From: Trueperaceae bacterium
GTDB lineage: Bacteria > Deinococcota > Deinococci > Deinococcales > Trueperaceae
NCBI GenBank assembly: GCA_020354625.1
Contig: CP070651.1
Location: 3,460,296-3,513,933, forward strand
Reading direction: 5' to 3'
Length of the DNA stretch: 53,638 bases
A model generated the notes under the pieces. The model worked only from the letters and a program-made list of their open reading frames with translations. It searched no databases and was not told where the DNA came from. Positions 1 to 53,638 of this stretch are shown in pieces. Numbering within the stretch: the first letter of the stretch is position 1; each line of letters opens with the position of its first letter. The position numbers were made by a program, and so were the translations under genes.

Positions 1-49
1 ATATACACTATTTGTCAAGGGGATGCATTCGACCCGGTATTTTGGTTGT

Positions 50-87
50 GCAGAACGCTGTTTTTGGCATTCAAACCAGTGTTCTGC
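50..87. repeat. Inverted repeat upstream of dnaK
   Basis: GCAGAACGCTG at 50-60 is matched by CAGTGTTCTGC at 77-87, an 11-bp inverted repeat with one mismatch and a 16-nt spacer. It lies about 100 bp upstream of the dnaK promoter. It is not CIRCE (TTAGCACTC-N9-GAGTGCTAA) or HAIR. It could be an operator or the 3' hairpin of a gene to the left of the window; the sequence does not decide. Confidence 0.4.
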
Positions 88-187
88 ATAAGGGAATCGC
101 GCTGAGAAATGCGTGATGAGAAGGCTGTCTTGGCGGTGATGCAAATAATCCACTATCAGAAACTTGATATAACCACACTCATATCTC

Positions 188-216
188 TTGACAACGATAA
201 CAGGTGTTGCTATACT
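188..216 (+). promoter_or_regulatory. Sigma70-type promoter of the dnaK operon
   Basis: TTGACA (188-193) and TATACT (211-216) are separated by exactly 17 bp, which is close to consensus. Transcription would start near 223 and leave a leader of about 98 nt before dnaK. A weaker pair, TTGACG (258-263) and TAGATA (281-286), also with 17-bp spacing, lies downstream and could be a second start. No CIRCE or HAIR operator is visible, so heat control is not explained by those two repressors. Confidence 0.75.
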
Positions 217-320
217 TTTGGCTAGTGGGAGTCTTGCGTCAGCTACGATCAAGTTTTTTGACGCAGCACTCTATCTTACGTAGATACCCACTCGACACAA
301 AGTCGTGAAGGAGTTTTAGC

Positions 321-2201
321 ATGGCAAAAGCAGTCGGCATCGACCTAGGGACCACCAACAGTGTCATCGCTATCATGGAGGCCGGGGAACCGACCGTTCT
401 CGTCAACAACGAGGGGAACCGAACGACCTCCTCGGTTGTGGCCTTCAAAGAAGATCAGCGTCTCGTCGGTCAGGTCGCCAAACGTCAAGCGGTTCTCAAC
501 CCCACGGGCACGCTGTTCGAGGTCAAACGGTATATCGGTCGGACCTGGGATGAGATCAAACATGAAGCAGAGCGTGCACCCTACGATGTCGTCAAGGGGG
601 AGGATGGTGGCGTCCGCTTTGTGGTGGGAGACAAAAAGTACACACCGGAAGAGATTTCGGCGTTGGTGCTCCGCAAGATGGTCGATGATGCCAGTACCAG
701 TTTGGGAGAAAAGATCACCAAGGCGGTGATCACCGTACCCGCTTACTTCAACAACTCGCAGCGAGAAGCCACCCAGAATGCGGGCAAGATCGCCGGGCTC
801 GAGGTGCTCCGTATCGTCAATGAGCCGACGGCTGCGTCGCTCGCCTATGGCCTCGATAAAAAGGGGAATGAGACCGTCCTCGTCTTCGATTTGGGGGGTG
901 GAACGTTCGATGTTTCCATCCTCGAGGTGGGTGACGGTGTGTTCGAGGTGCGCTCGACCTCGGGCGATACCCACCTCGGCGGGTCCGACATGGACTATGC
1001 GATCGTCAATTGGTTGGCGGAAGACTTCAAAAAGGAATACAACGTCGATCTTCGCAAAGACAAGCAGGCGTTGCAGCGTCTCTTGGAAGCCTCGGAAAAG
1101 GCCAAGATCGAACTTTCGGGCCTCCCCGAATCGACCATCAGCCTGCCATTCATCGCCATGGATCCGGCTTCCAATGCACCGCTCTATCTCGAGAAGAAGC
1201 TGACCCGGAGTACCTTCGAGGATCTCATTAGCCCCCTCTTGGGCCGGGTTCGCGGGCCGGTAGAACAGGCTCTCAAGGACGCTAAGATCGGCAAGGATGA
1301 GATCGACGAGATCATCTTGGTCGGTGGGTCGACCCGGGTACCCGCCGTCAAAAAGATCGTGAAAGACATGCTCGGCAAAGAGCCCAATCAGACGGTGAAT
1401 CCCGATGAAGTGGTGGCACTCGGGGCTGCTATTCAGGCGGGTGTCCTCATCGGTGATGTAGAAGACATCGTGCTTCTAGACGTCACGCCGCTCTCGCTCG
1501 GTGTGGAGACGAAGGGGAGCGTTTTTACCAAGCTGATCGAGCGCAACACCACCGTACCCGTTCGTAAGACGGAGACCTTTACCACAGCCGAGCACAACCA
1601 GACGGGAGTCGAAGTCCACGTGCTCCAGGGTGAACGGAGCATGGCGACCGACAACAAGTCGCTCGGCCGCTTCAAACTCGAGGGGTTTCCGCCGATGCCA
1701 GCGGGTATGCCGCAGATCGAGATCACCTACGATATCGATGCCAACGGTATTTTGCACGTGACAGCTAAAGAGAAGTCGACCAGCAAGGAGGCTTCGATCA
1801 CGATCCAGAACACCACTACCCTTGCCGAAGATGAAGTCGAACGGATGGTGAACGACGCCCGGGCACACGCAGAGGACGATCGTAAGGCGAGGGAATACGC
1901 CGAAGCGAAGAACCAACTCGATTCGTTGCGCCTCCAGGCCAAAAAGGTCGTCGATGATGCCGAAGGTGCTACAGACGATCAGAAAGCACCTGTACTCAAA
2001 GCGGTTGAAGAGGTCGAGGCGGCCTTGGGAACCGACACGCCGAAGGAGCGTTTGGAGGAGCTGACCAAGGAGCTGGCCGAGAAGCTTCAGGCCTTCCAGC
2101 AAGAGCTTGGAGCTGCCGGTGCAGCGGCTGGTGAGGCCGGATCGGCGGCGGAAGCCGATGAAGACGACGTGATCGATGCCGACTTTAAGCCGGCAGGCTA
2201 G
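321..2201 (+). CDS. dnaK: Chaperone protein DnaK (Hsp70)
   Basis: This is the ATP-dependent Hsp70 chaperone of the cytoplasm. It binds exposed hydrophobic segments and works with DnaJ and GrpE, both encoded next. The 626 residues are full length. The N-terminus has the phosphate-1 motif GIDLGTTNS, phosphate-2 is the [10 protein letters not shown] stretch, and the interdomain linker reads [12 protein letters not shown]-like. The protein ends in the bacterial acidic tail [11 protein letters not shown]. The ATG start is set by AAGGAG at 308-313. It is the first gene of dnaK-grpE-dnaJ and follows a near-consensus promoter. The identification is secure. Confidence 0.98.
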
Positions 2202-2224
2202 AGAAACTTTCGGTCTGGTAGTTC

Positions 2225-2246
2225 GGAGGCGGCGTACGCCGCCTCC
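2225..2246. other. Perfect palindrome between dnaK and grpE
   Basis: GGAGGCGGCG-TA-CGCCGCCTCC is a perfect 22-bp palindrome that begins 23 bp after the dnaK stop. No T-run follows, so it is not a standard terminator. As RNA it would form a very stable hairpin. It could stabilise the dnaK transcript or reduce read-through into grpE and dnaJ, giving more DnaK than co-chaperones. That role is inferred from position only. Confidence 0.6.
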
Positions 2247-2273
2247 AACAGACGCAAGCTACGGGAAGAAACT

Positions 2274-2942
2274 ATGAGTGAATCCAAACCGTCATCTGCC
2301 AAAGAGCCCCATACCCAAGACAGAGTCGATCCAGAGATAGAAGATGCTACCGAAGTGCCGGGAGCTGCAGATCAGTCAGAGACGCCAGAGGTTGCCGGCG
2401 AAGGCCAGCCTCAGCCAGGAGGTTCCGGTGGGTCCGGGGGCGAACTCGAAGCAGAGGAGATCGAGATCTTTCGCAGTGAACTGGCCAAGGCGCAACAGGA
2501 GCTCGAGGTGGCGAATGCGAAAGCGGATGAGATGAAAAACCGCTACCTTAGGGCCAGGGCGGATCTCGAAAACTACCGCCGCCGTAGCGCTGCCGAGGTG
2601 GAGAGGGCGCGTGAAGCGGGCTTGGATAGTGCCATTCTCACAGTGCTTACGGTCTTCGACGACCTCACGCGAGCACTCTCTGTTGCGGATGAAAAAGACC
2701 CTGGCAAGATCATTCCGGGCGTGAATGCGGTACGCGATGGACTCGAGCGGAATCTCGAGATGCTCGGTATTACCAAGCTAGGGGTCGAAGGTGAGGCCTT
2801 CGATCCTGAATGCCACGAAGCGCTCTCTAGCATGCCGGCGGAGGATGATTCGCTTTCCGGTACCATCGCGGAAGTGTACCAGCTCGGTTTTGTGCGTGAT
2901 GAGAGGCTTATCAGGCCGGCACGTGTGGTGGTGTACCAGTAA
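2274..2942 (+). CDS. grpE: Nucleotide exchange factor GrpE
   Basis: GrpE releases ADP from DnaK and resets the chaperone cycle; it acts as a dimer in the cytoplasm. The 222-residue protein has a long disordered acidic and glycine-rich head (about 1-60), a coiled-coil region (about 65-110, with the conserved motif NRYLRARADLENYRRR), and a C-terminal beta domain ending in RPARVVVYQ. It lies 72 bp after dnaK, behind a GC-rich palindrome, in the standard gene order. The ribosome-binding site is weak (GGGAAGAAACT), so translation may depend partly on coupling. The identification is secure. Confidence 0.96.
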   Translation: MSESKPSSAKEPHTQDRVDPEIEDATEVPGAADQSETPEVAGEGQPQPGGSGGSGGELEAEEIEIFRSELAKAQQELEVANAKADEMKNRYLRARADLENYRRRSAAEVERAREAGLDSAILTVLTVFDDLTRALSVADEKDPGKIIPGVNAVRDGLERNLEMLGITKLGVEGEAFDPECHEALSSMPAEDDSLSGTIAEVYQLGFVRDERLIRPARVVVYQ

Positions 2943-2997
2943 TAGCTCCGGATGATGGACGGAGCCGTCGGCCGGATGGCCAGGATCGAGATCCCAC

Positions 2998-3885
2998 ATG
3001 GCAGCGTACAAAGACTATTACGAGATTCTTGGTCTTTCCAAGACGGCGACGCAGCAGGAGATCAAGTCGGCGTTTCGGAAACTTGCTGCCAAGTACCATC
3101 CCGATCGCAACCCGAATGACTCGAGCGCGGAGGAGAAATTCAAGGAGCTGAACGAAGCCTATACGGTTCTTTCAGACACTGAAAAACGGAAATTCTACGA
3201 CCAGTACGGTACGACCGACGGACGTCCTCCCTTTGCGACCGGTGGGGGTGGTGTATACACCCAATTCGATCCCGAGGAGTTTTCCGGCTTTAGCGACTTT
3301 TTCCAGAGCCTCTTCGGTGGCGCTCGGCCGGCCGGAGTGCGCTCGGATCCTTTTGCCGGGTTTCAACAACGGTCTGTGCAGCAGAGTGCCGAGGCCACAC
3401 TCGCTGTCGATGTGACGGCTGCGTACCAGGGCGGTAACACGACCATCACCGTAAACGGCCGTCGCATCGATGTAGCTTTGCCCAAGGGCATCAAAGAGGG
3501 AACGAAGCTGCGTCTTCGTGGTCAGGCTCCATCTGGTGGCGACCTCATCTTGCTGATCGAGCTGAAAAAACACCCTGTCTTTATGCTCGATGGTGATAAC
3601 GTTCGCGTTCGCGTCGACGTACCAGACTATCTGGCCGTGCTGGGTGGAACCGTGCGCGTGCCTACGCTCGACGGTGAAGTGGAGATGCGTATGCCGGAAG
3701 GTACGCAGTCTGGACGGGTGTTGCGTCTTCGTGGCAAGGGGTGGCCTACCCGCGATGGTCGACGAGGGGATGAGCTCGCTGAAATCAGGATCGTGATTCC
3801 AGACAAGCTTACCGAGGAGCAGCGAGACCTCTACCAGAAGCTTGCAGATTTTGCGCTAAAGCAGAAAAAGCCTGCGACTTCGTAG
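2998..3885 (+). CDS. dnaJ: DnaJ-type co-chaperone lacking the zinc domain
   Basis: J-domain co-chaperone that delivers clients to DnaK and triggers its ATPase. The J domain covers residues 5-70 with the catalytic HPD motif at 34-36. A Gly/Phe-rich linker follows (about 75-125), then two beta-barrel substrate-binding domains. There is no CxxCxGxG zinc-finger block, so at 295 residues it resembles CbpA or the short DnaJ of Thermus more than E. coli DnaJ. It is the last gene of the operon, 55 bp after grpE. No dafA or clpB follows, unlike the Thermus thermophilus cluster. Function is confident; the choice of name between dnaJ and cbpA is convention. Confidence 0.92.
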   Translation: MAAYKDYYEILGLSKTATQQEIKSAFRKLAAKYHPDRNPNDSSAEEKFKELNEAYTVLSDTEKRKFYDQYGTTDGRPPFATGGGGVYTQFDPEEFSGFSDFFQSLFGGARPAGVRSDPFAGFQQRSVQQSAEATLAVDVTAAYQGGNTTITVNGRRIDVALPKGIKEGTKLRLRGQAPSGGDLILLIELKKHPVFMLDGDNVRVRVDVPDYLAVLGGTVRVPTLDGEVEMRMPEGTQSGRVLRLRGKGWPTRDGRRGDELAEIRIVIPDKLTEEQRDLYQKLADFALKQKKPATS

Positions 3886-4118
3886 GCGTACAGTTTCGGC
3901 CTCCTCATCACCTGATCTTTTCCCATAGGCATAATCACAAGAGCAATGGGAGTTCGCCGTGAACTTCGCAATGCTCATCACGCATCAATGTTCGTTCCTT
4001 ACCTCTCCAGCCTCGTCAGAACACTTTCTGCCGACGTCACTTTATAGCGTATTGAACGGTATTTTCGCAGTGGGCAGGAGTGCGGTGGTTTCTCATAAAC
4101 GCTGTGCTAGGGTGGCCT

Positions 4119-5309
4119 ATGCCTGGTTTTTTACGTTCGATTTCAACCGTTCTGATCTATATCGTTTTTCTTCTGGGGGCAAGTTTGGTCTTCACCTCGG
4201 TCGCTCAAGAAGATGTGGCCCCCGAAGAGGATCTGGTGCTCGTTCAAATAGGTGAAATGGTAGAGACCCTCGCCAGTTTCAACCAGCGTTTCGAGATTAC
4301 CATTCGCAGCTTGGCTGCGAATCAAGGGGTGGTGCTCACCGACGATTTGCGTACCCGCCTCGCCACCTTCAAGCCGCAGTTTCTGGAACAGCGTATCACC
4401 GAGATGGTCTTGCTCCAAGAGGCTGAACTGCGTGGCATCGGGATTTCGGATGAGGAACTCGATGCCCGGATCGGGCGTATCCAGGCGAGTGTTCAGCCGG
4501 GACAGACCTATGAGCAGCTATTGGCGGACGCCGGGTTTAGCGGAGAAGAACACCTTCGCCAGCTCTTGATGGAGAACGAACTCGTTCAGCGGGTGGTGGT
4601 CGTCTTGCAAGACGGTATCGATATCACCGACGACCAGCTACAAGAGGCTTATGAAGCCAACCTCGACCAGTTCACCACCCCCGAGCAGGTATGCGCCCGC
4701 CACATCCTTCTTGAGACCGAGGAGGATGCCAACGGCGTGCTAGAGGATCTCGAGATGGGCGGAGATTTCGCTGAGCTGGCCCAAGAGCGCAGTACCGGGC
4801 CCAGCGGGCCCAGCGGTGGCGAACTCGGATGTTTCAGTCGGGGCCGGATGGTTCCACCGTTTGAAGAAGCGTCCTTCGCTGCCGAAGTGGACTCACCCGT
4901 GGGCCCCGTCGAAACGCAGTTCGGCTTCCACGTGATTCTGGTCTACGAGAGACAGGAGCCCGGTACAAGATCGATCGAAGAGGTGAGAGTCCAGCTCGAG
5001 CAGCAGCTCAGAGGTGAACGCCTTCCTGAGGTGATCAGTGCCTTGGAATCGGCGTCTGGCGTCGAGAGTTTTCCCGAGCTGCTCACGCCCCCAGCTCCAC
5101 CAGAAGAGGCTGCTGATGAGGGCAGTGACGCTACCGACGACGCGACCGGTGATGAGACCGGTAGTGAGACCGCTAGTGAGAGCAGTGATGAGGCTGGCGG
5201 TGAGGGCAGCAGTGAGACCGACACCGGTGCTGAGGGCAGCGGTGAGACCGGTGATGAAGGTGGTGATGAGACTGGTGATGAGACCAGTGACAGCGACGAC
5301 GAGATGTAG
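4119..5309 (+). CDS. Exported parvulin-type peptidyl-prolyl isomerase (SurA/PrsA-like)
   Basis: Likely an extracytoplasmic folding factor that isomerises X-Pro bonds. An N-terminal hydrophobic segment (about 7-27) is a signal peptide or anchor; there is no lipobox cysteine. A SurA N-domain-like helical region spans about 35-185. One parvulin domain follows (about 190-290) with the motifs ARHILL, GGELGCFSRGRMVPPFEEA and TQFGFHVI. The C-terminus (about 320-396) is a low-complexity tail of Asp/Glu/Ser/Thr/Gly with tandem GDETG-like repeats. I chose ATG 4119 over an in-frame GTG at 4080, because the GTG abuts its only Shine-Dalgarno-like bases. TAGGGT lies 5 bp before the ATG, so a leaderless mRNA is possible. 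A GGGTGATG-type repeat begins directly at the stop codon. Confidence 0.88.
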   Translation: MPGFLRSISTVLIYIVFLLGASLVFTSVAQEDVAPEEDLVLVQIGEMVETLASFNQRFEITIRSLAANQGVVLTDDLRTRLATFKPQFLEQRITEMVLLQEAELRGIGISDEELDARIGRIQASVQPGQTYEQLLADAGFSGEEHLRQLLMENELVQRVVVVLQDGIDITDDQLQEAYEANLDQFTTPEQVCARHILLETEEDANGVLEDLEMGGDFAELAQERSTGPSGPSGGELGCFSRGRMVPPFEEASFAAEVDSPVGPVETQFGFHVILVYERQEPGTRSIEEVRVQLEQQLRGERLPEVISALESASGVESFPELLTPPAPPEEAADEGSDATDDATGDETGSETASESSDEAGGEGSSETDTGAEGSGETGDEGGDETGDETSDSDDEM

Positions 5310-5439
5310 TGATGAGTAAGAGAGTTACAAGAGGGTAATGGGTCATGGGGAATGGGTAATGCGTGGGCGGTTTGCGAAAGATAGTTTGAACCCGGACCCT
5401 TCGAAGCACCCATTACCCATCACTCATCACCCATTACTC
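5308..5439. repeat. Dispersed repeat family A, copy 1
   Basis: The left arm (5308-5364) carries the words GTGATGAGTAAG, GGGTAATGGGTCATGGGG and AATGGGTAATG. The right arm (5406-5439) is their approximate reverse complement, CACCCATTACCCATCACTC and so on. A core of about 40 bp lies between, ending in TTCGAAGCACCC. The element overlaps the stop codon of the parvulin gene and would form a long imperfect hairpin. Relatives are at 23028, 23941, 33787 and 50331. Confidence 0.75.
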
Positions 5440-5490
5440 CGCAATATTCGTGACAGGTGTCTGAAGCCCGTTTGGGGTTCGATGCGTGCC

Positions 5491-6126
5491 CTAGGGCGCC
5501 AGTCGTTCGATCCGCCAACTGTCGTGTTCGCGTGTATAACGAAACCGGTCGTGCATGCGGTTTTCACGGCCTTGCCAGAACTCGAGCGCCGTCGGCTCGA
5601 TCTGGTACCCTCCCCAAAAGTCGGGTAGCGGTACCTGGCCTTCGGGGTAGCGGCTTTTGAGCTCTTCGAAGCGCGTCTCGAGCTCCTCTCGAGTTTCTAG
5701 TACCGTACTCTGCTTTGACGCCAAGGCACCGAGCTGGCTGAGGTAGGGTCGGCTCTTGAAGTAGGTCTCCGAAGCATGCCGCGAGAGCGGTGAGGCCTTT
5801 CCTTCCACCCGTACCTGCCGGTATAGCACATCCCAATAAAAGACCAGGGCAGCCCAAGGGTTTTCGCCCAACTCCTGCCCTTTGCGACTCTCGTAGTTGG
5901 TGAAAAAGCTGAACCCATCCTCCTCTACGCCCTTGAGAAGAACCATCCGAGCGGCAGCCCTCCCGTGGCTGTCGACGGTGGCCAGCGTCATGGCGTTCGG
6001 TTCCTTGATGTCGGATTTGATCGCGTCATCGAGCCAGGATCGGAATTGGCGGATGGGGTTGGGGTCCATATCTTGAAGGTCGATTCTTCCGTTACGGTAT
6101 GTGCTGCGGAGCTGCGAGACGCTCAT
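5491..6126 (-). CDS. pdxH: Pyridoxamine 5'-phosphate oxidase
   Basis: FMN enzyme that oxidises pyridoxamine or pyridoxine 5'-phosphate to pyridoxal 5'-phosphate with O2, the last step of vitamin B6 salvage. The 211-residue product has the family's features in order: an N-terminal LRSTYRNGRID-like segment, the FMN-binding stretch RAAARMVLLKG, FFTNYESRKGQEL, WDVLYRQVRVEG, and the C-terminal FWQGRENRMHDRF block ending in WRIERLAP. I start at the ATG at 6124-6126 (MSVSQLRS), which matches the usual N-terminus; upstream in-frame ATGs would add 26 unlike residues. It stands alone on the minus strand, divergent from the gene at 6469. Confidence 0.95.
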   Translation of the reverse strand: MSVSQLRSTYRNGRIDLQDMDPNPIRQFRSWLDDAIKSDIKEPNAMTLATVDSHGRAAARMVLLKGVEEDGFSFFTNYESRKGQELGENPWAALVFYWDVLYRQVRVEGKASPLSRHASETYFKSRPYLSQLGALASKQSTVLETREELETRFEELKSRYPEGQVPLPDFWGGYQIEPTALEFWQGRENRMHDRFRYTREHDSWRIERLAP

Positions 6127-6468
6127 GAGGTCATCTAAGCATATCCAAGCCGTACGTGCGACCATTTGGACCGCAGAAAAAGGCATCACCCGATCTCGTT
6201 TCACTCGCCCGACGCTACATGCGTTGGTAGGGGATACCCCGTCTCTACTCGCCGAGTTTGCGTGAGGAGCCGCCTCCCGAATATCGAGTCAGAATTCCGT
6301 AAGAGTCTTGTAAGCGTCACGTTGCTAGATTCAGCATTGTCGCGCTGGAAATCCCCTTGCGTCTCGTATCTCGTCACGTTACGACTTCTCCCCAGCGCGT
6401 TTTTTCTTTGCCATCAGGCGGCCTGTCCCGATTTTCGAGATCGGGCAGGCTGAGTGCTACCCTGAGGT
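6127..6468. other. Divergent intergenic region pdxH / DUF255 gene
   Basis: These 342 bp hold no convincing gene. The only clear structure is an imperfect hairpin at 6421-6450, GCCTGtCCCGAT paired with ATCGGGCAGGC, ending 18 bp before the start codon at 6469. It would lie in the 5' untranslated region of that gene. I see no consensus promoter for either direction. Confidence 0.5.
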
Positions 6469-8526
6469 ATGTCTCACAAAAACCGTCTCGCCAACGAGAC
6501 CAGCCCCTACCTGCTCCAGCATCTCCACAATCCTGTCGACTGGTACCCTTGGGGGGAAGAGGCGTTTGCCAAGGCCGAGCTGGAGCAGAAGCCGATCCTG
6601 CTATCGGTCGGCTACTCGGCTTGTCACTGGTGTCACGTGATGGCGCACGAGTCGTTTGAGGACGAGGCGGTCGCTGAGCTGATGAATCGTTACTTCGTCA
6701 ACGTGAAGGTCGACCGGGAGGAGCGGCCGGATGTCGACGCCATCTACATGAACGCCGTCCAGGCGATGACGGGAGCAGGGGGCTGGCCCATGACGGTGGT
6801 CATGACGCCGTCAGGCGAGCCGTTTTTCGGCGGTACCTACTTCCCGCCCGAGGACCGGTTCGGTCAACCCGGGTTCAAGCGTGTGCTCCTCAGCCTCGCT
6901 CACGCCTGGCGGGATCGTCGTGATGAATTGATGGCGTCGGCATCGAACCTGACGGAGTACCTGAGCCAAGCCATGCGCATGCAGATCGAGCCGGGGGTGC
7001 TCGAGCACCGGGTGCTCGAAACGGCGCTCGAGAACCTGGCTGACGTTTTCGATGGGCGACATGGCGGCTTCGGTCGGGCACCCAAGTTCCCACCCCACAG
7101 CACGCTCAAACTGCTTTTGCGCCAAAGTGACGAGAGCGCGAGGCAGATGGCTTACTTCACCCTCGACAAGATGGTCTGTGGGGGTATTTTCGACCAGTTG
7201 GGCGGAGGGTTTGCCCGCTATAGCGTCGACGAGATCTGGCTCGTGCCTCACTTCGAGAAGATGCTCTACGACAATGCCCAGTTGGTGCAACGGTACGCCG
7301 AGGCGTTTTTTCAGACCGGCGAGGCACGCTACAAATGGGCGGTCGAGGCCACCCTCGGCTGGCTCGCTCGGGAGATGACGTCCCCTGAAGGCGGGTTCTA
7401 CAGCGCGTTGGACGCCGATTCGGAAGGGGGGGAAGGGACCTTTTATGTATGGGAGGAACCGGAGTTCGATACGCTGTTAGGGGCTGACAGCCCCTTGGCC
7501 AAGGCTCTGTTTTCGGTCACTGCTGCGGGGAACTTCGAGGGTCGCAACATTCTCGTCAGGCGCGATGAACAGCCTATTGCTGCGCGGTTCGATCTCAGCC
7601 TGCAAGAGCTTCGAACGAAGGTGGACGCCATCGAAAGAACACTTCTAGAAGCTCGTGAGAAGCGTGTTCGCCCCGGTCTGGACGACAAGATTCTCACCTC
7701 GTGGAACGGCTTGATGCTGGCAGCGCTCGCCGATGCCGGCCGTCTTTTGAAGCGCCGCGATTACCTTGAGATCGCGAAAAAAAATGCCCGATTTCTCAGA
7801 GAAGACCTGTACCACAACGGTAGGTTGTGGCATACCTACACACGGGGTCAGTCGAAGGTATACGGTTTGCTCGAAGACTACGCCTATCTCGGTCTGGGTC
7901 TACTGGCGCTCTACCGGGCCACTTTCGACCGAGACTGGTTGCTGCTCTCCTTCGAGCTGGGGGACGCCATCGTGAAACACTTCGGTGATGAGGTCGATGG
8001 CGGTTTTTACAGCACCCCCGCGGATGGAGAAGACCTCATCGTGCGCCCAAAAGACGCTTTCGACGCCGCGGTGCCGGCAGCCGCTGGAGCGGCGGCGGAG
8101 TTGCTCATCGCCCAGGCGCGCTTCAGAGGGGACCCCCAGCTCGAGGCGTTGGCCGTGACGGCATTGCAACCGATGGTGGGGGCGATGGAGTCCCAGCCCA
8201 CGGGTTTCGGAACGCTGCTCTGTGCGCTGGAGTTCCACCTCTCCCCCTGGCGGGAGATCGCTGTGTTTGGTGATCCTGAAGGGGAGGATACGCGCGCCCT
8301 GCTCGACGTGATCGAGCGCTACGATTCGCCGTATGTGATGGTCGCATTGGCTACGGGCTCGAACGACCCGCTCGCTGAAAAGGTTCCCTGGTTACGGGGA
8401 CGAGCCCCCCTGGGTGGTAGAGCGACGGCGTACGTCTGCGAAGCGGGCACGTGTCGCTTGCCGGTAAGCACACCCGAGGAATTAACACGGCAATTGACCG
8501 GGCTCGGGTTGGGAAAAGAGGCCTAG
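6469..8526 (+). CDS. DUF255 / YyaL-family thioredoxin-fold protein
   Basis: Member of the widespread YyaL/spermatogenesis-associated protein 20 family. An N-terminal thioredoxin-like domain (about 1-165) is followed by an (alpha/alpha)6-barrel like that of glycan-processing enzymes. The hallmark N-terminus [17 protein letters not shown] is present, with a CHWC redox-type pair at C52 and C55, and later family motifs such as [10 protein letters not shown] and [14 protein letters not shown]. At 685 residues it is full length. No signal peptide is seen, so it is probably cytoplasmic. The biochemical role of the family is unsettled. GAGGT directly abuts the ATG, so the Shine-Dalgarno spacing is poor. 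Confidence 0.92.
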
Positions 8527-8617
8527 CCCTTATCTTGTAGATGCGGTTTCCGGCGGCCATGTTCGATGGGATCGGTACAATGACCGGTGTGATGCCGAAC
8601 GCGCTTTGGGGTGTGCT

Positions 8618-10951
8618 GTGAGCTTCACCTTGCTTGTGGCACCCCCCGGTGCCGGAAAGACCGGCCGTCTACTCGATCGTGCCCGGGAAGTTGCCGAGGA
8701 AAAGAGGCGTGTCTGGTGGGTCGGATTGCCGAGCCAGCGCGGTTATATCTACCGGCGAGCTGCTGCAAAGGGTGCGCTTCTCGGCCTCGAGTTTCTCAGC
8801 TCCCAACAGGTCTATTACCGCCTCTTGGCCCACGCGCTCCAGTTGAAGCCCCTGGTCGTCGGCACCGGACGCCTGGCGCTGGTGGGAGAAGCGTTGCGTG
8901 CAGTCAGGCAGGATGTACCTGCACCGGGAGAGGCCCGCCTTTTCGCCCGGGCCATCGCCGAAGCCAAGCGGTACGGGGTGAGCTACGAGGCCGAGCTGGT
9001 CGGCGATGAAGAGGTAGAGCGTTTTCGTAAGGTATTCAGAGCCTACGAAGCGATCAAAGGCGATGCCTGGGACTACGACGACTTCCGTAGCGAGGCCTTG
9101 AAACTCGTTGAGCGTACGGAGATGAGCCTAGAAGTAGATGCCGTGTTGGTAGACGGGTTTCGGGAGATCGGCCCGCTCGAGCTCCGTCTGTTCGAAGCCT
9201 TGGGCCGGCACGCCGAGGTGTGGCTTGCGTTGCCCGAGGCGCCGCCCGGCCGGATGGCCGATAAGATCCTGCCACCTCGCGACGCGATCCGAAGGCGGTG
9301 CTATCGTGCCGCCAACCCCGTGGTCGAGGCCCGCTGGGTCATGGGGGCGCTGAAGCGTGATCTGGCGACTGGAAGCGATCCCTTGGAGTTGGCCGTGATC
9401 TTGCCTGAAGCGCAGATCAAAGCCTTTGCGGCTCTAGCTGATGAGTACGGCGTTCCCCTCATGGACGAGACGCCGAGAGCGCTCGCCGATACCATGCCCG
9501 GTAGGTTGCTCCTCGATCTTCTGGAGTTACCCGACTATCCGAGCGCTTCCAAGCTCCTGGCCATCCCCGAGCTTGCGCCCCTGGCCCGGTCTGTTCTCGC
9601 TGAAGGGGTGGTGGGTTTCGAGGCCATCACCGTGCTCGCCCAACGCTTGGGGCTCGAGAGCCTGTGGCAGAAGTGGCTCCGCCTGCTCGAGGTGCAAGGC
9701 GACGAGATGGCCTGGGCCGAGCAGCTTCTCGAGACAGGCCTGCCGCAGGTCCGGCCCGATCTCCTGGAGCGCGAAGAACTGAGGTATGCACAGTTCAAGC
9801 AGCATGCGGTGCAGCGCGCCAAGGAGGCGAGCCGCCTGGCCAAAGACGCGCATTTCCGCGCCTGGTGGGGGGCCTTGTTGCAAGAGACCTTCCTGTTCGA
9901 CCGGCCCCGGGGCGGTGTAGCGCTTCTGACGGCCAACTTGGCCAGCGGCCGGCGCTTCAAAAAAGCGTACCTGATGCAGGCGGTCGAGGGCGCCTATACC
10001 ACTCGTGAACGCGAGGACTACTTCGTGCCCGAAGAGGCCCGGAAGTCGCTCGAGCTGGCGTTCGGTGAGTTAGGACTCCCCAAGCGTTTCCAAGGTCGGG
10101 ATCAGAGCCTCTACGCCGAGCTGAAGACGTCTGCGACAGACCTTACCGTGACCTATTCCGAGGCCGGCCAGGATGGCCCTCTGGTGCCCGAGCCCGAGTT
10201 GGTCGGTGCGGAGCTGCCCTCTCCCGTACCGACCTTGCCGGCAGGTAGCCGTCTCGAACTCATCCGTTCCGATCTCTACCGTGCCGAGCGAAGTGCGGTC
10301 GAGCTCGGCTCCGCCACCCTCGAGGGTCTCAGGCGGTACGACGACTGTGCCTTCCGCTACTGGGCGGAACGAGCGATCGACAGCGATGAGGCGCGGCCGT
10401 GGTGGCTCGAGCTCATCGACGAGATGCGCGGGTACGATCGCCTGAATCTCGCTCGCCTCGAAGAGCTCAAGGACAAGTATCCGCAGGCGAGCCACTGGTT
10501 GGGCGAATATGCCGAACAGCTGACCCAGCTCACCTTCGGAGCGTTTCTGCCCGAGACGGGGAGCGGTCCACGGGCGTTGATCGATGCGGCGGGTCGGAGC
10601 GCCGGCGAGGTCACGCTCTACCGGTTTGTCGCCCCGGAACGGGTCGCTGACCAGAGCGAAGCCGCAGCGTATCTCGAGAAGCGTTGGAACGAACTCTGGG
10701 CGGCTGGATACCTGCTGACCCATTTCCGGGGTCGAATTACCCGCGTCGATGTCAGCGTGTGGCCCATCTTGCAGGCACCGATTCCTGCTTTCGATGATGG
10801 GATTACCTACCTGTGGCGTCGTATCGCCAACCGGCAACGTAAGGTCGAGCAGGCCTTCGAACGCTTCTCCGGTGGAGACGTCTCGCCGCAGCCCGGCTTC
10901 CGTTGCAGGTCGTGCCGGATGTCCGATGTATGCCGCGAGGGAGCGAGGTAG
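8618..10951 (+). CDS. addB: AddB-like subunit of the AddAB helicase-nuclease
   Basis: Structural subunit of the double-strand-break processing complex; its partner AddA is next. The N-terminus has a Walker A motif (APPGAGKTG, about 8-16), followed by a degenerate helicase body. Four cysteines, C577, C763, C766 and C772, follow the AddB iron-sulfur pattern of one distant Cys plus Cx2Cx5C at the C-terminus. The nuclease motif expected as GxIDRxD reads GRITRVD (T708 for the catalytic Asp), and no D/E-x-K motif follows, so this nuclease site looks dead. At 777 residues it is shorter than Bacillus AddB (about 1160). GTG 8618 is chosen; it overlaps the stop of a possible 9-codon leader, MPNALWGVL, starting at 8592. 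Confidence 0.82.
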   Translation: MSFTLLVAPPGAGKTGRLLDRAREVAEEKRRVWWVGLPSQRGYIYRRAAAKGALLGLEFLSSQQVYYRLLAHALQLKPLVVGTGRLALVGEALRAVRQDVPAPGEARLFARAIAEAKRYGVSYEAELVGDEEVERFRKVFRAYEAIKGDAWDYDDFRSEALKLVERTEMSLEVDAVLVDGFREIGPLELRLFEALGRHAEVWLALPEAPPGRMADKILPPRDAIRRRCYRAANPVVEARWVMGALKRDLATGSDPLELAVILPEAQIKAFAALADEYGVPLMDETPRALADTMPGRLLLDLLELPDYPSASKLLAIPELAPLARSVLAEGVVGFEAITVLAQRLGLESLWQKWLRLLEVQGDEMAWAEQLLETGLPQVRPDLLEREELRYAQFKQHAVQRAKEASRLAKDAHFRAWWGALLQETFLFDRPRGGVALLTANLASGRRFKKAYLMQAVEGAYTTREREDYFVPEEARKSLELAFGELGLPKRFQGRDQSLYAELKTSATDLTVTYSEAGQDGPLVPEPELVGAELPSPVPTLPAGSRLELIRSDLYRAERSAVELGSATLEGLRRYDDCAFRYWAERAIDSDEARPWWLELIDEMRGYDRLNLARLEELKDKYPQASHWLGEYAEQLTQLTFGAFLPETGSGPRALIDAAGRSAGEVTLYRFVAPERVADQSEAAAYLEKRWNELWAAGYLLTHFRGRITRVDVSVWPILQAPIPAFDDGITYLWRRIANRQRKVEQAFERFSGGDVSPQPGFRCRSCRMSDVCREGAR

Positions 10952-10958
10952 GTCGGTC

Positions 10959-13691
10959 GTGAAGGTCCGTGTTGCATCGGCCGGCACCGGTAAGACCACG
11001 AGTCTGGTGCAGAGATACCTCGAGTTGATCGGCTCCGGCATACCGCTGCGGCGCGTGGCCGGGGTGACCTTCACCCGCACCGCAGCCGATGAACTCCGCC
11101 AGCGCGTTGCTGCCGGGGTCAAAGAGCTGCTCGAGAACGGTGACTTCTTGGATGGATCTTATGTACTCGACGAAGTGATGCGCCCTTCTTTCGGGGAAGC
11201 CGTTCGCGAACTGGACGGGGCCACGTTGAGCACCATTCACGGTTTCATGGTCGCCTCGCTCAGGTTGGTCGCCCCGATGATGGGCCTCGATCCGGACTTC
11301 AGCGTCTTGGGGGAGTGGGAAGCTCAGGCCATGTTCGAAGAAGAGGTCAAGAGCGTCCTCTATCTCGCCGAAGATGCCGGACACGGGCTCGCTACGTCCC
11401 GCAGGCTCCTCGGTGACGAGGCGCTTCCCATGCTGCTTACCCTGTTCGGTCAGCGTTCTCTCACAGAGGCCTTTGAATCCGAAGATCATCCCATGAACAG
11501 TGCGTTGGTCAAGCTCTTCGACGCGGCCTACAAGCGCTTCGAACTCCGCCTCGGTTCCCAGCTCCTCCCCCCCAGCGAAGTCGAGCGCCGGGCCCTCAAG
11601 TTGGTGCGTAACGGCAAGGCCCTGGCACGTTTGCGAGAACGGTTCCGGCTCGTACTGGTCGATGAGTTCCAAGATGTCAACCCGCTGCAAGGGCACTTTT
11701 TCGAACAGCTCGAGCGCGGTGGTGTTCAGATCGAAGTGGTCGGTGATCCCAAGCAGTCGATCTACGGCTTTCGCAACGCCGATGTCGAGGTATTCAGGCG
11801 GGCGATGCGAGAGGGAGAGGAGTTGCCCGCTCTCGATCGAACCTGGCGGCATGCTCGGGTCGTCGCGCGCTTTTTGAACCATATGACGCGTACTCTGGCT
11901 GCCGAGGAGATGGGTTTCGGCCGGCGAGAAGCCCCCGAGGTGGAGGCGAGCGGAGCGCAGCGTGAGGTCGCGGGCCGGGTGGAGATCCATTGGGTGACAG
12001 ACGATGCCCCTATCGCGGAACTCCGCACCACCGAGGCGCGTGTTCTGGCTTCTCGGCTCCGTGAGCTACACGAAACGTACGGCTACGCCTACAGCGATAT
12101 GGCGGTGCTGGCGCGTTCCTACGCCGGCCTCAGTCAGGTCGAAGAGGCGCTGCGGGCGGACGACCTACCGTATGTTCTCTTGCAGGGTCGTGGCTACTAT
12201 GAACGCTTGGAGATCCGGGATCTCTACCACGCCCTACACGTCGGTATCGATCCGAGCGGGCTCAGTTTGGGGGTCTGGCTCCGCAGCCCCTTCGCCCAAT
12301 TGGATCTCAAGGCCACCGCCGCCGTGTTGGCTGCTGACGATCCCCTAGACGCCCTCAAGGTTCACCACCCTGAGGTCGCAGACCGGCTCGAGCTCATCCG
12401 GGAAGGGGTCCGGGCGACGCCCTTGAGCGCCCTGAAACTCCTGATTCGTGAACCCTTCATCGCCGGCAGGCGCTATGTCGACTTTTTGGATACCCGGGCT
12501 CGCGAAAACGTCGATGCGCTCCTCTTTACCGTTGCCCGGCAGCCGCCAGGCGACATCGAGATCTTGCTGGACCGCTTGGAACTGCTCAGTCGCCAGACCG
12601 ACGCCGGCGACGTGCCTCAGAGCGGAGAGGGGATCCAGCTGTTGACCGTGCACCGCGCCAAAGGTCTGGAGTGGCCGCTGGTGGCTGTGTTCGATTTGGG
12701 GCGGATGAACTACCACCACCCCCAGAAGCTCTACCTCTCGCCGGAGAATGGGTTCGTCTACCACGCGGAGTCTTCCGGTTTCGAGGCGGCCAGGAGAGCG
12801 ATCAAGACGCGGGAAGAGGCTGAAAGCTTCCGCCTGTTCTACGTGGCCGCCAGCAGGGCCAGAGATGTATTGGTGATGACCGGGAGCATCAAGCGCGACA
12901 AACTCGAAGGCTGGTCCAAGGCGTTGGCGGTCATGAAGCTCGGACCGGAGATGGCACCTATAGATCAGACCGGTTTCTGTCTAAAGCGTTATCCGAATCA
13001 ATCCATCACCTCGGAGTCGCCTATTCCTGCCCTAAAGGAGGCCGTGACCCCTGCACCGTGGATCGACCGCTCTTTTCCGCGAAACCAGCATCCACCGGTG
13101 CAGAGTCCCTCGCGTCTGAAAGAGGAGCACGATGTCTCAACCGAGCCGCTCCCGTTTAGCGATCCCGAGGAAGGAGAGCGCTTGCCGGGCCGTTCCAGTA
13201 CCGTGGGCACCTTGGTCCACTACGCCATCAGTCAAAATTGGCGTGCGGGTGACCCCACCCATCTCGAAAATCTGCGGGCCCAGGAGGTCATGTTCCCCTA
13301 CACCTCCGAAGAACAGCAAGACATTTTGGCCGAGGTAGCCGAACTGCTCGGCTCTTACCAGAGCCTGCTGGGAAAGACGTTGCCCGGGCTCGGGGCACGC
13401 GATGAAGACTACCCCGAACTGGCGATGGCCCTCTCGCACCAGAGCACAGTGTGGCAGGGGATCATCGACCGCCTCTACTGCGTTGGCGACACGTGGTACC
13501 TAGAGGACTACAAGACCGACCAGGAGGTCGTGCCGAGCCGCTATCACTTCCAGCTCGCCGTCTACTGGAAGGCCGTTCAAGAGGTCCGCGGCATTCAGCC
13601 GGAGGTGCGGCTGGTCTTTCTCCGTCACGCCCGGGTGGAGGTGATCGACCCAGAAGCGCTCGAAGAGGCCTTTTCCCAGGTGGCTAGCTAA
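10959..13691 (+). CDS. addA: AddA-like helicase-nuclease (UvrD/RecB type)
   Basis: Motor and nuclease subunit that unwinds and trims DNA ends for RecA-mediated repair. Superfamily 1A helicase motifs are present: Walker A (ASAGTGKTT, residues 6-14), TFTRTAADELRQR, DEFQDVNPLQ (motif II), GDPKQSIYGFR, VHRAKGLEWP and FYVAASRARD. The C-terminal RecB-type nuclease is intact: a His in GTLVHYAI, D837 in GIIDR, D850 and K852 in EDYKTD, then FQLAVY. I start at GTG 10959, seven bases after addB ends, giving 910 residues; longer in-frame starts would run inside addB. The tight spacing indicates co-transcription and coupling. It is somewhat shorter than Bacillus AddA. Confidence 0.92.
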   Translation: MKVRVASAGTGKTTSLVQRYLELIGSGIPLRRVAGVTFTRTAADELRQRVAAGVKELLENGDFLDGSYVLDEVMRPSFGEAVRELDGATLSTIHGFMVASLRLVAPMMGLDPDFSVLGEWEAQAMFEEEVKSVLYLAEDAGHGLATSRRLLGDEALPMLLTLFGQRSLTEAFESEDHPMNSALVKLFDAAYKRFELRLGSQLLPPSEVERRALKLVRNGKALARLRERFRLVLVDEFQDVNPLQGHFFEQLERGGVQIEVVGDPKQSIYGFRNADVEVFRRAMREGEELPALDRTWRHARVVARFLNHMTRTLAAEEMGFGRREAPEVEASGAQREVAGRVEIHWVTDDAPIAELRTTEARVLASRLRELHETYGYAYSDMAVLARSYAGLSQVEEALRADDLPYVLLQGRGYYERLEIRDLYHALHVGIDPSGLSLGVWLRSPFAQLDLKATAAVLAADDPLDALKVHHPEVADRLELIREGVRATPLSALKLLIREPFIAGRRYVDFLDTRARENVDALLFTVARQPPGDIEILLDRLELLSRQTDAGDVPQSGEGIQLLTVHRAKGLEWPLVAVFDLGRMNYHHPQKLYLSPENGFVYHAESSGFEAARRAIKTREEAESFRLFYVAASRARDVLVMTGSIKRDKLEGWSKALAVMKLGPEMAPIDQTGFCLKRYPNQSITSESPIPALKEAVTPAPWIDRSFPRNQHPPVQSPSRLKEEHDVSTEPLPFSDPEEGERLPGRSSTVGTLVHYAISQNWRAGDPTHLENLRAQEVMFPYTSEEQQDILAEVAELLGSYQSLLGKTLPGLGARDEDYPELAMALSHQSTVWQGIIDRLYCVGDTWYLEDYKTDQEVVPSRYHFQLAVYWKAVQEVRGIQPEVRLVFLRHARVEVIDPEALEEAFSQVAS

Positions 13692-14171
13692 CTTACCCGC
13701 TTGTTGTACTCCACCCGTCACCCATGACCTGTTCGGAACGCTCTTTTCACGAAGCTCGCTTGCGCTTCTTGGCCAGGCGCTGCCCACGGTACTCGACCGG
13801 GGTCTAAACCGGCTTTCAGTGCACTTGTCACGCAAACTGAATGCATTTTCTTTTACTCGCTCTACTCGGGTGATCTTGGCACTGCCAAGATCACCGAAAG
13901 GCGGTTTAGGCAGCAGTGTTCCACGTGACGCGCTCGCCAAGGTGGAGTGTTTCGACCCGATCACGCCGAGTAGCAGCTTGTGGGAAGACAGGCTTTTACA
14001 CATTCAGATGGCATTACGCTATGCCAGTAAAATACACAAAAAACGCGTCCAGGACTAGGTATTCTATTTAGCAGAGTGTGAAGTTTTCCACATCTACAAT
14101 GGTTGCTACGTTGAGGTTCAATAAACGGCCACATTGCCCCGATGAGGCCCGGCACCAGAGAGGAGCAGCTG
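13692..14171. other. Intergenic region after addA
   Basis: These 480 bp hold no gene I can support. They contain a short fragment resembling the arms of repeat family A (ACCCGTCACCCATGACC, about 13713-13730), one complete copy of repeat family B (13805-13908), and an AT-richer stretch (about 13990-14100) before the small gene at 14172. A TTTTCCACA word near 14083 resembles a DnaA box but is alone. Confidence 0.5.
13805..13908 (+). repeat. Dispersed repeat family B, copy 1 (~104 bp, with terminal inverted repeats)
   Basis: The ends are TAAACCGGCTTTC (13805-13817) and GAAAGGCGGTTTA (13896-13908), inverted repeats matching at 12 of 13 positions. Inside is a perfect hairpin, GGTGATCTTGGC-ACT-GCCAAGATCACC (13869-13895). 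Two more copies occur at 17622 and 23144. The size, end structure and lack of coding capacity resemble a MITE or other non-autonomous element. No target-site duplication is evident. Confidence 0.75.
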
Positions 14172-14399
14172 ATGATCGATGACGGCAGTGCAGCGTTGGC
14201 GGCAGACTGGGAAGGTCATTTTTTCGAAGATACGTATGACGAAGCGTTCAGAGCCGGCTACGAACAGGCGCTCCGGGATGGGATCGCAGCCATTCGTCGA
14301 GAGCACCTCTCTGAAGACACCTCACCAAATGACGAAGAGTACGAAAAAGCTCTGGCCCACGTGGAAACCGCGATATGGGGCCTCCTCTACAACGAGTAG
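14172..14399 (+). CDS. Small acidic hypothetical protein
   Basis: I do not recognise this 75-residue protein. It is acidic and rich in Ala and Glu, probably mostly helical, with no membrane segment or cysteine. The ATG at 14172 has a well-spaced Shine-Dalgarno site (AGGAG, 14161-14165). An upstream in-frame ATG at 14142 has none. The start signal and codon use support a real gene. Its neighbours, addAB upstream and an unknown membrane protein downstream, give no functional clue. Confidence 0.6.
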   Translation: MIDDGSAALAADWEGHFFEDTYDEAFRAGYEQALRDGIAAIRREHLSEDTSPNDEEYEKALAHVETAIWGLLYNE

Positions 14400-14469
14400 C
14401 TGAAGCGCCCGGCCAATACCTTGTTTGGGTCCGACCTTCGTGCCGGGTGCTCCGGGTTGTGCTCAGTCG

Positions 14470-15102
14470 GTGACGGAAACCCGAGAACTTCACGTGGTGG
14501 TGCTTCGGGGGCGTGGTACGTTTCTCCGTAAGGTGGTTCGGAGGCGCGACGCGGGTTTCTGGTTGAAAGGGATGGGGTTTGTAGGGGGTGCGGTTGTCGT
14601 GGTGGGGTTGGTGCTCGCCCTCCTCCCCGGTCTCACGGTCGAGCCGGCTTACTCCTATTTGGGTCGTGAGGAGAGCTTGGGTGGGTTCGATTCGTACTTG
14701 AAGGTCTCCGTTGTCGGAGCGCGCATCGCTCAGTCACTCGGTTCTGAGACGGCTCCCCTTCGCGCTCGAGGAACGTTCTATCTGGTCACGGTCAACGTGC
14801 GTAACGCCGCCACCGAAGGTTTTTCGGTCGATCCGACCTCGCTCGACCTCTACGTGCTCGATGCAGATGGTCGAACGTACAAACCGCTTGAAGTCCGAGT
14901 AGGGGAAGAGCGGTATGCGGCTGAGTTCTCGAGCGAAGTCGGTGCAGGGGAAAACCACCGACAATCGTTCTTGTTCGATCTTCCCGATGGAGTAGAGCGG
15001 CCCGAACTCTGGGTCACGGACCCGAGCTGGATCAGCTTGTTCTTGCCCGGTAACCGAAACAGCATCCTCTTTCAGAAGTTGGTTTTTGCGCTGGAGTTCT
15101 AA
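14470..15102 (+). CDS. Hypothetical membrane-anchored protein with a DUF4352-like beta domain
   Basis: Unknown function. A basic N-terminal segment (LRKVVRRR) leads into one hydrophobic helix (roughly residues 35-55), so the N-terminus is probably inside and the rest outside. The outer part (about 75-200) has the alternating pattern seen in DUF4352-type immunoglobulin-like domains: [11 protein letters not shown], a Leu-Asp-Leu-Tyr-Val strand, [10 protein letters not shown], and [10 protein letters not shown]. The start is uncertain; GTG 14470 is a compromise between a TTG at 14425 and internal GTG codons, none with a good ribosome-binding site. Confidence 0.6.
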
Positions 15103-15193
15103 TGCCTCCCATCCTTGGGTGAGAGGTTGCACCTTGTCAATGGTAGCCTGCTACGGGCCATCAGACGATTCTATTAAGAGAGGAAGGTTCCAA

Positions 15194-15403
15194 GTGAGCG
15201 AGCACATCTACAAAAAGATCGAACTGGTCGGATCGTCGAAAATAAGCATCGAGGACGCCGTTCAGAATGCCATCGCCAAGGCGTCTGAGACCGTGAGGAA
15301 CCTGCGCTGGTTCGAGGTGATGGAGACGCGGGGGTATATCGAGGACGGTGGGGTTGCCTACTGGCAGGTCACCGTCAAGGTCGGCTTTACGCTGGAGGAG
15401 TAG
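15194..15403 (+). CDS. Dodecin (flavin-binding dodecameric protein)
   Basis: Dodecins form hollow dodecamers that bind flavins or CoA and are thought to buffer free flavin and protect against its photochemistry. The 69-residue length and motifs ([11 protein letters not shown]-like start, [37 protein letters not shown]) are typical; the Trp in LRWFEV is the flavin-stacking residue of the family. GTG 15194 is preceded by AGAGAGGAAGG at a good distance, which sets the start. It lies between an unknown membrane protein and a carboxypeptidase and is probably expressed on its own. Confidence 0.94.
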
Positions 15404-15444
15404 TTGTAGCCTGATAGGTGGTTTGTGAGTAAAGGGGGGTAGCC

Positions 15445-16947
15445 ATGGCAGAAAAGTCACCTGGCAGCGGTTCCACCGAAAAGCAGGTGCCGACTCCCGG
15501 GGATAACCTGGTGATCACCAGGCACACTGTGGTGATCGGTGGTGAAGAGGTGTCTTACACCGTCACCTGCGGAACCATCGTGCTTAAGGAGGAGGCGACC
15601 GGAAGCGGCGAGAAGGCCGGAACTTCCGAAGGGGAAAAGTCAAAGGTTTCTGTTTTTTTCATCGCCTATACCCGTGACGGGGTGGAGGACAGGAGCCGGC
15701 GGCCGCTGACCTTTTCTTTCAACGGCGGTCCGGGTTCCTCTTCGGTGTGGTTACACCTCGGCCTACTCGGTCCCAAGCGGGTGTTGATGGATGAGATCGG
15801 CAACCCGTTGCCGCCGCCGTACCGCCTGGTGGACAACGAATTCTCTCTACTCGGCAAAACAGACCTGGTGTTCATCGACCCCGTCAGCACCGGCTACAGC
15901 CGCGTGGTGCCGGGGGAGAAGGAAACGGAGTATCACACCTTCGAGAAAGACATCGAGTCGGTGGGGGACTTCATCCGGCTCTACGCCAGCCGCTACGGCC
16001 GCTGGACCTCTCCGAAGTTCCTCATCGGCGAGAGCTACGGCACCACCCGCGCGGCCGGGCTCTCCGGATATCTGCAGGAGCGCCACGGCATGTACCTCAA
16101 CGGGATCATGCTGATCTCGGTGGTGCTCGACTTCCAAACCATCCTGTTCAGCCCGGGAAACGATCTGCCCTATGCCCTCTTCTTGCCGAGTTACGCCGCG
16201 ACCGCTTGGTATCACCGGCGTCTCTCGGACTCGCTGCAGGCCAAGAACTTGCCGGAGTTGCTCACCGAGGTGGAGGCCTTTGCGCTCGAGGAGTACGCTC
16301 CGGCACTATTGAAAGGCTCGAGCCTCTCGGACAGCCGGCGTCAACGTGTCCTGACCAAGCTGGCCCGCTATACCGGGCTTTCCAAAAGCTATCTCGAGCG
16401 GACCCAACTGCGTATCGGCGACATGCGCTTTTTCAAGGAGCTCTTACGGGACGAGCGGCGCACCGTCGGCCGTCTGGACAGCCGCTTCACCGGGATCGAC
16501 CGGGATGCAGCCGGCGAAGCTATGGAGTACGATCCGAGCTACGCTACCATCCTCGGCCCCTACACCGCCACCTTCAACGATTACGTTCGTGGAGAGCTCG
16601 AGTTCGAAAGCGACCTCCCTTATGAGATCCTGAAAGGGATCTACCGGACCTGGAGCTTCAAGCCGTTCGAGAACAAGTACGTGAACGTGGCCGAGACGCT
16701 GCGCAAGGCGATCAACATGAATCCTGCGCTCAAGATCTATGTGGCCAACGGCTACTTCGACCTGGCCACCCCCTATTTTGCCACCGAGTACACCTTCAAC
16801 CACCTCGGGCTCGACGAGAGCTTAGAGGCGAACGTGACGATGGGCTACTACCAGGCTGGGCACATGATGTATGTCCACCTCCCCTCGTTGGAACAGATGA
16901 AAGACGAGTTGACGGCGTTTATCGCAGGGGCGGTGCCAGGACCGTAA
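15445..16947 (+). CDS. S10-family serine carboxypeptidase-like peptidase
   Basis: Alpha/beta-hydrolase of peptidase family S10, which removes C-terminal residues from peptides. The family motifs are clear: FSFNGGPGSSSVW (oxyanion region), catalytic S197 in IGESYGT, D439 in NGYFDLATP, and H473 in QAGHMMY. No signal peptide is seen, which is common in bacterial members, so it may be cytoplasmic. The 500-residue length is normal. The ATG follows a GGGGGG-type Shine-Dalgarno site. A strong terminator lies 29 bp after the stop. Confidence 0.93.
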   Translation: MAEKSPGSGSTEKQVPTPGDNLVITRHTVVIGGEEVSYTVTCGTIVLKEEATGSGEKAGTSEGEKSKVSVFFIAYTRDGVEDRSRRPLTFSFNGGPGSSSVWLHLGLLGPKRVLMDEIGNPLPPPYRLVDNEFSLLGKTDLVFIDPVSTGYSRVVPGEKETEYHTFEKDIESVGDFIRLYASRYGRWTSPKFLIGESYGTTRAAGLSGYLQERHGMYLNGIMLISVVLDFQTILFSPGNDLPYALFLPSYAATAWYHRRLSDSLQAKNLPELLTEVEAFALEEYAPALLKGSSLSDSRRQRVLTKLARYTGLSKSYLERTQLRIGDMRFFKELLRDERRTVGRLDSRFTGIDRDAAGEAMEYDPSYATILGPYTATFNDYVRGELEFESDLPYEILKGIYRTWSFKPFENKYVNVAETLRKAINMNPALKIYVANGYFDLATPYFATEYTFNHLGLDESLEANVTMGYYQAGHMMYVHLPSLEQMKDELTAFIAGAVPGP

Positions 16948-16975
16948 CGAGCCGTCAGTGGGTGATGGAATGAAA

Positions 16976-17008
16976 GCAGGCCAGCCCACGGGCTGGCCTG
17001 CGCTTTTT
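16976..17008 (+). terminator. Intrinsic terminator after the S10 peptidase gene
   Basis: GCAGGCCAGCCC (16976-16987), loop AC, and GGGCTGGCCTGC (16990-17001) form a perfect 12-bp stem, followed by GC and five T residues (17004-17008). It sits between two convergent genes and could also slow transcription from the minus strand, although the T-run on that side is only three long. Confidence 0.85.
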
Positions 17009-17054
17009 CAACCTACGATTGAGGCGAGGTGTCTCCGTCGTAGCTTGAACGCAC

Positions 17055-17405
17055 TCAGCGGTTCGTGACCACGTCGATTGCAAAGCCTGCGTCTACCAGT
17101 TGTATGGATTCGGGACCGAGCTGCTCCAGAGCGATCTGCAACTGGGCTTGGCTGGCCTGGCAGAAGTAGCCGCAGGGATCGGAGACGGGTTGCTGGGCGA
17201 GGGCGATGTGCGCTTGGGTAGGGCCGGTTTCGCAGAAGTAACCGCAGAGGTCTTGCTGGGCGATGGCGAGCTGGTGTTGGACCTGGCTGGCCTGGCAGAA
17301 GTAGCCGCAGGGGTCAGAGGAATCTACAGGGTCGTCTGCCAAGGCGACTGCGCCTGCTACCAAGATAAAGAGTGCCATCAGAAGTGCTGCGAGCCGGTTC
17401 GTCAT
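17055..17405 (-). CDS. Small exported protein with three CGYFC repeats
   Basis: I know no family for this 116-residue protein. The N-terminus (MTNRLAALLMALFILVAG then AVALADD) is a clear Sec signal peptide with an ALA-type cleavage site. The mature part has three tandem units of 21-24 residues, each Asp-(Pro/Leu)-CGYFC followed by a Gln/Ala-rich amphipathic stretch ending near IALxQQ. Six cysteines, all in CxxxC pairs, suggest disulfides or metal/heme binding outside the membrane. ATG 17405 has AAAGGAA upstream; an in-frame ATG at 17474 has a stronger GAGGAGG site but would place 23 residues before the signal peptide. The gene is divergent from the STAND gene at 17744. Confidence 0.75.
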   Translation of the reverse strand: MTNRLAALLMALFILVAGAVALADDPVDSSDPCGYFCQASQVQHQLAIAQQDLCGYFCETGPTQAHIALAQQPVSDPCGYFCQASQAQLQIALEQLGPESIQLVDAGFAIDVVTNR

Positions 17406-17530
17406 GGGGAGGTTCCTTTCTGCTTGAAGACTTTGGGTTTCGGTCTGTGCTGTCGTAGGGTGGTGTGCTCTCATCGTCGTCTCCTCCTCAGGTCGCTGCT
17501 TGGCCTTGCGCTCAAGCTTGACCGCATGGT

Positions 17531-17616
17531 GCAGAACCGGACCTTTCCGAGCCATCACCCCGGCTTTTCCAGCGCTTTACCGGAGCCTTACCGGGGCTTT
17601 ACCGAGCAATTACCTA
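17531..17616. promoter_or_regulatory. Array of 11-bp phased direct repeats
   Basis: Between the divergent genes there is a run of units with consensus GCTTTACCGG. They start at 17541 (ACCTTTCCGA), 17552 (weak), 17563 (GCTTTTCCAG), 17574 (GCTTTACCGG), 17585 (GCCTTACCGG), 17596 (GCTTTACCGA) and 17607 (CAATTACCTA), each exactly 11 bp apart. One further unit, GCAGAACCGG, starts 10 bp before the first. A spacing of one DNA turn is what a multimeric activator needs, and SARP-type activators are known to bind direct repeats with 11-bp spacing. The adjacent gene encodes a SARP-like N-terminus, so autoregulation is a reasonable inference. Confidence 0.6.
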
Positions 17617-17621
17617 TCGTT

Positions 17622-17724
17622 AAAACCGGCTTTCTGTGCACTTGTCGTGCTGACTGAACACCTCGGCTTAACCTCGCTCTACTCGGGTGATCCTGGCACC
17701 GCCAAGATCACCGAAAGGCGTTTT
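17622..17724 (+). repeat. Dispersed repeat family B, copy 2
   Basis: It begins AAAACCGGCTTTC and ends GAAAGGCGTTTT, and contains the hairpin GGTGATCCTGGC-ACC-GCCAAGATCACC (one mismatch). It aligns over its whole length with the copy at 13805, including CTCGCTCTACTCGGGTGATC. It ends 19 bp before the STAND start codon, so it may contribute to that gene's promoter. Confidence 0.75.
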
Positions 17725-17732
17725 GGGAGGTC

Positions 17733-17738
17733 TATAAT
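17733..17738 (+). promoter_or_regulatory. Perfect -10 element 5 bp before the STAND start codon
   Basis: TATAAT at 17733-17738 is followed by five bases and then ATG at 17744. Transcription from this element would start at or next to the A of the ATG, giving a leaderless mRNA, an arrangement reported as common in Deinococcus. The base stretch 17 bp upstream (ACCGAA, in the end of repeat B copy 2) is not a -35, so an activator would be needed. That fits the phased repeat array upstream. Confidence 0.5.
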
Positions 17739-17743
17739 GCACT

Positions 17744-20700
17744 ATGCGCCTCGTCACCCTGGGTGGGCTCGAGCTCGCGGGTTCGGACTTCCAACGGCCG
17801 AAGCCGCTGTTGCTGCTGGCCTATCTCATCTTGGAGGGATCCCAGGACCGGAGACATCTGGCCGAGCTCTTCTGGCCGGGTGCCGAGAACGCCTTGGGCA
17901 GCCTGGCCACCACCCTGACCCGTTTGCGGCAGGGTACGGACGGCAAGGTGATGGCAGATGAAAACCGGGCCTGGGCCGAGGTGCCGTGTGACGCCCTTGA
18001 ACTCCTCAGATTGCTGGAGGAGGGGCGGTTGGAAAAAGGGGTCGGTCTCTACTCGGGACGGTTCTTGGACGGATTTCACCTCAGGGATTTGGGGATAGAG
18101 CTCGAGGAGTGGATCTACCGGCGGCGCGAACAGCTGGCTGCGAGGGTAAGGGGAGCGCTATTGAGCCTGGGGGAAGAGGCGGCTGCCGAGGGGGATTTCA
18201 CGGCCGCTGCCAAACAGGCTGAAGCCGCCTACTTGCTGCCAGGAGCGCCGGAACCCGAGGCTGAGGACTTCGTCCGCCTGTTTCGTCTGCTTCGGGCCGG
18301 AGACAACCCCCACGCTGCCGAGGTAAAAAAGGAAGCCGAGTCTTTCGGGCTCGCACTCTCCCTGGAGCGTGACGCTTCGAGGGCGGAGCTGTCAGGAACG
18401 AGAGGTGAACGGCAGCTTCCAGAAAGGGATCCCTACAAAGGGCTGGCTTCCTTTCAAGAGGAAGACGCCGGGCTGTTCTTCGGTCGCGAAGCCGTGACCG
18501 CTGATCTCGTGCAGACGGTAAAGCGCCGGCCGGGTACGGTCGTAGTGGGCGTCAGCGGCAGTGGTAAGTCGTCGCTGGTGTTCGCCGGATTGGTGCCCGC
18601 CCTGCGAGCCGAAGAGACCTGGCTCATCGCCGACCTGCGCCCCGGCCGCGAGCCGTTCCGCGCGCTCGCCTCGGCCCTCATTACGGTGTTGGAACCCGCG
18701 CTCAGCAAGACCGATCAACTCACCGAGAGTCGGAAGTTGACCGAACGATTGCGCGAGGGCTCGCTGAGCCTGGCCGACGTCATCGGGCGGATCGTGCAAG
18801 AGCATCCCGCTCGGCGCTTCCTCCTCATCATCGATCAGCTCGAGGAGCTCTACAGCCTAGGCCGGCTCGAGACCGGCAGCGTGACGCCGGAGGCCGTGCT
18901 GGATCAACTCGTCGGCGTGCTGCGTTCGCTGGACGAAGCCGTTCACTTGGTGCTGACGGTGCGAGCCGACTTTCTGGCCTCGTTGCTGGCCTATGGGCCG
19001 ATGGTCGATGTGTTGCGCCAGAGCCAGTTCCTGCTCGGTTCTATGTCGGGTGGGGAGCTTCGCGACGCGATCGAGAAGCCCGCAGCTCTCTACGGGGTTA
19101 CTTTCGAGGACGGACTGTCCGACCGTATCCTCAGCGAGGTGGAGAGCCGGGAGGTTAGCCTGCCGCTCCTGGAGTTCACTCTCAGCCAGCTCTGGGAGCA
19201 GCGGCAGGGGAGAATGCTCACTCATCAGGCGTATGAAGCCCTTGGCGGAGTCGAACAGGCGCTGGCCAACCACGCGGAGAAGACCCTGTTGGGGTTGAGT
19301 GAGGCGGACCGGGTGGCAGCCCAGAAAGTATTTTTGCAGCTGGTGCAGCCCGGTGAAGGCCAGGAGGACAGCCGCAGAGTGACCACTCGCGGTGAGGTGG
19401 GAGAGCGTCACTGGCAGTTGGTGAGCTACCTGGCGGGCGCGCGTCTGGTGGTGACAGGACGAGATGAGGATGGCGAGCAGGTCGCTGAAGTGATCCACGA
19501 GGCCCTCATCCGCCGCTGGCATACCTTGCGCGGTTGGTTGGACGAGCACCGGGCCTTCCGCATCTGGCAAGAACGGTTGCGTCAAGAGGTCAAGCTGTGG
19601 CAGGCGAGCGCCAAGGATGAGGGGGCGCTCCTGCACGGTTTCCATTTGGAGGAGGCCAGGCAGAACCTGGAGGAGTACCGGGAGCAGTTGGGCTCAGATG
19701 AACTCGACTTCATCGATTCCAGCCTGGCGCTGGAAGAACGACGCCACGCCGAGGAGCGCCAGCGCCAAGAGGAGCGGGAGCAGGCTCGCCATGAGCAGGA
19801 CCGCCTTCAACGGCTCAACCTCCAGCGGTTGAGAGGCTTCCTGGCCGTGATGGTGGTGCTCAGTTTTCTGGCCGGTTGGCAGTGGTGGGTGGCCGGTAGG
19901 GAGAGGGACCGTGCCTTTAAGGCCGAAGCCGATGCGCTGGCAGCCCAGGAGCTTGCCGAGGTGCAACGCGATCTGGCGACCCAGCAAGGAGAGCTGGCCC
20001 TGATGCGGCAGCTCGGTGCCGAAGCTCTGGTGGCGACACAGCTGCCCGGGCCGAACACCGGTTACTTCGACCGGGCGGTGTTGCTCGCTGCCCACGCCGT
20101 ACGGTTGAGAGAAACCACCGAGAGCACCGGTAATCTGCTGAGGGTATTGCAAAATAAGCCGCCGGTGAGGGTTCTGCACGGTCACGGTAACAGCGTGGAA
20201 GATCTTGTGTTTAGCTCCGACGGCAGGAGACTGGTGAGTGGTGGTCGAGATCGCACGATCAGGGTGTGGGACGTTGCCAGCGGCACGTTGCTCGACGCTT
20301 CGTTGGAACTGGAAGAGATCGTGTATGACTTTGCCATTAGTCCAGATGATCGGTTTTTGGCCTTCGCTACTGTCGATAGCCACGTCTTGCTGTGGAACCT
20401 GGCTGATGGAAAGGTTGTTAGGAGAGTACGTTTTGGAGCAGACTTCTATAACTTTGATGAGCTTTATCGCTCGCGGAGTCGCAGCATCGCCTTTCATCCC
20501 GACGGTAGCATCCTGGCCATTAGGTCCACGAGCTCGACGATCGTCCTATTGGATGTAGACTCCGGCGAGGTGATCGGTGAGATCTCGGGAGGACACGATG
20601 GCGTGATCATCGATATGGCCTTCAGCCCCGACGGTCACCTCCTGGCGAGCGGAGGGGCAGATGGGAGAGTCCTGCTTTGGGACGTCGATGCCCAGAAGTT

Positions 20701-22093
20701 GGTAGCTGAACTCCCTGACAACCACCGGGCTTCTGTGCTGAGCATCGCCTTCAGCCCCGACGGCCGGCTGTTGGCGACGGGTAGCTGGGACCAGACCGTC
20801 CGCCTCTGGGATGTAGCGAACCTGAAGCCCTTGGGCGAGCCGCTAGTAGGCCATCGTGCCAGGGTGTGGGGTGTGGTGTTCAGCCCCGACAGTCGCTTCG
20901 TGGCCAGTGGAGGAGATGCCGGTTCCACACTATTGTGGGATGTAGCTGGCCAGAAATTGTTGAACAGGATCGGCAAAATCGATCTTCCCATTTATACCGT
21001 AGCTTTTAGTCCGGACGGACGCACCGTCGCGACGGCAGGTCAAGGTTCGGAGATCGGGTTGTGGGACGTCGAAACGCTTTTGAACGAGACACTTACTGGT
21101 CACGGGAACTGGGTCTGGTCGGTCGCATACAGCCCCGATGGACGTGTCCTAGCCAGCGCTGGAGAGGACGGTACCGTCTTTTTATGGGATGCCTCAAGCG
21201 GCGCGCTGCTCGGCCGGCTGGTTCAAGGAAGGAGCCGAGCGCCGCTGAGCCTCGCCTTCAGCCCCGACGGCGAGGTGTTGGCGGTGGGGAGGCGTGACGA
21301 CAGCATCGCACTCTGGGATGTAACCAGGCGTGAGCCCGTGGGAGAACCGCTGACGGGCCATGAACGCGATGTCCTGAGCGTTGCCTTCAGCCGTGACGGC
21401 CAGGTGCTGGCGAGCGGCAGTGCCGACGGCACGATCAGGCTTTGGGATGTTCACAATGGGAGTCTGCTTGGAGAGCCGCTCCAAAGCGGCGACCAGGTGA
21501 GGAGCGTCGCCTTCCGTCCTGACGGTGCGGTGCTCGCTGCCGGTGACGGTCGAGGGGCGATCAGCTTGTGGGATGTGGCCGGGCGGATACCCCTGGGCGA
21601 ACCGCTTCAGGCGCACGATGCACCGGTGGGGAGCGTCGCCTTCAGTCCCGACGGTACCGTGCTGGCCAGCGGCGGTTGGGATCAGACTGTGAGGTTGTGG
21701 GATCTGGCGAGCCGGGTACCCCTCGGAGAGCCGTTGCAAGGACATACCGGCAGGGTGTGGAGCGTGGCCTTCGATCCCGTGGGCAGGTATCTGGCCAGCG
21801 CCGGTGACGACAACACTGCGATCCTCTGGGATGTCGTCAGCAGAGCCCCGATGGGAGATCCGTTCAAAGGACATGATGACTGGGTGTTGAGTGCCGCTTT
21901 CAGCCCCGATGGGAACACGCTGGCCACTTCGAGCCGCGATCGTTCGGTGAGGCTCTGGGATGTAAACCCTCAGTCTTGGCTCGAGAAAGCCTGCAGCTAT
22001 GCAGGCCGTAACCTGACCCAAGAGGAGTGGCAGCGTTACCTGGGAGAGAGACCTTACCGGCGTACCTGTCCAGATTATCCGGACGGACCTTGA
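17744..22093 (+). CDS. SARP-like / STAND NTPase / TM / 14-blade WD40 regulator
   Basis: A 1449-residue multidomain signalling protein. Residues 1-215 resemble SARP/BTAD activators: a winged-helix part (LLLLAYLILEG, RRHLAELFWPGAENA, LATTLTRLRQG) followed by an all-helical domain. An nSTAND1-type NTPase follows (about 225-640) with PYKGLASFQEEDAGLFFGR, Walker A GVSGSGKSS (about 270) and Walker B LLIIDQLEEL (about 360). A charged coiled-coil leads to one membrane helix (about 698-718). Residues 808-1410 are fourteen WD40 repeats, enough for two seven-bladed propellers. The tail has the motif AGRNLTQEEWQRYLGE usual behind such repeats. The expected model is ligand binding by WD40, NTP-driven oligomerisation and gene activation; some STAND proteins are antiphage sensors. 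The ATG follows TATAAT closely. Confidence 0.88.
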   Translation: MRLVTLGGLELAGSDFQRPKPLLLLAYLILEGSQDRRHLAELFWPGAENALGSLATTLTRLRQGTDGKVMADENRAWAEVPCDALELLRLLEEGRLEKGVGLYSGRFLDGFHLRDLGIELEEWIYRRREQLAARVRGALLSLGEEAAAEGDFTAAAKQAEAAYLLPGAPEPEAEDFVRLFRLLRAGDNPHAAEVKKEAESFGLALSLERDASRAELSGTRGERQLPERDPYKGLASFQEEDAGLFFGREAVTADLVQTVKRRPGTVVVGVSGSGKSSLVFAGLVPALRAEETWLIADLRPGREPFRALASALITVLEPALSKTDQLTESRKLTERLREGSLSLADVIGRIVQEHPARRFLLIIDQLEELYSLGRLETGSVTPEAVLDQLVGVLRSLDEAVHLVLTVRADFLASLLAYGPMVDVLRQSQFLLGSMSGGELRDAIEKPAALYGVTFEDGLSDRILSEVESREVSLPLLEFTLSQLWEQRQGRMLTHQAYEALGGVEQALANHAEKTLLGLSEADRVAAQKVFLQLVQPGEGQEDSRRVTTRGEVGERHWQLVSYLAGARLVVTGRDEDGEQVAEVIHEALIRRWHTLRGWLDEHRAFRIWQERLRQEVKLWQASAKDEGALLHGFHLEEARQNLEEYREQLGSDELDFIDSSLALEERRHAEERQRQEEREQARHEQDRLQRLNLQRLRGFLAVMVVLSFLAGWQWWVAGRERDRAFKAEADALAAQELAEVQRDLATQQGELALMRQLGAEALVATQLPGPNTGYFDRAVLLAAHAVRLRETTESTGNLLRVLQNKPPVRVLHGHGNSVEDLVFSSDGRRLVSGGRDRTIRVWDVASGTLLDASLELEEIVYDFAISPDDRFLAFATVDSHVLLWNLADGKVVRRVRFGADFYNFDELYRSRSRSIAFHPDGSILAIRSTSSTIVLLDVDSGEVIGEISGGHDGVIIDMAFSPDGHLLASGGADGRVLLWDVDAQKLVAELPDNHRASVLSIAFSPDGRLLATGSWDQTVRLWDVANLKPLGEPLVGHRARVWGVVFSPDSRFVASGGDAGSTLLWDVAGQKLLNRIGKIDLPIYTVAFSPDGRTVATAGQGSEIGLWDVETLLNETLTGHGNWVWSVAYSPDGRVLASAGEDGTVFLWDASSGALLGRLVQGRSRAPLSLAFSPDGEVLAVGRRDDSIALWDVTRREPVGEPLTGHERDVLSVAFSRDGQVLASGSADGTIRLWDVHNGSLLGEPLQSGDQVRSVAFRPDGAVLAAGDGRGAISLWDVAGRIPLGEPLQAHDAPVGSVAFSPDGTVLASGGWDQTVRLWDLASRVPLGEPLQGHTGRVWSVAFDPVGRYLASAGDDNTAILWDVVSRAPMGDPFKGHDDWVLSAAFSPDGNTLATSSRDRSVRLWDVNPQSWLEKACSYAGRNLTQEEWQRYLGERPYRRTCPDYPDGP

Positions 22094-22174
22094 CAGGTTC
22101 CCCTGGTCGCTGAGAAAACTCATGCGTTTCACATCGTGTCGTCATTTATACCGACTTCGTGCCGCTTCACCCCG

Positions 22175-23041
22175 ATGCTGGATGCTGAGATGATCGATGC
22201 CCACATCCACGTAGAAAACCCTCATCTCCCGGGCTCGAAACCTTTTCCTGACTACCTGAACGAGCCGGCGCACGTGGCCGAACGGTTGCGTTGCGAGTTG
22301 CGGTCGGTCGGCATCGACCAGGCGCTGGCGATCGGCAGCTTGGACACCACCGATGAAGATCCCCTCGGGACGGACTTCACCCTGGAGGTTGCCGAGCAGG
22401 TGCCCGGCCTCTTCGCCATCGGCGTAGCCGATCCGAGACGCAGCGACAAAGAGCACCTAGAGCGTGTCGAGGCGCAACTTCAGAGCGGCCGGGTGAGGGC
22501 GCTCAAAGGCTACCTGGGCTATCTCTACTACGGTCCCGATCATCCCGGCTACCGGTCGTACTACCGGTTGGCGGCCGAAACCGGAATCCCCTTTATCTTC
22601 CACACGGGTGATAACTACTCCACCAAGGCCAAGGTGAAGTACGCCCACCCTCTTCTGATCGATGAGGTGGCGGTCGACCACCCGGAGACGAACTTCGTCA
22701 TCGCCCACTTCGGCTGTCCCTGGTTTCTCGACGCAGCCGAAGTGATCTACAAGAACGACAACGTGTGGGCCGATCTGTCCGGTCTGTTGGTGGGAGATGA
22801 AAGCTACTTCCGTGAACAGCAGCGCCGAGGCCAGATGAGAGCGGTGGCCGAGCGCGTGGCCGAGGCCATGGACTACACCGAGCGTCCCGACCGCTTCATC
22901 TACGGCAGCGACTGGCCCCTCGCTCCCATGCGGCCCTACCTCTTTTTCGCCAACTGCGTGGTGGCTGAGGACGATCAGCAGGCGGTCTTTGAGGGGAATG
23001 CTCGGAAGCTCTTTGGACTTCAAGAAGGTGATGAGTCATGA
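22175..23041 (+). CDS. Amidohydrolase-related (PF04909-type) metal-dependent hydrolase
   Basis: TIM-barrel hydrolase of the amidohydrolase 2 group; the substrate cannot be told. The N-terminal metal motif HIH is in MIDAHIHVEN, a His lies in IFHTGDNYS, another in VIAHFGCPW, and the catalytic Asp is in IYGSDWPL near the end. The length, 288 residues, is normal. The start is not certain: ATG 22175 is chosen, while GTG 22136 and ATG 22190 are also in frame, none with a strong ribosome-binding site. A TTGACA word overlaps the stop of the STAND gene. The last codons and the stop (GDES-stop) lie inside a family A repeat. Confidence 0.85.
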   Translation: MLDAEMIDAHIHVENPHLPGSKPFPDYLNEPAHVAERLRCELRSVGIDQALAIGSLDTTDEDPLGTDFTLEVAEQVPGLFAIGVADPRRSDKEHLERVEAQLQSGRVRALKGYLGYLYYGPDHPGYRSYYRLAAETGIPFIFHTGDNYSTKAKVKYAHPLLIDEVAVDHPETNFVIAHFGCPWFLDAAEVIYKNDNVWADLSGLLVGDESYFREQQRRGQMRAVAERVAEAMDYTERPDRFIYGSDWPLAPMRPYLFFANCVVAEDDQQAVFEGNARKLFGLQEGDES

Positions 23042-23124
23042 GTCATGAGTTGGTGACGGGCAAACGGTTTGGCTCGACCGTAGCCTTCGCAGCACCCATC
23101 ACCCATTACTCATAACTCATTACC
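23028..23124. repeat. Dispersed repeat family A, copy 2
   Basis: The left arm GGTGATGAGTCATGAGTCATGAGTTGGTGACGGG (in two overlapping words) contains the stop codon of the amidohydrolase gene. The core runs through GGTTTGGCTCGACCG to CTTCGCAGCACCC. The right arm reads CATCACCCATTACTCATAACTCATTACC. Arms and core match the copies at 5308 and 33787. Confidence 0.75.
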
Positions 23125-23143
23125 AAGGAAGATGACCGCCGCC

Positions 23144-23248
23144 TAATCTGTCTTGTCGGTAATCTTGGCAGCGCCGAGATTACCCGAATAGAGTGAGATA
23201 AGGCAGAGACCTTCAGTCACCGCGACGACTGTACTGAAAGCCGGTCTA
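23144..23248 (-). repeat. Dispersed repeat family B, copy 3 (reversed)
   Basis: The reverse complement of the copies at 13805 and 17622. The hairpin is GGTAATCTTGGC-AGC-GCCGAGATTACC. Compared with copy 1, the fourth base pair of the stem has changed on both sides (G-C to A-T), so pairing is kept; one G-T wobble remains. This end (GAAAGCCGGTCTA) stops 18 bp before the start codon of the HAD gene, as copy 2 stops 19 bp before the STAND gene. Confidence 0.7.
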
Positions 23249-23266
23249 GGTGGTAAAAATGCTTGC

Positions 23267-23950
23267 ATGACCGGTATCGGAAAAGACCACCACGCCGTCA
23301 TCTTCGATTTCGACGGGCTCATGCTCGACACGGAGCCCGTGTACAAGCTGGCTTGGCAACACGCTTGCTCAGAGCAGGGGTATCTCCTCAGCGATGAACG
23401 CTACGCCCCGCTGATCGGCGTCCCTACGGCCGATGCCGAGGTGGAGCTGGCTCGCGAGTTCGGAGCCGGCTTTTCGGTGGAACGGTTTGCGGAAAAGTGG
23501 CCGGTCTTGTGGCGTGAGCACATCGCCGAAAAGGGCCTTGAACGGAAACCCGGGCTCGGGGAGGTGCTGGACCTGCTCGCTGCGAGCGCAATTCCCTGGG
23601 GCATCGCTACCTCCAGCGTTCGCGAGGACGTCTCCTTCTGCCTCGAGGTCACCGGGCTCGCCGGCAAGGCTCAGGCGATCGTGACCGTGGATGAAGTTGC
23701 GCGCGGCAAGCCGGCACCGGATATCTACCTGGAAGCCGCTGAGCGCCTGGCCGTCGACCCGGTCGCCTGCGTTGCGCTCGAGGACTCGAACGCCGGCGCC
23801 CGGGCGGCGCTATCCGCCGGCATGACCACCATCGTCGTTCCCGACCTGGTTGCCCCCGAAGCGGAGGTGGCTGCTTCGGTCCATGCGGTGGTTCCCAGCT
23901 TGCACGAAGCTGAAAGCCTGTTGAAGAGGCTGCTACGTGGTAACGGGTGA
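23267..23950 (+). CDS. HAD-superfamily (subfamily IA) phosphatase / phosphomutase-like
   Basis: Cytoplasmic Mg-dependent phosphatase of the beta-phosphoglucomutase-like group; the substrate is unknown. Motif I is DFDGLMLDTEP (nucleophile D in FDFDG), motif II is IATSS, motif III is the Lys in RGKPAPDIY, and motif IV is ALEDSNAGARAA. The helical cap lies between motifs I and II. At 227 residues it is typical. The ATG has no Shine-Dalgarno site; an AT-rich GGTAAAAAT lies just upstream, immediately after the end of repeat B copy 3. The final codons and stop (RGNG-stop) are part of repeat family A. Confidence 0.9.
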   Translation: MTGIGKDHHAVIFDFDGLMLDTEPVYKLAWQHACSEQGYLLSDERYAPLIGVPTADAEVELAREFGAGFSVERFAEKWPVLWREHIAEKGLERKPGLGEVLDLLAASAIPWGIATSSVREDVSFCLEVTGLAGKAQAIVTVDEVARGKPAPDIYLEAAERLAVDPVACVALEDSNAGARAALSAGMTTIVVPDLVAPEAEVAASVHAVVPSLHEAESLLKRLLRGNG

Positions 23951-24126
23951 TGGGTGATGAGTGATGAGTAATGGGTGTTGCGAAATTCGTAGCTGAACCC
24001 GTCTACCCTGACGGTTGCGTCTTAGGAGAAAACGAGCTTTAGTCTAGTCATTCTTTTTGCATTGGCCCCACGCATTACCCATCACCCATTTCTCATTACC
24101 TGTTTCGTTGCTCTACTCATTACTGC

Positions 24127-24141
<15 letters not shown>
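23941..24141. repeat. Dispersed repeat family A, copy 3 (largest)
   Basis: The left part (TAACGGGTGATGGGTGATGAG, then TGATGAGTAATGGGTGTTGCGAA) includes the HAD stop codon. The right part (GCATTACCCATCACCCATTTC onward, then CTCATTACTGCTTACCCATCACCC) includes the glnS stop codon on the other strand. The 3' ends of two convergent genes are therefore both formed by this element. The inner edge GTTGCGAA is the inverse of the TTCGCAGCACCC edge in other copies. Confidence 0.7.
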
Positions 24142-26460
<2,319 letters not shown>

Positions 26461-26622
26461 GGCTACTCCTTAACACTACAGCGATGATAGCGTGTTGGGA
26501 CGATTGACGAGCGAGATTCGCAAACGCGCCTTATGGCCGCCTGCCACAGGGTGTAACAGAGCCCGTGATGGAAGGTCGTTGTGGTACAGTCGAATCGCAA
26601 GATTCGGCTATGGCTGAGGAAA

Positions 26623-27642
26623 ATGTCTGAGATCCAACCCGGCGAAACGCACCTCGAGATCCTCGAGCAGGGTGTCGACGCTTGGAACCGGTGGCGTATT
26701 GAGAACCCCGCTGTGAAGCCGCAGTTGCCCGGAGCCGACCTGTCTGATCTCGATCTGAGCGGTGTCAATCTCGGCGAGGCCGATCTTTCGGGCGCCGAGT
26801 GTTTCAACACCGACTTCAGTAAAGCCAACCTCAAGATGGCGGTTTTGAAGGGGGGGGATTTTGCCGGCGCGCGTTTCGCCGAGGCCGAGCTCTATAAAGC
26901 CGACCTCTCCCAAGCGTTTTTTACCGGGGTCGATTTCTCCCAGGCGTACCTGGCTGAGGCGCATTTGCACGAGGCCAATTTGCGTGGATCGAGCTTGAAG
27001 CAATCGAACCTGAACGAGGCCGATCTCACGGGAGCCAATTTGAGCGAGGCCGATCTCAGCGGGGCCGTTCTGACCAGCGCGAACATCACCGACACTAACT
27101 TCTGCTTCGCCAACTTCGATGCAGCCAACCTGATCGGGATGCGCTACGGTTCCTACCACTCCATGATGGGCCACTACCACGGCGTTCGCGGGCTCGACTC
27201 CTGTTTTGGTAACGCGCTCTTCGTACGTGACGCGCAAGACCAGGACTACCTGGATACCCTCAAGCACAACATCGACCACACGGTGGACCCGCGGGCGCGC
27301 AAGTTCAGGCGCTTCTGGTTTCGAGCCTGGTCGCTGATCGACTACGGCCGGAGCCTCGCCAAGCCGGCGGTCTATGCTTTGGTGCTGGCCGGGGTTTTCG
27401 GGACGATCTACTGGCTCGATATGGTCCTCGGTTGGGGGTTGATGGACTACTCGGGGACTGCCGAGAGCTGGCTGACCCCTTTTTACTATTCGATCGTCAC
27501 CTACACCACGCTCGGCTTCGGCGACATCACCCCCAAACACTGGTTGGGCGAGGTCATCGTGGTGATCGAGGTAATTCTCGGCTACACCACCTTGGGGTTG
27601 CTCCTCTCTATCTTGGCCAACATGGTGGCTAGGCGGAGTTGA
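26623..27642 (+). CDS. Pentapeptide-repeat two-TM potassium channel
   Basis: A fusion of a pentapeptide-repeat domain to a minimal ion channel, 339 residues. Residues about 30-170 are A(D/N)LxX repeats (ADLSDLDLSGVNLGEADL and later runs), which fold into a right-handed square helix. The C-terminal third has TM1 (VYALVLAGVFGTIYWL), a pore loop, the selectivity filter T296-L-G-F-G-D301, and TM2 (VIVVIEVILGYTTLGLLLSIL). The filter is the K+-type GFG variant. The repeat domain is on the cytoplasmic N-terminal side. ATG 26623 has GAGGA just upstream; GTG 26581 is an alternative. It stands next to the stressosome genes, 288 bp upstream of them. Confidence 0.85.
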   Translation: MSEIQPGETHLEILEQGVDAWNRWRIENPAVKPQLPGADLSDLDLSGVNLGEADLSGAECFNTDFSKANLKMAVLKGGDFAGARFAEAELYKADLSQAFFTGVDFSQAYLAEAHLHEANLRGSSLKQSNLNEADLTGANLSEADLSGAVLTSANITDTNFCFANFDAANLIGMRYGSYHSMMGHYHGVRGLDSCFGNALFVRDAQDQDYLDTLKHNIDHTVDPRARKFRRFWFRAWSLIDYGRSLAKPAVYALVLAGVFGTIYWLDMVLGWGLMDYSGTAESWLTPFYYSIVTYTTLGFGDITPKHWLGEVIVVIEVILGYTTLGLLLSILANMVARRS

Positions 27643-27930
27643 TCGGACCAGGTGGTCCCAAACCAGAGGACTTATGCGGGTACGGGGGTCGAGTTGTGGG
27701 TCGGCTTGGCGGTGAGTATGAGGGATGTGTTATGAAGGGGGGAAGTGAGGAGTGGTGGGAATGGTGCCGGAAGGTCCTTTAATGGTTCTCCAAGTACCCT
27801 CAACCGGGCTGTGTTGGATGGGTGTTGCTGACGATCGCCAGCTGGCGGGTGTATTCCGGGCTATCCGGGCAGATCGAGGGGGGCTACGGAAGAATCGAGG
27901 CCGCACCTCCTTGCCAAGAGCGGGACAATC

Positions 27931-28800
27931 ATGAGCACCGCCCTCGAACTGCTCGAGCTCTACCAGCTCGAATACGACGATCTCAAACGCATCCAGTCCT
28001 TCGGAGGTGGTGCCTCGGCTCACATCGAAGCTGTGGTTGACGATTGGTATCTATGGATGGAGAAACAGCCTGAGTACGACGAGTTCTTCGCCGATCCGAT
28101 GATCCTGAACCGGGTCAAGCGCATGGTTCAAGATTACTGGCGGGACTTTTTGCAGGCACAAGTCGACGATATATACGTTGAAAAGCGCAATCGTATCGGC
28201 TTGACCCACGCACGGATCGGGTTGCCCCTCGCCGTCTATTTCGCAGCCATGAACGTCCTGAACTCCTTGTGGCTTCATGTGCCGAACGAGGCTGAGGACG
28301 ACACACTCGTGCTCATGGAGTCGCTTACCAAGCTGGTGAACCTCGATACAGCGGTGGTCGTCATCGCCTACGCCGACTACGTGAACGACACGATCAGGGA
28401 GCAGAGCACGGCGCTCCTCGAGATGTCGACGCCGGTCACGCAGATCTGGGACGGGATCCTCTTGATCCCCATCGTCGGCATCATCGATTCCAAGCGCTCG
28501 CAAGACATCATGAACGCCGCTCTGGCCAAGATCGCAGAGACCCAAGCCCGCGTCTTTATCATGGACATCAGCGGCGTCGCCGTGGTCGATACCGCGGTGG
28601 CCAACTACCTCATCAAGATCACCAAGGCCACCCGCCTCATGGGCTGCGAGTCGATCATTTCGGGCGTCTCACCCGCCATCGCCCAGACGATCGTCGATTT
28701 GGGGATCAACGTCGGCACGGTCAAGACGACTGCCACCATGCGCGACGCGCTCTCTGGCGCCTTCAAGCGCATGGGCATGGAGATCACCTATGGTTCTTGA
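27931..28800 (+). CDS. rsbR: Globin-coupled stressosome protein RsbR
   Basis: Sensor and scaffold of the stressosome. Residues 1-155 are a protoglobin-like all-helical domain with a candidate proximal heme ligand, H93, in LTHARIGLPLAVY. Residues 165-289 are the RsbR STAS domain (STPVTQIWDGILLIPIVG). The two positions phosphorylated by RsbT in Bacillus are phosphorylatable here: S187 in IIDSKR (T171 equivalent) and T221 in VVDTAV (T205 equivalent). Whether heme is bound cannot be seen; many RsbR globin domains lack it. No strong Shine-Dalgarno site precedes the ATG. It is the first gene of a tight cluster and overlaps rsbS by 11 bp. Confidence 0.92.
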   Translation: MSTALELLELYQLEYDDLKRIQSFGGGASAHIEAVVDDWYLWMEKQPEYDEFFADPMILNRVKRMVQDYWRDFLQAQVDDIYVEKRNRIGLTHARIGLPLAVYFAAMNVLNSLWLHVPNEAEDDTLVLMESLTKLVNLDTAVVVIAYADYVNDTIREQSTALLEMSTPVTQIWDGILLIPIVGIIDSKRSQDIMNAALAKIAETQARVFIMDISGVAVVDTAVANYLIKITKATRLMGCESIISGVSPAIAQTIVDLGINVGTVKTTATMRDALSGAFKRMGMEITYGS

Positions 28801-29200
28801 CGCCCCGGTGTCTGGAGATGTCCCCCGGGTTCCGTTGCAGCTCTCGCGCAAGTGCCTGGTCGCTTCGCTCCAGATCGACCTGACCGAGGAGGTGTTGGAT
28901 CAGTTCCGCACGGACCTGCTGGAAGCGCTGCAGGCGACCGAGGCCGTCGGCGTCATCATCGAGGTGTCGGGGCTCGATGTCATCGATGTCGAGGAGTTCG
29001 ACGCCCTGCGCAAAACCATGGTGATGGTGCAGCTCATGGGCGCCAAGACGGTGATTGCCGGGCTCAGGCCGGGTGTGGTTTCCTCGCTGGTTCAGCTCGA
29101 CGCCGCCACCGACGAGGTGGACGCCGCCATGAATCTCGACGACGCCTTTGAACGGATCGAGGCGTTGGTGGCTGGGGATGGTGACGAGGTGGAGGAGTAA
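28790..29200 (+). CDS. rsbS: Stressosome scaffold RsbS, phosphoserine missing
   Basis: A single STAS domain, 136 residues, which in stressosomes holds RsbT until it is phosphorylated. The family landmarks are present: CLVASLQIDLTEEVL, GVIIEVSGLDVID and LMGAKTVIAGLRPGV. At the position of Bacillus Ser59 (MIDSFIAKVLG) this protein has V67 followed by two Glu (VIDVEEFDALR), an alignment without gaps up to the LMGAK motif. It therefore cannot be switched by the usual serine phosphorylation. The ATG overlaps the end of rsbR, so the two are probably made in fixed ratio. A 10-residue acidic tail follows the domain. Confidence 0.88.
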   Translation: MVLDAPVSGDVPRVPLQLSRKCLVASLQIDLTEEVLDQFRTDLLEALQATEAVGVIIEVSGLDVIDVEEFDALRKTMVMVQLMGAKTVIAGLRPGVVSSLVQLDAATDEVDAAMNLDDAFERIEALVAGDGDEVEE

Positions 29201-29215
29201 GCCTGTGCGCAGTCG

Positions 29216-29683
29216 ATGGAAACGTCTTGTGTCGATGATGGCACCTGCCGGCCGATGAACGGCGAGTCGCCCAAGCGCGTGTTGGTGGAGCCTGTTCGGA
29301 TCCGGATTGTGGAGGATAGGGATGTGATCCAGGCTGTTTTGGCCGCAAGGCGGTTTGCCTCGGCGAACGGCTTGGATGCAAATGTCGCCAATCAAGTCGC
29401 CACGGCCGTGTCGGAGCTGGCCAGAAACATCATCAAATATGCCGGTCGGGGTGAGATCCTCATCGCAGGGGTCGAAAAGGGATCCCGGAGCGGAGTCGAA
29501 GTCGTCTCTCGGGATCGCGGTCCGGGGATTGCCGACATCGAGCAGGCGATGAGCGATCACTTCAGCTCCGGTGGCACGCTCGGCCTGGGCTTGCCGGGTG
29601 TGAAGCGGATGATGGACGAGTTTGCGATCGAATCGACACCGGGGCACGGGACGACCGTTACGGTCACGAAGTGGTTGGGGTAG
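29216..29683 (+). CDS. rsbT: Stressosome serine/threonine kinase RsbT
   Basis: GHKL-fold kinase that phosphorylates RsbR and RsbS and, when released, activates an output protein. It has the N-box SELARNIIKYA, G1 DRGPGIADI, and G2 with FSSGGTLGLGLPGVKRMMDEF, very like Bacillus RsbT, and ends in KWLG. From ATG 29216 it has 155 residues; ATG 29255 would give 142, closer to Bacillus RsbT (133), and neither has a well-spaced Shine-Dalgarno site. It follows rsbS by 15 bp. Its usual target RsbU is not encoded in the window, so the output partner must be elsewhere or is one of the downstream signalling proteins. Confidence 0.93.
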   Translation: METSCVDDGTCRPMNGESPKRVLVEPVRIRIVEDRDVIQAVLAARRFASANGLDANVANQVATAVSELARNIIKYAGRGEILIAGVEKGSRSGVEVVSRDRGPGIADIEQAMSDHFSSGGTLGLGLPGVKRMMDEFAIESTPGHGTTVTVTKWLG

Positions 29684-29703
29684 GGCTGTGTGGGAGATGA
29701 GAT

Positions 29704-30342
29704 ATGAGGAGGTCGGTTATCCTGCGATCCGAGGATGCCTCAGCTGAAAAGAAGGCGGCAAATCCGCTCGACATCGGCTTTTATGGCCGCCCATTCCGCG
29801 GCGAGCGGGTCAGCGGTGACGCCACGGTGGTGGCCAGGCGTGAAGGTCTCGCCTTCGTGGCCATGATCGACGTGTTGGGGCACGGTCAGGAAGCCTCTGT
29901 CCTGGCGAGCCACATCAAAGCCTTTCTCGATCGGGATTGGGGTGCGAATGTCACCGACACCATGATGAGGTTACACCAAGACATCAAAGGGTCTCGCGGT
30001 GCGGCGGCCGGCCTGGCAGTGGTCGATGAGCGAGCGGGCGAGCTCCGTTACTGTGGTGTCGGCAACACTGTTCTGCGCAGAGTGGGGACGCGTCCCACCC
30101 GTCTTATCTCCCGTGAAGGGGTCATCGGCCAACAGATGCGCAGCCCCCAGCAACAGAACTTGAACTTGGGTCCGTCGGACGTGGTGCTCCTCTATACCGA
30201 TGGGGTATCGGACCGCTTCGAGGTCGACCAATACCCGCAGCTTCTCTATGAAAGCGCCATGTCGATCGCCAGAACGGTGGTGCAGCGTTTCGGCAAGGCC
30301 CATGACGACGCTACCTGTCTGGCGTTACGGTACCAGCCATGA
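29704..30342 (+). CDS. rsbX: RsbX-like PP2C-type phosphatase (SpoIIE family)
   Basis: Predicted to remove phosphate from RsbR/RsbS-type STAS proteins and so reset the stressosome. The 212-residue protein is a bare PPM/SpoIIE domain with the metal-binding aspartates in SGDATVV, MIDVLGHG, LLYTDGVSDRF and DDATCLALRY. The size matches Bacillus RsbX (about 199) and not RsbU, since there is no N-terminal RsbT-binding domain. GGGAGATGAG lies before the ATG. Its stop overlaps the next start (ATGA), so it is translationally coupled to the histidine kinase. Given that RsbS here has no phosphoserine, its natural substrates are more likely the two RsbR proteins. Confidence 0.87.
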   Translation: MRRSVILRSEDASAEKKAANPLDIGFYGRPFRGERVSGDATVVARREGLAFVAMIDVLGHGQEASVLASHIKAFLDRDWGANVTDTMMRLHQDIKGSRGAAAGLAVVDERAGELRYCGVGNTVLRRVGTRPTRLISREGVIGQQMRSPQQQNLNLGPSDVVLLYTDGVSDRFEVDQYPQLLYESAMSIARTVVQRFGKAHDDATCLALRYQP

Positions 30343-31658
30343 CTGTCCGTCTCGGCCAAATACCGCTGCTGAACCGGCATTCGATCATCGACTTGCGCAA
30401 GAAGGTCCGCCTCGTCACCGAACGGTTGACCGAAGATCCGGTCACCGCCACCCGCATCGCCACGGCGACCTCTGGCATGTGCAGGCAACTCTACAACCGG
30501 GTGGCGCAACCGAGCGTGGCGGTAGAATTGAGCACCGATCGAGGCCACGTAGACTTCACCCTGGTCTTTGAAGGGGACCAGCCTGCATCGGCCGTAGCCG
30601 GACTCATCGATTTTTTCGATGAGATTCATCCACCTTCCGAAGAAGGCGGTCGTCACGCGCTGAAGGTGGCTAAGCGTCTCCCTCTCAGCCAACTCCCCCC
30701 AACCAAGACGGTAGCTGAGTTACAACAGATTTTCGGCGCCAAGAGCCGGGAGGAACTCATGGCCGAGGTGCAGCTTCAGAACAGCGAGCTCGAGCGAAGC
30801 CGGGAGCGGCTCGAGGAGCAGGTCAAGGAGCGTACAGTACAGCTCGAGACGGCCATGCACGAAGCCGAGTCGGCCAACAGGTCGAAGAGCACCTTCCTCG
30901 CCAATATGAGCCACGAACTCCGCACCCCCATGAACGCCATCATCGGCTACAGCGAGATGTTGGCCGAGGATGCCGAGGACGAGGGCTACGACGAGATGAT
31001 CCCCGATCTGGAGAAGATCAACGCCGCCGGCAAACACCTGCTGTCGCTGATCAACAACATCCTCGACCTCTCCAAGATCGAAGCGGGACGGATGGATCTC
31101 TACCTGGAGCGTTTCGACTTGCGCAAGATGTTGGATGAGACGATGGCGACGATCGCACCGGTGATCGCCAAGAACGATAACCGGCTGGTGGCGGAGTTCG
31201 CCGATTCCTTGGGGACGGTGAAAGCGGATCTGACCAAAACGCGGCAATCGCTGTTCAACCTCCTGTCGAACGCCGCCAAATTCACTGAGAATGGGACCAT
31301 TACCCTCAGCGCCAAGCGCGAGGAGCGAGAGGGCAAAGAGTGGATCTTTCTGGGCGTGAGTGATTCCGGCATCGGCATCCCTGAAGACAAGCTCGACAAG
31401 GTGTTCGAGGAGTTTGCCCAGGCAGATGACAGCACCACCCGCAACTACGGAGGCACGGGTCTAGGGCTGCCGCTCAGCCAGCGGTTCTGCCGCATGATGG
31501 GCGGTGACATCACCGTGGAGAGCCGGCTCGGCGAGGGATCGACCTTTACCATCAGCCTGCCGGCCGTGGTCGAGATCGAAGAGGTGATCGACGAAGTTCT
31601 GGCAGAGGCCGCAGCCGAGGTGCAGGGAGCAGGGGAGGAGGCCGGTGATTCGGGGTAA
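30339..31658 (+). CDS. Soluble histidine kinase of the stressosome cluster
   Basis: 439 residues, no membrane segment. Residues 1-120 look like a divergent GHKL/RsbT-type module: TRIATATSGMCRQLYNR aligns by eye with the N-box helix of RsbT, but the catalytic boxes are missing. A coiled-coil (about 138-180) leads to a DHp domain with H192 in NMSHELRTPMNAII, then a complete catalytic domain: N-box NLLSNAAKFTENG, G1 DSGIGIP, G2 GTGLGLPLSQ. The C-terminus is an acidic Glu/Ala tail. It overlaps the phosphatase gene by 4 bp (ATGA). The probable receivers are the single-domain regulator at 33997 and the REC domain in the protein at 36186, but pairing is inferred. Confidence 0.9.
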   Translation: MTVRLGQIPLLNRHSIIDLRKKVRLVTERLTEDPVTATRIATATSGMCRQLYNRVAQPSVAVELSTDRGHVDFTLVFEGDQPASAVAGLIDFFDEIHPPSEEGGRHALKVAKRLPLSQLPPTKTVAELQQIFGAKSREELMAEVQLQNSELERSRERLEEQVKERTVQLETAMHEAESANRSKSTFLANMSHELRTPMNAIIGYSEMLAEDAEDEGYDEMIPDLEKINAAGKHLLSLINNILDLSKIEAGRMDLYLERFDLRKMLDETMATIAPVIAKNDNRLVAEFADSLGTVKADLTKTRQSLFNLLSNAAKFTENGTITLSAKREEREGKEWIFLGVSDSGIGIPEDKLDKVFEEFAQADDSTTRNYGGTGLGLPLSQRFCRMMGGDITVESRLGEGSTFTISLPAVVEIEEVIDEVLAEAAAEVQGAGEEAGDSG

Positions 31659-31788
31659 CGCGTTCATGCGCGTGCAAGGGATAAGGCGCCACCGTTTCCC
31701 GGTCGCGCCAGGCAGACGGTGGGATGGGCCTGTAAAGGACCGTCGGGATTTCAAGAGTCGCGGTCCGGGGCGCAGGAGGGTCGGGTAA

Positions 31789-33729
31789 ATGCTCAAGAAC
31801 CTGCGGATCGGCACCAAACTCATCCTCGCCTTTTCATTTGTGGCCATTCTGACGGTTCTGGTGAGCAGCCTTTTGAGCTACATCACGGCGCGCCGTGCCC
31901 TCGAACACGAGTCGTTCAGCAGGCTAACTGCTGTCAGGGAGATGAAGGCCAACCAGATCGAGGACTACTTCCAACAGATCGAACGCCAGATCCTCACCTT
32001 CTCTGAAGACCGCATGATCGTTCAGGCCATGAAGGCCTTCAAAGTGGCTTTCTCGGCGGTCGACCGGGAGCTCGAGTTCCCTCCTGCCGAGCTCGAAGGG
32101 ATCGCTCGGACGGTGGAGAGCTACTACGAACAGGAGTTTTTGCCGAGACTACGCCGCAACAGCGCCGACGAGGTCACAATCGACTACCGTCCGCCGCTCG
32201 GCTCGAAGACGAAGCTGCAGTACTACTACCTCGCCGCCAACCCCAACGAGGTCGGCTCCAAGCACCTGCTCGACAACGCTGGTGACGGCAGCCGCTATAG
32301 CCGGGTTCACGAGCTCTACCACCCGATCATACGGAGTTACCTCGAGAAATTCGGCTACTACGATATCTTTTTGGTCGATCACGAGACAGGTGATATCCTC
32401 TATACCGTTTTCAAAGAGGTCGATTTTGCCACCTCGTTGCTGACGGGTCCCTACCGCGGGACCAATTTTGCGAGCGCGTTCCGGGCGGCGCGTGGTGCCA
32501 CCGATAAGGATTACGTCAGGCTGGTCGACTTTGCGCCCTATGCGCCTTCCTACAACGCACCGGCCGCCTTTATCGCCTCCCCGATCTTCGACGGCGAGGA
32601 GCAGGTCGGCGTGATGGTCTTTCAGATGCCGATCGACCGTATCAACGACATCATGACCAGCAGGCAAGAGTGGTCGAAGGTCGGCCTCGGCCAGAGCGGT
32701 GAGACGTATATCGTGGGAGAGGACTACCTTCTTCGCAACCAGTCCCGTTTTCTGATCGAGGATAGCACCAACTACTTCAGGGCGATCCGCGACGCCGGCC
32801 TGCCGCCCGATACGATCGACCGGATCAGAAATCTGGGAAGCGCGGTCGGTCTGCAGCGCGTTCGGACCGAGGGGACCGAGGCGGCGCTGCTCGGTGAGAC
32901 CGGTACCCGCATCTTCCCCGATTACCGCAATGTGCCGGTTTTGTCGTCGTTCAAGCCGCTCGCCATCCGCGACGTGAACTGGGTCATCATGAGCGAGATC
33001 GATGTGGCGGAGGCGTTCGCTTTCGTCCGCTCTCTCGGCCGCACCATTCTGATCACCTCCGTCATCCTGCTGGCGCTTGTCGCTGCCATCGCGGTCTTCT
33101 TCTCGCGGAGCATCACCAGCCCACTCGCCAGCCTGACTGCTCACGCGACAGAGCTTGCCAAGGGCAACATGGAGGTCGATATCGACCTGGCGCGGCGCGA
33201 CGAAATCGGAACCTTGGCGAGCAGTTTCGAGGTGATGCGCCAGTCGGTGAAGCAGCTTCTTGCGGAACAGGAAGAGAACAATCGCACCTTGGAGGCGCGG
33301 GTGGCCGAACGGACCGAGACCATCACCGCCCAAACCGAGGCGATCATGCAGATGGCCACGCCGATCACCCAGATTTGGGGTGGTGTCTTGCTGTTGCCGG
33401 TGGTCGGTATGATCGACACCGGGCGTGCTCAAGACATTATGGACGCGGTGCTCGATAAAGTGCTTGAGACCCGGGCGCCTCTATGTATTTTGGATATCAG
33501 CGGGGTGGCGGTGGTCGATACCGCGGTTGCTAACCACCTGATCAAGATCACCAAGGCCGCCCACCTGATGGGGTGCGAGACGATCATTTCGGGGATGTCG
33601 CCGGCCATCACCCAAACCGTGATCGACCTCGGCATCGACGTCGAGGAGATCAAAACTGCCGCCGCCATGGGCGATGCGTTAGCAGTTGCTTTTAAAACGT
33701 TGGGTATGGAGATCAGGGATGCCGTGTAG
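31789..33729 (+). CDS. Membrane RsbR paralogue: Cache-HAMP-STAS sensor
   Basis: A transmembrane stressosome-type sensor of 646 residues. TM1 is about 10-31, followed by a large extracytoplasmic dCache-like region (about 35-415), TM2 at 419-438, HAMP (about 438-491), a short coiled-coil, and a C-terminal RsbR STAS domain (about 520-646). The STAS part is very similar to that of RsbR at 27931 (ATPITQIWGGVLLLPVVG, LDISGVAVVDTAVANHL). Both RsbT target positions are Thr: T544 (MIDTGR) and T578 (VVDTAV). It has no methyl-accepting or kinase domain, so its output should be through the STAS domain. GGAGGG precedes the ATG. Confidence 0.9.
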   Translation: MLKNLRIGTKLILAFSFVAILTVLVSSLLSYITARRALEHESFSRLTAVREMKANQIEDYFQQIERQILTFSEDRMIVQAMKAFKVAFSAVDRELEFPPAELEGIARTVESYYEQEFLPRLRRNSADEVTIDYRPPLGSKTKLQYYYLAANPNEVGSKHLLDNAGDGSRYSRVHELYHPIIRSYLEKFGYYDIFLVDHETGDILYTVFKEVDFATSLLTGPYRGTNFASAFRAARGATDKDYVRLVDFAPYAPSYNAPAAFIASPIFDGEEQVGVMVFQMPIDRINDIMTSRQEWSKVGLGQSGETYIVGEDYLLRNQSRFLIEDSTNYFRAIRDAGLPPDTIDRIRNLGSAVGLQRVRTEGTEAALLGETGTRIFPDYRNVPVLSSFKPLAIRDVNWVIMSEIDVAEAFAFVRSLGRTILITSVILLALVAAIAVFFSRSITSPLASLTAHATELAKGNMEVDIDLARRDEIGTLASSFEVMRQSVKQLLAEQEENNRTLEARVAERTETITAQTEAIMQMATPITQIWGGVLLLPVVGMIDTGRAQDIMDAVLDKVLETRAPLCILDISGVAVVDTAVANHLIKITKAAHLMGCETIISGMSPAITQTVIDLGIDVEEIKTAAAMGDALAVAFKTLGMEIRDAV

Positions 33730-33786
33730 CCTATTCAGTGAACTTCAGAGGGATCGTTCGTGATGAGACGCTAGGGAGCGTCTAGA

Positions 33787-33926
33787 GGGTGATGAGAAAT
33801 CAGTGATGAGTGATGAGTGGAGCAGGTAAGTGATGGGAAATGCATAGGACGACAGGTAAATGGATTGGTTCAGTCGCGAGGGTTTGCAGCACCCATGACT
33901 CATTACCCATTACCCATCACCTGCAA
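33787..33926. repeat. Dispersed repeat family A, copy 4
   Basis: The left arm (GGGTGATGAGAAATCAGTGA, then TGAGTGATGAGTGG and GTAAGTGATGGGAAATG) and the right arm (CACCCATGACTCATTACCC, then ATTACCCATCACCTGC) are inverted relative to each other. The core contains GGTTCAGTCGCGAGGGTTTGCAG. It lies 57 bp after the stop of the Cache-STAS gene, inside an otherwise empty 267-bp gap, and may separate the transcript of the RsbRST-X-kinase part from the response regulator part. Confidence 0.7.
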
Positions 33927-33996
33927 GGTCTTTATCAAACAATGTTCTGAAACGTGCTTTTAGAGAGAAGGGGATTGCGACAAAAGGAGGTGTGCT

Positions 33997-34359
33997 GTGG
34001 CAAAGATTTTGCTGGTCGAGGATAACGAGATGAACCGGGACATGCTCTCCCGGCGCCTGATCAAACGCGGGTACGAGGTGGTGATCGCCGTCGACGGCAA
34101 GCAGGGGGTGGATATGGCCTCATCAGAAGGCCCCGACCTGATCTTGCTCGATATGAGCCTGCCGGTGATGGACGGTTGGGAAGCTGCCGGTCACCTGAAA
34201 GGCAATCCCGCCACCAAAGATATTCCGATCATCGCCCTCACGGCTCACGCCATGGCCGGGGATCGCGAAAAGACGCTCGAGGCCGGTTGTGATGAGTACG
34301 ACACCAAGCCGGTCGAGTTCAAACGGCTCTTGGGCAAGATCCAAGGGTTTATAGGGTAG
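33997..34359 (+). CDS. Single-domain response regulator (CheY/DivK-like)
   Basis: A 120-residue stand-alone receiver domain. The acidic pocket is E8-D9, the phosphoacceptor is D52 in LLLDMSLPVMDGW, the switch Thr is in ALTAHAMAGD, and the invariant Lys is K104 in YDTKPV. The ALTAHAM motif is typical of receivers paired with hybrid or STAS-linked kinases. No DNA-binding or enzymatic domain is attached, so it must act by protein contact. GTG 33997 follows a perfect AAAAGGAGG, predicting strong translation. The upstream kinase (30339) and downstream DHp protein (36186) are the natural phosphodonor candidates. Confidence 0.94.
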   Translation: MAKILLVEDNEMNRDMLSRRLIKRGYEVVIAVDGKQGVDMASSEGPDLILLDMSLPVMDGWEAAGHLKGNPATKDIPIIALTAHAMAGDREKTLEAGCDEYDTKPVEFKRLLGKIQGFIG

Positions 34360-34437
34360 GGTTCGGCGATGGTTCACAGAAGCGGTTCAGCAGGAGGTAA
34401 GACGGTGACGGGTACCGGAGAGGAGGTGTAGGGGCTC

Positions 34438-36186
34438 GTGGCAGACACTCCTTTCCTGATCGGCGTGACTGGGCACCGAGATCTCGCACCGGGGCAAGAG
34501 GAACGAATCATAGCGGAGCTTGGAGACTTTTTCGGTGAGCTGAAAAGACACCTCCCCAACACCGAGATCAGGGTCATGACCGGCATGGCGGACGGTGCCG
34601 ATAGGCTCGCTGCAACGGTAGCTCTCGAGCAGGGCCTAAAAGTCGATGCCGTGCTGCCGATGCCGCTCGGACTCTACGAGCAAGACTTCTCAGCGGAATC
34701 GGCGCAAGCCCTCGAGGCGCTGCTCGAGAATCCAAAGGTCAAACAGATCGAATTGCCCATTCCCCAAGGGGTGGACCGCGAACTCGCCGGCGCGCCGGGA
34801 CCGGAACGCGACAAGCTCTATGACAACCTGGCACGGCACCTCATCCGCAAGAGCAGCCTCGTCCTGGCGCTGTGGGACGGTCTGGATAACGGCTTGGTGG
34901 CGGGGACGTCGGATGTCTTGTTTCGCTTCCTCGAGGCGAGAGCCGAGGGACGGCACGAAGCGGGCGAAGTCACATTGTTAGACGGCGCAGAGCTGAAAGC
35001 GAGCGGCCCCGAATACGCCTACTGGGTGCCGGTGACGCGGGAAGGTGCGCGCGCGGTTGGTGACTTGAGCGGGGCTTCGTATATTTCGGGTAGCCTCGGC
35101 TTGAGAACGCTGGCGCGGCACCAGGAGGTGCCGGGACCCTTGCAGGGACAGCTCAAAGAGCTCGATAGCTACAACGCCCAGTTGAAGCAGCTCAAGCAGA
35201 GCCGGCCGGTCGCCGATTCGGGGGGGTTGCTGGCCGACTATCCCGACTACGGTGAACTGCCCAACTTTGAAGCGCTCGAGGCGATCGACGCCGAGTACAC
35301 CAAAGCCGATGCCCTGGCGATGCACAACCAAGGCCAGTCCGACCGGATGTTCAAGATCTTCGCCCTCATGGCGGCCTCGATGGGTTTTCTGTTTTTGGTC
35401 TACGCCAAGATCAGCGCCGAGGAGATCTTTTTGATCCTCTATCTGGCGCTGTTTATCCTCGGGATGGTGCTCCTGTGGTGGGCGAGGCGGAGCAGGTGGT
35501 TTTCCAAACACCTGATGTACCGCGTCATCGCCGAGAGCATGCGTACCAAGTTCTACCTGGCGCTCGCCGGGGTCGACCGCCTGGTCGATGTGCAGCAGCT
35601 CATCCGCCTGACGGGGATCGACCAGTTCTCTGGCTTCAGCTGGGTAATGACGGTCTTCAAAGACGTCGAGCCCGGAGCGGCGGCCGAGCGGATGCCGGAC
35701 GCCGCCTTGAGCCGGACGGTCGGCTTCGTGCACAAGGAATGGATCGACGGGCAGGCGAGTTATTTCAAGCGCAAATCGGCCCAGCTCTCCGAACGGCACC
35801 ACCGCCTGGAGCGCATCAAGAACCTGCTTCTGCTCATCCTGGTGCTCGCTACGCTGGCCTTGCTCTTTTTCAAGGGCTACTTGAAGCCCTACCTCTTTCC
35901 CGGTATCTCCCTCAAGACCAGCCTGGTGTTCCTTATGGGCCTCTTGCCGGTCTGGCTCGGCGTCTGGGAGCTCTACCAGAACCAGATGGCGACCAAGGAG
36001 CTTCTGTGGCAGTACCGCAATCAGGCTGAGCGCTTCTCCCGCACCGCCCTGCAACTCTCCAGGACCGAGGGCTGGCGTCATCAGCAACCGATCCTGGCCG
36101 AGTTGGGGCAGCGTTCGCTGGTAGAGAACTTCCTCTGGACCATCCACCGCTACCACCGCGATTTCGAGCCGCCGGTTGCCGCATAG
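34438..36186 (+). CDS. SLOG-like nucleotide-binding domain fused to a four-TM module
   Basis: Unknown function, 582 residues. The N-terminal part (about 4-225) starts LIGVTGHRDL and contains VMTGMADGADRLAATVALE and ARHLIRKSSLVLALWDG, a Rossmann pattern like SLOG/LOG-type proteins that bind or process nucleotide ligands. The C-terminal half has four membrane helices in two hairpins (about 304-323, 329-349, 461-480, 492-511), similar in plan to SLATT-type two-TM effectors that associate with SLOG. A pore-forming or membrane-signalling output is inferred. GTG 34438 follows AGGAGG (34421-34426). The stop shares one base with the next start. Confidence 0.7.
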   Translation: MADTPFLIGVTGHRDLAPGQEERIIAELGDFFGELKRHLPNTEIRVMTGMADGADRLAATVALEQGLKVDAVLPMPLGLYEQDFSAESAQALEALLENPKVKQIELPIPQGVDRELAGAPGPERDKLYDNLARHLIRKSSLVLALWDGLDNGLVAGTSDVLFRFLEARAEGRHEAGEVTLLDGAELKASGPEYAYWVPVTREGARAVGDLSGASYISGSLGLRTLARHQEVPGPLQGQLKELDSYNAQLKQLKQSRPVADSGGLLADYPDYGELPNFEALEAIDAEYTKADALAMHNQGQSDRMFKIFALMAASMGFLFLVYAKISAEEIFLILYLALFILGMVLLWWARRSRWFSKHLMYRVIAESMRTKFYLALAGVDRLVDVQQLIRLTGIDQFSGFSWVMTVFKDVEPGAAAERMPDAALSRTVGFVHKEWIDGQASYFKRKSAQLSERHHRLERIKNLLLLILVLATLALLFFKGYLKPYLFPGISLKTSLVFLMGLLPVWLGVWELYQNQMATKELLWQYRNQAERFSRTALQLSRTEGWRHQQPILAELGQRSLVENFLWTIHRYHRDFEPPVAA

Positions 36187-37730
36187 TGGGTGAAATGGAT
36201 GAGGGGGGCAGTGCAGCCTTCCGCGAACGGCTCTCGGAGATCCGGCACGACCTGAGGACCCCGGTCGGGCACATCATGGGCTACAGCGAGATGATCGAGG
36301 AGGATCTCGAGGATGAACCGTGGCCGGAGTTTACCGAAGACCTCAAAAAGATCCGTTCGTCCGGTGAGAAGCTCCTCGAGCTGATCACGGACCTGCTCGG
36401 TCCCTCGAAGGAGAACCCCGAAGACATCGATATCCCCTCCACCCAGTATCAGCTCCGCTTGCAGCTCAACCACATCAGCGGCTACTGCGAGATGCTGCAC
36501 GAGCTGATCGAAGATGAGGGGCGTGAGGAGCTCGAGCCCGACCTCGACAAGATCGGAGAAGCCGCCACTACCTTCGTGCGGATTTTGGACGAAAAACTCA
36601 CGGCGTCGTCATTGGCAGCTGGATCCCAGGGTGTGGCGGCGGAGACACCGGAGCCGCAACCTACGACCCAACCACCTGTCCAACCACGGGAAGCGGGGGT
36701 TGAGAGGGCAGACCTGGAGGTGCAACCTCCGGATGGTTGGCTCGGCGCGGGGGGCGATATCTTGATCGTCGATGACGACGCCGCCAACCGCGATCTTCTG
36801 CGGCGGCGCTTGGAGCGCCAGGGGTTTCTGGCGGTAGCGGTCGAGGGGGGGCGGGCCGCGCTCGAGCACCTTGCTGCAGAGCGCGTCGACTTGATCCTCT
36901 TGGACGTCAAGATGCCCGATATGAACGGTATCGAGGTGTTGGAGGTCCTCAAGAAAGACAGCGTCTTGCGCAATATCCCGGTGATCATGATCTCGGCTCT
37001 CGACAACATGGATCAGATCATCCAGTGCATTCTGCTCGGGGCGGAGGACTACCTCTTCAAACCGTTCAACCCGGTTCTGCTGCGGGCGCGGATCGGCGCC
37101 AGCCTGGAGAAGGTCCGTCTGCGCAAGCAGCAGGCGAAGCGCTGGACGGTTTTCGTCTCCTCACCGGGTGATGTGATCCCCGAGCGACGCATCGTCAAGA
37201 GCGTCATCAACCAACTCAACGACGAGTTTTCCGGCCAGGTGTTCTTGAAGCCCATTTTCTGGGAAGAAGAGCCGCTGCTGGCGTCCGAGACCTTTCAGTC
37301 CCAGATCCAGTCTTCGGGCGAGGTCGACTTCTACGTGGGCATCTTCTGGTCGCGGCTCGGTTCGAAATTGCCCGAGCACATTCGCCGGCCCGACGGCAGT
37401 CGCTATCTGTCCGGTTCCGAGTTCGAGTTCGAGGAAGCGATGGCCGGCTACCAGGAGCGGGGGCGTCCGGAGATTCTCGTCTACCGCAAGTCGGCCGAGC
37501 CGATGATACCGCTCCGTAGCAGGGAAGAGGTCCTGGACCGGGTCGAGCAGATGGAGCGGCTCGAGGGGTTCATCCGCCAGTGGTTCCAGACCGAGGATGG
37601 GGAGAGCTTCGTCGCCGCCTTTCACGTGTTCGACAGCGAAGAGCGCTTCGAGGAGATGGTGCTGGGGCACCTTCGCAAGTTGGTGCAGAAGCGGCTGGAG
37701 TCTGAAGGCTTGGAGGTTCGAGCTGGTTGA
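36186..37730 (+). CDS. DHp - receiver - DUF4062 signalling protein without kinase domain
   Basis: 514 residues with an unusual order. Residues about 10-70 are a histidine-kinase dimerisation helix pair with H21 in IRHDLRTPVGHIMGYSEM, close in sequence to the DHp of the kinase at 30339. Residues 85-140 look like a second, degenerate DHp without the His. After a Pro-rich linker, residues 190-310 are a receiver with D240 in LLLDVKMPDMNG and K292. Residues 319-505 are DUF4062 (TVFVSSPGDVIPER, FYVGIFWSRLGS, GSEFEFEEAMAGY), a domain usually found at the N-terminus of STAND NTPases. There is no ATP-binding domain, so the DHp may serve as a phosphotransfer element. GTG 36186 overlaps the previous stop; ATG 36195 is an alternative. 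Confidence 0.85.
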   Translation: MGEMDEGGSAAFRERLSEIRHDLRTPVGHIMGYSEMIEEDLEDEPWPEFTEDLKKIRSSGEKLLELITDLLGPSKENPEDIDIPSTQYQLRLQLNHISGYCEMLHELIEDEGREELEPDLDKIGEAATTFVRILDEKLTASSLAAGSQGVAAETPEPQPTTQPPVQPREAGVERADLEVQPPDGWLGAGGDILIVDDDAANRDLLRRRLERQGFLAVAVEGGRAALEHLAAERVDLILLDVKMPDMNGIEVLEVLKKDSVLRNIPVIMISALDNMDQIIQCILLGAEDYLFKPFNPVLLRARIGASLEKVRLRKQQAKRWTVFVSSPGDVIPERRIVKSVINQLNDEFSGQVFLKPIFWEEEPLLASETFQSQIQSSGEVDFYVGIFWSRLGSKLPEHIRRPDGSRYLSGSEFEFEEAMAGYQERGRPEILVYRKSAEPMIPLRSREEVLDRVEQMERLEGFIRQWFQTEDGESFVAAFHVFDSEERFEEMVLGHLRKLVQKRLESEGLEVRAG

Positions 37731-37787
37731 TGATAGGTTGAATGATGGGTTCCGGTTTTTTCACGGGACATGATTGGGAAGGGTGTT

Positions 37788-39197
37788 ATGTTGAAAAATC
37801 AGAAAGAAGTATTCAAGTTCATCAAGGATCAGGGCGTCGAGTTCGTCGACGTTCGCTTCATCGACCCGCCCGGTCGCTGGCAACACTTCACCATGCCGGC
37901 CGACGGCCTCGATGCAGACGCCTTTGAAGAGGGTCTCGGTTTTGACGGCTCTTCCATCCAAGGTTTCGAGGGCATCCAATCGTCGGACCTGCTCCTCTTT
38001 CTCGACCCGACCACGGCCTTCATCGACCCCTTTATGGCTAACAAGACGCTGGTGTTGGTGGCTGATATCACCGACCCGCGGACGGGCCAGGACTACGGCA
38101 AGGACCCGCGCAGGGTAGCCAAACGCGCCGAGGCGTATATGAAAGATAGCGGGATCGCCGACACCGCGTATCTCGGCCCCGAAGCGGAGTTCTTCATCTT
38201 CGACTCGGTCTCGTTCAACACCGATCCCTACAGCTTCGGGTTCAGCTTCAAAGCGGAGGACGCCCATACCGACGGCGACGCTTCGAGTGATGGCTACTAC
38301 ATCAAGAACAAGGGCGGCTACTTCCCGGCGCCCCCGTCGGACAAGTACCAAGACCTCCGTAGCCAGATGGTGAATAACCTCGAGGCGGTCGGCATACCGG
38401 TCGAGAAGCACCACCACGAGGTCGCCACCGCCGGCCAGGCGGAGATCGACGTCCGCTTCGACAGCCTGCTCAGCATGGCCGACAAACTGGTCAAGTACAA
38501 GTACGTGGTGCGCAACACTGCGGTGATGGCCGGCAAAACTGCCACCTTCATGGCGAAGCCGATCTACGGGGATAACGGTTCGGGGATGCACGTCCACATA
38601 TCGCTCTGGAAGGGGGGCAAACCGCTCTTTTACGAGAAGGGTGGCTACGCCGACCTCTCGGAGATGGCCGGCCACTTCGTGGCGGGTCTTTTCGCCCACG
38701 CGCCGGCGATGGCGGCTTTTACCAACCCGACCTTCAACTCCTACCGGCGCCTGGTGCGCGGCTTCGAAGCGCCTGTCAACCTGATCATGTCTGCCAGCAA
38801 CCGCAGCGCCATCGTGCGGGTGCCGGGCTACTCGCTCTCGCCCAAAGCCAAGAACGTCGAATACCGCGGTCCCGATCCGACCGCCAACCCGTATCTGTGC
38901 TTCTCCGCTCTGTTGATGGCCGGCTTGGACGGCATCAAAAAGGAGATGGGTCCGCCGCCGACGACCGACAAGAACCTCTTCGATCTCCCGGCGCGCCAAT
39001 TGCGCAGGATCAAGCAACTCCCCGAGAGCCTGGCCGAAGCCTTGGACGCTTTGGAGAAAGACAACGCCTTTTTGCTCGAGGGCGGTGTCTTTACCAAGGA
39101 GTTGATCGAGAGCTACATCGAGCTGAAGCGCGATGAGATCGAGCAGGTCTGGCAGCACCCCAACCCGATGGAGTTCGACCTCTACTTCGATCTCTGA
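37788..39197 (+). CDS. glnA: Glutamine synthetase type I, adenylylation tyrosine replaced
   Basis: Makes glutamine from glutamate, ammonia and ATP as a dodecamer. The family landmarks are present: FDGSSIQGF, PEAEFFIFD, the GSGMHVHISLWK metal/substrate region, and NRSAIVRVPG. The length (469) and C-terminal block fit the I-beta type, which is normally switched off by adenylylation of Tyr in NLYDLP. Here the motif is DKNLFDLP with F398 in that place, so the enzyme cannot be adenylylated there. ATG 37788 has GGGAAGGG at a good distance, whereas the in-frame ATG at 37770 does not. It lies just downstream of the signalling island, with a hairpin after its stop. Confidence 0.96.
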   Translation: MLKNQKEVFKFIKDQGVEFVDVRFIDPPGRWQHFTMPADGLDADAFEEGLGFDGSSIQGFEGIQSSDLLLFLDPTTAFIDPFMANKTLVLVADITDPRTGQDYGKDPRRVAKRAEAYMKDSGIADTAYLGPEAEFFIFDSVSFNTDPYSFGFSFKAEDAHTDGDASSDGYYIKNKGGYFPAPPSDKYQDLRSQMVNNLEAVGIPVEKHHHEVATAGQAEIDVRFDSLLSMADKLVKYKYVVRNTAVMAGKTATFMAKPIYGDNGSGMHVHISLWKGGKPLFYEKGGYADLSEMAGHFVAGLFAHAPAMAAFTNPTFNSYRRLVRGFEAPVNLIMSASNRSAIVRVPGYSLSPKAKNVEYRGPDPTANPYLCFSALLMAGLDGIKKEMGPPPTTDKNLFDLPARQLRRIKQLPESLAEALDALEKDNAFLLEGGVFTKELIESYIELKRDEIEQVWQHPNPMEFDLYFDL

Positions 39198-39206
39198 TGT
39201 GATTGA

Positions 39207-39240
39207 GTGGTGCCTCGACGGATCCCTGTCGAGGCACCAC
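39207..39240 (+). terminator. Hairpin after glnA (possible terminator)
   Basis: GTGGTGCCTCGAC (39207-39219), an 8-nt loop, and GTCGAGGCACCAC (39228-39240) form a perfect 13-bp stem 9 bp after the glnA stop and 24 bp before the next start codon. No T-run follows (GTGCATTGTTG), so termination may be partial or factor-assisted, or the hairpin may protect the glnA mRNA. Confidence 0.55.
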
Positions 39241-39264
39241 GTGCATTGTTGAGAGATCACCTAT

Positions 39265-41490
39265 ATGTCCAACACCGCAATCGACACCGGCGGGTCCCGG
39301 CTCGGTCTGCTCTTACCGACTCTGGTAGGAGGACTCGTGGCGGGCTTCTACGTGGCGCTGTTCATGTTTTCCTACGCCGCCGTGATCTTTACCGAAGACC
39401 TTGCGCCCTTTTTGCCGAGCGGGGTCGGGGCCATGTTGGTCGGCTCGGTGGTCATCAGTATCGTGATGGCCCTGCGCAGTTCGCTGCCGGGAGTCATCGC
39501 GGTCCCACAAGACAACCCCACGGCTATTTCGGCTGTTCTCGCCCTCGCCATCATGCAGCGCATGCCCGACACGGCGTCGCCGGCAGACGCCTTCACCACG
39601 CTGCTGGTGGGGATCGGACTGACCACCCTCCTCACCGGGGTGGTGTTCATGATCATCGGACGCTTCAAACTCGCCAACCTGGTGCGGTTCATTCCCTATC
39701 CCGTCATCGGCGGTTTCTTGGCCGGGACCGGTTGGCTCCTCTTTCAAGGGGGGTTCATCGCGTCAGCCGATGTCTCGCTCACGTTCGGTAACCTCGCCTT
39801 GCTGTTCCAGCCCGGTGTTCTGAAGCTCTGGTTGCCCGCCCTCGCTTTCGGTACGGTTCTCTTCGCCGTCTTGAACCGCTACAGCCATTACCTGATCATG
39901 CCCAGCATCGTCGCCGCCTCGCTGGCCATCTTCTACGCCGGTCTAGCGCTGAGCGGTACTTCGCTCGAACAAGCTGTGGCCCAAGGCTGGTTGCTCGAGC
40001 CGCTCTCGGGGGGAGGGCTCTTCAAACCGCTCACTCCGGCCGATGTGCTCGGAGCGGACTGGGGCATCCTCTTCGGGCAGCTCGGCACCGTCCTCACCAT
40101 CGTGTTGGTCAGCACCATCTCTGTTTTGCTCAACATCACTGCGCTCGAGACCGGGTTTCAGCGCGACATCGACATGAACCGGGAGTTGCAGTTCACCGGC
40201 TTGGGCAACGTGATCGCCGCCTTCGGCGGCAGCGTGGTCGGCTACCACTACGTGGGGATGTCGGTGCTCGAGCACAAGATGAAGGCCGACTCGCGCCTGG
40301 TCGGGGTGATCATCGCGGCCGTTTGCGGCATCGTGCTGCTGGCCGGTCCGGCGGTGGTGGCGCTGCTGCCGAAGTTCATCCTCGGCGGCCTGGCTGTGTT
40401 TATCGGCCTCGCATTTCTCTACGACTGGGTCTACCAGGGGTTCAAGAAGCTCTCGCGGCTCGATATGGCGATCATTTTGGGCATTCTGGTCGCCATCGTC
40501 ACTATTGGATTCTTGGAGGGTATCGCGGTCGGGATCATCGCGACCGTCGCTCTGTTTATCTTCAACTACAGCCGTACCAGTGTCATCCGGCATTCGGTAT
40601 CAGGCGCAAGCTACCACAGCCATGTCGATCGCCCCGCGGTTCAGCGCCGCTTTCTGAGAGAGAAGGGCGACGCGATTCGGATCCTCACCCTCCACGGCTT
40701 CATCTTCTTCGGTACCTCGAGCACGCTGCTGCAGCGCGTGCGTGAGGTGCTCGACGCCACCTCCCCGCGCTACCTGATCTTCGACTTCGGGAAGGTCGAT
40801 GGACTCGACACCTCTGCGCTCCACAACTTCGTGAAGATCAGACAGCTCGTCGAGGATCGCGGCTGCACCGTGGTGTACGCCGATCTATCGAGTGAAGTCG
40901 AGACTGACTTCGAAGGAGAAAGCTTTATCGACGGCTCGCCGCTCGTTCCCCACACCTTCAGAGATCTCGACCACGCGGTGGAGTGGTGCGAAAACCGGCT
41001 GCTCGAGGCCGAGAACATCCCACTCTCGGTCGACGAGCACCCCTTGCGCGAGGAGCTGGAGGCCGTATTTGGAGATGCAAGACTGGTCGAACAATTCGCC
41101 GGCTATCTCGAGCGGCGTGAAGTTGGTGCCGGTGAACACTTGATACGCCAGGGAGAGCCTGTAGACGATCTCTACTTCCTCGTTGCCGGCCGCGTGTCTT
41201 TGCAGCTCGAGTTCGACCACGGAGAGGTCCACCGCTTGCGAACGGTCGCTCCGGGAGCAATCATCGGTGCGGAAGGGGCCTTGCGCCAGGGGGTGCACCT
41301 CTGTCCTCAGTCGATCGTCGCCGATGAGGCGAGCACCTTGCTACGCCTGTCGGCAGAAGCTTTGGCGATGATAAAGGCACAGCATCCGACCGTCGCCGTC
41401 GCCTTTCAGGAGTTCATGTTGCACCACTTGGCGGAGCAGGTCGGTAGGACCACCGAGCTGGTGCAGGATCTGTTGGTCGTGGAGGAGTAG
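39265..41490 (+). CDS. SulP-family anion transporter with STAS and cyclic-nucleotide-binding domains
   Basis: 741-residue inner-membrane transporter. Residues about 15-440 are a SulP/SLC26 transport domain with roughly 10-14 membrane helices (GVIAVPQDNPTAISAV, NRELQFTGLGNVIAAFGGS). A STAS domain follows (about 460-570, YLIFDFGKVDGLDTSALHNF). At the end is a CRP-type cyclic-nucleotide-binding domain (about 595-725, LIRQGEPVDDLYFLVAGRVSLQ). The transported anion (sulfate, bicarbonate or other) cannot be told from sequence. The cNMP domain implies ligand gating, but the phosphate-binding cassette is not a clear match to a cAMP site. It follows glnA by 67 bp. Confidence 0.88.
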   Translation: MSNTAIDTGGSRLGLLLPTLVGGLVAGFYVALFMFSYAAVIFTEDLAPFLPSGVGAMLVGSVVISIVMALRSSLPGVIAVPQDNPTAISAVLALAIMQRMPDTASPADAFTTLLVGIGLTTLLTGVVFMIIGRFKLANLVRFIPYPVIGGFLAGTGWLLFQGGFIASADVSLTFGNLALLFQPGVLKLWLPALAFGTVLFAVLNRYSHYLIMPSIVAASLAIFYAGLALSGTSLEQAVAQGWLLEPLSGGGLFKPLTPADVLGADWGILFGQLGTVLTIVLVSTISVLLNITALETGFQRDIDMNRELQFTGLGNVIAAFGGSVVGYHYVGMSVLEHKMKADSRLVGVIIAAVCGIVLLAGPAVVALLPKFILGGLAVFIGLAFLYDWVYQGFKKLSRLDMAIILGILVAIVTIGFLEGIAVGIIATVALFIFNYSRTSVIRHSVSGASYHSHVDRPAVQRRFLREKGDAIRILTLHGFIFFGTSSTLLQRVREVLDATSPRYLIFDFGKVDGLDTSALHNFVKIRQLVEDRGCTVVYADLSSEVETDFEGESFIDGSPLVPHTFRDLDHAVEWCENRLLEAENIPLSVDEHPLREELEAVFGDARLVEQFAGYLERREVGAGEHLIRQGEPVDDLYFLVAGRVSLQLEFDHGEVHRLRTVAPGAIIGAEGALRQGVHLCPQSIVADEASTLLRLSAEALAMIKAQHPTVAVAFQEFMLHHLAEQVGRTTELVQDLLVVEE

Positions 41491-41499
41491 CGCTGAGAT

Positions 41500-41682
41500 C
41501 TATTTGGGCAGCGTCATGTTGACCCGTACGATCGTGAAAAACACTTCGCGTTCCTTCAGGGCGGCCGTGTTGACCATCAGACCGTTTGAATGATGCCACA
41601 GGTCGGGGTTGCCCTCATCCTGACGCCAGACCTCGACCGTTTTGAGTGACTTCAACTCTTGCAGGCTTGGGGAAGCAGTCAT
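41500..41682 (-). CDS. Small hypothetical protein, 60 aa
   Basis: I do not recognise it. It is a compact mixed-charge protein with three Trp/His positions (VEVWRQDEGNPDLWHHSNG) and no Cys or membrane helix. The ATG is preceded by GAGAGAGGAAAGG and overlaps the stop of the upstream small gene as ATGA, which supports translational coupling and a real two-gene unit. It converges with the SulP gene, whose stop is 9 bp away. Confidence 0.6.
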   Translation of the reverse strand: MTASPSLQELKSLKTVEVWRQDEGNPDLWHHSNGLMVNTAALKEREVFFTIVRVNMTLPK

Positions 41683-41879
41683 GCCTTTCCTCTCTCCGGT
41701 TCGGGCGGCTCGAGCCTCGGGTAAGCGCTGCTACCGAGACAACCTGGGCGGCCGCAGACCCGCCAGCGTTTCTGCTGGCAGGCTGGATCGAGGCAGGTCT
41801 GAGGAGATTGGGATTCAATGACCATGGGTTTGGGGTCTTCGATCGGCGAGGCGTGATCTTGCTTCCTGAGCGCTGTCAT
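41679..41879 (-). CDS. Small cysteine-rich hypothetical protein, 66 aa
   Basis: Unknown function. The central part has four cysteines in the order Cx4C-x7-Cx4C (TCLDPACQQKRWRVCGRPGC), which could form a small zinc ribbon. The start is the ATG at 41877-41879, with GGAG six bases before it. An in-frame ATG at 42107 would add 76 residues with no start signal. The stop overlaps the next start (ATGA). The pair may form a small metal-binding module, but nothing nearby tells its role. Confidence 0.5.
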   Translation of the reverse strand: MTALRKQDHASPIEDPKPMVIESQSPQTCLDPACQQKRWRVCGRPGCLGSSAYPRLEPPEPERGKA

Positions 41880-42463
41880 GTCGTCTCCAGGGAACACCGC
41901 CAGCCCATTTACTCGTATGTTCAGCATGCTACGAGGCATCTGAAGAAAATCTGACACGGGTTTCCGGTTGGCTGATGATCGGAAGTGTATGCATTTGTAA
42001 GAGTGCGCCCCGAGGGCAAGCGTTGCTGGTAGACTGATAGTGTTTTGACAGGTGCAGCGACAACTTGGTACCGTCGGTATCCGTTTCAAAGGTGGCAGCA
42101 GTCTCATTCCCTGTGCGTAGCGAGAAGGAGGGGGCTGTTCGACTCGTCTCGATCATCAGCTGAACAGTGGTATCGAAAGCTAGCCGAAGCGAATGACGAA
42201 CATCGACCCCTCAGTTTTATGCGGACTCGATCATCACCCTACCTAACTCCCGTACTCGGATTCGTTAGGAAAGATCATAGAAGCGGCAAGGACGAGATTT
42301 CTGATACCGTGGAGTCGGCGTCTATGGGAAATTGTGTTTCTCTTTCTGCTCTATTATTCGTAGCTAAGGAGGTGAGAGCTGTACAGTGCCTCATTGGATT
42401 TTTCGAATCTTGCAGCGTTCAAGCCCGAAACAAAATCATGTCGATAAGGGAGAGTTGGCAACC
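41880..42463. other. Long intergenic region / leader of the sugar operon
   Basis: 584 bp without a gene I can support. TTGACA (42045-42050) and TACCGT (42069-42074), 18 bp apart, form a plausible promoter, which would give the sugar operon a leader of about 380 nt. A strong AAGGAGGTG (42366-42374) sits before an in-frame GTG (42386) that would add 26 residues to the binding protein ahead of its signal peptide. I see no clear operator palindrome. Confidence 0.4.
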
Positions 42464-43924
42464 ATGAAAAGATTCATCATCCTTCTACTTTTGGCCAGCG
42501 CCATGCTCGGCGTCGCCTTCGCACAGTTTGAAGGCGTCGAGGCGACGATCGTGACCTTCACAGGACCGCAGATCGCCGAACCGCTACAGCGGCGCTCCCC
42601 TGACTTTGAAGCGCTTACCGGCGCGAAGATGAACGTCGTTACGGTGCCTTTCTCAGATCTTTACCAACAGATTCTGACAGATGTCGCCACCAATACCAAC
42701 AGCTTCGACGGCTTTGTATTCGCCCCGCAGTGGATGGTCGACTACATCGTGCCGGGGTTCCTTGAGGATCTAACCGACCGGGTAGCCGCCGACTCCGATC
42801 TGCTTTGGCAGGATGTGGCGCCGTTCTTCCGTGACTTCAGCTCTACTTTCGAGGGACAAATCTACACTATTCCTCTCGATGGAGACTTCCAGATGGTGTA
42901 TTACCGCACCGACGTTTTGGAGGAGAATGGGCTCGAGGCGCCCGCCACCTGGGATGACTACATCAATATTGCCGGCAGCGTAGATGGGCAGGACATGAAC
43001 GGCGACGGGGAACCCGATTTCGGTTCGTGTATCGCCAAAAAGCGCAATGCTCAGTCTTACTGGATGATCACCTCGGTTTGGGGGGCTTTCATCCAGAGTC
43101 AAGGGACGTCGCAAGGGGCTTTCTTCAACACCGATACCATGGAGCCGCTCGTCAACAATGCCGCCTTCGAATCGGCGCTGGACGTCTACCTGGCTACGAC
43201 AGAGTTTGGTCCGCCCGATGAGCTAAACCTCGACGTCGGCGATACCCGGGGTCTCTTTACGTCGGGACGTTGCGCTCTGTCGATCGACTGGGGTGATATC
43301 GGAACCTTGGCGATCGATCCTACGACCTCGGTTGTTCAAAATAAGGTTGGAGCCGTCATTCTACCGGGCTCGACCCAGGTACTCGACCGTGATACCGGTG
43401 AGCTGGTCGACTGTGACGCCAACACCTGCCCCTTTGCTGTAAACGGCGTGAATCACGCGCCCTTTGCCGCGTTCGGCGGTTGGTCTGGAGCGGTGAACGC
43501 CGCAGCAGATCCCCTGGTGAAGGATGCCGTGTACGCGTTCTTCTCCTACATGAACCAACCGGCCCAGTCGAATATCGACGTAACCATCGGAATCACCGGC
43601 TTCAATCCCTACCGTGTGTCGCAGTTCGAAAACTTGCCGCTTTGGATTACCGCCGGTATGAGCCGCGAGGCTGCGCTCAACTATCTCGGTGCCATTCGGG
43701 AGAGCTTAAATAGCCCCAATATGGTTCTCGATCTGCGCATCCCACAGAACCAACGTTACCAGCAGATCGTTCTGGATACCGCCATCAGCCAGCTCCTTGC
43801 CGGTGAGCTGACCAAGGAAGAGGCGATGCAGCAGATCTACGACGGTTGGCAAGAGATTACCGATGAGTTAGGTCTGGAAGACCAGCTGTCGGCCTACCGT
43901 TCCACGCTTGGGGTTCAGCGCTAG
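42464..43924 (+). CDS. Sugar ABC transporter substrate-binding protein
   Basis: Exported binding protein of the family 1 (MalE/UgpB-like) type, 486 residues. The signal peptide is MKRFIILLLLASAMLGVAFA with cleavage before QFEGVE; there is no lipobox Cys. The mature part has the usual two-lobe pattern (TGAKMNVVTVPFSDLYQQI, GKIY-like GQIYTIPLDGDFQMVYYRTDVLEENG, GWSGAVNAAADPL). ATG 42464 is supported by AAGGGAGAG ten bases upstream and by the signal peptide. It is the first gene of the sugar operon. It is separated from the permeases by 218 bp with a 34-bp palindrome, a layout that commonly gives more binding protein than permease. Confidence 0.92.
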   Translation: MKRFIILLLLASAMLGVAFAQFEGVEATIVTFTGPQIAEPLQRRSPDFEALTGAKMNVVTVPFSDLYQQILTDVATNTNSFDGFVFAPQWMVDYIVPGFLEDLTDRVAADSDLLWQDVAPFFRDFSSTFEGQIYTIPLDGDFQMVYYRTDVLEENGLEAPATWDDYINIAGSVDGQDMNGDGEPDFGSCIAKKRNAQSYWMITSVWGAFIQSQGTSQGAFFNTDTMEPLVNNAAFESALDVYLATTEFGPPDELNLDVGDTRGLFTSGRCALSIDWGDIGTLAIDPTTSVVQNKVGAVILPGSTQVLDRDTGELVDCDANTCPFAVNGVNHAPFAAFGGWSGAVNAAADPLVKDAVYAFFSYMNQPAQSNIDVTIGITGFNPYRVSQFENLPLWITAGMSREAALNYLGAIRESLNSPNMVLDLRIPQNQRYQQIVLDTAISQLLAGELTKEEAMQQIYDGWQEITDELGLEDQLSAYRSTLGVQR

Positions 43925-44000
43925 CAGATGAAGGTTAAGGGTCTGATGGAGAGGGTGACTCTCTGCGGCCCGGCTGGATCAATGAGTTGATGAAGTTCTC

Positions 44001-44034
44001 GTTTGCTTCGCTTGGCTTGCCAAGCGAAGCAAAC
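44001..44034. other. Perfect 34-bp palindrome between binding protein and permease genes
   Basis: GTTTGCTTCGCTTGGC-TT-GCCAAGCGAAGCAAAC is a perfect 16-bp stem with a 2-nt loop, beginning 77 bp after the binding-protein stop. No T-run follows. As RNA it would block 3'-exonucleases and stabilise the upstream message, as REP-type hairpins do after malE-like genes. It could also be a large operator; position favours the first reading. Confidence 0.7.
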
Positions 44035-44142
44035 AATCTGAGCACAACAAGCTTTGTAGACAGTATTTTTGAGCCGATCTGTTAAAGAGACGATGTTTAG
44101 GGAAGGGAAGCGTATGAATGCATTCAGTGTGAGGTTCGACTG

Positions 44143-45312
44143 ATGCGATCTGGGGGTCGTCCTGAAGGAACGCTTCAAGGACCCGACGCATCTCAGACCA
44201 GAAGATCACGCTCACTTCGTGAGCGGATCGGGTCGTGGTTCGATCGCAACGCCGGTAATGTCTTTCTGTTGCCGACGTTTCTGATCGTCTTGCTCCTCTC
44301 CATCTTCCCATTTCTTGTCTCTGCGTATCTGTCGCTGTCCCGTATACGGTTTGTCAGAGGTGGTTTCGAGATCACCTTCGTCGGCTTGAGAAATTACCGC
44401 AAGCTCATCAAAGGTAGCGAAAAGCGGCACTTTCTGGGTGTATTCGGTGATTTCTCACTGATCTCTTGGTTGATTCTGATCGTTTTTGTGGCGCTTTTGG
44501 GATATGCACTCTGGCGGTACCTTCGGAGTGGGCATCGTATCTCTGCGGCCGGCGTGATCTACCGGATCATCACCTTCAGCATCTTGAGCTACGGCATGTG
44601 GTATCTGCTGAAAACCTTGAGCTCCGGTGGCCGCCCCGGCACCTTGGCGGTAACCTTTATCTACGTATTTTTGGGGATCGGTTGTCAGTATCTTCTCGGT
44701 CTCGGTTTGGCTCTTCTGACCACGCAACGACTGGTCGGCAGACGGTTTTTTCGTGTCGTCTTCCTTTTGCCGATGATGATTACACCTGTAGGGATCGCCT
44801 ACACCTTTCGTATGCTCACCGACACCGACAAAGGTCCGATCAATCCGATCTGGAAGCTTTTGGGGCTTGCGGAGGTCTCTTGGGTTACGAGTCCTTGGGG
44901 AGCCCGCTGGGCCATCATGATCGGCGATATTTGGCAGTGGACACCCTTTATGTTCATCGTACTGCTGGCAGCGATCGAGGGTTTGCCTGAAGAACTCTTT
45001 GAGGCTGCGCATGTCGACGGCGCCAGCCGCTGGCAGATCTTTTGGAACATCACCCTACCCCAACTCGTGCCCGTGAGCGTCACCGTGGTGCTCATTCGTA
45101 TGATCGAGGCGTTCAAGATCGTCGATCTGCCGAATGTGTTGACCAATGGTGGTCCAGGCACCGCTACCGAATCCCTTACGCTGCACTCGTTTTTCACGTG
45201 GCGTGCCCTCGATCTGGGCGGTTCGGCGGCGATCGCCTATATGCTCCTCATCGTTTCGCTGTTTGTAGGGATCAGCTATGCCAACCTTCTTCAACAGCGG
45301 GCCCAACGGTAG
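44143..45312 (+). CDS. Sugar ABC transporter permease (MalF type)
   Basis: Inner-membrane permease, 389 residues. The EAA loop that docks the ATPase is EELFEAAHVDGASRWQIFWN, and the family motifs FVGLRNYRKL and FFRVVFLLPMMITPVG are present. After the first periplasmic segment there is an extra block of about 70 residues with two hydrophobic helices (LILIVFVALLGYALW, IITFSILSYGMWYLL) not found in typical 290-residue permeases. No signal or fusion domain is seen. No ATPase is encoded in the operon, so a shared MsmX-like ATPase elsewhere is likely. The second permease starts 11 bp after the stop. Confidence 0.92.
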   Translation: MRSGGRPEGTLQGPDASQTRRSRSLRERIGSWFDRNAGNVFLLPTFLIVLLLSIFPFLVSAYLSLSRIRFVRGGFEITFVGLRNYRKLIKGSEKRHFLGVFGDFSLISWLILIVFVALLGYALWRYLRSGHRISAAGVIYRIITFSILSYGMWYLLKTLSSGGRPGTLAVTFIYVFLGIGCQYLLGLGLALLTTQRLVGRRFFRVVFLLPMMITPVGIAYTFRMLTDTDKGPINPIWKLLGLAEVSWVTSPWGARWAIMIGDIWQWTPFMFIVLLAAIEGLPEELFEAAHVDGASRWQIFWNITLPQLVPVSVTVVLIRMIEAFKIVDLPNVLTNGGPGTATESLTLHSFFTWRALDLGGSAAIAYMLLIVSLFVGISYANLLQQRAQR

Positions 45313-45323
45313 GGAGGGATTCT

Positions 45324-46358
45324 GTGCAGCCCATTAGACGACTCTTCCAAAGCAGGTCGCTCCACAAGCCTTCACCGGGAACCGCCATCATCTCCTATAT
45401 CCTTCTGGGGATCTGGGCGTTTATCGTTCTCTTCCCGCTCTACTGGCTGGTAGTAACCTCTCTCAAGCTTCCGATCCAGGTTATCGAGGGACCCTTCTAT
45501 CTCCCCTGGATCGATTTCGATCCCTCGACCCACGCCTGGACGTATATCTTTGTGGATGTGTGGAACGACACCGTCAGGCCCTACATCAACACCATCATCG
45601 TAGCGATCGTGAGCTCTGTGCTAGCCTTGCTCTTTGGCGGCTCGGCCGCTTATGGGCTTACGCGCTTTACCTACCGGCCACGCCTCGCCGCCATCTTCAC
45701 CTTTCTCGGCTTGCTGGTGTTGTCGATTGTCGCCATCAACCTCGGCTTGGATTGGCGGCTAGCGCTCGTGGTCGCCGTGGCCGTCTTTCTTCTCTTGCTC
45801 CAACCGATCAGCAAGCGCTTTCAGCGTTCGCTCGGAAACAACGACATCGCATTCTGGTTGATTTCGCAGAGGATTCTCCCGCCGGTGGCGGTGGTCATCC
45901 CGATCTATGTCCTTTTCCAACGGATGGGTCTCCTCGATACCTTGACCGCTCTGATCGTCACCTATATGGCTGTCAACCTTCCCATTGTCGTGTGGCTCAT
46001 GCGGGACTATTTCCAGAGTATTCCCTTGGAACTAGAGGAGAGTGCAAAGGTCGACGGCGCCAGCCCCTACCGTGTGTTCTGGTCGATCACTTTGCCCCTC
46101 GCCGTTCCGGGTATGGTGGCGACCTTCTTGTTCGTCCTCGTCTTTGCTTGGAACGAGTATTTGTTGGCACTTTTCCTCTCTACCGCCGACGCTCAGACGA
46201 TGCCGCTTCTGGTCGCGGCGCAGAACGCCACCCGTGGCCCGCAGTGGTGGTACATGTCGGTGTTGATCCTCATCATGATCATCCCCGTCATTATCCTCGC
46301 CATCGTGCTCGAGCGCTTCATCTCGCGCGGTCTGCTGGTCGGGGCGGTGAAGGGGTGA
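45324..46358 (+). CDS. Sugar ABC transporter permease (MalG type)
   Basis: Second membrane subunit, 344 residues. N-terminal helix IISYILLGIWAFIVLFPLYWL, the EAA loop ELEESAKVDGASPYRVFWS, and the C-terminal WNEYLLALFLSTA block are characteristic. Like its partner it has an extra pair of hydrophobic helices, here between the usual second and third segments (FTFLGLLVLSIVAINLG, LALVVAVAVFLLLLQ). GTG 45324 follows AGGGAGGG. The stop overlaps the start of the PfkB kinase gene (GTGA), so uptake and phosphorylation of the sugar are coupled at translation. Confidence 0.92.
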   Translation: MQPIRRLFQSRSLHKPSPGTAIISYILLGIWAFIVLFPLYWLVVTSLKLPIQVIEGPFYLPWIDFDPSTHAWTYIFVDVWNDTVRPYINTIIVAIVSSVLALLFGGSAAYGLTRFTYRPRLAAIFTFLGLLVLSIVAINLGLDWRLALVVAVAVFLLLLQPISKRFQRSLGNNDIAFWLISQRILPPVAVVIPIYVLFQRMGLLDTLTALIVTYMAVNLPIVVWLMRDYFQSIPLELEESAKVDGASPYRVFWSITLPLAVPGMVATFLFVLVFAWNEYLLALFLSTADAQTMPLLVAAQNATRGPQWWYMSVLILIMIIPVIILAIVLERFISRGLLVGAVKG

Positions 46359-47299
46359 ACATCGTCTGCATCGGCGAGGCCCTGATCGACTTCAAGGCCA
46401 CCGGCGCGCTCGCCTTCCAGGGCTATGTAGGCGGTTCGCCTCTGAACGTGGCCGTCGCCGCTTCGCGGCTCGGGGGCGAGGTCGGTTTTGCTGCGCAGGT
46501 CTCCACCGACATGTTCGGCGACGATATCGTAGCCTTCATGCATGAGAATGGGGTGGATACCGCCTTTGTAGAGCGGAGCGACGCCCCTTCGACCCTGGCG
46601 TTTGTCTCCGAGATCGGGGGCGATGCCCACTTCAGCTTCATGGCCAACGGTGCAGCAGACACGCTCTACGATCCGAGACCGAGACCTGTTTTTCCAGAGC
46701 CCAGCTACCTGCAGTTCGGCTCCATCAGCCTGCTGGCCGATCCGACCGCCACCGCCATCACCGAGACGGTGGCAGCCCATAAGGGGCGTACAACCATCGT
46801 CTTCGATCCGAACGTCCGGCCGGCGCTGATTTCTGACCGGGGAACATACCTCGAGAAGCTCGAGCGCTGGCTGGCGCTCGCCGACATCGTCAAAATCAGT
46901 GCGCAGGATCTATCCTGGTTGGCGCCGGGGATGGATGTGGAGGAGTTGGTGAGTGGGTGGCTCGAGCGGGGGCCGCAAGCCGTGATCGTGACGCGTGGCG
47001 CTGAGGGCGCCAGCCTGTTGCGACAGGGTCGTCCGATCGTTACCGTACCGGCTCCTTGCGTTGCCGTGGTGGACACCGTCGGCGCGGGGGATACCTTCAC
47101 CGGGGCGTTGATGGTGGCGCTCCTAGAGCGCGGTGGTGGGTCGATGACCGGCCTTTCCGATGAGGATGCCCGCGAGGTGTTGCGCTTCGCCGCCGCGGCT
47201 GCAGCCCTGAACTGCCGGCGAGCCGGCGCAGATCCGCCGAACCGGCCGGAGTTGGCTTCGTATCTCGAGAGAAACGATTGTAGAGAAGGGAGGGGTTGA
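46355..47299 (+). CDS. PfkB-family carbohydrate kinase
   Basis: Ribokinase-fold sugar kinase, 314 residues. The N-terminal signature is CIGEALIDF with YVGGSPLNVAVAASRLG; the C-terminal signature is VDTVGAGDTFTGALM with catalytic D246. It probably phosphorylates the imported sugar or the ketose made by the isomerase at 48496. Fructokinase-like members match best by eye, but the exact substrate cannot be assigned. GTG 46355 overlaps the permease stop by 4 bp. Its own stop is followed by an SD-rich stretch and the epimerase-like gene. Confidence 0.92.
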   Translation: MNIVCIGEALIDFKATGALAFQGYVGGSPLNVAVAASRLGGEVGFAAQVSTDMFGDDIVAFMHENGVDTAFVERSDAPSTLAFVSEIGGDAHFSFMANGAADTLYDPRPRPVFPEPSYLQFGSISLLADPTATAITETVAAHKGRTTIVFDPNVRPALISDRGTYLEKLERWLALADIVKISAQDLSWLAPGMDVEELVSGWLERGPQAVIVTRGAEGASLLRQGRPIVTVPAPCVAVVDTVGAGDTFTGALMVALLERGGGSMTGLSDEDAREVLRFAAAAAALNCRRAGADPPNRPELASYLERNDCREGRG

Positions 47300-47304
47300 A
47301 AGCC

Positions 47305-48393
47305 GTGTCACGTTCGGTCATCCACCTCAGGCAAGAACAGTTCGGTGAGCGGGAGCGGACGCTGCTCGAGGCGGGAGCGTTGAGCGCAGCGACCTTCCGT
47401 TTCGACAGCGGCGTATGCGGTCTCAGGCTCCGAAACGACCTAGGCGAGCTGGTGCTGCTTCCGTTTCAAGGACAGCAGATCTGGTCGGCATCTTTTTACG
47501 GGCGCGAGCTGACCATGAAGAGCATGTTCGATGAACCACGCGCTACGCAGTCCTACTTGGAGACCTACGGCGGTTTCTTGATCCACTGCGGGGTCACCGC
47601 CATGGGGGTCCCCATGGAAGGGGACAGCCATCCTCTCCACGGCGAGCTTCCCAACGCGCCCTACCAGCAGGCCTACCTGGTGGTCGACGAGGATGGCGAT
47701 GGGCCCTTCGTGGCGCTCGGTGGTCGCTACCGGTACACGGTGGCCTTTCAGCACAACTACCTGGCCGAACCGCTGGCCAAGCTGCGCCCCGGTTCGGGTC
47801 TGGTCGACGTGTCTCTGACCGTGACCAATCTGAAGCGCAGTGAAATGGAGCTCATGTACTTGGCGCACGCCAACTTCCGGCCTGCGGACGACGCGCGGCT
47901 GGTCTACAGCGCCCTCTCCACGCCCGAGTACGTGCGAGTCCGTCGCAGCGTCCCGTCGCACGTCCGGCCCAAGCCAGGTTACGTTGAGTTTCTCGAAGAG
48001 TTGGCTGCGGTTCCCGAGCGGCATCACCGGCTCATGCCGGGCCTCGCCTTCGATCCCGAGGTGGTCTTCTTCATCGACTACCTGGAAGATGACGAGGGGT
48101 GGGCTCATAGCCTGCAGCTTCATCCCGACGGCAACGCCGACTACATCCGGCACCGGCCGATCGAGCTCGACCGGGGGATTCGCTGGATCAGCCGCACCCC
48201 CGATCAGGACGCGCTCGGCTTGATCCTGCCCGCCACGGCCGAGCCTGAAGGGTACGCAGCCGAGAAGGCGAAGGGGCATATCAAGATCGTTCCGCCGCGG
48301 GGAGAGTGGCGCTGTCATATGCGCCTCGGGGCCCTCGCCGGCGAGCAGGTTGCCGACATGGAGGCGCACATCTCGAACATCCTCGAGGGTTAG
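47305..48393 (+). CDS. DUF4432 / aldose 1-epimerase-like protein
   Basis: A 362-residue galactose-mutarotase-fold protein of the DUF4432 kind, often found next to sugar ABC transporters and sugar isomerases. Recognisable segments are LLPFQGQQIWSASFYGRELTM, GGFLIHCGVTAMG, HGELPNAPYQQAYL and the late TAEPEGYAAEKAKG region. It probably interconverts anomers of the operon's sugar. GTG 47305 is chosen because GAAGGGAGGGG lies about 10 bases upstream; a TTG at 47296 is in frame but too close. It sits between the kinase and the isomerase in one transcription unit. Confidence 0.85.
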   Translation: MSRSVIHLRQEQFGERERTLLEAGALSAATFRFDSGVCGLRLRNDLGELVLLPFQGQQIWSASFYGRELTMKSMFDEPRATQSYLETYGGFLIHCGVTAMGVPMEGDSHPLHGELPNAPYQQAYLVVDEDGDGPFVALGGRYRYTVAFQHNYLAEPLAKLRPGSGLVDVSLTVTNLKRSEMELMYLAHANFRPADDARLVYSALSTPEYVRVRRSVPSHVRPKPGYVEFLEELAAVPERHHRLMPGLAFDPEVVFFIDYLEDDEGWAHSLQLHPDGNADYIRHRPIELDRGIRWISRTPDQDALGLILPATAEPEGYAAEKAKGHIKIVPPRGEWRCHMRLGALAGEQVADMEAHISNILEG

Positions 48394-48440
48394 CGCGGGC
48401 AACACCTGGCCGTCGAGATCGATGCTGGGAGGGTCGAAAC

Positions 48441-48503
48441 GTGAGTTTATCTGAAGTGTTCAACAGATTCATTTCAACCGAGGAGGTGGTTGAAGATGGC
48501 TGA
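48441..48503 (+). CDS. Possible 20-codon leader peptide before fucI
   Basis: GTG 48441, preceded by GGGAGGG (48427-48433), opens a 20-codon frame ([20 protein letters not shown]) whose stop TGA at 48501-48503 overlaps the first codons of fucI. The frame contains the fucI Shine-Dalgarno site, so its translation would affect fucI initiation. It could be a coupling leader or chance; no homologue is known to me. Confidence 0.25.
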
Positions 48504-50307
48504 TTTCCAATTCGTCTCACCGAGAAACAGATTGACCGGTGAGATGCCGAAGATCGGGATCCGCCCGGCGATCGACGGGCGCCTCGGTGGGGTGCGTGAG
48601 TCGCTCGAGGAGCAGACCATGACGCTCGCGAGGGCGGTCGCCGAGCTGCTCAGCAGCAACCTCCGGCATGCCAACGGCCTGCCGGTCGAGTGCGTCATCG
48701 CCGACCGCTGTATCGGTGGCGTCAGCGAGGCGGCGCAGGCGGCAGACAAGTTCGCTCGAGAGGGCGTTGGGGTTTCTCTGACGGTGACGCCCTGCTGGTG
48801 CTACGGCGCCGAGACCATGGACATGGATCCCCACCTGCCGAAGGCGGTGTGGGGCTTCAACGGTACCGAGCGCCCCGGTGCGGTCTACCTCGCGGCGGTG
48901 ATGGCCGCCCATGCCCAGAAGGGGTTACCGGCTTTCAGCATCTACGGGCGGGACGTGCAGGATGCCGGTGACGCCACGATCCCGGTGGACGTTCGCGATA
49001 AGCTCTTGCAGTTTGCCAAAGCCGGTTTGGCAGCGGCCACCATGCGGGGTAAATCCTACCTCTCGGTCGGGGGCATGTCGATGGGGATTTTGGGATCGCT
49101 CGTCGATCATAGCCTGTTCGAGAGCTACTTGGGGATGCGTGTCGAAGTGGTGGACATGAGCGAGGTGTCGCGCCGCATCGAGAACGGGATCTTCGATCCC
49201 GCAGAGTTTACGCGGGCTCTCGCCTGGGTGAAGGAGTACTGCCCGGAAGGGGAGGACTACAACCCTGCCGACAAGCGGCGTACCCGATCCCAGAAAGATG
49301 AAGACTGGTCGGTCTCGGTGAAAATGGCGTTGATCATGCGCGACCTCATGGTTGGCAACTCCCGCTTGGCCGAGCTCGGCTACGGGGAAGAGGCCCTGGG
49401 GCGCAACGCCATCGCCGGCGGTTTCCAGGGGCAGCGCCAGTGGACCGACTACCTCCCGAACGGCGACTTCATGGAAGCGATTCTCAACACCTCGTTCGAT
49501 TGGACCGGCATCCGGGAGCCCTACATGGTCGCCACCGAAAATGATGCCTTGAACGCCATCTCCATGCTCTTTGGCAACCTGCTGACCGGCAGCGCGCAGA
49601 TCTTTGCCGACGTGCGCACCTACTGGAGCCCGGAAGCGGTCGCACGGGTCACGGGCCATTCGCTCAGCGGTGAAGCGGAAGCCGGCTTTTTGCACCTCAT
49701 CAACTCGGGCCCGGCTTCGCTCGACGGCACCGGCCAGCAGCAGCTCGGCGGCGAACCGGCCATGAAACCTTATTGGCAGGTCACGCCCGAAGAGGCCAGA
49801 CGCTGCCTCGAGGCCACCAGTTGGCATGCCGGCATGACCGAGTACTTCCGTGGTGGCGGCTGGTCGACCCGCTACCGCACCCAAGGCGGTATGCCCGTCA
49901 CCATGTTCCGCTTGAACTTGGTCAAGGGCCTCGGCCCGGTACTGCAGATCGCCGAGGGGACCACCATCTCGCTTCCCGACAGCGTTCACGACACGTTGGA
50001 CCAACGCACTAACCCGACCTGGCCCACAACCTGGTTCGTGCCGCGCCTCACCGGCGAAGGGGCCTTCCGGGATGTCTATAGCGTGATGGCCCATTGGGGC
50101 GCCAACCACGGGGCGATAAGCTACGGTCACATCGGCAGTGAACTGATCACCCTGGCCTCTATCTTGCGTATTCCGGTCTACATGCACAACGTTGCCGACC
50201 AGCAGCTGTTCAGACCCCACGCTTGGCACGCCTTCGGCACCGCCGATCGCGAGGGGGCCGACTTCCGGGCCTGCGCCACCTACGGGCCTCTTTATGGGAG
50301 CTGGTAG
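48496..50307 (+). CDS. fucI: L-fucose / D-arabinose isomerase
   Basis: Converts L-fucose to L-fuculose (many members also D-arabinose to D-ribulose) with Mn2+. The 603-residue length fits FucI (about 590). Typical segments are [44 protein letters not shown], and the active-site [30 protein letters not shown] block, ending GPLYGSW. ATG 48496 is set by AGGAGGTGG (48481-48489). No L-fuculokinase (FGGY) or aldolase is in the window; a PfkB kinase is present instead, so the pathway may differ from E. coli fucose use. Confidence 0.95.
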
Positions 50308-50330
50308 GGGCTTGGAGGGGCTGAGAATAG

Positions 50331-50426
50331 GGTGACGGAAACACAGCGGGTGATGGGTTGATTTTCTGTTATTTGGTCTGGCTAGGCCAGACCAAAAACG
50401 ATATCACTCATCACCCATTACCTACC
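50331..50426. repeat. Dispersed repeat family A, copy 5, with central hairpin
   Basis: The arms GGTGACGG and GCGGGTGATGGGTTG pair with the right arm CACTCATCACCCATTACCTACC. The centre holds a perfect hairpin, TTTGGTCTGGC-TAG-GCCAGACCAAA (50372-50396), not present in other copies. It begins 23 bp after the fucI stop and ends just before the next gene. Whether the hairpin stops transcription is unclear, since A rather than T residues follow. Confidence 0.65.
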
Positions 50427-50433
50427 TGAATCT

Positions 50434-51768
50434 TTGGGGGTTCAAGCATTGGCTCTGGCAGGCACGAGAACGTACCTCGGCTTCGGTTTTGGTCCCATCC
50501 AGGGCGGCCTTTTTCTGCTCGAGGCTTCGGCTTCGGGTAACTTCGAGCGGCTTGGGGTGGCAGAGATCGATGCCGAGTTGGTAAACGCTGTGAGGGCGAC
50601 GGGAGGTGCCTACCACTGCAACGTCGCCTACGCCGACCACATAGAAGCTGTCGGGGTGGGGCCGGTCGACGTGTACAACCCCATCACGGTTGATGAGCGC
50701 GAGCGCCTCATCGCGGCTGTGGCCGATGCCGACGAGATCGGCACCGCCCTACCGAGCGTGGCCTTCTACGCTACCGCTGACCCCTGGAGTCCTCACCGGA
50801 TCCTGGCAGCGGGGTTGCGGCAGCGTAGCAGCCGGGGGGCCAGGACCGTCATCTACGCTGCGGAGAACGATCCCCATGCGGCTGAGCGCCTTCGGCAAGA
50901 GGTCTTGTCCGAGGTTCCGGTAAAGGAGCGCGATCGAGTAAGAGCCCACGTGCAATTCCTCGGCACCGTTATCGGTAAGATGAGCCGCTCGGTCAGTGAT
51001 CCACAGGAGGTGGCGTCACACGGATTGGCGACCGTCGCACCGGGGTTGTCGCGCGCCTTTCTGGTGGAGTCGTTCAACCAGATCTTTATGATGAAGCCGG
51101 CTTTCGGCGGCGATGTGTTTTACCGGGGCCTCGATTTATTCGAGGAGCGAGCGGACCTGAGACCCTTTCAGGAGGCGAAGTTTTACGGCCTGAACGGGAT
51201 GCACGCCATGGCGGCCTACCTCGGGGCGGCGAGGGGGATCCGTGAGCTGGCCGAGCTCAGGGATCTGGCCGGGATGCTGCCCTTTCTGCGGGCCGCCATC
51301 ATCGAAGAGTCAGGGGCTGCTCTGCTGAAGCGCTACGCCGGCCTGGACCCCCTTTTTACCCCAAGGGGTATCGAGCACTATGCCGACGACCTCTTGGCGC
51401 GGATGACCAATCCGTTTCTCGGTGACAAGGTCGACCGGGTGGGCCGCGATCCAAATCGATAGGTCGGTTGGGAAGACCGTTTGGTGGGCACCGTGCGTAT
51501 GGCGCTGCAAGCGGGGATCAGACCGCGGCGTCACGCCCTCGGAGCGGCAGCGGCGCTAGCCGCGATCGAGCCGGCGCTGCTGACAGATGAGGTCGACCTC
51601 GAGCCGCTTCTGACTCCACTCTGGCCTGAAGAGACGAAGGGGACGGTGGAGCGGAGCGAGATTACTACCCTCATACGTGACGGCGCGCAGCAGCTCAGGC
51701 GTTGGCGTAGGAGCGGTTGCCCCGATCTGGAGACCTTCTGGTTACTCCGTTTGGAAGAGCCACACTAA
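50434..51768 (+). pseudogene. Mannitol-dehydrogenase-family gene interrupted by in-frame TAG
   Basis: NAD-dependent polyol or polyol-phosphate dehydrogenase of the MtlD/mannitol dehydrogenase family. The Rossmann start is TYLGFGFGPIQGGLF, and the C-terminal domain has LNGMHAMAAYLG, EESGAALLKRY and NPFLGDKVDRVGRDPNR. There the frame meets TAG (51460-51462), then continues without shift as VGWEDRLVGTVRMALQAG to 51768. E. coli MtlD reads VGRQPLRKLSAGDRLI at this place, so the TAG replaces the conserved Lys (AAG to TAG would suffice). The intact product would have about 444 residues. The start is unsure: TTG 50434 or 50449, no ribosome-binding site. It is a pseudogene, a read-through gene or a sequencing error. 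Confidence 0.85.
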
Positions 51769-52221
51769 GCCGTCTTGCCGTCTTTTACCCTTCGGTCTTG
51801 CCGCGGAATCAGGAAGAATCCCTGGTGCCGGGGTCAGTTCGGGGAAGGGAGTGTGGGGCGGTTTCGCACTGTCTACTCAGTACTCACGCTACGCTAACTA
51901 TCACAAACACTTGATTTTTTAAGCGAGATTTTTTACAATTCCTACTATAACCTTGGTGCCTGGCTGCACTAGCAGTCGTGTTTCCGAGCGGTGCCGTTCT
52001 CATTTACTGCGCCGGTTTAGTAGTGCGTTTATGGTAAGTGTCACGAAACTGGGGAGGGTCGCGGACGCTTCATTAGAGTTGTCAAGATTCCGGTTCTAGC
52101 TGTCTCCAAACCACACTTTCCTATATAGCACTTCAAGGTGTTTGATCAAGCGACACAACCTGTGTCGCTTGGCAAGGAAGAGTAGAAGGATGCGAAGGAA
52201 GAGTAGAAGGAGATGATGGTC
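51769..52221. other. Intergenic region before the terminal lipoprotein gene
   Basis: 453 bp with no supported gene and a visible fall in GC content. It contains an AT-rich stretch (about 51900-51950), a TATATA word at 52122-52127 that might be a -10, a perfect hairpin AAGCGACACA-ACC-TGTGTCGCTT (52148-52170), and two direct copies of AAGGAAGAGTAGAAGGA (52174-52190 and 52195-52211). The second copy provides the ribosome-binding site of the next gene. Confidence 0.5.
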
Positions 52222-53638
52222 ATGGGAATGCGGATAAAGACTCTCTTCATGTTGATGGCGGTACTGATGCTGTTGCTGGCATCTTGTCTTCGACAGCGAG
52301 GTCCAGAGAGTATCGAGCGTCCTGAAGTGACGCCCGAATTACCAGTCACGACAAGCACAGAGCCTTATCTCAAGAAAGTCCGCATTTTCGACCCGGACAA
52401 TTTTGCCTTTTCTAATCCCAAGGGGTTGGCCTATTCACCTGAGACCAACGCGTTTTTTGTAACGAATGGTGCTGGTGAAAACGGGCGGGGCACGAACATT
52501 GTATTTGTCACGCCGTTCGAGGATCTGCTAGCTACAACGCATATAGAGGACACCTTTCCAGGCGCAGTCTCTATGACGTTTGACAGTGTTGGCGAGCGAC
52601 TTTTGATATTCAAGGCGACAACGAGCACGTTAATGGAGATAAGTTTGGGGAGCAATGGCAAGCTCGATCCCAGCACGCTTGTGCATATAGACGCGCGGCA
52701 TTTTGGCCTTCAGAACGCCCAAGGCATGAGCTTCAATCCGGTGAGTGGACAACTGCTGTTACTAGATGCGCATGCATCTCGTGTGGTCCGGGTTGAACGC
52801 GGACCACAAGGGAGTTTTGAAGAGGGGACGGTTTCAGAGACACAACTTGGTCCGGCAGGTCTGGTGAATCCTCGGGGCCTCGCTTATCATCCGAGCACAG
52901 GCAATCTACATCTTTTGGATCGAGCGGGGGAGAAGCTTGTCGAGCTTACCGAATCGGGAGAAGTTGTGGCGATCCGCGACCTTTCTTCGTTCGAGCTCAG
53001 CGATCCTCAGGGCATCGTCTTTGCTCCAAGCAGCGACCTTACCGACGACCCCTTGAAGATCAACTTGTTTGTGGTTGATAGCGGGTTTGGTGCCAAGAAG
53101 TGGCCGGGGTCGATCATCGAGTTTGCCTTCACGGATCTTTCGTTGGCCGGTCAATCTCTAACTACGCAGGCGACGGACATCGTGTCCCTGGTGCAGACCA
53201 TCTACACCTCGCAGTTTACGCCAGCGAGTCCAGATCCGGCGGGGATCACCTACGATTCAACGAGCGACGAGCTTGTGGTGAGTGACTCTGAAGTCAATGA
53301 GATCCCCTCTCTCTTTACCGGTGACAACCAGTTTGTGGTGACGCGAGGGGGTGTGTTGGTCGATACCTGGACCACGTATCCAAATTCGTCCTGTTTTTCG
53401 AATGAGCCGACGGGTGTAACGTATCGATCGAGCGACGGGCACCTTTTTTATTCTGATGATGATCAAAAGGAGATATTTGAAGTAACGCCGGGGGCGAACG
53501 GATCTTGTGGGGTGGTGGTGAATTCATTTGATACCACCGCTTACAGCAGCAACGATCCCGAGGGAATCACGTATGCCAATGAAGCTGGCCAAGACGTACT
53601 CTATATTGCTGATGGGATCAACAACGAGATCTATCGGG
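52222..53638 (+). CDS. Lipoprotein with beta-propeller-like repeats (3' end outside window)
   Basis: An open frame that runs off the right edge, at least 472 codons. The N-terminus is a lipoprotein signal peptide with lipobox LLASC (C22). The rest has repeated segments of the type NPKGLAYSPETNAFFVTN, NAQGMSFNPVSGQLLLLD, NPRGLAYHPSTGNLHLLD, DPQGIVFAP and DPAGITYDSTSDELVVSD, an NHL/SMP-30-like or SdiA-regulated-type propeller pattern. It is probably tethered outside the membrane; the ligand is unknown. ATG 52222 lies 9 bases after AGAAGGAG; ATGs at 52213 and 52228 are alternatives. Codon use is more AT-rich than in the genes to the left, which may mean recent acquisition. Confidence 0.85.
   Translation, partial: MGMRIKTLFMLMAVLMLLLASCLRQRGPESIERPEVTPELPVTTSTEPYLKKVRIFDPDNFAFSNPKGLAYSPETNAFFVTNGAGENGRGTNIVFVTPFEDLLATTHIEDTFPGAVSMTFDSVGERLLIFKATTSTLMEISLGSNGKLDPSTLVHIDARHFGLQNAQGMSFNPVSGQLLLLDAHASRVVRVERGPQGSFEEGTVSETQLGPAGLVNPRGLAYHPSTGNLHLLDRAGEKLVELTESGEVVAIRDLSSFELSDPQGIVFAPSSDLTDDPLKINLFVVDSGFGAKKWPGSIIEFAFTDLSLAGQSLTTQATDIVSLVQTIYTSQFTPASPDPAGITYDSTSDELVVSDSEVNEIPSLFTGDNQFVVTRGGVLVDTWTTYPNSSCFSNEPTGVTYRSSDGHLFYSDDDQKEIFEVTPGANGSCGVVVNSFDTTAYSSNDPEGITYANEAGQDVLYIADGINNEIYR

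Follow-up and report, generated by a model that had tools for sequence, protein, structure and literature searches.

A seven-unit, 11-bp repeat array as the predicted operator of a large SARP-type regulator in a Trueperaceae bacterium

Among the systems closest to the locus described here, AfsR of Streptomyces coelicolor, known from its afs box, makes a base contact through R92 in the cryo-EM structure, and in SARP operators some 8 bp lie between the 3' repeat and the -10 element (PMC10936776). The operator of PimR, a SARP-LAL-type regulator, consists of three heptamers with 4-bp spacers; cooperative binding needs at least two repeats and the main operator does not overlap the -35 element (PMC5930380). 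DnrS of Thermus thermophilus, which combines a GAF domain with a C-terminal bacterial transcriptional activator domain (BTAD), is required for transcription activation in vivo (PMC5748679). The literature searched yielded no SARP operator and no SARP specificity rule outside Actinobacteria.

The locus lies in a 53,638-nucleotide stretch of a Trueperaceae genome (hereafter the window). This stretch also encodes a glutaminyl-tRNA synthetase fused to a GatB/YqeY domain (24127–26460, minus strand), a fusion that is a Deinococcota trait. We consider that an 11-bp repeat array in the window is, as a whole, best explained as an operator private to the large SARP whose gene starts at 17744, and put the probability of this reading at roughly 0.75. 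Its computed components are the array, the SARP fold, the lag-11 arrays of the family, the residue–base covariation and a MITE-like insertion; binding, autoregulation, sensing and the current output are what we infer beyond these.

The array and its recurrence upstream of homologues

The predicted operator array occupies positions 17541–17617 (plus strand), between divergent genes starting at 17405 (minus strand) and 17744 (plus strand). Its seven plus-strand units start at 17541 (ACCTTTCCGAG), 17552 (CCATCACCCCG), 17563 (GCTTTTCCAGC), 17574 (GCTTTACCGGA), 17585 (GCCTTACCGGG), 17596 (GCTTTACCGAG) and 17607 (CAATTACCTAT), and the core TYWCC is present in 7/7 units at steps of exactly 11 bp. Units 4–6 are nearly alike; the outer units are degenerate, matching at only 5–8 of 11 positions. 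The preliminary description had reported at least six phased units between two divergent genes. These are real and number seven, and the interval it gave was right except for one ACCGG at its start (17536–17540), which, like another ACCGG at 17625–17629, falls off the array register.

The array has a lag-11 self-match score of 21, a value never attained when the upstream 350 bp were Markov-shuffled 5000 times, and the highest among 81 homologous upstream regions tested alike. Three copies of TTACCG at 11 bp have their sole exact genomic match within 17541–17617. Exact matches to four copies of TYWCC at 11 bp occur in the 4.29-Mb genome only at the array, in four overlapping frames (0 matches for the reversed pattern, used as control). 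No structured RNA was detected at the locus, with no Rfam match and a leader fold no better than shuffles (z −1.1).

When arrays were sought upstream of orthologues and elsewhere, lag-11 arrays were found to recur before paralogues and orthologues, each with its own unit, so that the claim of the preliminary description withstood the refutation that it had itself proposed. At lag 11, 27 of the 81 upstream regions scored 8 or more, compared with 1–12 regions for each other lag from 4 to 30; measured against Markov sequences, 28 regions were observed and 4.9 expected at this score. Among 141 distinct homologue regions, 30% scored 8 or more at lag 11 versus 10% of 195 control genes (P = 1.4e−5); the controls were other genes of the same sequences, and their value may be somewhat inflated since divergent genes share intergenic DNA. 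Lags 7–10, 12–15 and 22 showed no significant excess over control genes in the same 141 regions. A detectable array is absent upstream of about two thirds of homologues. Within the same genome the units differ between paralogues, namely CCCTAC (L060), GCTAAC (L068), GTTCACC (L059) and CTTTCC (L057). Thermaceae units include TGAAC in Thermus sp. 2.9 (L202), a TGAACG type in T. brockianus (L198) and TTAACG/TGAACG in Meiothermus hypogaeus (L191).

One additional array in the genome (L329, G000:C1:1528988–1529036) has TTTCC, TTACC, TTACC and TCACA units at 11 bp, together with TAAACT and a GTG start. It is divergent from an exported-protein gene, and downstream of it lies only a 23-codon ORF and no intact SARP gene; either the locus lacks the SARP gene that belongs to it, or the array is a trans target.

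The encoded regulator and the covariation of residue 60 with one operator base

The gene at 17744–22093 (plus strand) encodes a large SARP of 1449 aa, composed of an ODB+BTAD-like domain (residues 1–230), nSTAND1 (230–626) and, in the C-terminal half, WD40 repeats. Its N-terminal domain had been described as SARP-like, and the fold comparison agreed. An AlphaFold model of the N-terminal 230 residues, built with 44 homologues (pLDDT 95, pTM 0.89), found in Foldseek searches of the PDB its best match in AfsR within the transcription initiation complex 8k60 (E 1e−5, probability 1.00), followed by EmbR. PDB sequence searches with this domain found no SARP; fold comparison alone did. Neither Pfam BTAD nor Trans_reg_C matched the large SARP, and no DNA-binding Pfam model matched its first 230 residues alone; Pfam BTAD matched 5 of 34 homologues, the window protein not being among them. 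A hydrophobic helix at residues 699–717, between STAND and WD40, is a probable transmembrane (TM) helix. Similar helices occur in two long paralogues, and, judged from hydropathy only, the large SARP and both paralogues may be membrane-tethered.

About a dozen SARP-type genes are present in the genome, with further homologues in Trueperaceae, Meiothermus, Calidithermus and Thermus; these were retrieved from genome contigs with an alignment query, a single-protein query having found nothing. Five other paralogues tested from this genome have the layout SARP–NB-ARC–TPR, and one more is SARP–nSTAND1–WD40. Two SARP N-terminal ORFs of 497 and 145 aa (L021 and L022) share the same match to query residues 1–73, and the 75 bp upstream of the match at 1501 are nearly identical in the two, which points to a recent duplication.

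The recognition helix was placed at residues 50–64 (codons at 17891–17935, plus strand) from the secondary structure of the model, the alignment with AfsR and the covariation described below. Residue 60 is Arg (codon 17921–17923, plus strand) and aligns with R92 of AfsR (AfsR sequence taken from the PDB). Circular shifting, blind to the proteins, served to align the arrays of 36 representatives (<80% identity) and gave a polar motif with the consensus C-Y-N-A-(C/A)-C-(G/A), which reads along the coding strand of the regulator in about 33/36 arrays. In an unsupervised mutual information (MI) scan of 990 protein-position/DNA-column pairs (90 residues × 11 columns), the top pair was residue 60 and column 8, just before the conserved C (z 7.9, MI 0.88); the runner-up (z 7.8) involved a nearly invariant protein position and carried less information (MI 0.42). 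Across representatives sharing <80% identity, R60 was paired with C in 15 cases and with A in none, and Q60 with A in 11 and with C in 3. The R–C/Q–A rule was therefore followed in 26/29 cases (Fisher test, P = 1e−5), and at least one of the three Q60 exceptions looks mis-called, L091 carrying CCTAACG/CCGAACG elsewhere.

The idea of A and C classes was first formed by eye, and an earlier test with this hand-made class likewise ranked residue 60 first. Because an in-phase trimer test could not assign several of the arrays to a class, the unsupervised rerun was performed, covering largely the same loci. When the helix was left out of the tree (83 columns, poorly resolved), the R/Q label changed 10 times compared with a mean of 9.9–10.0 for shuffled labels, so that, as far as this weak tree allows, clade membership does not explain the R/Q split; one independent R/Q switch falls on a well-supported branch. 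Thermaceae added late to the analysis comprised Q60 members with AAC, AAT or GAC units (L251, L252, L260 and L263) and, with AAC units, a group carrying Lys60, but no R-type array, so that they support the rule on the Q side alone. The residue–base covariation argues strongly, on computational grounds, that each regulator would read the array before its own gene.

The promoter, the divergent gene and a mobile element in between

The SARP gene has a leaderless-type -10, TATAAT at 17733–17738 (plus strand), with no -35 element and 5 bp before the ATG at 17744 (TATAAT-GCACT-ATG). The preliminary description had noted the missing -35 as frequent in activator-dependent promoters; it is no particular mark of these in Deinococcota, where such promoters are normal and a TANNNT -10 about 6–7 bp before the ORF gives leaderless mRNA for about 30% of genes (PMC12340547). 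The 5-bp spacing here matches this pattern, and paralogues in the same genome have a similar kind of promoter layout. A weak candidate -10 beside the array, TATCGT at 17615, fits TANNNT only and could be the source of a second, leadered transcript.

The divergent gene (17055–17405, minus strand; ATG at 17405, Shine–Dalgarno sequence AAGGA) encodes an exported protein of 116 aa with a signal peptide and three CGYFC motifs (repeat DPCGYFCQASQ); the protein could be a processed peptide. A start further out, extending the frame up to 17558, is less likely. The array may plausibly control this CGYFC gene. That the array should mainly serve this gene, with the regulator expressed constitutively from TATAAT, is rather improbable in our view. 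Exported-looking divergent neighbours are indeed enriched beside the regulators (37/73 versus 43/228 control ORFs, P = 2.6e−7), by a rough criterion under which several obvious lipoproteins, and the CGYFC case itself, go unrecognised, and this pairing gives joint control general, not CGYFC-specific, support. Furthermore, no more than about 35 bp separate the array of Thermus L202 from the divergent start, so that this array must overlap the divergent promoter. However, the polarity of the units along the regulator gene speaks against such a role, inspection of the sequence between the array and the CGYFC start found neither TANNNT nor a clear -10, and the CGYFC protein is an orphan, with no paralogue in the genome and only weak matches in relatives, none convincing. 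A recurrent 187-aa divergent neighbour, which is not exported, is found beside Q60-type SARPs (L083, L085, L091 and L159) and is possibly another regulated partner.

On the regulator side, the end of the array is separated from TATAAT by 115 bp, nearly all of which (about 102 bp) is a degenerate copy of a MITE-like element at 17622–17724 (plus strand; 87% over 17623–17724, inverted ends TAAACCGnCTTTC). The family occupies >30 genomic places as a 104-bp, non-coding unit with inverted ends TAAACCGnCTTTC / GAAAGnCGGTTTA that look TA-flanked, the window copy being degenerate. Further copies in the window lie at 13805–13908 (91%) and 23144–23248 (minus strand, 77%). A 27-bp palindrome internal to the element (17686–17712) was considered as a second operator near the -35 position and rejected, for it occurs at 33 places in the genome (≤3 mismatches), set in the 104-bp unit, and so belongs to the MITE. 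We take the family to resemble Tc1/IS630-like MITEs, which are about 100 bp long, dispersed and non-coding, with inverted ends next to TA. It differs from them in being confined to its own genome among the 41 searched, with no copy in the 40 relatives, and no parent transposase was identified. Degenerate 7-bp repeats (GGGTGAT / CACCCAT, TCATCACCCAT-like) were also observed in the window at 5144–5439, 23940–23977 and 33789–33921, and stretches similar to them adjoin several MITE copies (L299, L303 and L307).

With the MITE placing the array 115 bp away, the SARP activation geometry is not found at TATAAT; some relatives, such as Thermus L202 and L252, do have the spacing of about 8 bp between 3' repeat and -10. 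In silico removal of the element brings the last unit to 13 bp from TATAAT, versus 12 bp in the Meiothermus-type loci L230, L234 and L236. Likewise, over 36 arrays the median distance between array end and start codon is about 51 bp; the window value of 129 bp is among the four largest and would be about 27 bp without the MITE. The MITE-free position, 13 bp from the -10, would be normal for the family.

The array might instead be a relic, a former autoregulatory operator cut off by the MITE and now controlling nothing. We judge this unlikely. The separation of about 102 bp compared with the SARP norm of about 8 bp (PMC10936776) would fit it, and the L329 array, with its -10 and no intact SARP gene, suggests that such loci decay. 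Against this, the insertion looks old because the copy has diverged (87%), but of all arrays examined this one shows the greatest regularity.

Far less probable is a PHO-box-like site for another regulator of the OmpR/PhoB type, one that is not the product of the adjacent gene. OmpR-family response regulators do use 11-bp direct repeats, and some units (GTTCACC, L059) resemble Streptomyces PHO boxes. A shared regulator, however, predicts a single unit type, whereas the units differ between paralogues of one genome and covary with residue 60 of the neighbouring protein. A functionless chance or slippage-born tandem repeat can be dismissed almost entirely, for although TRF found 2.5 copies only and the outer units are degenerate, the shuffles, the lag specificity, the control genes of the homologue comparison and the covariation all speak against it.

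Proposed mechanism and comparison with known systems

In this operator role, the array would be bound head to tail by winged-helix protomers of the large SARP's N-terminal domain, one per 11-bp unit and on one helix face. Binding would be cooperative, and Arg60 of the recognition helix, the counterpart of AfsR R92, would specify the first C in TYW-C-C. Signal sensing may fall to the nSTAND1 ATPase and the WD40 repeats, which are probably parted by the membrane helix, and this input would drive the oligomerisation needed for filling seven sites. Ancestrally, the gene would have been autoregulated from a leaderless promoter directly 3' of the array, with sigma adaptation as in AfsR. The later MITE insertion would have left the array about 100 bp too far away for direct SARP–sigma contact at TATAAT, and its action today may be directed at the divergent gene for the exported protein, or be a distant or a weak one. 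An autoregulated switch, as proposed in the preliminary description, appears well supported as an ancestral design; its present output may differ, given the MITE and the 115-bp separation.

A broader and tentative conjecture is that Deinococcota possess orthogonal SARP switches, each with a private array in which one base is set by one residue (Arg for C, Gln or Lys for A), and each divergently paired with an exported protein; for membrane-tethered WD40 members, the window protein among them, this protein would be a partner of the regulator or make up a ligand–receptor pair with it. A one-residue, one-base rule together with natural orthogonal pairs in one genome makes STAND-type regulators testable outside Streptomyces, and mutually independent switches for Thermus and Deinococcus could be built from such pairs. 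The distance over which a SARP can act is also probed by a natural experiment, the MITE lying between operator and promoter.

Among known systems, EmbR of Mycobacterium tuberculosis is similar to the window protein in the fold of the SARP domain, and carries an FHA domain instead of STAND/WD40. DnrS is likewise a BTAD regulator, from the same phylum, and differs in its GAF domain, the C-terminal position of its BTAD and the lack of any described array (PMC5748679). PimR-type SARP-LAL regulators share an intergenic operator beside the regulator gene and the 11-bp period (PMC5930380); PimR differs in controlling the neighbouring pimM, in its unit (CGGCAAG), in its Streptomyces host and in its C-terminal half.

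The likeness to AfsR (PMC10936776) comprises the ODB+BTAD fold followed by a STAND ATPase, direct repeats of 11 bp, a promoter without a good -35 and Arg at the R92 position, and the five SARP–NB-ARC–TPR paralogues share the AfsR architecture itself. In contrast to AfsR, with two units, the window has seven, 115 bp from the -10 owing to the MITE; its protein is nSTAND1–TM–WD40 rather than NB-ARC–TPR; its promoter is leaderless and belongs to Deinococcota; and its array precedes the regulator's own gene, whereas that of AfsR precedes afsS. The new aspects are the array length, the private units of each paralogue, the residue–base rule and the WD40/TM form. The features of a large SARP are present, namely the SARP fold, a STAND/NOD ATPase with a repeat sensor, direct repeats of the 11- or 22-bp kind and a recognition-helix residue (60) that covaries with one operator column. 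Because the promoter spacing departs from that of the described systems, a departure for which the MITE offers an explanation, we describe the locus as a variant that probably functions in the manner of large-SARP switches, and not as one of their typical members.
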